Of a stretch of 41,729 nt of DNA, positions 1-41,729 are shown one piece after another. The stretch is from positions 1 through 41,729 of the IMG/VR virus record IMGVR_UViG_3300020183_000172. The stretch is one strand, 5' to 3'. Positions within the stretch are counted from its first letter, which is position 1; every line of letters starts with the position of its first letter. This stretch comes from a virus. Both the position numbers and the translations under genes were made by a program. The notes beneath the pieces are model-generated. The model did no database searches, was not told the DNA's origin, and saw only the letters and a program-made list of their open reading frames with translations.

Positions 1-2360
1 CTGTAATTAGGATTTACATCCCAGGTACACAACCTGAAACACAGCATTTCTTTGGCGTCCAGGCGACCTTCTTCAACCTGTTTCCACAGAGTGTCGGACA
101 TGTCACTCTCTTGCCATGCAGATCCAATAGCAATCTTCAAGCCGCCGTCAGAGCGATGTTTGAAACGCGTGGTACCCTTACCGACGTTATTCCAGAGAGC
201 TAGTCCTGAGCTCTCTACGGTAGCTCCAGGCTCAACTGCAAATCGGTTTACCTCGTCCATTAATAGGCCCCAAAGGTTCTTACCTACAAGACCGGCTCCT
301 CGGGAATGTCCTGCTCGGAAAATAATGTTCTTTTTTCTGTGGATGATTTCAGTGGTTTGAACAACAATATCACCCCGTTCAATCATTGCTCCAAAGTATG
401 CAGAGGATTCCATACGAGCTTTTGTGTATGCAAAGATCGTATCTTTAGCCTGCTGCTCGTTTGTTGCAATTGACAGAACAAATATAGGGTCTCCTGCAAT
501 CAAGCCTAGTTCAGCTCCAGGGTTATCCATCTTTGTAAGACGATAAAACTCATAAGCAGACATACCACCAGTAATTGAGGAGTTATGAGAAACAATTCCA
601 TTTGCCACAAACTCCGCAACCTCTGGAACGCAAATATCGTAGGTAGGCTCGTGAGTGTCCCAAATTTCTGTTATTGGGTCAAAGAACAGGTTCTGAGTGA
701 GCAGTTCTTGCAAGAACTTGATTTCTTCTTCACACCCATCTACTTCCTTGAAGTAGTTAATAATTTCTAGAAGTTTGTTATAAGTTATGCCAGATTGACT
801 ATCCGGATTCTCTCTTAGCAAAGTACCGCCGCATTGGCGGCGTATACTACCCCACTTGTCAACACGACCGGAACCCCTTGCAACCATTCCTTCTTTTAGT
901 TTCATCTTTTTTAGCATGGTATGCAAATAAGGAACTTTATCTACTGTATCAACTAGAGTGTCAGGAGCCTCTTCTAAAATTCTTTGCTTACGTTCAAGAC
1001 CAAAACCAATACTATTAAAAAATCTACGTGCGTTCCTACCGTAAATATGTAACGTCCAATAGCTATTGGTAGTGCCGTCTTTTTTAGTGTAGTTACCGGT
1101 GTAGTAAGCTCTGCTTGAAACAATCCCAAATCCCAGTAGTAATACCTGTACTTCTTTAAGTAACTGCTCAGAAGTGGAAGCAAGCCCTACTGTTAGACGC
1201 TTCTTGAGGCCGTATTTGCCCTTAGTAGTACTACAGCTGGCAAATCCATCTGTGTCGTACAAACCCCGCAAGAAATGCCGCACAGTCTCTTTAGATGATG
1301 TTCTTATTGCAGCGGGAATCTTCTTAGTGTAAGAAGTTGTACGATTGAGACTCAGAGACTCTAAGAAGTCCCTTATGACCACAGAATGGTAAGACACACA
1401 GTTAACTTTAGTATTATCCAAGTAAGGTCTTACAGTAGGTTTTACGCCAAACTGTTTTTCAAAGATTTGGCAGTAATCTTCTATTAGTGATTGATCCATA
1501 GAAGTCAGAACAATAGAAGAAGACTGGTTTACACCGCCATCACCAACCAGATAACCAAGAATACGGCCAAGTTCAGGAGACATGTGTGTTGGCAGTTTAT
1601 AGGGGTTTACCTTTCTCTTACGCTCTTTTGGTTGAAACTCTATTGGCTTATCAGTTCCAAACCCGGCGTGGTTACGCTCTACACACAAAACATCTCCGAC
1701 CTTTACGTCCGGAAGCTTTTTCCATGCAAACTCCCCATCCTTTGTAAAGACCAGGATTGGGTGTACTACAGAACCGCCAACCTCGTAACCAAATCTAGTC
1801 CTAAGGTTTATGACCCTCTCAGAAGGTCTGGAAATACCCGCCGCAGTACGCTTAAATCCAAACCTAGTGTGTACATCAACACTCAGCGGAACAATGGTCT
1901 CCTCTGAAACATTTGATGGTAAATATTCATCCTGATACAGGAATCCGCGACCTTTGATAGACGTTAGGGCAAGACTTAGGCACTTGGAACTACCCATGCC
2001 AGATTCTAAGGACAGGTTTTTATAGCGCTGCCCAGGCACCCAAATAGCCTTCTTTTCTGCAATCCAGTTGTCCATGATGAGTTGCTCATCGAACTCGTCA
2101 TCGGGCCCGTGACCCCACTGGGCAAGCTTCTGAAGCCTGTTAGGGTCGTCTGGGTTGATGCATTCAAGCCACTTACCCTTACCCAGCGGCAAGCCATAAA
2201 AAGACTTCATGATGACCCGCTGAGCAGGGAACAGGTACATGCCCAGGATTTCCCTGCAAAACTCAATAGGTCCTAGCAGTTCGTCTTCTTGCTGTAGCGC
2301 CTCTGAGATGATGTCGTCTAACAGGCCGCCAAAGCTTTGGTCTTTCTTATCTCGGGCCAT
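1..2360 (-). CDS. terL: Phage terminase large subunit interrupted by an intein; 3' end cut by window edge
   Basis: This is the DNA-packaging ATPase, which would drive genome translocation into the prohead. I translated the frame by hand: it is open from the ATG at 2360 to base 1, giving 786 residues with no stop, so the C-terminal nuclease domain lies off the window. The start follows the previous stop by one base. Residues 1-126 are the N-extein, with a terminase-like adenine-binding region (FPAQR) and Walker A SGMGSSK ending at Lys126. Residues 127-593 are an intein. The host protein resumes at Ser594, so the joined P-loop reads SGMGSSKS. Walker B is LLMDE at 699-703, about position 235 in the spliced protein. 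The segments QQAKDTIF and GAGLVGKNLWG also fit large terminases. The assignment rests on recognised motifs, not a database search. The enzyme would be inactive until splicing because the intein separates the catalytic Lys from the Mg-binding Ser. Confidence 0.9.
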   Translation of the reverse strand, partial: MARDKKDQSFGGLLDDIISEALQQEDELLGPIEFCREILGMYLFPAQRVIMKSFYGLPLGKGKWLECINPDDPNRLQKLAQWGHGPDDEFDEQLIMDNWIAEKKAIWVPGQRYKNLSLESGMGSSKCLSLALTSIKGRGFLYQDEYLPSNVSEETIVPLSVDVHTRFGFKRTAAGISRPSERVINLRTRFGYEVGGSVVHPILVFTKDGEFAWKKLPDVKVGDVLCVERNHAGFGTDKPIEFQPKERKRKVNPYKLPTHMSPELGRILGYLVGDGGVNQSSSIVLTSMDQSLIEDYCQIFEKQFGVKPTVRPYLDNTKVNCVSYHSVVIRDFLESLSLNRTTSYTKKIPAAIRTSSKETVRHFLRGLYDTDGFASCSTTKGKYGLKKRLTVGLASTSEQLLKEVQVLLLGFGIVSSRAYYTGNYTKKDGTTNSYWTLHIYGRNARRFFNSIGFGLERKQRILEEAPDTLVDTVDKVPYLHTMLKKMKLKEGMVARGSGRVDKWGSIRRQCGGTLLRENPDSQSGITYNKLLEIINYFKEVDGCEEEIKFLQELLTQNLFFDPITEIWDTHEPTYDICVPEVAEFVANGIVSHNSSITGGMSAYEFYRLTKMDNPGAELGLIAGDPIFVLSIATNEQQAKDTIFAYTKARMESSAYFGAMIERGDIVVQTTEIIHRKKNIIFRAGHSRGAGLVGKNLWGLLMDEVNRFAVEPGATVESSGLALWNNVGKGTTRFKHRSDGGLKIAIGSAWQESDMSDTLWKQVEEGRLDAKEMLCFRLCTWDVNPNY
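582..1982 (-). mobile_element. LAGLIDADG homing-endonuclease intein inside the terminase P-loop
   Basis: This is an in-frame protein-splicing element of 467 residues (terminase precursor residues 127-593). Splicing block A starts with Cys1 (CLSLALTSIKG). Block B is GGSVVHPILVF, with the conserved His at intein position 74 and Ser where Thr is usual. Block F is YDICVPEVAEFVANG. Block G is VSHN, ending in His466-Asn467, followed by extein Ser+1. Between the splicing halves lie two dodecapeptide motifs: LGYLVGDGG (Asp148) and LRGLYDTDG (Asp245). Both acidic catalytic residues are present, so the endonuclease may be active. Cys1, the block B His, the penultimate His, the terminal Asn and Ser+1 are all intact, so splicing is expected. 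Known inteins favour catalytic motifs such as P-loops. About 180 residues between the second dodecapeptide and block F are unassigned, probably the rest of the endonuclease domain. Confidence 0.92.
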
Positions 2361-2361
2361 T

Positions 2362-2739
2362 TTATAGTTTCATTACCTGAATATCGCGTACTTCATTATC
2401 TGAGCTTACATAGCTTAAGTACAGTACTTGACCAAAAGACATGGTGTCTATGTATGCTTTTTCTACAAGGGTTTCTCCAAAAATATTCGAATGCAGATTA
2501 ATTCTACATAAAAATAACCTGTTTTCGTCGTATAAACTATAAGGCCCAATAATGTCTGGTATATTTAGTTCAGAATCATTAACAGTAACAAAGTGTGTTT
2601 TATCTGCATGATTTATTATTTTATATAAAGTATCAAATGGCAAATTTGCAATATAAGATTTATCTGGTATTTCAGATAAAAGTTTGTCAATAACTAATTT
2701 AAACGTATCTTCAACGTAATAATCAGGTCCTTGAAGCAT
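2362..2739 (-). CDS. Small protein of unknown function between giant tail protein and terminase
   Basis: This encodes 125 residues I do not recognise. It starts five bases after the stop of the 1981-residue tail protein, and its own stop is one base before the terminase ATG, so all three are probably translated from one message. The protein is acidic and aromatic-rich, with no signal peptide, membrane segment or cysteine cluster beyond one Cys. Codon use is AT-rich like the giant gene upstream, unlike the more GC-balanced terminase. Position just before the large terminase is where some phages keep a small terminase subunit. However, no helix-turn-helix or coiled-coil pattern is visible to support that, and a minor baseplate protein is equally possible. 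Confidence 0.7.
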   Translation of the reverse strand: MLQGPDYYVEDTFKLVIDKLLSEIPDKSYIANLPFDTLYKIINHADKTHFVTVNDSELNIPDIIGPYSLYDENRLFLCRINLHSNIFGETLVEKAYIDTMSFGQVLYLSYVSSDNEVRDIQVMKL

Positions 2740-2744
2740 AGTGT

Positions 2745-5700
2745 TTATTCACCCACAACTGATCTAAGTCCGGAATCACCTGTAGCTCTAGTAGCTATAT
2801 TACTATTACGTAATAACTTAAGTGAACTTTGTAAATCTATTACTACCTTAAGTTGTACTGCTCTGAGTGCTGATAAATCCGCATCAGTTTGGTTAGCTCT
2901 AGGAGAGCCTAAGTCCATAGTCTTAATAAATGTAATATATTCTTGCAACCTCTCGGGAGCAAAGAACGGATTTGAACCACTCTTAGCATTAGTTATAAAT
3001 TTATCATTTAATTGTTGGTACCCTCGTTGTATTACGTGGGCTTCGTGAGAAATATCGGCTGTACTAAGTTTATTAATATAAGTATCTACAGCTAATTTCC
3101 AACTATCAAGAGTACTTTCTAACTTTGTTTTAAAATTACCATTCTTACCTATGTTTGAACTACCTATACTAGTTATAGTTGCTTTAGCACGCTTTAATTC
3201 AATTAAAATTTGTTTCTTATCTTCTAAAAACTTTTTAAGCTGTGTGTTAGTAAAATCTTCAGCAATAGTAGGTATATACTTTTCAACATCATCTATATAT
3301 AAAGCAAATCCTGAAGGATCATTTACAAACATATTAGCAGTACCTATAGATCCTTCCTTATTTATTTTTTCTACAGCATTTGCTACAGCTTCAAGTCTAT
3401 TAGCTATATTATTTTTTTCTAGTTCTAAAGTAGGATTGGTTGTATGTGCAACTCTAACTCTAGCAATATAGGTTCGTAGTAATGATAAATTACTTACGAA
3501 TTCATTATAAAATTTAAGAACGTGCACATTACTAAAATATGATGTATCAAAATTAGTATAGTTAGTAGTATTGCCTTTAGATTCCCACGCTAGCATATTT
3601 GTTTTTATATCATTTATAAAAACACTAGATACAGCACGATAGTTTTTAAACATCTGAACAGCACTGCTATTAGAAGTATTTGTAGGAAGTATCCCATTCC
3701 ACCGAGTAATTAACTTAGATAAGTTTGTAGATAGTGCATCTTTTGTATTAACTTTGGGAATAGACTCACGGCGCTGTATTACTGAATCTTCTGTGGCAAC
3801 AATATCTCTTGGTTTTGGAATAGCAGCCGGTAATTTAGATTTAAGATCACGAATAGCAGCCGGTAATTTAGGTTTAAGATTACGAGTAGCCCTTAATCCC
3901 GAACTAGGTGCATTAGGGATACCAAGATTTAATATATTAGTTCCTGGAAGTGTAGTAATATTTCTAGACTCATCAACTAAAGGAAAAAAGGGCTCTGCAC
4001 GACCAATACGTGGAGGTCCAGGAGTACCAGTAGATACAGTTGCTGTTGTAATTATCTTTTTCATAAAATGATCTGTAATTCTAAAACTTATTTGGTACCA
4101 AACACGATCATCAGATTTTATAAATCGCTGAAACTGATGAATATAGCCCTTTACATTAATAGCTATACCCTGGTCTTCATCGTCTCTTTGACTGCCAGCA
4201 TAGCTCCTAATTGTTAGCTCAAGCATTTCACCAGACAACTGCATATACCTAATAATGTTAGACTCTTGTTGAGCTCTATAGTAATTTGCGCTTGTGTTGT
4301 AAGTTAAACCATCGCTAATCGGTAAGTCTTCAAATTGTGAGCTATCAAATCGAGAACCTTGTTCTGCAAGGCTTCTCATACCTAAGAATGAGCCTACAAA
4401 TTCAATAACTTCTTCGTTAATACCCATTACTTGGTAAATTGGTCTGCCACCAGGTACATTTAGTTTTGCAATATTCAAACTTGATTTCCAAGAAATTCCA
4501 TGACCTGCCCCAGGAGGTTGCATACCCTGATTACTAGAGCTGCCATAAGATCGTATAGCAGGCATTACTTCAAACGTATACTTTTCTTTACTTGCTAAAG
4601 ATTTAATTTGTGCAACCGAAGCCATTTTCATTTCAGCAGGAGGAAGTGACGGCCTTCTAACTCCCCTTAAAGCAGCTTCTTGATTAATAGTAAAAATGTT
4701 TTTTCCTGCAATAACCGGATTAGCTTTATTAAACTTTTCCCTCTCATCTAGAGTTTGGAGCTCAATATAAGTATTTAAAATAGCTATTGGGTACCCATCA
4801 TAAGTTGCGCCTACAATAGTATCACCGCTGTCTAAAGCAGTTTTATAAGCAGTAACAGCATCTCGAATTTTTTTATTAGACACTAAAGGAACTGTTCCAC
4901 TACTAGTACGAGATCTTACACGTCCAGTAGAAAAGCCCTCTAAAATATCTTTGGCTTTTGCAAAACCCTCTGTAGAAAACGCTTTATTTGCAGCACCAAT
5001 AACTGCAGCAGTAACTAATCCTGCATGAAATCTTGCAGCAGCAGCCTGTGAAACTTTATCATCAAGGTTACGTCGAACTATTTCTACGTCTTTGTAATTG
5101 TTTGATCCGTGTAAGTAGTTAATTGAAAGGTTTTGAAGTGCTGCTACTGTAAGTCTATTTACATGACTATTTGTTACATCTATGAGCAACCTTGGATCAT
5201 TTGTTGGATTATATACAGGTACAACGGTACTTGTTGTACCTAACCTATATCCTATAAATCCTTGAAGTTCTGGACTATCTATAGTCTCAAAACCATAGGA
5301 CTTGTTTATACCTGCAATTACACCGGCGTAGTCTATATTGTATTGTAAATCGCCCTCTAAACCTGTAGCGTATTTTCTAAAAACTGGTGTATAAGTCCTC
5401 TCAGGGGGTGTAGTAGTAGTAGTAGTTGTAGTAGTGCCACCACCAGCAACTCCATTAACAGTAAAACCATTTCTCTTAGTAATAGTTAACTTTACGTCCT
5501 CTCCAAGGTAAGGTTGAGGAAAACTTACAGATACATTTTTAGCTCCAACTGTAGCTGGGAGTGTAAAGTTTGCAGTGATAGTACCATTAGTGTCGTTATA
5601 GTGTATGTTACTACCACTAGTATTACCAATACTTACACCAGAAGGAGTTCTACCTTGTGGAGGTAATTTACCATTAAGTTTAATACTAACTGTTAGAGAC

Positions 5701-8690
5701 GTATTTGCTGTTCCACTGCTTGGCGTAACACTATTAATTACAAGACCGCCAGTAGTATTCGAGTCTCCAGAAGGCTTTGCTACCTCTTTTCCTGGATCAC
5801 AGTTTGGTTTTGGCTCTTCATGGCATGGACACGGTGGATTTAAAGCATCAGTTGCGCTCTGAGCCGGGCCTGATATAGCACCATTTGCCCAGGCAACTAG
5901 TCTGTTTGTTAGCCACTCACTTACAGCGGTATATGCTTGAGCCTGCTCTCCTGGAAAATACGTGTTTAAAATCTTTTGTAAAACAGTATTACCAGACTGC
6001 AACCAAGCACTTGTCGCTTGTGGTTTATCAAATATTGCAATATTTGATAAAACACTACTTAGATTTTCTTCAACGCTTTTAGAAATAGCTGGATCAACTT
6101 TTAACGCAACCAAGCTAGCTTCAACTAAACCAGAAATAAGTTTTGCAGATGCTCTAGGATTAGCCTTAGGATTAAATACCGGCAGGAATTGTCCGGGTCG
6201 TGATTCAAACAAATACACTAAGTTATTAAAATAAGTACCATTAAGAGTTGACCACGGATTTTGTGGATCTCCCCCAGTTTCAAATAATCCGGCAAAACCA
6301 TCATTTATAAACCTTACAAAGCCACTAGACTTTGTAACAACCGTTGTACTATTAGATGTACTAGCTATATTATTTATACTTCTATTAATACTGTCATTAG
6401 TTATACTTGTTGCAGTATCTACAACATTCTGGATACGTACATCTTCAGGTAAACTAGTTGACGTTTTTGCTAAACTTAATAATGCATTTTCTACAGATAC
6501 AAATTTTTCAACATCAGGGGCAAGTTGTGTATTTGGTGGATATTGTATAGTTAAACCGTATACTTCTGGCGCAGTATAAGAAGACTGGTTATTAATACTT
6601 TTAAGTCTTTCTTTTATACTATTTGGTAGTAAAGTATCATAAGCTTCTATAAGTTTAGTAAACCTATAATTTATTTTTTCTTCTTGGTTGTTACCAATAT
6701 TATAAGTAAGTACTTCTTTTACTTTGTTAACAAAATCAATTGGTAAATTAACAACTTGTACGCTAGGTGCTAAGGAAGCTACGTATTGTTTTTTAGCAGT
6801 ATCAATAATATCTTTATTTGACTGCCTATAATTTAATTTTGCATCTACAGCTAAGCTAGATGCAATCAAATGTGTTGCAAAAGAAATTTTTTCTGCAATA
6901 ACAGGGTGACCAACACTTTGTAAAATATTTTTTGAATCACGTAAATTACTTGGCGGCCTTTCACGAGCAACCCAAAGATTTGGTTCAGTTTCTTTTGGAA
7001 TTACAGTTTCAAAAGAATAAACAGCATTTCCACTAGAATCTTTAACAACAAAGTCTTCTACAAATTCTTTAGAAGTTAATCCAGTACTTTCTCTGTATGT
7101 TGTAACTGAACTTACTCGAGTTACAGTTCCACCTGGGGTATAAACAGTGTCATCATCATCATCTTGATAAGAATCTGTTGGTGTTACTTCTATAGAAATA
7201 ATTTGGCAAATAGCTGTATTACCATTAAAAATATAGTTGTATCCAAACTTATTTTTACTAATTACAGCATAAGTTGTAACAGGTACTTCTGTTGCAGTTG
7301 AAGGCTGAAACGTAAACTCAGACTGAGCTTCGTTAGTACCCCAGCGCATAATTGTAGGAAAGTACTTTTGTAAAGTACCTAAATAAATTACTTTAGCTAT
7401 AACAAGATTTGATAAAGACTGTAAATCTTTATTCAAGTACTCAAATAATACAGACTGTGCAGCTGATCCCTCGTATTCTGGTACAAGCAGTGTATGTCCT
7501 CTTGGATTAACATCACCAAGGTTATAAGGAATTTTATAAACCGGGTTGGGGCCATTAGATTCAGGTGTACCTAGCAGTACACAATTTAAATCCTTAAATG
7601 ACACCGAATCCGTTGGGCTTGGGTCTATTAATACTAATGCACTACCTGTAGAAACTGTCAAACCAAAAGAATCAAATCCACCTAAACTAATACTCGGTAA
7701 GTACTGTGCTTGAACTTCACGGTCTACGACCTCTCTACCTACTTTACTAAGTAAACGCTCACTTACAGTAATAGGTTGGCCTGCTGCCACAACAGGAAAT
7801 TGTTCAGGCAAGGTATCAAGAACAAGGTTAGTAATAAACCCCCAAGTGTTTAAGAGCCCACTTAAGTTTAACTTGTAACGAAGCGACAAGTTTAAAATAA
7901 AATCATTGTATTCTTCTAAGTAGTTTCGAGAAAAATCTTTTATATTGTATTTTTCTTTATATAATTTTGGTACATCAATAGTTAGTACTTCGCGTAGCCC
8001 TTCCCAATCAGCAAAAATATTTACTAGCTCTAAAAGAAATCCATACGAAATATCTGGTTCAGGCTGAGTTTCAAAACCCTCAAGAAGCAGTAACTCATTA
8101 CCGTTAAATCCCAAACGTTGCTTACGGTAACACCTAACAAGCTCCAAACCCAACATCTCTTCAACACTAAATCTAACACTCGGGTTATGTAATGATGACA
8201 CTACAGGAGCTTCTGAGAGGCTGTAGAAGCCCACTGCACGAGCTATTCCATAGTAGAACGCCCCACGGCCAAGAACTTGTACAGAGGTCTCAGAGAGCGC
8301 ATAGGGGTCTTTAGCCTGGTAGCTTAAAGCTGCTAATCCCAAAGCTTCTACTAGTTCAATAACATAGCCACTAGTATTGAAAGCTTTAATCAAATCAGGT
8401 AAGTAGTCAATGTTAAGCTTTATAAGGCCTTCTAAAGGGCTCCAGACAGCAACCTGGTTAGCAGTAAACTCTTGGTCAGCTGCGCCTGCCTGTCTAAATG
8501 TAAGGCTTGATAAAGTAGTTTGCCGGCTTGCGTGATTTCCAGGAAAGTTACCTGTTAAAAACTTAAGCTTTTCTACACAAGCTGCAAGATCATTAACAAG
8601 CTGATTAGGGTTACTAATTTGATCTATATAATTTTTATCTAGCTCAAGCTTTACAGTACCCTGGGGAGAGTTTAGTACAGTATAAGACAT
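2745..8690 (-). CDS. Giant multidomain tail/baseplate protein (1981 aa)
   Basis: The function is inferred from context as a peripheral baseplate or tail protein, at the distal end of the baseplate operon after the DUF4815 gene. Visible parts in order are as follows. An N-terminal alpha/beta region covers about 1-500 and carries a five-Asp run near residue 510. A Cys/His cluster (C954, C956, H957, C964) lies in a Pro-rich linker. An IPT/TIG-like immunoglobulin fold follows at about 975-1083 (INSVTPSSGTANTSLTV). A nine-Thr linker spans 1086-1094. A segment at about 1415-1540 (YQVMGINEEVIEFVGSF to WYQISFRITDHF) resembles domains of baseplate-associated LysM-type tail proteins, an uncertain match. 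A duplicated KLPAAI segment near 1605-1625 follows, then a helical C-terminus. The start at 8690 is preceded by an AGAGG-like site and lies 10 bases from the previous stop. Alternatives are a tail fibre adaptor or, less likely given its position, a tape measure. Confidence 0.75.
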   Translation of the reverse strand: MSYTVLNSPQGTVKLELDKNYIDQISNPNQLVNDLAACVEKLKFLTGNFPGNHASRQTTLSSLTFRQAGAADQEFTANQVAVWSPLEGLIKLNIDYLPDLIKAFNTSGYVIELVEALGLAALSYQAKDPYALSETSVQVLGRGAFYYGIARAVGFYSLSEAPVVSSLHNPSVRFSVEEMLGLELVRCYRKQRLGFNGNELLLLEGFETQPEPDISYGFLLELVNIFADWEGLREVLTIDVPKLYKEKYNIKDFSRNYLEEYNDFILNLSLRYKLNLSGLLNTWGFITNLVLDTLPEQFPVVAAGQPITVSERLLSKVGREVVDREVQAQYLPSISLGGFDSFGLTVSTGSALVLIDPSPTDSVSFKDLNCVLLGTPESNGPNPVYKIPYNLGDVNPRGHTLLVPEYEGSAAQSVLFEYLNKDLQSLSNLVIAKVIYLGTLQKYFPTIMRWGTNEAQSEFTFQPSTATEVPVTTYAVISKNKFGYNYIFNGNTAICQIISIEVTPTDSYQDDDDDTVYTPGGTVTRVSSVTTYRESTGLTSKEFVEDFVVKDSSGNAVYSFETVIPKETEPNLWVARERPPSNLRDSKNILQSVGHPVIAEKISFATHLIASSLAVDAKLNYRQSNKDIIDTAKKQYVASLAPSVQVVNLPIDFVNKVKEVLTYNIGNNQEEKINYRFTKLIEAYDTLLPNSIKERLKSINNQSSYTAPEVYGLTIQYPPNTQLAPDVEKFVSVENALLSLAKTSTSLPEDVRIQNVVDTATSITNDSINRSINNIASTSNSTTVVTKSSGFVRFINDGFAGLFETGGDPQNPWSTLNGTYFNNLVYLFESRPGQFLPVFNPKANPRASAKLISGLVEASLVALKVDPAISKSVEENLSSVLSNIAIFDKPQATSAWLQSGNTVLQKILNTYFPGEQAQAYTAVSEWLTNRLVAWANGAISGPAQSATDALNPPCPCHEEPKPNCDPGKEVAKPSGDSNTTGGLVINSVTPSSGTANTSLTVSIKLNGKLPPQGRTPSGVSIGNTSGSNIHYNDTNGTITANFTLPATVGAKNVSVSFPQPYLGEDVKLTITKRNGFTVNGVAGGGTTTTTTTTTPPERTYTPVFRKYATGLEGDLQYNIDYAGVIAGINKSYGFETIDSPELQGFIGYRLGTTSTVVPVYNPTNDPRLLIDVTNSHVNRLTVAALQNLSINYLHGSNNYKDVEIVRRNLDDKVSQAAAARFHAGLVTAAVIGAANKAFSTEGFAKAKDILEGFSTGRVRSRTSSGTVPLVSNKKIRDAVTAYKTALDSGDTIVGATYDGYPIAILNTYIELQTLDEREKFNKANPVIAGKNIFTINQEAALRGVRRPSLPPAEMKMASVAQIKSLASKEKYTFEVMPAIRSYGSSSNQGMQPPGAGHGISWKSSLNIAKLNVPGGRPIYQVMGINEEVIEFVGSFLGMRSLAEQGSRFDSSQFEDLPISDGLTYNTSANYYRAQQESNIIRYMQLSGEMLELTIRSYAGSQRDDEDQGIAINVKGYIHQFQRFIKSDDRVWYQISFRITDHFMKKIITTATVSTGTPGPPRIGRAEPFFPLVDESRNITTLPGTNILNLGIPNAPSSGLRATRNLKPKLPAAIRDLKSKLPAAIPKPRDIVATEDSVIQRRESIPKVNTKDALSTNLSKLITRWNGILPTNTSNSSAVQMFKNYRAVSSVFINDIKTNMLAWESKGNTTNYTNFDTSYFSNVHVLKFYNEFVSNLSLLRTYIARVRVAHTTNPTLELEKNNIANRLEAVANAVEKINKEGSIGTANMFVNDPSGFALYIDDVEKYIPTIAEDFTNTQLKKFLEDKKQILIELKRAKATITSIGSSNIGKNGNFKTKLESTLDSWKLAVDTYINKLSTADISHEAHVIQRGYQQLNDKFITNAKSGSNPFFAPERLQEYITFIKTMDLGSPRANQTDADLSALRAVQLKVVIDLQSSLKLLRNSNIATRATGDSGLRSVVGE
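3818..3883 (-). repeat. 33-bp tandem duplication in the giant tail protein gene
   Basis: Two adjacent 33-bp copies (3818-3850 and 3851-3883) differ at only a few bases. They encode a repeated KLPAAI-containing 11-residue unit in a Pro/Lys-rich linker. The period is a multiple of three, so the frame is kept. It looks like a recent slippage duplication that lengthens an interdomain linker. Confidence 0.8.
5409..5435 (-). repeat. Poly-threonine codon repeat (9 Thr)
   Basis: Nine consecutive Thr codons (ACT with two ACA) encode Thr1086-1094 of the giant tail protein. They follow a Gly-Gly-Gly run and precede Pro-Pro. This looks like a flexible interdomain linker just after the IPT-like domain, and a short trinucleotide repeat prone to length change. 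Confidence 0.85.
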
Positions 8691-8700
8691 GCCCTAACCT

Positions 8701-11628
8701 CTATAACACATGCGTTTCAATATCACTAATTTGAGGATTATTCTGGAATGCAGTCGCAGTATAAGAAATAACAATTAGTAATTTTTTACGTATGTTATCA
8801 GCGTTATCTTTTATAGTTACTACCATACCGCGTAAAAGACCTGCATCTACATACTCTTGCGGTGTATCTACAAATCCTTGAGCAGTATAAGTAGTAGTTA
8901 AACTATCACCAAAATAGCTGTACTTTACTTCTACTTTATAATCTTCAAGTGCGGGAAACGCATTACCATCTACAACCCAAGTAAGTGTATCTACTCTTGT
9001 AGGTTCAGCTGCCAATTCAGCTGAATTAGCGTAAGTAATGGTATTGCTAACATCTCCAGATAAAATATTTTGTGTAATTAACGCTGGTAAGATCTTTAAA
9101 AGATCAGAAATTTGATCATTAATTTGTTGTTGTTCTACGACGTTTGTAAGCCTAAACCGGTATTGCTTAATGTCATTTGCACTGTTAATTGGTACAGTAA
9201 CTAGAGCAAGAGGTAGTTTATTATTTTCCTGTAAAGCTGTGAGTGCTGCAGTTTCACCTAAGTCAGACGCATTCCCAAGTAGCTGATAACCTAGACTCCC
9301 GTCAGGACCATCTTCTCGAACATTACCTGAAAAATAAACAATATATTTTGTTATTTGACTTCCAGTATATTTGTAAACTATGATGGAGCTTCTAAAACTT
9401 ACATCACCCTGACTAAAAGATAAGTACGGGCCATTAATTGTATTACTATTTGGATTACTCCAACTAGATAAAAGAATATTAGATGTAGTAGATTCTTTTG
9501 AAGTTGTTAATTTAAATCCTGTATTAAATTCTTCACTTGTATCATAAGTTAACTGAGAATTTAGAGTTGGCGGTAAAGTAAGGTCAACTGTAGCAGTATA
9601 TAAAACTGTTAAAGCTGTACCTACTTGTGGTCTAATAGAGGCTCTACGGACAATAGTATTTTTCTGAAATACTAGCGGCTTATAGTACCACCCAATTACT
9701 GCTCTTTTAACTGGTAAATTATTAACTATTTGTGTTCTGAATACAATATCCCAATCTAGACCGCGTTCATAAACTCTCGTATTATCACTAATTTTTACAA
9801 TTTCTGATACGTTTGGAACACCTAGTAGTTCGAGGTCTGCAATAGGTATTGAAGCATCATCACCAAGATGGACACCTTCACCATATACATTTGAATTACC
9901 AGTATAGGTAATAGTTTCTTTAAAAAGTGATAGTGCTGAAGCACCATCTATAGATATAAATGTACCAAAAGTAACTTTATGTACACCAGTTGTAAAAGCA
10001 GTAATTTCTGGGGTTGTTAATGTAACCGTATTATTGTTTTCTGGGTAAATAGTAACTGTTTTACTAGATTGATTTCTATTATTACTCGTACCAACTTCTG
10101 GATTAATTCCTAAAAACAGCCTTCCTTTTACAAATGCATTACCAGGACTTACTTGAACTTTATGGCTTTGACCACTAATTTGAGAAACTTCAAGACCCTC
10201 AATTACTGAGCTACTAACAACATTACTAAGACGTTCAGATAAAAATGAATCTGTTAGTTTTGTGTATTCTCGGTTTGGTAGGCTTGAAATAATTTCTCCA
10301 TTATAAGTAATGTGTACTGGATAAATTCTTGTAAGGGCATCTTCTTTTGATACCCCGTATTCTTCAATAAAAGCAGATTCAATTGTATCGTTTAAGTCAG
10401 TATCTCTAATAATGTAATCTAAATTATCACTAACAATAGCTGGAATTACTTGATTAGATAGTAGTGTACCATTTAAACTAGTAAAACTATTATTAGTAAA
10501 ATCACCATGACTAATATAGCTAGAAGGACCAACAACAAAACTACTGTAAGCTGATCCAGATGCAGTTACAAACTGTTTGTACTTAGGTTTACGTTCTTCA
10601 TTCTTATAAAGTAAGTGCAAGTCGGAAATATAAATTTCTATCCCTGTACTGATTGAACTATTACTAGTAATTTCTAAACCAATGTTAAGTGGTGTACTAG
10701 AACCTACCCCCAAACTAGTTAAAATATCTGGTGTAATTTCTAGAGATATATTAGATGCTGTTCCAGCGGTTAAACTTGTTGAAGGATTGCTGTTATTAGG
10801 TACAAGCGAAGAACTACTAATAAAAAGCTGTGGACGAACTGAAATTGTATTACCATTACCTGGATTTACTACTTTAACTGAAAACTTTATTTTTGAACCT
10901 GGTGTGATAGTCTTACTTTCTTTAGAAAAAATCTTTAGTAGTGTTGCACCAGTAACCGCTGGTGGTAATGTAACTTTTGCGTTATACACACAATCTGAAG
11001 AGATGCTTTCAGTAGTATCAATATTAAAAACAAGGCTTGCAGCAGTGTTAGGATCGTTAGTTATTCCACCTAAATTATTAATTTTTTTATCATCAAAGTC
11101 TGATACAGAAAGCGTACCAGCAACCCAAATAGGCGTGACTTTAAGTCTATTAGCACCAGGTAACCCTAAAGCTGTACCGTTTATATCACTAATTGCAGGG
11201 TCGTATAAGCTAGCATCTGAAGCAGACTGTACTACTTCTTTTCTTAGATAAACTCCTAAAAAGCCCCATAGTGGTACATCATTTTTACTCTTTGGAACAG
11301 CTAAACCTGTAACTTTTTCAGAAACTTCGTGTACAACCCCATCAATCCAGATTTTTCCTGAACCCTCTGTATTGTAAGTTACAACTGGTAAAAACTCTGA
11401 ATCAAAAGTTTTATTGCTTTCAGCTAACCTAGTTAAAAACATCCCAGAAACAACGTCGCCGTTTTGTAAAAAACTATCACCTGTACGTTGTACAAGATCT
11501 TTAGCAAGCGACTGAATCTCGTTTAGTTCTGCAGACTGCGGAACTTCACCAGCAATATTTCGCCATTCAAAAAAGTTTTTGGATTTACTGTATCTATTGT
11601 AATAACCGCTATCTGGGGTAAAAGGCAT
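8701..11628 (-). CDS. DUF4815-type phage tail/baseplate protein (975 aa)
   Basis: The N-terminus (about residues 5-65) has the pattern of the DUF4815 tail family: YNRYS near the start, then QSAELNEIQSLAKDL, then a GD..LQNGDVVSG segment. In the family this is the end that docks to the baseplate, before beta-rich modules that carry fibres. Residues from about 180 on are Ser/Thr/Asn-rich beta-type sequence without a motif I recognise. It has no signal peptide or membrane segment. It lies between a 167-residue unknown protein and the 1981-residue tail protein, with gaps of 16 and 10 bases, in the baseplate operon. Probable role is fibre attachment or peripheral baseplate. The family call is from memory of the motif. 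Confidence 0.75.
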   Translation of the reverse strand: MPFTPDSGYYNRYSKSKNFFEWRNIAGEVPQSAELNEIQSLAKDLVQRTGDSFLQNGDVVSGMFLTRLAESNKTFDSEFLPVVTYNTEGSGKIWIDGVVHEVSEKVTGLAVPKSKNDVPLWGFLGVYLRKEVVQSASDASLYDPAISDINGTALGLPGANRLKVTPIWVAGTLSVSDFDDKKINNLGGITNDPNTAASLVFNIDTTESISSDCVYNAKVTLPPAVTGATLLKIFSKESKTITPGSKIKFSVKVVNPGNGNTISVRPQLFISSSSLVPNNSNPSTSLTAGTASNISLEITPDILTSLGVGSSTPLNIGLEITSNSSISTGIEIYISDLHLLYKNEERKPKYKQFVTASGSAYSSFVVGPSSYISHGDFTNNSFTSLNGTLLSNQVIPAIVSDNLDYIIRDTDLNDTIESAFIEEYGVSKEDALTRIYPVHITYNGEIISSLPNREYTKLTDSFLSERLSNVVSSSVIEGLEVSQISGQSHKVQVSPGNAFVKGRLFLGINPEVGTSNNRNQSSKTVTIYPENNNTVTLTTPEITAFTTGVHKVTFGTFISIDGASALSLFKETITYTGNSNVYGEGVHLGDDASIPIADLELLGVPNVSEIVKISDNTRVYERGLDWDIVFRTQIVNNLPVKRAVIGWYYKPLVFQKNTIVRRASIRPQVGTALTVLYTATVDLTLPPTLNSQLTYDTSEEFNTGFKLTTSKESTTSNILLSSWSNPNSNTINGPYLSFSQGDVSFRSSIIVYKYTGSQITKYIVYFSGNVREDGPDGSLGYQLLGNASDLGETAALTALQENNKLPLALVTVPINSANDIKQYRFRLTNVVEQQQINDQISDLLKILPALITQNILSGDVSNTITYANSAELAAEPTRVDTLTWVVDGNAFPALEDYKVEVKYSYFGDSLTTTYTAQGFVDTPQEYVDAGLLRGMVVTIKDNADNIRKKLLIVISYTATAFQNNPQISDIETHVL

Positions 11629-11644
11629 ATTATTTTACCTACAC

Positions 11645-12148
11645 TTACACATCAATAATCATTCCAACGGTTTTAGAAACACCGTTTGTAACGGTAATTC
11701 CACTACTTTTATGTACGGCTTCAATTATGTAATTAACTCCTGCAGCTTTAATATCCGTAGCAGAGACGTTAGAAGCAGTAACACTAATCCCTTGCAGATG
11801 GCTTACAAGAATAATGTAAATAACATTTGTTTGAGCTGCAACACTATCAGTTGTAAGTGGAGCTTCAAAATATACGCTTGTAACATTACCAGTTGAAATA
11901 TCACTAATACTTCCTGTAAGAACTTTATAGTTTTTATCACCATAACTTACAGTAAGCTGCCCATCGACAACGGGTCCAAGTATCTCTCGCTTTGTAACTC
12001 GAGCAGCCCCAACTAAGTTATTTGTATTAATAACTAAACTAGAAGATTCAGCATCTGCTTGTGTGCTAAAAAGCATGTACATAGGCATAGAAGCATCAGC
12101 GTAATTCATAGCTTTTTTAGCTTTGCCGCTAATATGAAGTGTAGCCAT
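11645..12148 (-). CDS. Small beta-rich structural protein of unknown function
   Basis: This encodes 167 residues from the ATG at 12148, one base after the preceding stop. An ATG eight codons upstream is inside the previous gene and has no better ribosome site. The sequence is mostly alternating hydrophobic and Ser/Thr residues, suggesting a beta-sandwich. It has no membrane segment, cysteine or catalytic motif. Its position between the gpI-like wedge gene and the DUF4815 gene suggests a baseplate component or fibre adaptor. I do not recognise the family. Confidence 0.75.
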   Translation of the reverse strand: MATLHISGKAKKAMNYADASMPMYMLFSTQADAESSSLVINTNNLVGAARVTKREILGPVVDGQLTVSYGDKNYKVLTGSISDISTGNVTSVYFEAPLTTDSVAAQTNVIYIILVSHLQGISVTASNVSATDIKAAGVNYIIEAVHKSSGITVTNGVSKTVGMIIDV

Positions 12149-12149
12149 T

Positions 12150-13211
12150 TTATACCTGGTGATACCCTGCACTACGCGTAGTAGTTGCCTTACCTGTAAA
12201 CTCTAAATCCCACTCAGTTTGTACAAAACTAACAGTAGCTGGTGTCTCTTGTGGTTTTCCTAAAAACAGTTGACTTTTTACGTCTATGTATACGCCAGCA
12301 GCTTTAATCGTTGTTAGTACATCTACAATTTGTTGACCTGATTCCTGAAGGTTAGATATAACTATTTCTAGTTTACCACCCTGATGCCTAGAAGATGGAA
12401 AAACTCTTGAACCAGTTCTACCTAGATTAGTATAGCTTCCTAAATCGGTTTTGAGGGCATTAATTCGTTCGATTTTTTTAGGATCGTTAGAACTACTTTC
12501 AAAGGTAGAGTCTGTTAGTGGCGCATTACCTGTAACAGGTACAGGGTAGTAAGTATTTGGCTTGGCACTGGGGGTGCCCAATTGTAACTTACTTAACTCT
12601 TTGTACTTTTTATTATAGGCTGATAGTCTATCAAAGTACTCTACATCACTTTCAGTTTCAAGTTTTCTAGGTTTATACGACCTAGCAGAGGGCCAAGCCT
12701 TGATTAACTTAAAAGGCTCTATAACCGTAACAGAGGTACCGCCAGGTAAAAGTTTTGTAATTGTTTTTTGTATAGCATCAATGGTTACGTTTTGTTTTGT
12801 AAATAAAGCTACAAGTGCGTTTGCATAACCATCTAATCTACTAGAGTATTCAGCACTATCTGTTAAAGTATTCTCCCAGCTACGACCATCAGCATCTGGA
12901 TTAATTCCATAATCTTTGTATGTATTTCTAAGATGACTGACCCAACGATCGCCTAATGGGCTTTCGCCCTTAATAAACATAGAGTGCTTAAGATCTTTTA
13001 TAGCAGCAAGCCAGCTTGCTAGTCCTGTAGCAATTGAAATAAAAATAGCACTTGATACAGATGTTGCTTTTAGACTAGTATTACTTGTAATTACTTTACT
13101 AACACTATTTCCGTACCAACCAGATACTTTTGGAATTAAACTAATTAAAGTATTAAAAACTATTGGTATAAGATTACTATACTCAACAGACTTTCTATTA
13201 AAGTAACTCAT
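12150..13211 (-). CDS. Probable baseplate wedge protein, gpI-like by position
   Basis: This encodes 353 residues. The start overlaps the stop of the baseplate J gene in a TAATG junction, so translation is probably coupled. In P2-like and many other contractile tails the gene after gpJ encodes gpI, which links the wedge to the fibres. The length is above P2 gpI. Residues about 52-71 are hydrophobic (AIFISIATGLASWLAAI) but contain no charged flanks typical of a true membrane segment. The C-terminal third (about 270-345) has strand-helix-strand character. The functional call is from gene order only. A different wedge or tail-fibre adaptor is possible. Confidence 0.6.
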   Translation of the reverse strand: MSYFNRKSVEYSNLIPIVFNTLISLIPKVSGWYGNSVSKVITSNTSLKATSVSSAIFISIATGLASWLAAIKDLKHSMFIKGESPLGDRWVSHLRNTYKDYGINPDADGRSWENTLTDSAEYSSRLDGYANALVALFTKQNVTIDAIQKTITKLLPGGTSVTVIEPFKLIKAWPSARSYKPRKLETESDVEYFDRLSAYNKKYKELSKLQLGTPSAKPNTYYPVPVTGNAPLTDSTFESSSNDPKKIERINALKTDLGSYTNLGRTGSRVFPSSRHQGGKLEIVISNLQESGQQIVDVLTTIKAAGVYIDVKSQLFLGKPQETPATVSFVQTEWDLEFTGKATTTRSAGYHQV

Positions 13212-14458
13212 TAGGCAAACTCAACGTCATTTAAGGCTAAAATACCCCCAGAAACCGGGTATACTTCGCCTAAATTTCCAGCATTAATTGGTGTGCCTGA
13301 AATTGTTTTTGCAGCTACCGTGATTCCGCCAGTAGCAACTAGACCAACTCCTGATTCAAGATCAGCTTTATAAAGTTCATTTTGTAAAGCAAAAAGTCTT
13401 ATAGGTTCATCGATTTCTAGAGAATTAAATTTAGTTTCTAGTGTACTTTCAATAAGTCGTTTGTATGCGTCACTTAAAGTACTTTGAGTAGTTCTTACAG
13501 TAACTACTAAAATAATTTGTGTGACTGGTACAGTAAAGATATCATAAGCAATTCCAGCCGCTTTATTAGTTTCAATAGCGTTAACAATATTTGCTTCAAT
13601 AAGTGCTAAACCTTCTTGAATATTAGAAGGCTGCACTTGTACAACAATATGGCCTGGGTATTTTCTTAAGTTATTACTTGTTTCAGGGCCATCAATACTG
13701 TTGTTAATTACCTTACTATTATCGTAAACAGTACAAGCTCTGACACCACTTACAGATTTTACAGATGCTTCAATAATTTCTACAGTACCTTTACCTAGGT
13801 TTTGAATATAAGTTTTAAACCTTTCTCTTGCCTCTTCATCTGTTTCATCGTCTAAGCCATTACTTAGCGGACTACCAGAAACATTTCCAGAACTATCTAT
13901 ATTAGAACCAACAATAAACTTTAAACCGCTATAAGTTGGATTATTTGAAACTAAAGTAGTACCCGCCTGTAAATTAGCTTCAGACGTTTTTGATGTACAT
14001 CTAACACTTAATGTTTTACTATTTCTAATATCATTAATTGGTCCAAAAACACTAGTATAAGAACCACTTATAACAACAAACTCTAAGTTATAATTTCCAG
14101 TAAAAAATAAAGAACTATTAATATCAATATCTGCTGTAAAACTAACACCAGGATCTCTAACTACTAAAACAGTTCCACTAGCTTGTGTACCGGTTTTCAT
14201 TTCAAATGCAAAATCTCTAAACCGCCTTTTTAATAGATCTCCTGTAGCAGTTTCAATATAAAATCCATCTATTAAACTTTCGAGCTCTGACCACATACCA
14301 GAAATTGTTGAAGAAATAGACCTAAATATACTTCCAATAATCGATCCTTCACTGAAGTCGGTTAACTTTTTTGTATTGCCCTGTTGTTGTGATACAAGGG
14401 TATCAACCATTTCCTGATTAATGGTTTTAAAAGTTTTTGACTCAAATTCTTTTGGCAT
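13211..14458 (-). CDS. Baseplate J-like protein (P2 gpJ / Mu gp47 / T4 gp6 family)
   Basis: This encodes 415 residues of a baseplate wedge component that connects the hub region to the outer wedge. The N-terminal region has the family signature: TDFSEGSIIGSIFRSISS, then helices with LESLIDGFYIETATGDLLKRR, then a beta segment TGTQASGTVLVV. The central part contains the DDETDEEARERFKTYI element seen in gpJ proteins, followed by SVKSVSGVRACTVYDN. Length is close to the family norm. It lies 12 bases after the gp25-like gene and overlaps the next gene by one base, the classic W-J-I order. Confidence 0.88.
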   Translation of the reverse strand: MPKEFESKTFKTINQEMVDTLVSQQQGNTKKLTDFSEGSIIGSIFRSISSTISGMWSELESLIDGFYIETATGDLLKRRFRDFAFEMKTGTQASGTVLVVRDPGVSFTADIDINSSLFFTGNYNLEFVVISGSYTSVFGPINDIRNSKTLSVRCTSKTSEANLQAGTTLVSNNPTYSGLKFIVGSNIDSSGNVSGSPLSNGLDDETDEEARERFKTYIQNLGKGTVEIIEASVKSVSGVRACTVYDNSKVINNSIDGPETSNNLRKYPGHIVVQVQPSNIQEGLALIEANIVNAIETNKAAGIAYDIFTVPVTQIILVVTVRTTQSTLSDAYKRLIESTLETKFNSLEIDEPIRLFALQNELYKADLESGVGLVATGGITVAAKTISGTPINAGNLGEVYPVSGGILALNDVEFA

Positions 14459-14470
14459 ACTTATTGTTCC

Positions 14471-14959
14471 CTAACTAATACTCAAAGAGCTAGACTCATT
14501 TGACCCAATACGAATAGTTTGCTCAGACTCTACGCCGGTAATTTCATACGTAATAGACAAGTTTATCTTTCCACGGGATATATCAACAATGTCCAGATTT
14601 ATGTCAGTTACCGAGATGCGCGTATCTTCAGAAATTACCCTAACTACTGTATCAGTAAAATTCTTTACCCAATGATTTGTAAGTGGCTCAGATATAAAGG
14701 TATGTAACATAGAGCCATAGGTGCTATCGTAATAAACCCAGTTTTTTGAACCCGCTTCTGTGTAGGTTACTACTAATGCTTGATAAGCTCCAAGCGGAGT
14801 TCTAAGCCTTCTAATCAAACTCTCTTTTACGTTAATTTCGTTACTAGCTAAAGCCAAGTCACCATCTTTTATGTCAAAGTCTATTTCATCTACGGGTATT
14901 GAGGCTATGATTCTGTTGTCTTTTTGAAGTAACAAATCGCTGAAAGGATCTAATGCCAT
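14471..14959 (-). CDS. gp25-like baseplate wedge protein
   Basis: This encodes 162 residues. The stretch DFDIKDGDLALASNEINVKE followed by RRLRTPLGAY is the pattern of gp25/gpW-like and DUF2634 baseplate proteins, in which an early beta strand leads to a helix and a conserved RL.T..G turn. These proteins form the inner wedge next to the sheath. The start ATG directly abuts the TAA of the preceding gene (TAAATG). It is immediately followed by the baseplate J gene, as in P2, Mu and T4-like tails. Confidence 0.75.
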   Translation of the reverse strand: MALDPFSDLLLQKDNRIIASIPVDEIDFDIKDGDLALASNEINVKESLIRRLRTPLGAYQALVVTYTEAGSKNWVYYDSTYGSMLHTFISEPLTNHWVKNFTDTVVRVISEDTRISVTDINLDIVDISRGKINLSITYEITGVESEQTIRIGSNESSSLSIS

Positions 14960-15943
14960 TTAATTAGCCTCGCTTTGAAATGCCACTTCATCGCCAGGAA
15001 ACACATAAGCAGGGATTGGACTCATTCCTTCCCATTGAGGTAATTCAATATGCTTTTTAACTTTAGATGCTGTGCCTGTAGGTAATCCAGTTGCTTCGTG
15101 TGTTGTAATGATTTCACTAGCAACAGGTATAACTGGGTTTACATCAACTCTGCTAGCTTGTACTACAATTTTACTATTAGATCCTTGAGAAATAACACTA
15201 ATGTCATTATTTGTTCTTATCTCAAGTTCACCCTCACTAGATATTTTAATTTTAGTTGAGGCTACTACCTCTGCGGTATCAGCAGAAACATGAAACTTTT
15301 CGTTTGACAATAAAGTTATATCGCTAGCAGACACACTATAAACCCCCTTTACAGTAGATAATAAGTTCTGTGCTCGCTGGGTTAATAGGTCTGCCTGCTG
15401 TAGTAGCATATGAGCGAATATAAGCCTCGTATGGGCGCTATCCGTAATAAGGGGTGCTTCACAGCGCATAGCTGTCCCACCGCGCCACAGGAGGCTCCTA
15501 AAGACCTTTATGTCATTACCTGACAGTATTGTTGTCTGATTGCCTGTAGCGGTGTGTACAGCGTTTGTATTCACTACATCAGCTAGTTGACCCCGACTGT
15601 TCCTAATACGAATAAGAGGCTCGTTATAAGACTTAGCATTGACTGTAGCAAGCTTGTTTATAAGATCAATAAATCCGTTGTAGTCACTAGATGCAACGCC
15701 CTCGGCTTCGGTAGCAAGAATTTTTTGAAGGTTTGCAGATATCTCTATCTTAAGTTTTTGCAAAACTTCGGGATGAGCATCTTCAGGCGGAATCTGTTTT
15801 GTACCGGCTGATGCATCTGAAACAAGTGTGGCTGCCAAAGGCTTTTCTACAGAAGCCATCAACCCTATAGACTGTATTGAGTTTGATTTAGCTTGTTCTG
15901 CCATTGCAGAGCCAAACTTGATTACTTTTGAATCACTAATCAT
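14960..15943 (-). CDS. Baseplate protein with beta-helix-like C-terminus, spike candidate
   Basis: This encodes 327 residues. The first half is helical and Ala-rich. From about residue 215 the sequence becomes short alternating strands (DITLLSNEKFHVSADTAEV, then KIKISSEGELEI, then ISVISQGSNSKIVVQA). This resembles the triple-stranded beta-helix of gp5/gpV-type membrane-puncturing spikes. The extreme C-terminus (VFPGDEVAF) is not an obvious metal-binding tip. Its ATG overlaps the previous stop in an ATGA junction, and its stop abuts the gp25-like gene. The spike role is inferred. It could instead be an inner baseplate protein. Confidence 0.6.
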   Translation of the reverse strand: MISDSKVIKFGSAMAEQAKSNSIQSIGLMASVEKPLAATLVSDASAGTKQIPPEDAHPEVLQKLKIEISANLQKILATEAEGVASSDYNGFIDLINKLATVNAKSYNEPLIRIRNSRGQLADVVNTNAVHTATGNQTTILSGNDIKVFRSLLWRGGTAMRCEAPLITDSAHTRLIFAHMLLQQADLLTQRAQNLLSTVKGVYSVSASDITLLSNEKFHVSADTAEVVASTKIKISSEGELEIRTNNDISVISQGSNSKIVVQASRVDVNPVIPVASEIITTHEATGLPTGTASKVKKHIELPQWEGMSPIPAYVFPGDEVAFQSEAN

Positions 15944-17292
15944 GATGCTAAGCCTGCAAAAGCATCTTCAAGAAAAGGGGTATTTGAAAGGTACTTAGTT
16001 ATTTCTAAACCCTCTTGACCCAAACTTGTTAAAGTCTCGTCATTTGCTGTGGGAAGAGCACTGTAATTAGAAATTCTTTCAAGTTGATTAATTGCTACAA
16101 CAGCTATTAAACCTTCTGCACCTGTAACACCACCAAAACTATTTATCGTATTTTTCCAAGTCTCAAAAGTAGTTTCAAACAAATCAAAACGTTGAGTATT
16201 ATTTAAACTTGTTGAACCCCCATAAGCACTTAATAAAATACTTAGTAAATTATTTACATATGTTGAACTTTTTACTGCTGCGTCATTATAAGATGAGTTT
16301 TCGCTTAAAACAGAAATAAGTTCATTAGGGGTTGTATTAGAGTTACTTGGCACTGACGACAAACTATTCCAAGTATCTTGATACTCATCAAATATTCTTT
16401 TATGTGTAAAATATTCCATAAGTATTGTAGATATACTTGTAGGGTTCTTTAAAGTAGATTTTAGGTTAGATAACCAAACCTGTGGGTGACTTGTATATCC
16501 AGCTTGTTGATACAGGCTCTTCATGGCTGTTGCTACATTATGTGGAATCTCTTCTAGGGCCTTATCAAGTTGTCTTAAACACATAAAAGCTTTGTAGTTT
16601 ACAACAGTCCGTAAACCAATAATTGCAACTAATTCTGCAAGTTCAGTGGATACTGTAAGTCCATCAAGTATCCAGCTATTAGTTGCACTCATATCAATAA
16701 GGCTTGCCCAGCGAGCAAGTAAGGTCTGTGGAATTTGATTTGTGCCTGAGCGTAAACCTGGTACAGGGTAGTACGGTAAAAGATTTGCAATTATCTGTGA
16801 GCTAGTTGTATTAGAATTTTCAGGAAGATTTTTTGCTAGTGTATAGGCTGTGTATAAATCTAAATTATGTTGTTGCAGATTATCACCACAAGCCATGTAA
16901 AATAAGTTTCCAGGTATAGCTGGTACCAGTAACGGGTTAGCAAGCACGCTCTCAAAATGTATTGGATTTTTATTTGTCTCAGGCTCAGCGTACAGCTTTG
17001 ATGCCGGTATTTCAGACATTGCGCTGAGTGTCTCATCATGGGTTAAGACATAGCCACAAATAAAGTTCCTCATTTGCTGTGTGTATTTCTTTAGAGAAGA
17101 TGCGGGATTTTCAATAACATCATTACTTGTATTAGCTGCTTCTGAACTAACTTTAGACAAGTATTCCTGAAGAAGCTGTAAAGCTTTCAAGTCCTGTACT
17201 AAGTTTGTTGCAGTTTGTACAGTATCCAGCACACTAGGATCAGGGCTTAATACTTTGGCTCTGATTGTACTTGTTGACGTATCTAAATTCAT
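15940..17292 (-). CDS. Unknown baseplate-operon protein (450 aa)
   Basis: This encodes 450 residues, mostly helical, Leu/Ala/Asn/Ser-rich, without cysteine clusters, membrane segments or motifs I recognise. The start ATG directly follows the previous TAA and the stop overlaps the next start by four bases, so it is tightly coupled within the baseplate operon between the hub and wedge genes. Its predicted helical fold differs from the beta-rich neighbours. A hub-associated or inner-wedge role is a guess from position. Confidence 0.7.
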   Translation of the reverse strand: MNLDTSTSTIRAKVLSPDPSVLDTVQTATNLVQDLKALQLLQEYLSKVSSEAANTSNDVIENPASSLKKYTQQMRNFICGYVLTHDETLSAMSEIPASKLYAEPETNKNPIHFESVLANPLLVPAIPGNLFYMACGDNLQQHNLDLYTAYTLAKNLPENSNTTSSQIIANLLPYYPVPGLRSGTNQIPQTLLARWASLIDMSATNSWILDGLTVSTELAELVAIIGLRTVVNYKAFMCLRQLDKALEEIPHNVATAMKSLYQQAGYTSHPQVWLSNLKSTLKNPTSISTILMEYFTHKRIFDEYQDTWNSLSSVPSNSNTTPNELISVLSENSSYNDAAVKSSTYVNNLLSILLSAYGGSTSLNNTQRFDLFETTFETWKNTINSFGGVTGAEGLIAVVAINQLERISNYSALPTANDETLTSLGQEGLEITKYLSNTPFLEDAFAGLAS

Positions 17293-17775
17293 TTATGTCC
17301 CTGAATCGGGTCTTTGCTTTCCTGTGCGGTTTATAACCCGATTTGAGTTTAGTTTGTAGCTATGCTGTGGATGTGGTGTACATGCTAATACAGATCCAAC
17401 ACCCTCAACGGTAGGGAGCTCTGAACCTACAATAGCATCTGCACTACTACTTTGGGGTGGAGTATGCCCGTAAAAAGTAATACGCTCTTGTAAACTGGGT
17501 CCAGCTTCAGGCTGCGGTACTAATTTTGTAGGATCAGGTAAAGCAAGATTTGTATTAGGTGAGTTAAGTCCAGGGATATTGTCTGTCAAAATATTACCTA
17601 TATTACTAAATTCAAGGCCATAAATTGAATAACCTTTCACAAGTTGCTCAGCAGAGTTTTTTACTACTGCTACCTGCGCATTAAGATAATTACTAATAGA
17701 CTGGTGGTTAAAGCTTAAATTACTAAATATACTAGTAGCATCTAATAGCTTATTAAATTCTCCTAGATTAGCCAT
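17293..17775 (-). CDS. Small baseplate-operon protein of unknown function
   Basis: This encodes 160 residues. The N-terminal half is helical and amphipathic. The middle is Pro/Asn-rich, and the C-terminal part holds a CTPHPQHSYK segment with several His and one Cys. The ATG abuts the TAA of the OB-fold gene and its own TAA abuts the next ATG, so there is no room for an independent ribosome site beyond the upstream coding sequence. No family is recognised. It may be a PAAR-like or hub-cap partner, but the characteristic Pro-Ala-Ala-Arg repeat is absent, so I do not assign it. Confidence 0.65.
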   Translation of the reverse strand: MANLGEFNKLLDATSIFSNLSFNHQSISNYLNAQVAVVKNSAEQLVKGYSIYGLEFSNIGNILTDNIPGLNSPNTNLALPDPTKLVPQPEAGPSLQERITFYGHTPPQSSSADAIVGSELPTVEGVGSVLACTPHPQHSYKLNSNRVINRTGKQRPDSGT

Positions 17776-19872
17776 TTATACCCTCCAGTAAACCTGAGAT
17801 TTAGCCAATGCATTTGCAACAAATGTGTATCGTTCAATTGTTGTAGTCCACCATTTTAAAGCCAGCGGATCTGATATGTCTCCCAAATAAGTTTGAAAAA
17901 TTTGTAAAAATTCTTGTTTTGATACAGCTGAAGTTTTTCCAGCATATGTACTTAAAAATGTTTGAGCTAGTTCTTTACCAGGCTGTCCATTAAAAAGCCT
18001 AAGCATAAGATAAATAATAAAACTACTAGTCCATAGCTGAGAAACAACCTGACCACTTTTACCAAGCTTATCTACTAGTTTTAGTGCTGTTGTATTAGAT
18101 TTAAACGGCGAACCTACACGGCCCGTAAATGCTTCAATATCAGAGTTGTATTCTTTTATAATGTATAAAATTTCTTGTACTAGTGTACGAACCTGGGCTG
18201 TATAACCACCAGCAACGCCATACTTCAAACTATTTGTGGTGTGACTAATACCGGTTGTATCAAGGTATAAACGATCAAGAAATCTTTTTCCAGATGTATC
18301 TTTTAAAGCTGCTACATTTGGTACATAAAAGTTGTTCGCTTTTAACCAACCCTCGGCTGAGGTAGATATTTCTTTTAAATTTGCATGTGTTATATCTGCA
18401 TAAGTGTATTGTTTTTTATTATTTGGTGATAAAGTATATCCTGTAAATCCAGCTAACTTATTAAAGTTTGATCTATCACTTAACATACTTTCTTTATAAT
18501 TTATATCATTAAATCCAAAAATATTTTCATGTATAAATAAATCTACATTATTTTCAATAGTACTTATAGAAGCATTTTTTATTTTATAAAGCTTTAGTGG
18601 GTATGAATTTAGTAACGTTTTTAATCCAACTGCCTGTGAGTTATATAACAGTGAAAGTCTTAGTGCAGCAATTAAATTAATCCAAGCAGATCCGTAACCA
18701 TTTAAACCATTAAGGCAATTTAAGTTATTAGAAGTAGCTGGGTCAAAGCTATTTAAATTTCCTACAAGTGCTGTTGATGGAAAATAAGATCCACCAATTT
18801 TGCTTACATTTAAACCCTCAGTATAAACTCCCGCTGTGAGTGCTCCAGCAATTAAGTATTTAAAGTTATCTGTAGGTTTGTAATTAGTTCTTACAAAGTT
18901 TAGTAAAGTTTTACTATCTTCAGTTTTATTTGTATAAAATATATCGGATTGCTCAATAACAGAAAAGTAGCCTTTAGATTTTAATTTAAATTCAGCAGCT
19001 TCTTTTATAGCTAATTCATAAATTAGTGGTGAAACTCTAAATTCAAATTTTTCTGGAAATAGAAAATTTTCTAAATTAGTTTTAACTTCTAAGTCAAGGG
19101 ACTCTACTAAATCATTTAGGGGATCTTTTAAAAATGATGATACAGGTTGACTAGAGCCTAAAGCAAATACATCAATTTCTTTTGCAAGACTATGAATGAT
19201 GTCTCCAAACATACCAACATGACCCACCCCATCTTTATCAACCCAGGGTGAAATACCAGCTGGGGTGCTATCTTTGACAGCGTTTTTGATAGCTTGACTT
19301 GACGGTGTTTTAGGGTTTAAAAGAGTTTTCAGCTTAAACCCATTTGCTACAACAATCTTTCCGCCTACAGCATTTTGACTGTAAGGTGCAAATCTAAAGC
19401 CTCGAGCTGCATTCTGCTTTGTCCAGTAAGTGTCTGAACCACCATCTAAAAACCTAAAGCCATTACCGTCTTTGTCCACAGCTATGTACTTCGTAGGGGG
19501 CTCTATATCGTCTTTTAAGACGGGTATTACACTAGTAATGACTGGCTCAATCCGCCCTGAAATAAACGTTATTTGGACGTGTGTACCGGGCTCTAAAGGC
19601 TCAGGCATCCTTGCCCTATACCTTGTGAAGTTAGACTTTACGGTTTTGACTTCGCCGTCTACAACGTCTTCTGCGTTTTCAGAGACGTTAAGGAGTTTTA
19701 CCTCAACCGTATTAAAATCTGAATCACCACCTGGTACAGCTACAATCGCAAAACTTTCCAAGACATTAACAGACTCTACAATCCCAAATCGGGTTGTACT
19801 AGATTCTTGTTTTTTCTCTACAACGGTCTTGAATTGCTCAAGACCTAATCCGCGTAAAAAGTTTTGATCCAT
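17776..19872 (-). CDS. Baseplate protein with N-terminal OB-fold-like domain
   Basis: This encodes 698 residues. Residues about 27-118 have the five-strand pattern of the OB fold found in gpV/gp45/gp5 spikes (FGIVESVNVLESFAIVAV, then HVQITFISGRIEPVITSVI). The rest is a long mixed region with several aromatic-rich helices. I do not see a beta-helix repeat at the C-terminus, so the puncturing part may be supplied by the gene at 14960-15943. It starts 11 bases after the hub stop and its own stop abuts the next ATG. The role as central baseplate or spike component is inferred from domain pattern and adjacency to the hub. Confidence 0.65.
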   Translation of the reverse strand: MDQNFLRGLGLEQFKTVVEKKQESSTTRFGIVESVNVLESFAIVAVPGGDSDFNTVEVKLLNVSENAEDVVDGEVKTVKSNFTRYRARMPEPLEPGTHVQITFISGRIEPVITSVIPVLKDDIEPPTKYIAVDKDGNGFRFLDGGSDTYWTKQNAARGFRFAPYSQNAVGGKIVVANGFKLKTLLNPKTPSSQAIKNAVKDSTPAGISPWVDKDGVGHVGMFGDIIHSLAKEIDVFALGSSQPVSSFLKDPLNDLVESLDLEVKTNLENFLFPEKFEFRVSPLIYELAIKEAAEFKLKSKGYFSVIEQSDIFYTNKTEDSKTLLNFVRTNYKPTDNFKYLIAGALTAGVYTEGLNVSKIGGSYFPSTALVGNLNSFDPATSNNLNCLNGLNGYGSAWINLIAALRLSLLYNSQAVGLKTLLNSYPLKLYKIKNASISTIENNVDLFIHENIFGFNDINYKESMLSDRSNFNKLAGFTGYTLSPNNKKQYTYADITHANLKEISTSAEGWLKANNFYVPNVAALKDTSGKRFLDRLYLDTTGISHTTNSLKYGVAGGYTAQVRTLVQEILYIIKEYNSDIEAFTGRVGSPFKSNTTALKLVDKLGKSGQVVSQLWTSSFIIYLMLRLFNGQPGKELAQTFLSTYAGKTSAVSKQEFLQIFQTYLGDISDPLALKWWTTTIERYTFVANALAKSQVYWRV

Positions 19873-19883
19873 ATATGTAACTT

Positions 19884-22800
19884 CTAGTATCCCCCAAACG
19901 GTAGTTTTGGTTCTTCACGCGTAGGTATTCTACTAGGTATAAACTTAGATTCTCCTGCTTTTTCAGAATTAATTAATCCTGGAATCTTTGCTTTAAGATC
20001 TGCTATTTTTCCATTCAAATAAACAATAATTGGATCGATTTGCTTGTATAAGATAGGAAAATTTTTTCTCATTTCTATAACGTGTTGTCTTTCAGCAACA
20101 TATATAAAATACTTAACTAATTCTTTTTGAGTTGGTGTATACAAAAATGTTTCTGCTTGGTCTTCTAAACCTTTACCAGGTTCGGTATTATTAATTGCTA
20201 TTTCAATTGCTTGATTTAAGGCTTTCTCATAATCTGAAAAAAGTACAGTTACTGTATCAAGATAGCCACCTATAAACTTTCCTGCATCCCACCCTAAAAT
20301 ACTTAATATAATAATACCTAGTACGCCACCTAAAACAACTCTAAGAGCAGCCGTACCAGTTTCAAAAATTGCAGCTAAGATAGAATTGTATATTACAGTA
20401 GCTGTAGATCTTATAAAAAGTGCTACCCCAGCAGCTGCTGGTCCTGTAAACGTTCCTAAAATTTTTAAAATAGTTTCATTTGCTTTTGAGCTAGCAAAAT
20501 CAAATGGCCATACTACCATTCTGGGTGGTATAAAATCATAATCATTCCTTGCTTCAATAATTGGTCTGTTTTCTTCCATTACCTCATTAAAAAGTTGTAT
20601 ATCTTCAGGGTTTAACAAAAACTTTTGTATAGGTTGATTATTTGCATCTAAAAAATACTCAGCAACAGATTTTGGAAGTGGTGGATTTGCTGCTTTTACT
20701 TTTTCTACTAATTTATTAGCTTTACGATATACTTCATTAACGGCACTTGTATAATGAACACCATATTTATAATTAAACTTCCCTGCAGAAACTTTTTCAG
20801 AATCAACTAAAGGTTCTTTGAATTCTGTAATAGGTTTTCCTAAAGTCCAACATAAATATTGATAAGTAAAAATTTCATAAGCAGCTATTAGTTCTTCTAG
20901 CTCTTTAGCTAACACAGCATGGGCGTATAGTACCATTAATTCTGTTGAATAACGTATATAAGAAGATTGTCTTATCTTTGATACATTTATAGGTTTAACA
21001 AGATTATCTATAGGAATATTAAGATCACCTGAATCTAGAGCCGGATCTCTACTCAAAGCTGAAACATCTAGGGCACTATTTTGTAATCTAAGAATCTCTT
21101 GCAAGTGTGCAGGCAACTTACGCGGATCAAATGAACCTTGTGGATCTACAACTACACCCATAGTTACGCAACCATTTTGAACGCCACCCGACGAAAACAT
21201 ATGGATGACGCCCTCTAAGCGCATTACGTGGTTGTCAAAAAACCCCATATTATTTAAACGCACCATATGGCTTGGTCGCATATCTGGATTTAGCGGAACC
21301 ATGAAATCTGCTGTATGTAAATCTTTTCCATGTACATTAATCATTGCATTCAAGATTAAGTCCATAGTGTTTGTTGTTACCGTTTCATCAGAAGTCTCAT
21401 CCCAGAGAAATCTATTTCGAATCGGTAGTCTAAGTTTACTTACAAACTTAAGTGGCTGTGCTGTAGTTGGGCCTAAAAGCCCAGGATTAGTTATATCAAT
21501 GGTGCTTTCGCTAGGAACTGGTGGCTCTGCAAAAGCTGATTCTTTCTTAGCTGCTGCGCTTGTTGATGCAGTAGCTGCACCGTAAGATGTTGCATCATTT
21601 GTTAGTGCCATAGCTTGTTCATATGTAATTCCTGAGATTGTTGGTGTACCAAAAAGACTCTGGCTTGCACTAATTTTTGCTTTACCACCCGCACTATTAT
21701 TGTGTTGAGGTGTAACTAGAGTAAATCTTGTAACCATACCTAAAGTAGACCAACTTGAATGTGCAGAAAGTACATTAGGTTTAATTTTATTAGTAACGGG
21801 TTCAAATGGATCCCTTGTAGGATCACCCCAAGTAATTGGTGCTCTACGATCTTTAGATCTAACTAGTTCGAATGGATCTCTTTTAGGATCACCCGAACTA
21901 ATTTCTGTCCCAACTTTTTTATAAGATAATATCCAAGGATTATCTTCGCCCCGTAATACAGAAATATCTTCAGTTATTGCAACAGTAGTTACAGTTGATG
22001 CATCAGTTCCAGTAGTTCGGGATTTTTCAGCAGCCAGCCAACCATTATAAAGTGGTAACCACAATAGTTCTTTTGTGGGTGGATAAACTGCAGATGATCG
22101 CCTAGCCCTGATATTATTTGCATACCGCTTAGTCTCAGTATTTGTAATAATTGAAGAAGAAATAATTGTATCAAAAGAAAGTTTTCCAGGATTGCTTCTG
22201 AGTTCTTGCTCTACAACATATATAAATTGAGGTTTTTTTGTTCCAGGAACTATATTACCCGCGCCTACATATAGTGTTAGTGTAAACATAAGAGCATTTT
22301 CTGTAGATAATTTTCCAGCATTATATAAATCTTCAATGCTTTGACCGTTAAAGTATTTAGCTCGAGCTTTGTTAACCATGACTTGCCAACCCATCTCTAA
22401 GTTATAGAGAGGATTACTCTTTAAAAGAGATACATCTACTCCAGTTAAACCACTCTTCGCGTTAGGCATAACTTGTGCAAGGCCTACAGCGCCGGCATTT
22501 GAAGTATTAACCTCTCCGTCTTTGTAGTGCAACCACTGGCTTTCCAATTGAATTTGTGCAGCAAATGTAATCGGATCCAAAAACTTTGGACTACGCGCTT
22601 GTTGACTTAATTGAATAATTTTACTTGCCCATTCATAAGCGGTTTTTTCATCGATTTTATTTGATGTTTTGAATCCTGTTATAGGTGCATAAGTTTCTGT
22701 ACCAACGTAATTGTTATAAAGTTTGATAGCTCTAGCTAAACCATCCAAGTTGTAGCTAGCAGCTCCAGCTGACTTAATACCCACACCTCCGCCAAACAGA

Positions 22801-23816
22801 GAAGCATCTTTAGTTCGCTTATAAGGCTCCCCACGAAGTCTACAAGACCAGGCTATATTACCTGTGTTAGGGTCACAGTACAGTTCTCTGGGAACTGTCT
22901 CGATACTTGAAAACCACCTAATAGCATCCACAGGAAACTGATCTAGCAAAGCGTAAGGAGAGGCTCCGTTAGCAAGTGCACCTGTATGCTCCTTTGTAAC
23001 CCCAGTAGCCCCACCAAAAAGTTTCATAGGAGGTCTTCCGCTGGGATGAAACAATAACTCGCTTGCTGGTGTACAAGCACCATTACTACCTTGGGTTATA
23101 AGTGTTTGTACAATTTTTGTTCGATCAACACCTGTAGTAAAATCTTGACCAGGTATTGTTATGCCACCAAAAATCTTTGTATCAATTAAAAACCGCATTC
23201 TGTCCCGCGCAGTAATAATACAATTTACACCATCTGCAGGACTGTCTCCTCTACCAAGTTTAAGGTCTACTGTATCAATAACCCCTGTAAATACTTTAGT
23301 AAACTTTACTGGATTTACCTCATATGTAAGACTTACATATTTTCCTACTTCGTCAAACTTAGATAAGTACCCCATCCATATTTCGATTTCCATTTCTGGT
23401 CGAACTTCTTGTGTGTATGGGTCATCTTTAGTACCTGATTCAGTACCAAACAAACTATATCTACGAGCATCAAACTCTTTAGGTGCAGTTCCAGAGTACT
23501 CTAATCCTGGTGCTGGTATGGGACTTTCAAGAAAAGGTAAATCTATACCAAGTGCTATTCTTGCAGATGATGCTGCGTAATACCTTACAAGCTGAACTCG
23601 AGCATTCAAAACTTTCCAGGCTGTATTTGAGTGAAAGACTCTTTTCCAACCACCTAAAGGTTTTATACCAGAAGCCGTATGCGCGTTGTATTGTGGCTGC
23701 GTACACACAACAATACATGTCGGTACAGTTTCAGATGAGTTTGGTAGAGTGTGGTCACTATCACTCATAACATAAGAATAGTTAACACCACCCTTACTAT
23801 TTGGAACCCATCCCAT
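19884..23816 (-). CDS. Baseplate hub protein with embedded lytic transglycosylase domain (1310 aa)
   Basis: This is a probable tail hub that both seeds the baseplate and digests peptidoglycan during injection. Residues about 60-330 resemble gp27/gpD-type hub domains (FTGVIDTVDLKLGRG, then NCIITARDRMRFLID). Residues about 395-525 form a lytic transglycosylase (SLT) domain: QIQLESQW with the catalytic Glu425, AGAVGLAQVMPNA at 441-453, and LYVGAGNIV at 515-523. Downstream is a long region with a duplicated GDP.RDPFE motif. Residues about 1105-1182 then form a strongly hydrophobic Gly/Ala/Ile-rich stretch that could make two or three membrane helices, followed by a helical tail. It is the first gene after the strong terminator at 23891-23918 and has AGGAG 12 bases before its ATG. 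A Met at codon 17 has no ribosome site. Fusion of a hub with a tape-measure-like C-terminus cannot be excluded. Confidence 0.85.
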   Translation of the reverse strand: MGWVPNSKGGVNYSYVMSDSDHTLPNSSETVPTCIVVCTQPQYNAHTASGIKPLGGWKRVFHSNTAWKVLNARVQLVRYYAASSARIALGIDLPFLESPIPAPGLEYSGTAPKEFDARRYSLFGTESGTKDDPYTQEVRPEMEIEIWMGYLSKFDEVGKYVSLTYEVNPVKFTKVFTGVIDTVDLKLGRGDSPADGVNCIITARDRMRFLIDTKIFGGITIPGQDFTTGVDRTKIVQTLITQGSNGACTPASELLFHPSGRPPMKLFGGATGVTKEHTGALANGASPYALLDQFPVDAIRWFSSIETVPRELYCDPNTGNIAWSCRLRGEPYKRTKDASLFGGGVGIKSAGAASYNLDGLARAIKLYNNYVGTETYAPITGFKTSNKIDEKTAYEWASKIIQLSQQARSPKFLDPITFAAQIQLESQWLHYKDGEVNTSNAGAVGLAQVMPNAKSGLTGVDVSLLKSNPLYNLEMGWQVMVNKARAKYFNGQSIEDLYNAGKLSTENALMFTLTLYVGAGNIVPGTKKPQFIYVVEQELRSNPGKLSFDTIISSSIITNTETKRYANNIRARRSSAVYPPTKELLWLPLYNGWLAAEKSRTTGTDASTVTTVAITEDISVLRGEDNPWILSYKKVGTEISSGDPKRDPFELVRSKDRRAPITWGDPTRDPFEPVTNKIKPNVLSAHSSWSTLGMVTRFTLVTPQHNNSAGGKAKISASQSLFGTPTISGITYEQAMALTNDATSYGAATASTSAAAKKESAFAEPPVPSESTIDITNPGLLGPTTAQPLKFVSKLRLPIRNRFLWDETSDETVTTNTMDLILNAMINVHGKDLHTADFMVPLNPDMRPSHMVRLNNMGFFDNHVMRLEGVIHMFSSGGVQNGCVTMGVVVDPQGSFDPRKLPAHLQEILRLQNSALDVSALSRDPALDSGDLNIPIDNLVKPINVSKIRQSSYIRYSTELMVLYAHAVLAKELEELIAAYEIFTYQYLCWTLGKPITEFKEPLVDSEKVSAGKFNYKYGVHYTSAVNEVYRKANKLVEKVKAANPPLPKSVAEYFLDANNQPIQKFLLNPEDIQLFNEVMEENRPIIEARNDYDFIPPRMVVWPFDFASSKANETILKILGTFTGPAAAGVALFIRSTATVIYNSILAAIFETGTAALRVVLGGVLGIIILSILGWDAGKFIGGYLDTVTVLFSDYEKALNQAIEIAINNTEPGKGLEDQAETFLYTPTQKELVKYFIYVAERQHVIEMRKNFPILYKQIDPIIVYLNGKIADLKAKIPGLINSEKAGESKFIPSRIPTREEPKLPFGGY
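21801..21894 (-). repeat. Short in-frame direct repeat in the hub gene
   Basis: Two 28-base copies (21801-21828 and 21867-21894), 66 bases apart and differing at about three positions, encode the repeated GDP.RDPFE. segment of the hub protein. The 22-residue period preserves the frame. This is a local internal duplication just after the transglycosylase region. Confidence 0.7.
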
Positions 23817-23849
23817 GTATAGCTGTAACTCCTAATTCTAGATAATACT

Positions 23850-23871
23850 AGATACTACTTATATAGTATCA
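23850..23871 (-). promoter_or_regulatory. Candidate late promoter upstream of the baseplate operon
   Basis: Read on the minus strand, TGATACTATATAAG lies directly downstream of the tail-tube terminator and about 45-55 bases before the hub ATG. TGATACTAT fits an extended -10 (TGnTAnnAT-like), and TATATAAG is reminiscent of T4-type late promoters. No convincing -35 is seen. The same TGATACTAT core occurs at 37974-37982, also just after a terminator, which supports a functional role. Confidence 0.45.
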
Positions 23872-23890
23872 CACGAAAGCAAAAAAAAAT

Positions 23891-23918
23891 AAGCCCCCGG
23901 TAAAGCTACCGGGGGCTT
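23891..23918 (-). terminator. Strong intrinsic terminator after the tail tube gene
   Basis: A perfect 12-bp stem (AAGCCCCCGGTA arm) with a four-base loop is followed on the minus strand by a run of about ten T. It lies 12 bases after the tube stop and separates the head/shaft operon from the baseplate operon. Confidence 0.95.
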
Positions 23919-23930
23919 AAATAATTTTAC

Positions 23931-24434
23931 TTAACTAATAGTGATACCTTCAGCAGTGCCCTGCCACTGGTTTGCAACAATATTACGACCCGATGTTGCA
24001 CCAAAAGACATTGTGTCTACTTTACAAAACTGCAACATGTAAGATGTTGGACCACCAGACCTAACCTGTCCATGCTGGTTAGCCATCTGGTCATCTACAA
24101 AGTCTGCTTTCTCTACACCTACTTTAAAGGTAATAGTAAATCGACGAGCACGTTTAATTTTATTATTTCTACTAATACTATTGCTATCAAAAAATCCAAA
24201 AGTGTCTTGTAAAACTTTTGTATTTAACATACCGCGTTCACACTGCCAAACAATATTAACTTCACCGTCTAGGTGTCGTGGGATACGTTGATTAAGTTCT
24301 AAGTATGTTTCCGTAACGTTGACAACACGTACTAGAATGGATGTAAAACGGCCAACTAAGATTGGACCGCCAATGGCAGTAATACTAACATCCACGTCAA
24401 ACCCCTGAATAGGGTCAAGAATATTATTTGACAT
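23931..24434 (-). CDS. Tail tube protein
   Basis: This encodes 167 residues, the size usual for myovirus tube proteins, immediately downstream of the sheath as in T4, P2 and Mu. Beta-rich sequence with DVDVSITAIGGPILVGRFTS at the start and a central segment of charged strands (KIKRARRFTITFKVGVE) fits a gp19-like tube fold. The start has AGGAG eight bases upstream and 16 bases separate it from the sheath stop. It is followed directly by the strong terminator. Family call from size and order, with moderate sequence support. Confidence 0.8.
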   Translation of the reverse strand: MSNNILDPIQGFDVDVSITAIGGPILVGRFTSILVRVVNVTETYLELNQRIPRHLDGEVNIVWQCERGMLNTKVLQDTFGFFDSNSISRNNKIKRARRFTITFKVGVEKADFVDDQMANQHGQVRSGGPTSYMLQFCKVDTMSFGATSGRNIVANQWQGTAEGITIS

Positions 24435-24450
24435 TACTGTATTCTCCTAA

Positions 24451-27400
24451 TTATTGTCCAGCTTGAACAGTAACTGAAACAGGTACTACTCTATGTAAGC
24501 CTACTGTAATAAAGTCTGCTGGGTACACCGGGGTAAAGAACATATCTACCCTTAACATACCTTGAGCAATCATGTTTGGTGTATTGTTTTCTGAGTCAAC
24601 CTTAGTTTGCTGGAATCCATCAATTCGACCTTGTAGTTTCAACATGTACATAATTTGATCTACTGTTCCTGCAACTGTTGAACGTAGCTGACTATTATTA
24701 GGTTCAGACTTTGCAAACTGCAGAGCCTGGAAGGTTGTACCCCGAATAAAGTTATAAACCCTACGGAGTGCAATCCAATTCCATGCCGGGTCTGAAGATA
24801 GGCTCCTACCATTTAGGCAGTGGAAATTACCGGATACTTGATCTGGAATAATCATTTCCAGCCTGGCCTTTGTATATGCGTTATAAGCCTGGCTGCCTGT
24901 TACAGGAATGTCTACTGCAGAAATTCCGGTAAATGGTGCTGCACTTGTACGCGCAGCTGGTGAAGCTTCAAAGCGCTGCATAGCAGCAATATGCCCAGCG
25001 TAGAAACCGTCTGGTGGTGTAGACAGTGGTGCAAGATCTGAACGCTTAGAATATGTAGACCATCCACCAACCATGACTGCATAAGGACTATCAAGATTAG
25101 CTGTTTGTAACTGCGCCTGAGAAGCAGATAACCTGCGATCAGCTGCTAGTACTGCAATTCGAAGTCCGTTAATTTCATTAGATGCTGCAGCTTTTTCAAT
25201 AAGCTTCTGACGAACTCCTGGGTGTGTATTTCCAGAAGCAATTAAAATATTTACTGAATCTGAGTCAATTGCGTCCAGAACACGAAGATAGTCTTCAAAT
25301 GTTGGTGGAGGACCATCCTGACCACCTAGTAATGGTAGATCTGATACAGCATGAATATCATCATCCAATGCATCATCTAGGGGGTTTACATAAATAGCTT
25401 TAATGTAATTTGATTGGCTTGTAGGAATAACAACTCGATAAGGCTTGCTGCCGTCTAAAGAAGTTTTCAAGTCAAACTGGAAGATCTCAACATCACCGTT
25501 ATAAGTAGCGGTCAGAGAGATAAGCCCATTGTCCTTCAATACACTTACTTTTGCAAGATTGGACCATATCCCTTCAGAAGCAGCTTCAATCCTTAGTACA
25601 TCCCCATTTACAGCCTTACCATATACTTCAGTGCTAAAAGAGCCAAGGTTATTCTGGGCAGCATTACCAGTTAGAGTATACTGGCCAATAACAACCTGAT
25701 CACGGGTTGCTTGATTTACAGTTTTAATTACTAAATTTCCTGATGCGTCAATTTCAGCAACAACATAGTTACTATCGTTAGCTCCTACTGCTGGGTTACA
25801 GGTAGCTGCAGCTAAAGATTTTGTAACTCCATTAATTGTTACTTCACCAGAATTCAGCGTTAAAAGAACGTTGTTACTAGCCCACGAAAGTGTTGCTGTT
25901 GCTTGAGCGCGAACAAACTTACGGCGGCTAATTACAACATGTCCCTTTTTAGGGCCATCTTCACCGCCTTGAAGTAAAACGCTTAAACCATTTGATAGGT
26001 CAGATAGTAGGGCATTTGGTGCTCCGGAACGGTACTTCATACCTAGTGAACCAATTGTCGACAAACTGCCAGACTGATAAAGTCCAACATTTAGTAGTGA
26101 GGCATTGCCTTCTGCACCTAAAAACCTACTTGTAAGTACAAGTTCGTTTAAAACTGGTCGTACAGTTGCTGTAAGACCTAGACCCCGACTATTCAAGCTC
26201 TGGGATAGAGCTGCGGCAAGAGACTCTGCAGTAGTAGATCCCTGAACCACGTCTGCTTCTGCCCCTAGCATTATGTGGAGATGGAACGGCTTTACGGCAC
26301 CTCCAGGCTTAAAAAGTTTAGAATTAGACCAGGTTGCAGTTACGTTTGCGGAAACCTTTGCACTAAGAGTAACATCAGCACTCATTGGTGCAGCAGGAGC
26401 AGGACTTACTGTTAGGACACCAGCATTTGCTACAAAATTTAAGTCGGAACGTGCTTCCTGTAACTGACGCTTTAGGTCTGCAACTAGGGCAGCTACAGTA
26501 ACTAATGCAGGTTTTAAAACACCAGGATTGTTAAGAGTCGCCGTTCCAGTAGGAGAAGGGCTACCTGTTGCAGGTATCACAGAAGCCGTAATACTAATGT
26601 TAGCAAATGACTTGTTAGCCACTGCAGCTACTGTTAAAACACCATCATTAGCAACGGTTAAAGTTACATTTCCCTGTGCAAGAAAAACTGGATTTTTTTG
26701 TGTAAAGTTTGTCCGAATATCATCCATAAGGTTTTTAATAGTATTACTACTGGTTTTAAGAGTTGATTGAACATTAATACCACCAATAGTTACTGAGACC
26801 TTTTCACCCTCGGCAATAGCTGCGGGAGTTACAGTTACAGACTGTGCATCCTGACGAGTAGCAGTAGCCTCAGTAAGTCCAACTTTTGCGGTTACGAAGT
26901 TTCCATTAGCTACTGACGACCCTAAAGTAACTGTTAAGTCGCTTGAAATTGCAGACTGGTCGTACTCTACCGCAAAATTCAAGTTGCTACCAGAAAGCCT
27001 AACCAAGCTATCTGGAAGAAGTTCAGCACCATCTGGGAGCATAAACTTCATACCGCTATTAGCAACAACACTACCAGGCTGGTTACGATCTACAAGTCGA
27101 AGAGCTAGTGGAAGACCATCGATTGATGATTGAAGGTTTACAACGTTACCAGCTGCAGAAGCTCGCATAAATCCAAAGTTAAAAGCATTAACTGCAGTAA
27201 CAATGTCTTGAGCTAGATCTTCTTTTGAAGTAACGCCTTCTCCTAAAACAGGAACTACATATCCTGTAGACATCAATACAACCTTGCCACTTGCAGTTGC
27301 AACACCATCTAACACAGGACGCAGATAGCCTGTTGCGGGGCGAGCTTGTCCCATTACACGTCGGACACCAAAGTCCCGAGCGCCCTGGTCCATTGCAGTT

Positions 27401-27600
27401 TGAATTGCAATAGAACCATTCTTTGTGTCAGTACCAAAAATCTTTGCTAAATTTTCAGGTGTATCAACTAACACAAACTGGTTGTTAGGACCTTTTGTAA
27501 ATTCCCCTACAACCCCAATACGGGCAAAGGAAACTGGTGCAACAGGCCTAGGGCCTACGTCGCTCTCATCAAATGAGATATTTGGGAAAATATCAGCCAT
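24451..27600 (-). CDS. Contractile tail sheath protein with a very large insertion (1049 aa)
   Basis: This is the sheath subunit that contracts to drive the tube through the envelope. The N-terminal arm and first core strand are at 1-90 (FARIGVVGEFTKGPNN, then FG.RRVMG). The core resumes near residue 670 at the typical EGIWSNLAKVSV segment and continues through FEDYLRVLDAID, SPYAVMVGGWSTY and PPDGFYAGHIAAM. It ends in the conserved C-terminal domain (AWNWIALRRVYNFI, then MLRVDMFFTPVYPADFI). Roughly 95-665 is an insertion of Ala/Val/Thr-rich beta domains with internal resemblance, probably exposed on the tail surface. Usual sheaths are about 390-700 residues. The start at 27600 has AGGAGGAAGG upstream. 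A longer frame to 27678 lacks such a site and overlaps the previous gene. Confidence 0.93.
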   Translation of the reverse strand: MADIFPNISFDESDVGPRPVAPVSFARIGVVGEFTKGPNNQFVLVDTPENLAKIFGTDTKNGSIAIQTAMDQGARDFGVRRVMGQARPATGYLRPVLDGVATASGKVVLMSTGYVVPVLGEGVTSKEDLAQDIVTAVNAFNFGFMRASAAGNVVNLQSSIDGLPLALRLVDRNQPGSVVANSGMKFMLPDGAELLPDSLVRLSGSNLNFAVEYDQSAISSDLTVTLGSSVANGNFVTAKVGLTEATATRQDAQSVTVTPAAIAEGEKVSVTIGGINVQSTLKTSSNTIKNLMDDIRTNFTQKNPVFLAQGNVTLTVANDGVLTVAAVANKSFANISITASVIPATGSPSPTGTATLNNPGVLKPALVTVAALVADLKRQLQEARSDLNFVANAGVLTVSPAPAAPMSADVTLSAKVSANVTATWSNSKLFKPGGAVKPFHLHIMLGAEADVVQGSTTAESLAAALSQSLNSRGLGLTATVRPVLNELVLTSRFLGAEGNASLLNVGLYQSGSLSTIGSLGMKYRSGAPNALLSDLSNGLSVLLQGGEDGPKKGHVVISRRKFVRAQATATLSWASNNVLLTLNSGEVTINGVTKSLAAATCNPAVGANDSNYVVAEIDASGNLVIKTVNQATRDQVVIGQYTLTGNAAQNNLGSFSTEVYGKAVNGDVLRIEAASEGIWSNLAKVSVLKDNGLISLTATYNGDVEIFQFDLKTSLDGSKPYRVVIPTSQSNYIKAIYVNPLDDALDDDIHAVSDLPLLGGQDGPPPTFEDYLRVLDAIDSDSVNILIASGNTHPGVRQKLIEKAAASNEINGLRIAVLAADRRLSASQAQLQTANLDSPYAVMVGGWSTYSKRSDLAPLSTPPDGFYAGHIAAMQRFEASPAARTSAAPFTGISAVDIPVTGSQAYNAYTKARLEMIIPDQVSGNFHCLNGRSLSSDPAWNWIALRRVYNFIRGTTFQALQFAKSEPNNSQLRSTVAGTVDQIMYMLKLQGRIDGFQQTKVDSENNTPNMIAQGMLRVDMFFTPVYPADFITVGLHRVVPVSVTVQAGQ

Positions 27601-27613
27601 GGTAACCTTCCTC

Positions 27614-28924
27614 CTATTGGGGGCTTGGATTAGGGGAATCAAACAACAGAAACTCTCGAATTGGTCGACGAGTTTCAAAGTTTAGTCCGTATACCTGTCC
27701 TGTAATCAGGTACAAATCATTGGTTGCTGGATTAATCATATCAGAAGGATCTATTCGTTCCCCAACTTTTGGATGACCAACTCCATACACCAAGTGAAAC
27801 TTTTCCAAATTCCAAGACACCGAGATCCACTGAGATTTATCAGTTAAGTCTAACGCGCCGTTTACCAACTTTGCATTTGGGCCGGGAATTTGTGTAAACG
27901 GGCTACCGTCATAAGTGAATAATTGATTTGTTATCTTGTTAAAGTATAGCGGAATATCGCCTAGTGTGAGCACACCAACTGGTAAAAGATCTAGGTTAAT
28001 AAATGATTTTGTAGTACCAGGTCCATACAAAGCTTCTGTTGAGAGCGGTTGATTAGTTTGTGGATTATAGAGAGTACTTATACCATCATCCTCGGAAACA
28101 CGCCAAGATCTCCAGCTAAGCGGCTGTCTAGTAGGGGTATTTAAAAATACCTGACCAAAACCAGTTAGTACCGTACCAAGAGCTGGTCTAAAAAATACAG
28201 GATGGCCATTAGCTTCTAGTGATCCAATTAAAATATCCTTTCCACGAATGATGCCATCAGTTTTCCAAGAACGTAGTGGATTGTAATATACTTGCCACAT
28301 TAATTCTGCTGTATGCAAAATAAGGCTTCCGCCCTGGTCCCATGTAGTTGATATATGATTAATCCAGGTTACCTGGGAACCTCTAATTAATCCACCTAAA
28401 TTAAAAAGTTCGTTAGACAGGGCAAGCCTTATATACTCGGCGTAATCTCTAAGTATTTGTTCTGCATAATTAAACTCAAAAGTTTGTACACCAAGGTTAG
28501 TACCAAATAATCCACGTTGACCAAGGCTTGTATTTGCTTGTTTCTTTGTATCAAGCGTATAGCCAAGCATATCAAGTCGTATTTTTATATTTGCCGTAGC
28601 CATATCGATGGCTCGTATAGGATTTTGTGGATCAGGTCCAATCAGCCCGTATGGTACTAAAGATACACTTGCATTTTTAGACTCTGGTGTAGGCCTGCTT
28701 GTTCCTTCGTAGTAGTACGGATAAACAGAAACTGTTAATCCCTGTTCTTTAAGCTCTACACCAGAAAAGTTTCTAAACTTTACAGGTTTAACTAAACGAC
28801 CGTCTGGTCCTACAATATTTGCTGCACCTGTAAGAAGCTCATGTTTAGCTAGCTCTGTAATAGTCTTTTCAATAATATCGTTTAAAGTTGTAGGTTTACC
28901 AAAGGTACGAGTTTGTAAGCTCAT
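27614..28924 (-). CDS. Neck or tail-completion protein candidate (436 aa)
   Basis: This encodes 436 residues from the ATG at 28924, one base after the previous stop. An upstream in-frame Met lies inside that gene. The protein is soluble and aromatic-rich, with conspicuous Trp/Tyr clusters around the middle (TWINHISTTWDQ, ELMWQVYYNPLRSW). No family is recognised. Position immediately before the sheath is where phages commonly encode the tail terminator, neck or sheath-completion protein, so I infer a connector role. It is larger than most tail terminators. Confidence 0.65.
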   Translation of the reverse strand: MSLQTRTFGKPTTLNDIIEKTITELAKHELLTGAANIVGPDGRLVKPVKFRNFSGVELKEQGLTVSVYPYYYEGTSRPTPESKNASVSLVPYGLIGPDPQNPIRAIDMATANIKIRLDMLGYTLDTKKQANTSLGQRGLFGTNLGVQTFEFNYAEQILRDYAEYIRLALSNELFNLGGLIRGSQVTWINHISTTWDQGGSLILHTAELMWQVYYNPLRSWKTDGIIRGKDILIGSLEANGHPVFFRPALGTVLTGFGQVFLNTPTRQPLSWRSWRVSEDDGISTLYNPQTNQPLSTEALYGPGTTKSFINLDLLPVGVLTLGDIPLYFNKITNQLFTYDGSPFTQIPGPNAKLVNGALDLTDKSQWISVSWNLEKFHLVYGVGHPKVGERIDPSDMINPATNDLYLITGQVYGLNFETRRPIREFLLFDSPNPSPQ

Positions 28925-28925
28925 A

Positions 28926-30533
28926 CTATCGTCCGCTATCCAGCATACGACGTATGCGAGCAAGGCCATCTTTCATTTGATTAGAAGGATTAGCCTCTAC
29001 AGACTTAGCACTACCTGTACCACGAGCATCAAGTGTGACACTTTCTGTGCGGCCTAGCGTAATAGAGCTAACAACTACAGAATCTACATCAGGATCAAAG
29101 GACTGTACGTTGTAAGCCCTTGTGGCTAATGCAGTATCAATACCCTCTGGGAGGGCTGTAATCTGGAACAGGAACTTCATGTCAGTTTCAGGATCAGTAC
29201 TAAAACCAACAAGGTCTAGAGCAGGTACATACGAAATCGCTCCAACTACGTCTGTAACCTTGATAGACGGGAGTACAGCTCCTAAAACCTGTTGTGCTGC
29301 ACGCTTGTTACCAAGGTCCACTGCAATCGCCTCAACGAGGTTTAGTGCTGTCCAACCATTTTGTACAGGGATTGTAACCTCAGCATGTACGCGTGCTGGC
29401 GTATTGCTATGGCCACCTGTTACTACTTGGGAAATCTTGTACTTAAGTGTATTAGCTGAATTATCAGTTTTTAAAGCAGATAGTGTGCCAGATACAATTG
29501 CTGGCTGTACCCTAAAACATAAAATATCTGATGGATGGAAATTAACGCTAGGATCCATTGGCATAATAAAATCAGAGTTTCTGATATCTGCCAGAATAAC
29601 AGGATTCTGCGTGGAGCTAGCTAAAGCATAGTCAGCTCCGTAACCAACAAGCAGCCCAGAAAGTCCAGGTCGTAAAGCTCCACCTTCAGTGTGGACAAGA
29701 CTCATGCTAGCTAAAGCTGCAATTGCTGTGGTGCTTTGACGATTTTGTAGTGTAGCCTCAAATACTTGACCACTAACCTTGGCCGTATATGAGACACCAG
29801 CAACAACTACAACACGTTCTGCTGCCTTTGGTGTATTGCTTTTATCCATTGAAATCAGTTCAATCTGCCGAATACCGGCAAGTTGGATAGATTTCAAAGA
29901 CAGTTTTCTTAGTAACTGTGCAGGTGTATCACCGATAGCAACTGGGATCGTAAGGGCTTTACCATCAAAATAAACCCGTAGCTCACCAGCTTCCTGTGCT
30001 CCCGTATAGGGTGATGCACTTGCATAAGCTGCCTGGTATGTTGCTGGGTCAGCATCGAGTGCTAGACCAAAGCTACGTGCCTGCAGGTTTTCAGTTACAG
30101 TAGCCCTAATAGCTGTAACAACGCCACCTAGAACTGGTGAGCGAATAAAATCTTCAAGATCTTTCTCAGCTTGCTTTTCTAGCATCTTTGCGTAATCACG
30201 CTGCGGATCGAGCTGAGCTGCAAGACGAGCCGTCATAGATGCACAAGCAAATCGAGCAATAATGGCTCGTAAGCCCTCGGCAACTATTTCAGTATTTAGT
30301 ACGCGGTCTAATAACAGTTCTGCTGCCCGCTGTAAAGTGGGGTCTGACAGATCCGTAATTCGACCGTAAAAAACGTTACGACCCAGGGTATCGGTAGCTG
30401 TAAGCAGCTTGAACCGAACCCTGGGGTAAGCGTGTACCTTGACGTATGGCGCTACCTCATCATCGGTAGCATTACTCAAGATAACATTGAGTGCGCGTAC
30501 CATGTCATAGGTAACAGTTTCTGCGAAGTCCAT
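28926..30533 (-). CDS. Structural protein of unknown function between head and tail genes (535 aa)
   Basis: This encodes 535 residues. The N-terminal 150 residues are helical and charged (RAAELLLDRVLNTEIVAEGL). Beta-type segments follow, including VYFDGKALTIPVAIGDTPAQL, similar in style to the inserted domains of the sheath. The start has a GAGAGG site. It lies between the 137-residue protein and the 436-residue neck candidate. No catalytic motif or membrane segment is present. A head-tail connector or tail-shaft decoration role is an inference from location. Confidence 0.65.
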   Translation of the reverse strand: MDFAETVTYDMVRALNVILSNATDDEVAPYVKVHAYPRVRFKLLTATDTLGRNVFYGRITDLSDPTLQRAAELLLDRVLNTEIVAEGLRAIIARFACASMTARLAAQLDPQRDYAKMLEKQAEKDLEDFIRSPVLGGVVTAIRATVTENLQARSFGLALDADPATYQAAYASASPYTGAQEAGELRVYFDGKALTIPVAIGDTPAQLLRKLSLKSIQLAGIRQIELISMDKSNTPKAAERVVVVAGVSYTAKVSGQVFEATLQNRQSTTAIAALASMSLVHTEGGALRPGLSGLLVGYGADYALASSTQNPVILADIRNSDFIMPMDPSVNFHPSDILCFRVQPAIVSGTLSALKTDNSANTLKYKISQVVTGGHSNTPARVHAEVTIPVQNGWTALNLVEAIAVDLGNKRAAQQVLGAVLPSIKVTDVVGAISYVPALDLVGFSTDPETDMKFLFQITALPEGIDTALATRAYNVQSFDPDVDSVVVSSITLGRTESVTLDARGTGSAKSVEANPSNQMKDGLARIRRMLDSGR

Positions 30534-30571
30534 TAAAACCTCTCGAGACCCTTACCTAGACATAGTGCTTT

Positions 30572-30985
30572 TTACTCAGCCTGTGCGGCTTCGGGCTCGG
30601 CTTTCTTACGACCGCGACCTTCTGCCTTTACTACAGGCTCTTCAGCTGCAGGAGCAGCTTCTACAGCAGGCTCTTCAGCCTTTTCTTCGACAACTGGCTC
30701 TGGGGCGACAACAGGTTCAGCCGCTGGGGCTTCAACCTTAGGAGCTGCAGGAGCTGCAAGAGCAGCCTTAAGCTCAGCAAGGGAGAAGTTCTCGGGACTG
30801 AAGTATGCAAAACCCTGACCAGAAATACTGCTAAAACCAACTGGAGAGTAGTGGCTTCCACCACGAATCTCGAGTAGTTCCCGGACAAGAACAGGATCCT
30901 CAGAGTGGACTAAATCGCCCACCCCGAGTACCCGGTCTAGCTTTTCATTCCGGTGTGCATGTCGAGTCAACAATACGTACTGCAT
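30572..30985 (-). CDS. Small protein with Ala/Pro/Glu-rich low-complexity tail
   Basis: This encodes 137 residues. The first 75 look folded (HRNEKLDRVLGVGDLVH, then FSPENFSLAELKAAL). The last 60 are Ala/Pro/Glu/Val repeats ending with a basic GRGRKK patch. A strong AGGAG lies upstream of the ATG. The gene is in the capsid cluster with similar GC-richer codon use, suggesting high expression. It could be a head-completion or capsid-associated protein. I do not recognise the family. Confidence 0.7.
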   Translation of the reverse strand: MQYVLLTRHAHRNEKLDRVLGVGDLVHSEDPVLVRELLEIRGGSHYSPVGFSSISGQGFAYFSPENFSLAELKAALAAPAAPKVEAPAAEPVVAPEPVVEEKAEEPAVEAAPAAEEPVVKAEGRGRKKAEPEAAQAE

Positions 30986-31010
30986 CGATGCTTACTCCTA
31001 TTACGTCAGT

Positions 31011-31571
31011 TTATAGACGACGAGCCTTGAGGTTGCTAACGGCTGTAATATCGTTGGTATCAACTTCAACAACAGCTAGAGCAAGGCTCCGACCCTTGTA
31101 GAAATCGCTATCAGGGATCTGAGCGCCCATCTTGAAAGCTGAAGCATCGTAGTTAGCTTCAGGAACTACAGCAATTTCAGAACCAACCTGAACACCAGCT
31201 GCGGCACCATTGGCAGGATCAGCAGCAAGAAGAGCAGCAGCCATATCAGCAGCTACGAGCTTACCACCATAACGAAGTTCAAAAGCATCAACAAGGCCGT
31301 TAGCATCAACTGTGGGATGAGCATACAGAACATAGAAACCATCGTCAAGGCCGTTAACTGAAGGAGCAGCAACGCCAGCAGCCATAGTTGCGTTACCGAC
31401 CTGAAGGTCAATAGAGGGAGAGACATGCACGCCAAGAGCGCGCTTCATCTTGATGAGGCCGGGGGCAACGGTGGCAACACCTGCACCTGACCGAGCGACG
31501 AGACAACCTGCAACTACCCGAGCTTCACCAAATCGGGAGTCTAGACCGCCCCACTGTTCATTGAGTCCCAT
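31011..31571 (-). CDS. Probable capsid-associated structural protein (186 aa), decoration candidate
   Basis: This encodes 186 residues. It is rich in Ala, Gly and Val, with beta-strand character and no cysteine cluster or membrane segment. It immediately follows the major capsid gene, with AGGAG before the ATG and the same GC-richer codon choice, which suggests a high-copy virion protein. A GC-rich hairpin lies between it and the capsid gene. A decoration/cement or head protein role is an inference from position and composition. There is no recognised motif. Confidence 0.65.
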   Translation of the reverse strand: MGLNEQWGGLDSRFGEARVVAGCLVARSGAGVATVAPGLIKMKRALGVHVSPSIDLQVGNATMAAGVAAPSVNGLDDGFYVLYAHPTVDANGLVDAFELRYGGKLVAADMAAALLAADPANGAAAGVQVGSEIAVVPEANYDASAFKMGAQIPDSDFYKGRSLALAVVEVDTNDITAVSNLKARRL

Positions 31572-31598
31572 GATATTTCTCCTTGGGGTTTGAAGTAT

Positions 31599-31622
31599 GG
31601 GTGGGGTTTTTAGGCCCCACCC
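31599..31622 (-). other. GC-rich hairpin between major capsid gene and next gene
   Basis: A perfect 8-bp stem (GGGTGGGG with CCCCACCC) and eight-base loop occupies the 64-base gap after the capsid stop. No T-run follows on the minus strand, so it is not a standard intrinsic terminator. A leaky terminator, attenuator or mRNA-stabilising 3' structure for the capsid message is plausible. Confidence 0.6.
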
Positions 31623-31635
31623 TATACTAACTTAC

Positions 31636-32820
31636 TTAAGCGATAACAGTTGCACCACCGATGGCGCCTTCGATGTCTGAAGCAAACTGAGCAACAGTCA
31701 TCAAGCCGATCCAATCGGGATACTTGACGTAGGGCAGACCGCAGTTACCAATCTGGACAGAGCGGCCAGGAGCCTGGGGAGGAGTGGTATCGGGGCCGGA
31801 ACGGCTCCACATACCGGGCTTGCCATCTGGAGCTTCACCAGGAGCATACTGAGTAGCGCCAAGCTTGATGCCGGGCTGCATCTGGTGCATGGCAGCGAGA
31901 AGAGCAACACGGTTCTGGGGCCAGATCTTGTGGCGACCAGCAGTCCCACTAAGAGCGCCGGCAGTACCAGCAACGGCCCCATCATCTACGATCATATCGA
32001 AGGTGACAACGCGGAGACCGGCAATGGCTTCGATTTCACCATCACGCCAGGTGACGTGACCGGTGACGTTACCAGCACCGGAACCCTCTAGGAATCCACG
32101 AATACGGGGGTGGATTTCAAGCATGGTCTTGAGGTCGCTGGTCATAACCAGGTGAGTTGGGGGAGTCTTGGCTAGGTTGAGCATGCGGCGACGCATCTTG
32201 ATGATGTCGTGTACAGGGTTGGAGTTGGTGAAGTCAGACCATTCATAAGAACCCTGAGCATTCTGGAAACCAGCAGTACCAACGGTACCAGGATTAGCAA
32301 TAGTAACCAGGTTCTGAGCGGGGATACCGGTGTTGACGTTGATGGACATGCCGGTGCGGGGATCGGTGTAGTTGATTGCACCAAGAATGGCCTGTGCACG
32401 AAGAAGGGTCCACAGCATGTTCTGACGAGCAACAAGCTGCTGCATACGATCAGTAACAACCTGAAGGCCATTGGCTTCGTTCATGGTACCGGGTTCACGC
32501 AGGTTGTTGATAACATCCTGGGGAATGAAGTCGGACTCACGAATGTAGACGGGGAATACTGACATCCGCTCAACCTTGGTGGAAGGCTGGAGGGCGTCTG
32601 GACGACCGGGCTCAACAATGGGTGAGAACCCGAGATCCATGGTCACACGCTCGATTACGATTGTGCGATCCTGGGTGTACTGTGGGGGGAAGAATTCAGC
32701 AAGGGGATCACCGGCGAACTGCTCGAACTTCTTTGCGAGCATGGTGAGCTGTGTGGGACCCAGTGCCAGAATGTCTACTGGTGTGGTCTGGGCCCAATCC
32801 TGGGCGAAGGGGGAAGGCAT
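31636..32820 (-). CDS. Major capsid protein, lambda gpE-like (HK97 fold)
   Basis: This encodes 394 residues of the shell subunit. The order of conserved segments matches the phage major capsid protein E family: TIVIERVTMDLGFSPIVEPG in the first third, VERMSVFPVYIRESDFI, then a helix with RQNMLWTLLRAQAILG. A helix-strand segment HDIIKMRRRMLNLAKTPPTHLVMTSDL follows, as in the HK97 P domain. Length is slightly above lambda gpE. The ATG at 32820 has GGAGACT upstream. The gene directly follows the protease/scaffold and uses GC-richer codons than the tail genes, as expected for the most abundant virion protein. Confidence 0.9.
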   Translation of the reverse strand: MPSPFAQDWAQTTPVDILALGPTQLTMLAKKFEQFAGDPLAEFFPPQYTQDRTIVIERVTMDLGFSPIVEPGRPDALQPSTKVERMSVFPVYIRESDFIPQDVINNLREPGTMNEANGLQVVTDRMQQLVARQNMLWTLLRAQAILGAINYTDPRTGMSINVNTGIPAQNLVTIANPGTVGTAGFQNAQGSYEWSDFTNSNPVHDIIKMRRRMLNLAKTPPTHLVMTSDLKTMLEIHPRIRGFLEGSGAGNVTGHVTWRDGEIEAIAGLRVVTFDMIVDDGAVAGTAGALSGTAGRHKIWPQNRVALLAAMHQMQPGIKLGATQYAPGEAPDGKPGMWSRSGPDTTPPQAPGRSVQIGNCGLPYVKYPDWIGLMTVAQFASDIEGAIGGATVIA

Positions 32821-32849
32821 AATTTTTAGTCTCCTCTAAGTACTAGGCC

Positions 32850-33320
32850 TTACTCAGCCTTACCAAACCGGTCAGCTAGAAGGTTGCCGTAAACGAACTT
32901 GCCACCTTCTGGCTCAACCTGCACACTCTGACTCAGGACCTGCTTAGCGCCGACCTGATTGAAATTAACTCGGTTTTCTTCTGGGAGCTTATCCAGAAGG
33001 CCGAATAGTAGATCTGAAAGATTAGTCTCAGAACCACCCATCGAGAGCTTCTGCTCAAATCCGGCGTTACGGACTGCAGAGACGACTTCATCCACCAGTA
33101 CAGGTGGAATACGGTCGCGCTTTGCAGCTTCGGCACGCTGGCTAAGCTTTAGCTCGTACTTTTCCTGAGCAGTTGCAGCAGCCTGATTAGCTAAAGCGTC
33201 ACGCTCGTTCTTTAGAGCGGACTTTTCAGCCTGCTCCGCTTCAAGGGCGGAGACGGTCTGACTGAGCTTCTGCTCGAGCTCGGCAAGCCGAGCTTCGAGA
33301 GCCTCATTCTGTTCCGGCAT
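32850..33320 (-). CDS. Probable nested scaffold protein from an internal start in the protease gene
   Basis: This is an in-frame internal start at Met812 of the protease gene and would yield 156 residues. The sequence GAGGAGGG lies seven bases before this ATG, stronger than most genuine start sites in the window. The product begins MPEQNEALEARLAELEQKL, a long charged coiled coil with Gln/Glu/Lys-rich composition, then a C-terminal globular tail. That is the architecture of phage scaffolds. In phage Mu the scaffold Z is made the same way from the 3' end of protease gene I, and lambda C/Nu3 is analogous. It directly precedes the capsid gene. Confidence 0.7.
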   Translation of the reverse strand: MPEQNEALEARLAELEQKLSQTVSALEAEQAEKSALKNERDALANQAAATAQEKYELKLSQRAEAAKRDRIPPVLVDEVVSAVRNAGFEQKLSMGGSETNLSDLLFGLLDKLPEENRVNFNQVGAKQVLSQSVQVEPEGGKFVYGNLLADRFGKAE

Positions 33321-35753
33321 GTGAATACCCTCCTCGTGGGTAGTGTGACTTGCCGAGGGGGTCTCCACCCCTGCAGCATCGGTGCTGAGCATCTGCTGTT
33401 GCTCAGCAGCTACTCCTTGACTCAGGGCCTCGACTAAGTAGGCTACGGCCCCTTGTGGGTGGTGGGGTGGCATGGGACGGTAATCACGAGTTTCACTACC
33501 GTTATTTCCCCTATCACCCTGGTTGGAAAGCATCTCAGAACCCTGCGGTGCCCCCTTGACCTGTTCGCCATTGACATAGAGAGCGCTCAAATTAGCATCT
33601 GCCGAAGCAGTGTGCCTCTCTGAAACTTCAATGCCAAACTTGTTTGCTGCTGCACGAATACGGCGCATTGCAGATTCTTTTTCACCAGGAGTTAGATCCT
33701 TGGTCTGATTGAACCTAGCAAGAGCATTACGAACGTGAGACGCATCATGAATTGGAAGCTTACGCTTCTCAGGAACAGCAAACTGATCAGCATCTAGTGA
33801 CTTACGGGCACGGTAGGTCAGCTGAGCAAGCTGCTCATCATTACGATCCATGAGCTCATCTTCAAAATCATCCATGAAGATTTCGTAATTGTTTGCACAG
33901 CAGTAGTCCATGCAATCCATGTCGGACATTGAAGCTAAATCAAGGTCCATGTGCTTCATAGACAGCATCTCATTTGGCATCTTTTCCATGTGCCCAGTGT
34001 ACCTCTCTTCAGAAATTGACTCTTGTGATAGAGCTTGAAGTGTGGAAACCTTATGACCAACATATTCGTCAGTTGATTTTAGTTTACCATCTTCTTTGCG
34101 ATAAATCTGAATTCGAGCAGCAGGATCATCTGGACTTCCTGTAATCTTTACAGGAATTCCTGGAACATTACCATTCTTGACAATGCCTACAACCTTACCC
34201 ATTGCAGTACCGCCAGAAGATCCCCACTTAACCATTGAGCCTACGCCCATGGCGTACATTTCAGACTTGCTGTTGCTCATTTCCTGCTTCTTTTCTTCTT
34301 GACGCAAGATACCATCAACCCAAGACTTACCAGGATCTCCACCCCAGAGCAGCCAAGCAATTGCCCCACGGTCACCCTCAGCGGGGCTACCAGACTTGTT
34401 CTTTTCGTGGCGGGCAAAGAATGAACGCATGCGCCTGATAGTCTTTAAAGGGAGTGAAGAACCGTCTGCTAGATCTCGAGCGCGAGCTACCCCGCTACCA
34501 ATACCTTGTTTTCCAGCTTCACGCGTATCTAGACCACCGCGGCCAAACTTCTTACGGAACTCAAGTCCACGCCGAGCAGCTGCACGAACACTCTGTGGTG
34601 GAACAAAGCCATCAGACAGGCTTTCATGCATATCTGCCTCATATTCTTCTTCAGCTCGGAATGAAAGCTCTTCTTTAGCCGCACCCACCTCATAAGATAA
34701 GAACTCCTGATTCGAAAGCTTCATGAGATCTTCGTTAGACATACGGACAATCTTTTCGCCCATGGAAAGGTACTCAGGAAGCGCAGGAGGCTTCATTCCA
34801 GTACCGCTTTGATCAGGACGACCCTTTACAAGAATGCCATTCTTATAAACTGGGGTATCTGTAAAGATTGATGCTGTGAACTTCTGAGCAAGAGGCTTAA
34901 GATCTTCTTCCTGCTCCATCATGGAACACATCTGCTTCATGGCAAGCTTGAAGTCTTCTTCAGACATGCCATTTGAAAGATAAAGACCGTATGCTCCCTG
35001 GATACTGAGAGTCATACGGTTTGAATAAGCTTCTTCGCTTTCTTCTGCACCCTGCTTCATGCTAAGGCACATTTCCTTCAGGCCCGGCATCATAGGCGCA
35101 GCAGATTCTTCAACAGCAAGCTTCTGCATATCGCCATGACGCTCATCATCACCCTTAGCAGCAAAAGGATTCTGGCTAAGCAGCTGAGACAGACCATCAA
35201 AGGCTAGTGACAGCCGCTGCAAGAATGTGGCCTGATCAGGCATTTCAGTAGTCTCCTTCATATTAAGCACAAAGAATTGCTCATCAGATACGTTATTGCT
35301 AAGCACCTGATTACGTGGAAGATCTGGTACAAATGGTGCATTTGTAAGTGATACTGCAGTTAGTACAGTACCAATTCTACCTTGCCCAAGTTTCTTTCCA
35401 GGGGCATTCCGGGTAAGTTCTGCAGAAGCGTAGCGGTACTTACCGTCACGAATTTCATTTACTACCGTTGGGTCTACGGTCTTGAAGATTCCAAACAGGA
35501 TATCATTTTCTTGCTCAATCTTGGATAAGAATGCAGTTGCAGGTTCACCATCTGCTGCGCCAGCGTACCGCGCGTGGCCGTAACGTAAGTAAGGCTCGAA
35601 GCCCCATTCGTTCTTTTCAAAGTTACGCCTGATGTCGTCAAAGTCTTTTTGTGTAAACCAAACGTAGTCGTACGCCGGATGTTCCCAAGCACCCAGTCGG
35701 GCGATGGGAATCTTAAGCATGCTGCTTAATTCTTGTGTTTGCGTAAAACTCAT
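32850..35753 (-). CDS. Prohead protease-scaffold polyprotein, Mu gpI-like (967 aa)
   Basis: This is the maturation protease that would cleave the scaffold inside the prohead. Residues about 13-155 match Mu-I-like proteases, with candidate catalytic His60 (LRYGHARY) and Ser110 (YRYASAEL), and the family-like end TAVSLTNAPF at 132-141. Later parts are: a helical Met/Glu-rich region (215-300); a conserved phage module at 420-480 (ARARDLADG, RMRSFFARHE, AIAWLLWGG); a Tudor-like DUF2945-type segment at 500-575 (VGSMVKWGSSGGTAMGKV); a Met-rich acidic stretch at 588-620; a DUF6582-like segment at 664-712 (KLPIHDASHVRNALARF); a linker; and the coiled-coil scaffold from 812. It is much longer than Mu gpI. 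The first ATG starts the transcription unit after the hairpin at 35862-35884. Confidence 0.85.
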   Translation of the reverse strand: MSFTQTQELSSMLKIPIARLGAWEHPAYDYVWFTQKDFDDIRRNFEKNEWGFEPYLRYGHARYAGAADGEPATAFLSKIEQENDILFGIFKTVDPTVVNEIRDGKYRYASAELTRNAPGKKLGQGRIGTVLTAVSLTNAPFVPDLPRNQVLSNNVSDEQFFVLNMKETTEMPDQATFLQRLSLAFDGLSQLLSQNPFAAKGDDERHGDMQKLAVEESAAPMMPGLKEMCLSMKQGAEESEEAYSNRMTLSIQGAYGLYLSNGMSEEDFKLAMKQMCSMMEQEEDLKPLAQKFTASIFTDTPVYKNGILVKGRPDQSGTGMKPPALPEYLSMGEKIVRMSNEDLMKLSNQEFLSYEVGAAKEELSFRAEEEYEADMHESLSDGFVPPQSVRAAARRGLEFRKKFGRGGLDTREAGKQGIGSGVARARDLADGSSLPLKTIRRMRSFFARHEKNKSGSPAEGDRGAIAWLLWGGDPGKSWVDGILRQEEKKQEMSNSKSEMYAMGVGSMVKWGSSGGTAMGKVVGIVKNGNVPGIPVKITGSPDDPAARIQIYRKEDGKLKSTDEYVGHKVSTLQALSQESISEERYTGHMEKMPNEMLSMKHMDLDLASMSDMDCMDYCCANNYEIFMDDFEDELMDRNDEQLAQLTYRARKSLDADQFAVPEKRKLPIHDASHVRNALARFNQTKDLTPGEKESAMRRIRAAANKFGIEVSERHTASADANLSALYVNGEQVKGAPQGSEMLSNQGDRGNNGSETRDYRPMPPHHPQGAVAYLVEALSQGVAAEQQQMLSTDAAGVETPSASHTTHEEGIHMPEQNEALEARLAELEQKLSQTVSALEAEQAEKSALKNERDALANQAAATAQEKYELKLSQRAEAAKRDRIPPVLVDEVVSAVRNAGFEQKLSMGGSETNLSDLLFGLLDKLPEENRVNFNQVGAKQVLSQSVQVEPEGGKFVYGNLLADRFGKAE
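35241..35258 (-). promoter_or_regulatory. Internal ribosome-binding site candidate at Met171 of the protease gene
   Basis: AAGGAG nine bases before an in-frame ATG (35243) at the boundary between the protease domain and the rest of the polyprotein. The product would start with MPDQ, echoing the MPEQ start of the nested scaffold. This could give a protease-free version of residues 171-967. The codons AAG-GAG encode Lys-Glu anyway, so chance is possible. Confidence 0.35.
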
Positions 35754-35861
35754 TTAATTCCTAAAGACTTTAAACTTTCTCTAGGGCGTACTTATCATAC
35801 TCTAGCAGATCATATCTAGTTTGTGCAAATAATAGCTAGAAAATATTAAAGTTCCTAGATT

Positions 35862-35884
35862 GTGGGCCGGGATCACCGACCCAC
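35862..35884 (-). terminator. Probable terminator after the small-gene cluster
   Basis: A 9-bp GC-rich stem (GTGGGTCGG arm, one G-T wobble) with a five-base loop starts five bases after the stop of the 132-residue membrane protein. The following minus-strand sequence is AT-rich (ACTTTAATATTTT) but has no uninterrupted T-run, so efficiency may be moderate. The rest of the 136-base gap to 35753 carries five CTAG sites and a TATGAT box at 35794-35799 that may be a -10 for the head operon. Confidence 0.6.
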
Positions 35885-35889
35885 TCATA

Positions 35890-36288
35890 TTACTCCTGAG
35901 AGGTTGGGATAGACTTTATACGCTCAGCAAGTTTCTTTTCTAGTTGTACCATAACGACAGCTGCAATCTTCTTAGCTTCCTTTTTATTTTTTGCAGCATC
36001 AACGACACCAGCAGCAATCAAGTCAGTTACTTCACGTAAATCTGGGTCATTTTCCTTTAGACCTGAGAGCTTAGCTTCAATAGACTCAAGCATTGGTAAT
36101 GCGGCATCATCAAGCACTGTCGGTGATTTACGAATTTTATCCATTAGATTTCGTACAAGCTGTGCAAGTAGTGGAAACAAGTATGTAGCTACGAGCATAG
36201 CCAAAAACCCTGCTAACAGGCTTGCAGGATCAAACCCAAAAACTTTTAAAGCCGCTAATACAGGGTTTAAAACTCCATTCTCAAACAT
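35890..36288 (-). CDS. Small membrane protein, holin-like candidate (132 aa)
   Basis: One clear membrane segment at about residues 22-46 (LLAGFLAMLVATYLFPLLAQ) follows a short N-terminus. A highly charged helical C-terminal domain rich in Lys and Glu follows (KNKKEAKKIAAVV). The ATG has AGGAG upstream. The preceding gene also encodes a membrane protein. Small paired membrane proteins in late phage clusters are often holin and antiholin, but no endolysin gene is adjacent, so the lysis role is only a suggestion. Confidence 0.65.
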   Translation of the reverse strand: MFENGVLNPVLAALKVFGFDPASLLAGFLAMLVATYLFPLLAQLVRNLMDKIRKSPTVLDDAALPMLESIEAKLSGLKENDPDLREVTDLIAAGVVDAAKNKKEAKKIAAVVMVQLEKKLAERIKSIPTSQE

Positions 36289-36300
36289 AATCCTTTCTCC

Positions 36301-36738
36301 TTAGTGGCCTAGACCACCAATATTTTGAACTGGTAACCCCACTTTCTGAAGAAGTACTGATAGTAAAACAAGTAAAACAACCTGAATCATACTTCCCATC
36401 AAAAACTGTTTCCAACCAAAAGCTAGTTGCTTTTTATCAGTAAAAAAGGTTTTTGCAAGCTGTAAAGTTTCAGTATAATCTTCTTGATATTTTTTTACGG
36501 ATTCAATGTCTTTACGAAGTTGGCCTAGTTCACCTTCGTGTACAACAGCAACTGTTTTTAATCCACCACGACCGTCGCCATTACCATTAATAGATTTCAA
36601 AACGTAGTCTAAACCAGTCTTCAAATCGTCTTGGCGCTCTTCCATATTTTCTGTAATTTGCAAGATACGCTCAATTTGGCGTCCTTGCTCAATTGTCATT
36701 TGTAAAAGAGTCTTATTAAGAGGATTATCGTCGTTCAT
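36301..36738 (-). CDS. Coiled-coil protein with C-terminal membrane anchor, XhlA-like topology (145 aa)
   Basis: This encodes 145 residues. A charged helical N-terminus (10-50) and a second coiled coil (66-95) precede a single hydrophobic segment at about 112-134 (MGSMIQVVLLVLLSVLLQKV). This layout resembles XhlA-type lysis-associated proteins of phages, though I see no diagnostic motif. The start lies within the end of the preceding small gene (14-base overlap), so translation may be coupled. It is followed after 12 bases by another membrane protein. Confidence 0.65.
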   Translation of the reverse strand: MNDDNPLNKTLLQMTIEQGRQIERILQITENMEERQDDLKTGLDYVLKSINGNGDGRGGLKTVAVVHEGELGQLRKDIESVKKYQEDYTETLQLAKTFFTDKKQLAFGWKQFLMGSMIQVVLLVLLSVLLQKVGLPVQNIGGLGH

Positions 36739-36919
36739 GACCCACCTCTTCTGAAACCTCTAATCCAAGATCTTCAGCCAGAATGGGGCCATCAGTTTTT
36801 ACTTTCTTAGAACGTTTACGTCTGGTTCTTGGCAAAGCTTCATCAATCTTTTTTGCAACAAGGCTTAGTTGCTCTTGTGCAATTTTTATAAGTTCTTCAG
36901 AACTTTCTTCAGAAGTCAT
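36725..36919 (-). CDS. Small charged protein with basic patch (64 aa)
   Basis: This encodes 64 residues from the ATG at 36919, chosen over an upstream TTG because GGAGGG lies five bases before the ATG. It has an acidic helical N-terminus (MTSEESSEELIKIAQEQL), then a strongly basic RTRRKRSKKVK patch, then an acidic end. It starts one base after the preceding stop and overlaps the next gene by 14 bases. The function is unknown. The basic patch could bind nucleic acid or be a proteolytic/linker segment. Confidence 0.65.
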   Translation of the reverse strand: MTSEESSEELIKIAQEQLSLVAKKIDEALPRTRRKRSKKVKTDGPILAEDLGLEVSEEVGHERR

Positions 36920-36920
36920 A

Positions 36921-37247
36921 CTACCCTCCTCCAAGGGTTGGGAATATATTGACCTTCATCTGAGAAATAGTTTGAGAACTACCATCTGACAAAATTAGTT
37001 CTAATTCAGCATCAAGACCGTTTTGTGCAATGTCAGTATCGCCAGGTTCCCAGCTAAAGTCACATCTACCTTCAGTGGGTGAACCAACTGGAACACAAGC
37101 TCTGCGAATAAGTACTAATCCAGTTTCTTTGTCACCTACTACAAAGTTCACAGTTTTATTAGTTAGGTCAAAGACAACACCGTTTGCACGGATATTAAAA
37201 CGGATTGAGGGCTTGGTTCGATACTGGCCAATTTCGATAACGACCAT
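36921..37247 (-). CDS. BppU N-terminal-like phage baseplate/fibre accessory protein (108 aa)
   Basis: This encodes 108 residues. The pattern of an early strand, FDLTNKTVNFVVGDKETG, a central Cys, then CDFSWEPGDTDIAQNGLDAELELIL resembles the Ig-like N-terminal domain of BppU-type baseplate upper proteins and similar accessory proteins. In that family DLT..V.F and W..GDT...G.Y.AEL are typical. Such domains attach receptor-binding parts to the virion. It starts with GAGGA ten bases upstream and lies five bases after a 58-residue gene. The family assignment is tentative. Confidence 0.6.
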   Translation of the reverse strand: MVVIEIGQYRTKPSIRFNIRANGVVFDLTNKTVNFVVGDKETGLVLIRRACVPVGSPTEGRCDFSWEPGDTDIAQNGLDAELELILSDGSSQTISQMKVNIFPTLGGG

Positions 37248-37252
37248 CAGAC

Positions 37253-37429
37253 CTATTCCTCAACAAACTCTACGTCTACACTAAACACGTCTTGTAGGGT
37301 TGCTACATCTACAGCAAACTGCTGTGTGCTAGCTTCAACATCAATAGGCATAAGAATATCTTCAGCAGGGCGGGGCTGCGACCTTACCCATATGCCTTTT
37401 GTAAACAATGCCAATAAATCTACTGGCAT
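37253..37429 (-). CDS. Very small protein of unknown function (58 aa)
   Basis: This is a 58-residue reading frame found by hand translation: it begins MPVDLLALFTKGIWVRSQPR and ends VDVEFVEE. Its ATG directly abuts the TAA of the preceding gene (TAAATG), and its stop is five bases before the next ATG. It fills the gap exactly, so a genuine coupled gene is likely. It is acidic, with no motif or membrane segment recognised. Confidence 0.6.
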   Translation of the reverse strand: MPVDLLALFTKGIWVRSQPRPAEDILMPIDVEASTQQFAVDVATLQDVFSVDVEFVEE

Positions 37430-37918
37430 TTAGTTACCACCGTACCTTATAACGTCACCATTTGAATCGGTATCAATATTGATTTGGTACTGCTCTTGTA
37501 AATTCACAAGGCTCCAATCTGGTGCGCTGTCCTTTTTAATATCAACCTGAATCACACTTGGATTTACAGGGTTGTTAGCTGTTCTACGCTGGTTCTTTTC
37601 TTTGAGACCTTGCACTTCTGTTTTAAGATTTTGAATACTGTTGTCAATTACTTCTAGATCTGCAGAAATACTGGATGTTCGTGTATCAACAATACTAAAA
37701 GCTCGTCTAACGGGTGTGCCTCCGTTATCCCAAATAATTACAAAGTCTGAGTTATCGTCTAAATCAAGATTTACACCGTAAGTACCGCCACCAAGATCTA
37801 TAACTCCTAGTATTGTACGCGGAGCTACTTCTACACCCAGATTATTCTTGACTGTATAGCCAACTGTAGTCAGCCCCGCTTGGGAGCTGCCCAGAAGCCC
37901 AGCCAGAAATACTCTCAT
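37430..37918 (-). CDS. Small structural-type protein with coiled coil (162 aa)
   Basis: This encodes 162 residues. The N-terminal part is an Ig- or beta-sandwich-like segment (GYTVKNNLGVEVAPRTILGV, then GGGTYGVNLDLDDNSDFVIIWDNGG), seen in various phage neck and tail accessory proteins. Residues about 85-112 form a coiled coil (ADLEVIDNSIQNLKTEVQGLKEK), followed by a polar tail. It is the first gene after the terminator at 38001-38026, with AAGGA upstream of the ATG. Function not assigned. Trimeric fibre accessory is possible because of the coiled coil. Confidence 0.65.
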   Translation of the reverse strand: MRVFLAGLLGSSQAGLTTVGYTVKNNLGVEVAPRTILGVIDLGGGTYGVNLDLDDNSDFVIIWDNGGTPVRRAFSIVDTRTSSISADLEVIDNSIQNLKTEVQGLKEKNQRRTANNPVNPSVIQVDIKKDSAPDWSLVNLQEQYQINIDTDSNGDVIRYGGN

Positions 37919-37960
37919 TATGTTAGATTCCTTTTCCCATAATAACCTAGAAAAGGTAAA

Positions 37961-37982
37961 TAAGCCTATATAGATAGTATCA
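37961..37982 (-). promoter_or_regulatory. Candidate late promoter upstream of the small-gene cluster
   Basis: The minus strand reads TGATACTATCTATATAGG, starting 18 bases after the end of the hairpin at 38001-38026 and about 60 bases before the 37918 ATG. It shares TGATACTAT with the element before the hub gene, in the same terminator-then-promoter arrangement. No clear -35 is visible. Confidence 0.45.
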
Positions 37983-38000
37983 GATATCTAGGTAAAAGAG

Positions 38001-38026
38001 AGGGGGTAGGGTTACCCCTACCCCCT
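38001..38026 (-). terminator. Intrinsic terminator after the repeat fibre gene
   Basis: A perfect 11-bp stem (AGGGGGTAGGG arm) with a four-base loop begins about 15 bases after the fibre gene stop. It is followed on the minus strand by CTCTTTTACC, a short T-run. Together with the gap upstream of 39712 it isolates the fibre gene as its own transcript. Confidence 0.8.
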
Positions 38027-38041
38027 CCGTGTTATCTAGGC

Positions 38042-39712
38042 TTAGACGTTACCGGTGAAAGGAAGTGACAGGTAGCCGAGCTTCATGCCTGCAACTAGGT
38101 CAGCAGCGCGGACCTTGATGGAGGTAGAAGTGGCGTTGTTGTTGCCGATTTCGAAGTAGAAGCCGTCGTTGTTGGGTGAAGCAACGGTGCCGCTGTCGGG
38201 AAGCTGGAAGTCGGTGTCGACGAATACGATCAGGTTACCAACACCAACCTTGAAGGAAGGAACGGTGAGGGTTACGAGACCGTCGACTGCACCGCTGATA
38301 TCGTCGGCGAGGATGGTGTAGCTGTTACGGCCAACCTTCCAATCGTTAACGGCATCAACAGCTGCATCTAAGTCAGCAAGTGCGCCCTGGACATCAGCAG
38401 CATCGATTACGGCTAGGTTGGTATCATCGAAGCTGATAGCGGTAGCAGCATGTGCACCTTCAGCATCGGTGATGTGGGCGTAGAGGGCGGCATCTAGGTC
38501 AGCAATGGCGTTCTGTACTTCAGAGGCATCAACGTACTGGAGACCAGCATCGTTGAAGCTGATTGCTGTAGCAGCATGGGCGCCTTCGGCATCAGTGATG
38601 TGAGCATAAAGAGCAGCGTCGAGGTCAGCAATAGCATTCTGAACTTCATCAGCGTCAACATACTGTAGACCGGCATCAGCAAAGCTGATTGCGGTTGCAG
38701 CGTGTGCACCAACAGCCTGATCCTTGTGAGCCTGTAGAGCAACGTCTAGATCAGCGATGGCTTCCTGAACGTCATCAGCATCAGTGTTGTCCAGACCAGC
38801 AGCAGCAAAGCTGATGGCGCTAGCATCGTGAGCATCGGTGGCGTTGGTGATGTGGGCATTGAGGGCTGCATCGAGGTCAGCAATTGCTTCCTGAACATCA
38901 TCAGCGTCGGTGTGAGCGAGACCAGCAGCAATGAAGCTGATTGCAGAGGCGTCGTGAGCGTCAACAGCGTCATCTAAGTGGTCCTGTAGAGCGCTACCGG
39001 CTGAACCTAAAGATGCAGCTAGTGCATCTAGAGCATCAGCAACGGTTGTGGGATCTGGATCTTCCCAGTCAGCAGCAACGGCAGGGGTGTAAGCAACGGA
39101 ACCAGTGATGGTGCCGGAAGCGTTGATGTCAACAACGGCTAGATCGTTAACTTGGAGGTCAACGAGTGCACCCAGGCTGACGCCGTCAGCCTGAACGAAA
39201 GAGGCAAGGAACTTGTCGTTGGCTTCATCCCAGACTAGACCAGCGAAGTCACGCTTGGCGCCAGCAGCTGCAACGTTACCACGTTCAATTACGAAACCAG
39301 CATAACCGCTGGGTAGAGCAACACCAGCAGCGTTGAGGTCAGCGCGGTTGAGCTGGATTAGCTTGTCAGCGATTTCAACAACGGTGGAGTTAACGGTGGT
39401 GGTAGTGCCGTTGACGGTCAGGTCACCGGTGATTACAACGTTGTTTGAGAAGGTACGGTTACCGGCAATGGTAGCCTTGAGGTCTAGACCGTTAGCGCCA
39501 ACTTCTAGAGCATTAGCAGAAGCTAGCTTGATACCAAGAGCGTTGGTAGCAATTTCTAGACCCTTGTTAGCTGCTAGGTTTAGCTTGAGGTCATTGTTGA
39601 CGCCGTCGAGAACGATTGCACCACCGGAATTAACAACATCAGCATTGAACAGTGAAGCCTTTACGCTATTAGCGCGTAAAGACTTATAAGCAAACGCCTG
39701 ATTAAGAGACAT
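38042..39712 (-). CDS. Repeat-containing phage fibre protein (556 aa)
   Basis: This is a probable tail or head fibre. Residues 86-125 hold the common phage fibre segment NVVITGDLTVNGTTTTVNST followed by ADKLIQLNR. Residues 236-445 are five 42-residue repeats with core AHxAxAISF and DVQ.AIADLD, ending in a short partial copy. This repeat type is frequent in trimeric phage and bacterial surface fibres. A beta-rich C-terminus (460-556) would be the tip. The start at 39712 has GGGGAGGAG upstream. A longer frame to 39763 lacks that. Codons are GC-richer than the neighbours, as in the capsid genes, and the gene has its own terminator, suggesting an abundant virion protein. Confidence 0.82.
   Translation of the reverse strand: MSLNQAFAYKSLRANSVKASLFNADVVNSGGAIVLDGVNNDLKLNLAANKGLEIATNALGIKLASANALEVGANGLDLKATIAGNRTFSNNVVITGDLTVNGTTTTVNSTVVEIADKLIQLNRADLNAAGVALPSGYAGFVIERGNVAAAGAKRDFAGLVWDEANDKFLASFVQADGVSLGALVDLQVNDLAVVDINASGTITGSVAYTPAVAADWEDPDPTTVADALDALAASLGSAGSALQDHLDDAVDAHDASAISFIAAGLAHTDADDVQEAIADLDAALNAHITNATDAHDASAISFAAAGLDNTDADDVQEAIADLDVALQAHKDQAVGAHAATAISFADAGLQYVDADEVQNAIADLDAALYAHITDAEGAHAATAISFNDAGLQYVDASEVQNAIADLDAALYAHITDAEGAHAATAISFDDTNLAVIDAADVQGALADLDAAVDAVNDWKVGRNSYTILADDISGAVDGLVTLTVPSFKVGVGNLIVFVDTDFQLPDSGTVASPNNDGFYFEIGNNNATSTSIKVRAADLVAGMKLGYLSLPFTGNV
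38378..39007 (-). repeat. Five tandem 126-bp repeats in the fibre gene
   Basis: Five consecutive units of exactly 42 codons, with AHxAxAIS cores at residues 252, 294, 336, 378 and 420. Copies 4 and 5 share 25 identical residues in a row across the unit start but differ at many third codon positions. The array is therefore old at the DNA level and conserved as protein. Confidence 0.9.
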
Positions 39713-39870
39713 TTGTTTATTCTCCTCCCCTTTACGGGATTTAAGCGGGCAAGATTTGAACACCCACCCGGGTGATCGACTCTAATTATTCTAAGTGTAC
39801 AACTATCATGACATAGAACTTTGCCTAGATCTAAACAAAATTCTACACCATAATTGGTTATCTGGCTTAG
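39713..39870 (-). other. 158-base intergenic gap upstream of the fibre gene
   Basis: The gap holds the fibre gene ribosome site near its left end, a 10-base palindrome CACCCGGGTG at 39765-39774, and AT-rich promoter-like sequence around 39780-39815 (TAGAAT and ATGATAG on the minus strand). It has no strong hairpin with a T-run after the 39871 stop and no open reading frame of note. A promoter for the fibre gene is expected here but I cannot pinpoint it. Confidence 0.4.
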
Positions 39871-40236
39871 TTATCCCGGATCTATCGCGCTAGAAAGAGG
39901 AAAAGGTAATGCAAGTATCTCAAAGGTTTCTCCGCCTTCTGTAGGGTCAGTTAGACGGATATGCGTACTGTCTAGTTCAATATAGGATTCACCAAGCACC
40001 TGCTTTACCGTGTTACCCCAGAAAATCAAACTGTTTGTACCAGGGGTGTAAGCTACCCCCTGCTCTGACAAATCAATGTCTGTGACCCCTGCAGGCATGC
40101 TCTGGACATAAAACCGCTTTGGGGTAGCCGACCGGGTATTGACCAAATCGGTTTCAAGAGTAGTTACCCGTTCCAGGAGCTGTGCGATGACTTCATCGTA
40201 ATCTGGAATGAACGGAATATTGATACTTGGTGCCAT
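39871..40236 (-). CDS. Small protein with short coiled coil (121 aa), unknown function
   Basis: This encodes 121 residues. A helix near the start (YDEVIAQLLERVTTLETDL, residues 13-31) looks like a trimerising coiled coil. Beta-type sequence follows to the end. That layout is common in short fibre or fibre-adaptor proteins. It follows an 83-residue gene by 18 bases and is the last gene before the fibre gene gap. No family is recognised. Confidence 0.65.
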   Translation of the reverse strand: MAPSINIPFIPDYDEVIAQLLERVTTLETDLVNTRSATPKRFYVQSMPAGVTDIDLSEQGVAYTPGTNSLIFWGNTVKQVLGESYIELDSTHIRLTDPTEGGETFEILALPFPLSSAIDPG

Positions 40237-40254
40237 GTATTACGAACCTTATTT

Positions 40255-40506
40255 CTAACCTGGTTCTGCGTTTGCCTTGCGAGCTGCATGATCTTTCATA
40301 ACAGTATCGCGCAGCTCAAGCTGGTTTGCAAATACTGGTAATAAATCTAGTTTTGCGTGTTCGCATAGTGCTTTTACTTGTAGCATAAGAGCTTTAATTT
40401 GCTCGTTAGAATCAAATCTACTAGCAGTTTCTTCCGATACTTCAGAGTAGGTATTAGTATTAGTAATCCACACAAAATTTTTAGATTTATCTAATTTCTT
40501 TAACAT
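40255..40506 (-). CDS. Small helical protein of unknown function (83 aa)
   Basis: This encodes 83 residues with an early WITNTNTYSEVSEETASRF segment and then mostly helix with one Cys (LMLQVKALCEHAKLDLL). The ATG lies 20 bases inside the end of the preceding gene, suggesting coupled translation. AT-rich codons match the preceding gene. No motif recognised. In some phages small helical proteins next to fibre genes are chaperones for fibre assembly, but nothing here shows that directly. Confidence 0.6.
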   Translation of the reverse strand: MLKKLDKSKNFVWITNTNTYSEVSEETASRFDSNEQIKALMLQVKALCEHAKLDLLPVFANQLELRDTVMKDHAARKANAEPG

Positions 40507-41014
40507 CTACTATAATTTCCTCTGGAAATAAATATCCTTTTGCCCAAGGATTTTCTCCATTTAAGCAAAAATTAAATACTGGTTTTAACTCTTCCTGTGT
40601 TGGATTACTACCAAGCTCATTATGAAAAATTTGTATGTAATTATAGTCTTTATCTAAACTATTTGTATTTTCTCTTGTAACTATTTTTATACCTGTATCT
40701 AGCCATGAAGTAGTACCTACTGGTAAGTATGCTAATAACAAATTTCTAGGGTAGTCGTAGTTAATTCGGTAATCTTTTATTTTATACATTTCACTTACTT
40801 TATATACATACAGTGAAATTTCTGTTTCATTCAATAAACCTACTATTATTGCTAAATCTTCCTCACCGTAAGTACTCCTAAAATAGTTATGTTTTAAATT
40901 AAGCACTATTTCCTTATTCTCTAAAAGTATATTTAAAACTTCTTTTTTTAAATCTATTTTTGAATGAAAGGGTTTAGTTACCTTAGCGTGGGTTCTAACG
41001 TGAGATAAAATCAT
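40487..41014 (-). CDS. Unknown protein (175 aa), possibly fibre-associated
   Basis: This encodes 175 residues from the ATG at 41014, four bases after the preceding stop and with GGAG upstream. The longer frame to 41074 overlaps the previous gene and is less likely. The sequence is AT-rich, Lys/Asn/Tyr-rich, with helix-strand mixture and no membrane segment. The C-terminal part (PVFNFCLNGENPWAKGYLFP) contains one Cys and several aromatics. Function unknown. It lies directly after a fibre-like protein, so an assembly or accessory role is conceivable. Confidence 0.6.
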   Translation of the reverse strand: MILSHVRTHAKVTKPFHSKIDLKKEVLNILLENKEIVLNLKHNYFRSTYGEEDLAIIVGLLNETEISLYVYKVSEMYKIKDYRINYDYPRNLLLAYLPVGTTSWLDTGIKIVTRENTNSLDKDYNYIQIFHNELGSNPTQEELKPVFNFCLNGENPWAKGYLFPEEIIVDVKEIR

Positions 41015-41018
41015 TACT

Positions 41019-41729
41019 TTAACTCCAACCAGTTCCACTAGGTGCAACTGCACCAGGCTCAAGCAACCATACACTTATAAAACAAAATGAATTAGGATTA
41101 GAACCAGAAGAATTTGTAGTAATTTTATCACCTCTTCTAACACCAACTGTATAGTTAATGGTAACTATACCCCCATCGCCTACAGTATCATTTGTCATTG
41201 CTCCGATAACAGTCCATTGGTCACTAACTGAAATTGTCCACTCAACATCAATTAAATTATCACCTGGGGGTGGAGGACCTTTATCAAATCTAGTTGAAAG
41301 TACTTTAAAAACAGATAGTCTAGTGTAACCCTGTAGCTGTTCTCCCCAGTATTCAACTGGGTGCGAAGCTGGGTGCGATACTTCCTGGATACTAGGGTAA
41401 TTATCTCGTTTATACGTTGATAAGCTATCTGCTATATTTGCTCTACTAACTGTTAATCCAGCTGTACCGTCAACCAATCCGTCGGCTAGTGCGGCCCTAT
41501 CAACATAGGTTCCAAGGTACTTGTCGGTATTTGCAACCCACCTTAAGTAACCACGTTGTGTTGCAGTACCGTCTTGCCAAGACGTTGCATCCCAGTTAGT
41601 GCCACCCCCGCTAGGGTGGTTGTTAAACGTCCTGATAACCCAGGCCCAATCCTTGTTTCCATCCTCTTTTATATCAGATACAACAAATTCAGGTATTCCA
41701 CCAGAGTAGTTAGTACCCCCGATACTACC
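41019..41729 (-). CDS. C-terminal part of a fibre-like protein; 5' end beyond window
   Basis: The frame is open from the right edge (hand-translated from 41729) to the stop at 41019, giving at least 236 residues, so a start inside the window is not needed. An internal TTG at 41477 is not a likely start. The visible part begins GSIGGTNYSGGIPEFVVSDI and continues with beta-rich, Asn/Gly/Thr/Trp-rich sequence, including ATSWQDGTATQRGYLRW, typical of phage tail-fibre ends. A Pro-rich loop (KGPPPPGDN) separates the C-terminal beta domain. No catalytic motif seen. The fibre call is from composition and context. Confidence 0.6.
   Translation of the reverse strand, partial: GSIGGTNYSGGIPEFVVSDIKEDGNKDWAWVIRTFNNHPSGGGTNWDATSWQDGTATQRGYLRWVANTDKYLGTYVDRAALADGLVDGTAGLTVSRANIADSLSTYKRDNYPSIQEVSHPASHPVEYWGEQLQGYTRLSVFKVLSTRFDKGPPPPGDNLIDVEWTISVSDQWTVIGAMTNDTVGDGGIVTINYTVGVRRGDKITTNSSGSNPNSFCFISVWLLEPGAVAPSGTGWS

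Follow-up and report, generated by a model that had tools for sequence, protein, structure and literature searches.

The terminase gene and its genomic setting

The window, that is, the whole 41,729-nucleotide stretch analyzed here (IMG/VR record IMGVR_UViG_3300020183_000172), carries at its left end a minus-strand reading frame that opens with the ATG at position 2360 and remains open, over 786 codons, up to the window edge. A second IMG/VR contig (L002; 40,183 bases), which departs from the window in 2 places over 2,360 compared bases, completes the gene, which is found again in a third contig (L003). The complete precursor comprises 1112 residues, 645 of which would remain after the predicted splicing, and the spliced protein matches the PHROG terminase families phrog_17415 (1.6e-12) and phrog_9 (1.8e-6), as well as the protein annotated as terminase in Microcystis phage Ma-LMM01 (E 4e-65, 30.5% identity). 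These matches identify the product as a terminase large subunit (TerL), a P-loop ATPase and nuclease homologous to known TerLs, and thereby uphold a preliminary description of this DNA, which had recognized a TerL frame running off the left edge. The assignment rests on the PHROG families and the Ma-LMM01 homologs, since searching the PDB by sequence, using a profile of the exteins, returned nothing. Moreover, neither the precursor nor a related intein-free TerL (L015, see below) is matched by any Pfam TerL model, so terminases of this kind can escape automatic annotation.

The neighboring genes in the window code for a tail sheath, a major head protein, a head maturation protease and baseplate J-like proteins. 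The window is thus a myovirus-like structural block, and its source is an uncultured, myovirus-like tailed phage; a near-identity DNA search with the first 12 kb of the window found no match among phage records. Within the same block, positions 32850-35753 (minus strand) encode a 967-residue protein in which an N-terminal match to head maturation proteases is followed by matches to the unrelated phrog_2859 and DUF6582, and which is possibly a multi-domain fusion. The features of the terminase gene are listed in Table 1.

Table 1. Features of the terL gene in the window, in the direction of transcription after the gene itself.
Feature	Position	Strand	Basis
terL, encoding the terminase large subunit; runs off the left edge, with 786 of its 1112 codons inside the window	3..2360	-	Completed from L002:6001-9339; PHROG matches
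N-extein, 126 residues, ending ...LESGMGSSK	1983..2360	-	Aligns with intein-free TerLs
P-loop (Walker A) GMGSSK, split directly after Lys126	1983..2000	-	Aligns with GRRGGK/S (Ma-LMM01) and GRRGSK/S (Microcoleus phage)
Intein, 467 residues, CLSLAL...GIVSHN	582..1982	-	Pfam; AlphaFold model; Foldseek; no counterpart in empty allele L015
Block B, GGSVVHP, catalytic His74 (Ser in place of Thr)	1758..1778	-	Alignments; His74 invariant in 22 inteins
LAGLIDADG motif 1, ILGYLVGDG, acid Asp148	1536..1562	-	Pfam LAGLIDADG_3 in two stretches; alignment
LAGLIDADG motif 2, LRGLYDTDG, acid Asp245	1245..1271	-	Pfam LAGLIDADG_3 in two stretches; alignment
Blocks F and G, YDICVPEVAEFVANGIVSHN, ending His466-Asn467 (Ala in place of block F His)	582..641	-	Alignments
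C-extein, first 193 of 519 residues, opening with +1 Ser (579-581)	3..581	-	Translation; exact junction
Walker B, LWGLLMDE	252..275	-	Asp235/Glu236 (numbered in the spliced protein) invariant across this TerL and those of Ma-LMM01 and the Microcoleus phage

A complete intein within the P-loop

The ends of the inserted segment (CLSLALTSIK and FVANGIVSHN) map exactly to positions 1982 and 582 and are followed by Ser, giving the junctions ...LESGMGSSK / CLSLAL ... GIVSHN / SSITGG.... Its 1401 bases are identical across the three contigs and contain 0 stops and 0 frameshifts. A Hint-type splicing domain is indicated both by the Pfam Intein_splicing model, the match to which (1.6e-10) exceeds the gathering cut-off, and by the predicted fold: an AlphaFold model based on 22 aligned viral inteins related to this one (mean pLDDT 88.3, pTM 0.90) has complete LAGLIDADG inteins as its best solved matches in Foldseek, namely TliVMA (7qss, 2.3e-25) and PI-PfuI (1dq3, 4.2e-20), with PI-SceI ranking lower. 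Pfam LAGLIDADG_3 is matched in two stretches (7.7e-23), each of the two motifs carrying one catalytic acid (in YLVGDG and LYDTDG, respectively). Since both endonuclease acids are kept, homing activity of the predicted enzyme is likely.

The core residues of a class 1 intein (Cys1, His74, His466, Asn467 and Ser+1) are all intact, and His74, Asp97, His466 and Asn467 are invariant among the 22 related inteins. Such a set of Cys1, His, terminal His-Asn and a +1 nucleophile implies the ordinary class 1 pathway. Beyond this core, block A is without the usual Asp-Ser/Thr pair, and the block B Thr and block F His, consensus residues that are common and not universal, are replaced by Ser (GSVVH) and Ala (PEVAEF). 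Both of these positions vary among related inteins, so they do not define the class and membership in class 1 stands; with some of the changes common to relatives, the deviations are better read as traits of the lineage than as decay. Judging from the sequences, splicing might be slower than usual, although several related phage inteins carry such changes. The preliminary description had placed a 467-residue LAGLIDADG intein at 582-1982 with both endonuclease acids and every splicing residue in place. The profile searches, the fold, the exact junctions and the empty allele described below agree with the first two points, while the third holds for the splicing core and fails for blocks A, B and F.

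Intein-free alleles of the site

Single-protein scans of viral contigs recovered only the same phage, and a profile of three exteins was therefore needed to find an empty allele. This allele (L015, a 194,626-base viral contig) codes for an intein-free TerL with 73% identity over 622 residues, which reads SGMGSSKSSLTG across the site without a gap, and it constitutes the strongest single proof that 582-1982 is a precise insertion. The insert is likewise missing from the TerLs of Ma-LMM01-like Microcystis phages, extein homologs with about 30% identity over 91%, and of a Microcoleus phage, with which the site aligns free of gaps (SGMGSSK/SS against CGRRGGKSV and AGRRGSKSA, respectively). The insertion in the host protein thus falls exactly between the P-loop Lys126 and the next Ser, where it had been placed from the window sequence alone. 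A broken ATPase, as might be read from SSK in place of GK, was considered and rejected, given that Ser is found likewise in the intein-free L015 protein, in the Microcoleus phage TerL and in other contigs.

In the empty allele (L015:4370-4384), all four serine codons at the site belong to the other codon family than those of the occupied allele. The conserved serine codons 124, 125, 127 and 128 all change family between the window and L015, whereas 6 of 21 do so elsewhere; the mean difference per conserved codon is 1.12 bases at the site against 0.59 elsewhere, in a comparison of one sequence pair looked at after the fact. As a lead only, such recoding would fit either an L015 site resistant to homing or co-conversion at insertion.

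Crowded and variant inteins in related terminases

All eight of the related P-loop intein hosts tested, taken from the inteins extracted from viral contigs, match TerL families. The most unusual by-product of the analysis is the apparent presence, as read from the sequences of related TerLs, of pairs of inteins crowded around a single P-loop with 0, 2 or 6 residues between them. A 1449-aa TerL (L036:1124-5470) harbors two inteins separated by two extein residues (GRGG/431 aa/SK/425 aa/STIAAI); these are only 44% identical to one another, which makes a simple assembly duplication unlikely. In a 1674-aa TerL (L038:1544-6565), two inteins appear to follow each other with zero residues between them (GRRASK/ALDLN...ITHN/CNSSS...ISHN/STMAS), the first of them starting with Ala, and the nuclease domain contains a third. 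Being back to back, the Cys1 of the second intein would serve as the +1 nucleophile of the first, and the order of splicing would be forced. A TerL-like protein (L087:2420-6862) appears to carry two inteins flanking the P-loop, with a six-residue micro-extein (SRGMSK) between them. A limited search of the literature on adjacent or tandem inteins found no spacing as tight as 0, 2 or 6 residues. Closely spaced inteins are known from haloarchaeal MCM (PMC10643990), and the TerL1-a and TerL1-b sites of mycobacteriophages lie one residue apart, for which we found no report of both sites being filled simultaneously.

Threonine at intein position 1 is unusual, and it is apparently found, in place of Cys, in the P-loop TerL inteins of L050:418-3558 and L072:3476-6745; in those of L043:3752-6826 and L069:3218-6283 this position is apparently Ser. 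Another TerL of the same family (L041:3980-7060) has its LAGLIDADG intein at a different site, past Walker B (IGRG/CQYKDD...ISHN/TITFG). Finally, phrog_9666, which is listed as of unknown function, matches L042, L043, L045, L050, L064, L069, L072, L107 and the window intein; since the regions it matches in many TerL precursors are inteins, the family probably comprises inteins of TerL.

Discussion

Taken together, these results make one reading nearly certain: the packaging ATPase of a myovirus-like phage is interrupted, between Lys and Ser of its P-loop and at a site favored by homing, by a full-length class 1 intein that contains a LAGLIDADG homing endonuclease with two motifs and is predicted to splice and to cleave DNA.

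Inteins at exactly this spot of TerL are already known, so the novelty implied by the preliminary description does not hold, and the window presents a complete intein at a known hotspot. Seven terminase intein sites have been described in mycobacteriophages, one of which (TerL1-a) lies between the invariant Walker A Lys and Thr and was termed a 'classic' P-loop insertion; the endonuclease was active in two tested inteins (Kelley et al. 2016, PMC5050341). The window intein, lying between the P-loop Lys and the following hydroxyl residue, occupies this same site in a host of the same function, although its host TerL is divergent and its +1 residue is Ser instead of Thr. Because the 71 tblastn matches to the window intein (E 1e-5) include no mycobacteriophage record, a common insertion site, and not a common lineage, is claimed here. 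The best-scoring annotated relative (30% identity over 98%) is the terminase intein of Psychrobacillus phage Perkons (MT325768), a LAGLIDADG intein that also follows the P-loop Lys (GFGK/T) and that, unlike the window intein, has 442 residues, a canonical block A, the block B Thr and the block F His. A closely related annotated intein occupies the same Lys/Thr bond in a helicase-like protein (LR745208). The best structural match, TliVMA/PhoVMA (PDB 7qss, 7qst), covers the whole intein including the endonuclease, whereas its host is an archaeal V-ATPase and its identity to the window intein is 18%; VMA-b inteins likewise follow the Walker A Lys (PMC10643990). Cyanophage Mic1 offers another freshwater phage terminase with an intein in its ATPase domain and one intein with an endonuclease, but its TerL is P22-like and has its second intein within the nuclease domain, whereas the window TerL has one only (PMC7156551).

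By the class 1 pathway, Cys1 would undergo the N-S acyl shift, Ser+1 would accept the chain and Asn467 would cyclize with the assistance of His466, joining the exteins into SGMGSSKSS, a working P-loop. Given that the P-loop is split, the precursor should be inactive until it splices. The endonuclease would probably cut intein-free terL alleles, into which the intein would then be copied. The location in the P-loop is best explained by the biology of homing, for the sequence there is conserved, any imprecise removal would ruin an essential protein and an unspliced precursor should be inactive.

It might instead be argued that the intein is a co-opted regulatory switch, with conditional splicing (through redox, metal, temperature or DNA) setting the onset of packaging late in infection. 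The splitting of the ATP-binding loop and the several secondary catalytic residues that depart from consensus are in line with such a role, and a similar proposal exists for the two inteins of the Mic1 TerL, which have been suggested to control packaging (PMC7156551). Against it, homing by itself predicts insertion into conserved active sites, and a relative with the 73%-identical empty allele manages without an intein. Furthermore, when five TerL inteins of mycobacteriophages, inserted at sites other than this one, were placed in a reporter, every one spliced readily to ligated extein (PMC5050341), so that timing of packaging by splicing is not to be assumed; the suggestion of such timing in the preliminary description has low support, and these assays lean against a slow switch. 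We therefore regard a regulatory role as improbable, and its stricter form, in which residues of blocks A, B and F are tuned for slow or conditional splicing and hold the ATPase inactive until a late-infection signal, as slightly more so.

A decaying intein, with a partly defective endonuclease or splicing domain and retained since its removal must be precise, would account for the non-canonical residues of blocks A, B and F; yet the intein keeps both LAGLIDADG acids, its entire set of core splicing residues and a complete, confidently modeled fold, the reading frame is undisturbed, the same deviations occur in related inteins and a terminase left unspliced would presumably be lethal, which makes this reading very doubtful. 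Nothing was found in favor of a third reading, a domain normally present in this terminase subfamily, and it can be dismissed, as the segment matches intein profiles and folds and is missing from the L015 protein and the Microcystis phage homologs.

An intein maintained by homing remains, then, the preferred reading. Were splicing to prove conditional, it would constitute a post-translational switch on genome packaging. The occupied and empty alleles provide a testable pair in an uncultured phage lineage, and the locus is a further well-documented instance, accompanied by a naturally empty allele, of the preference of inteins for the ATP-binding loops of packaging motors.
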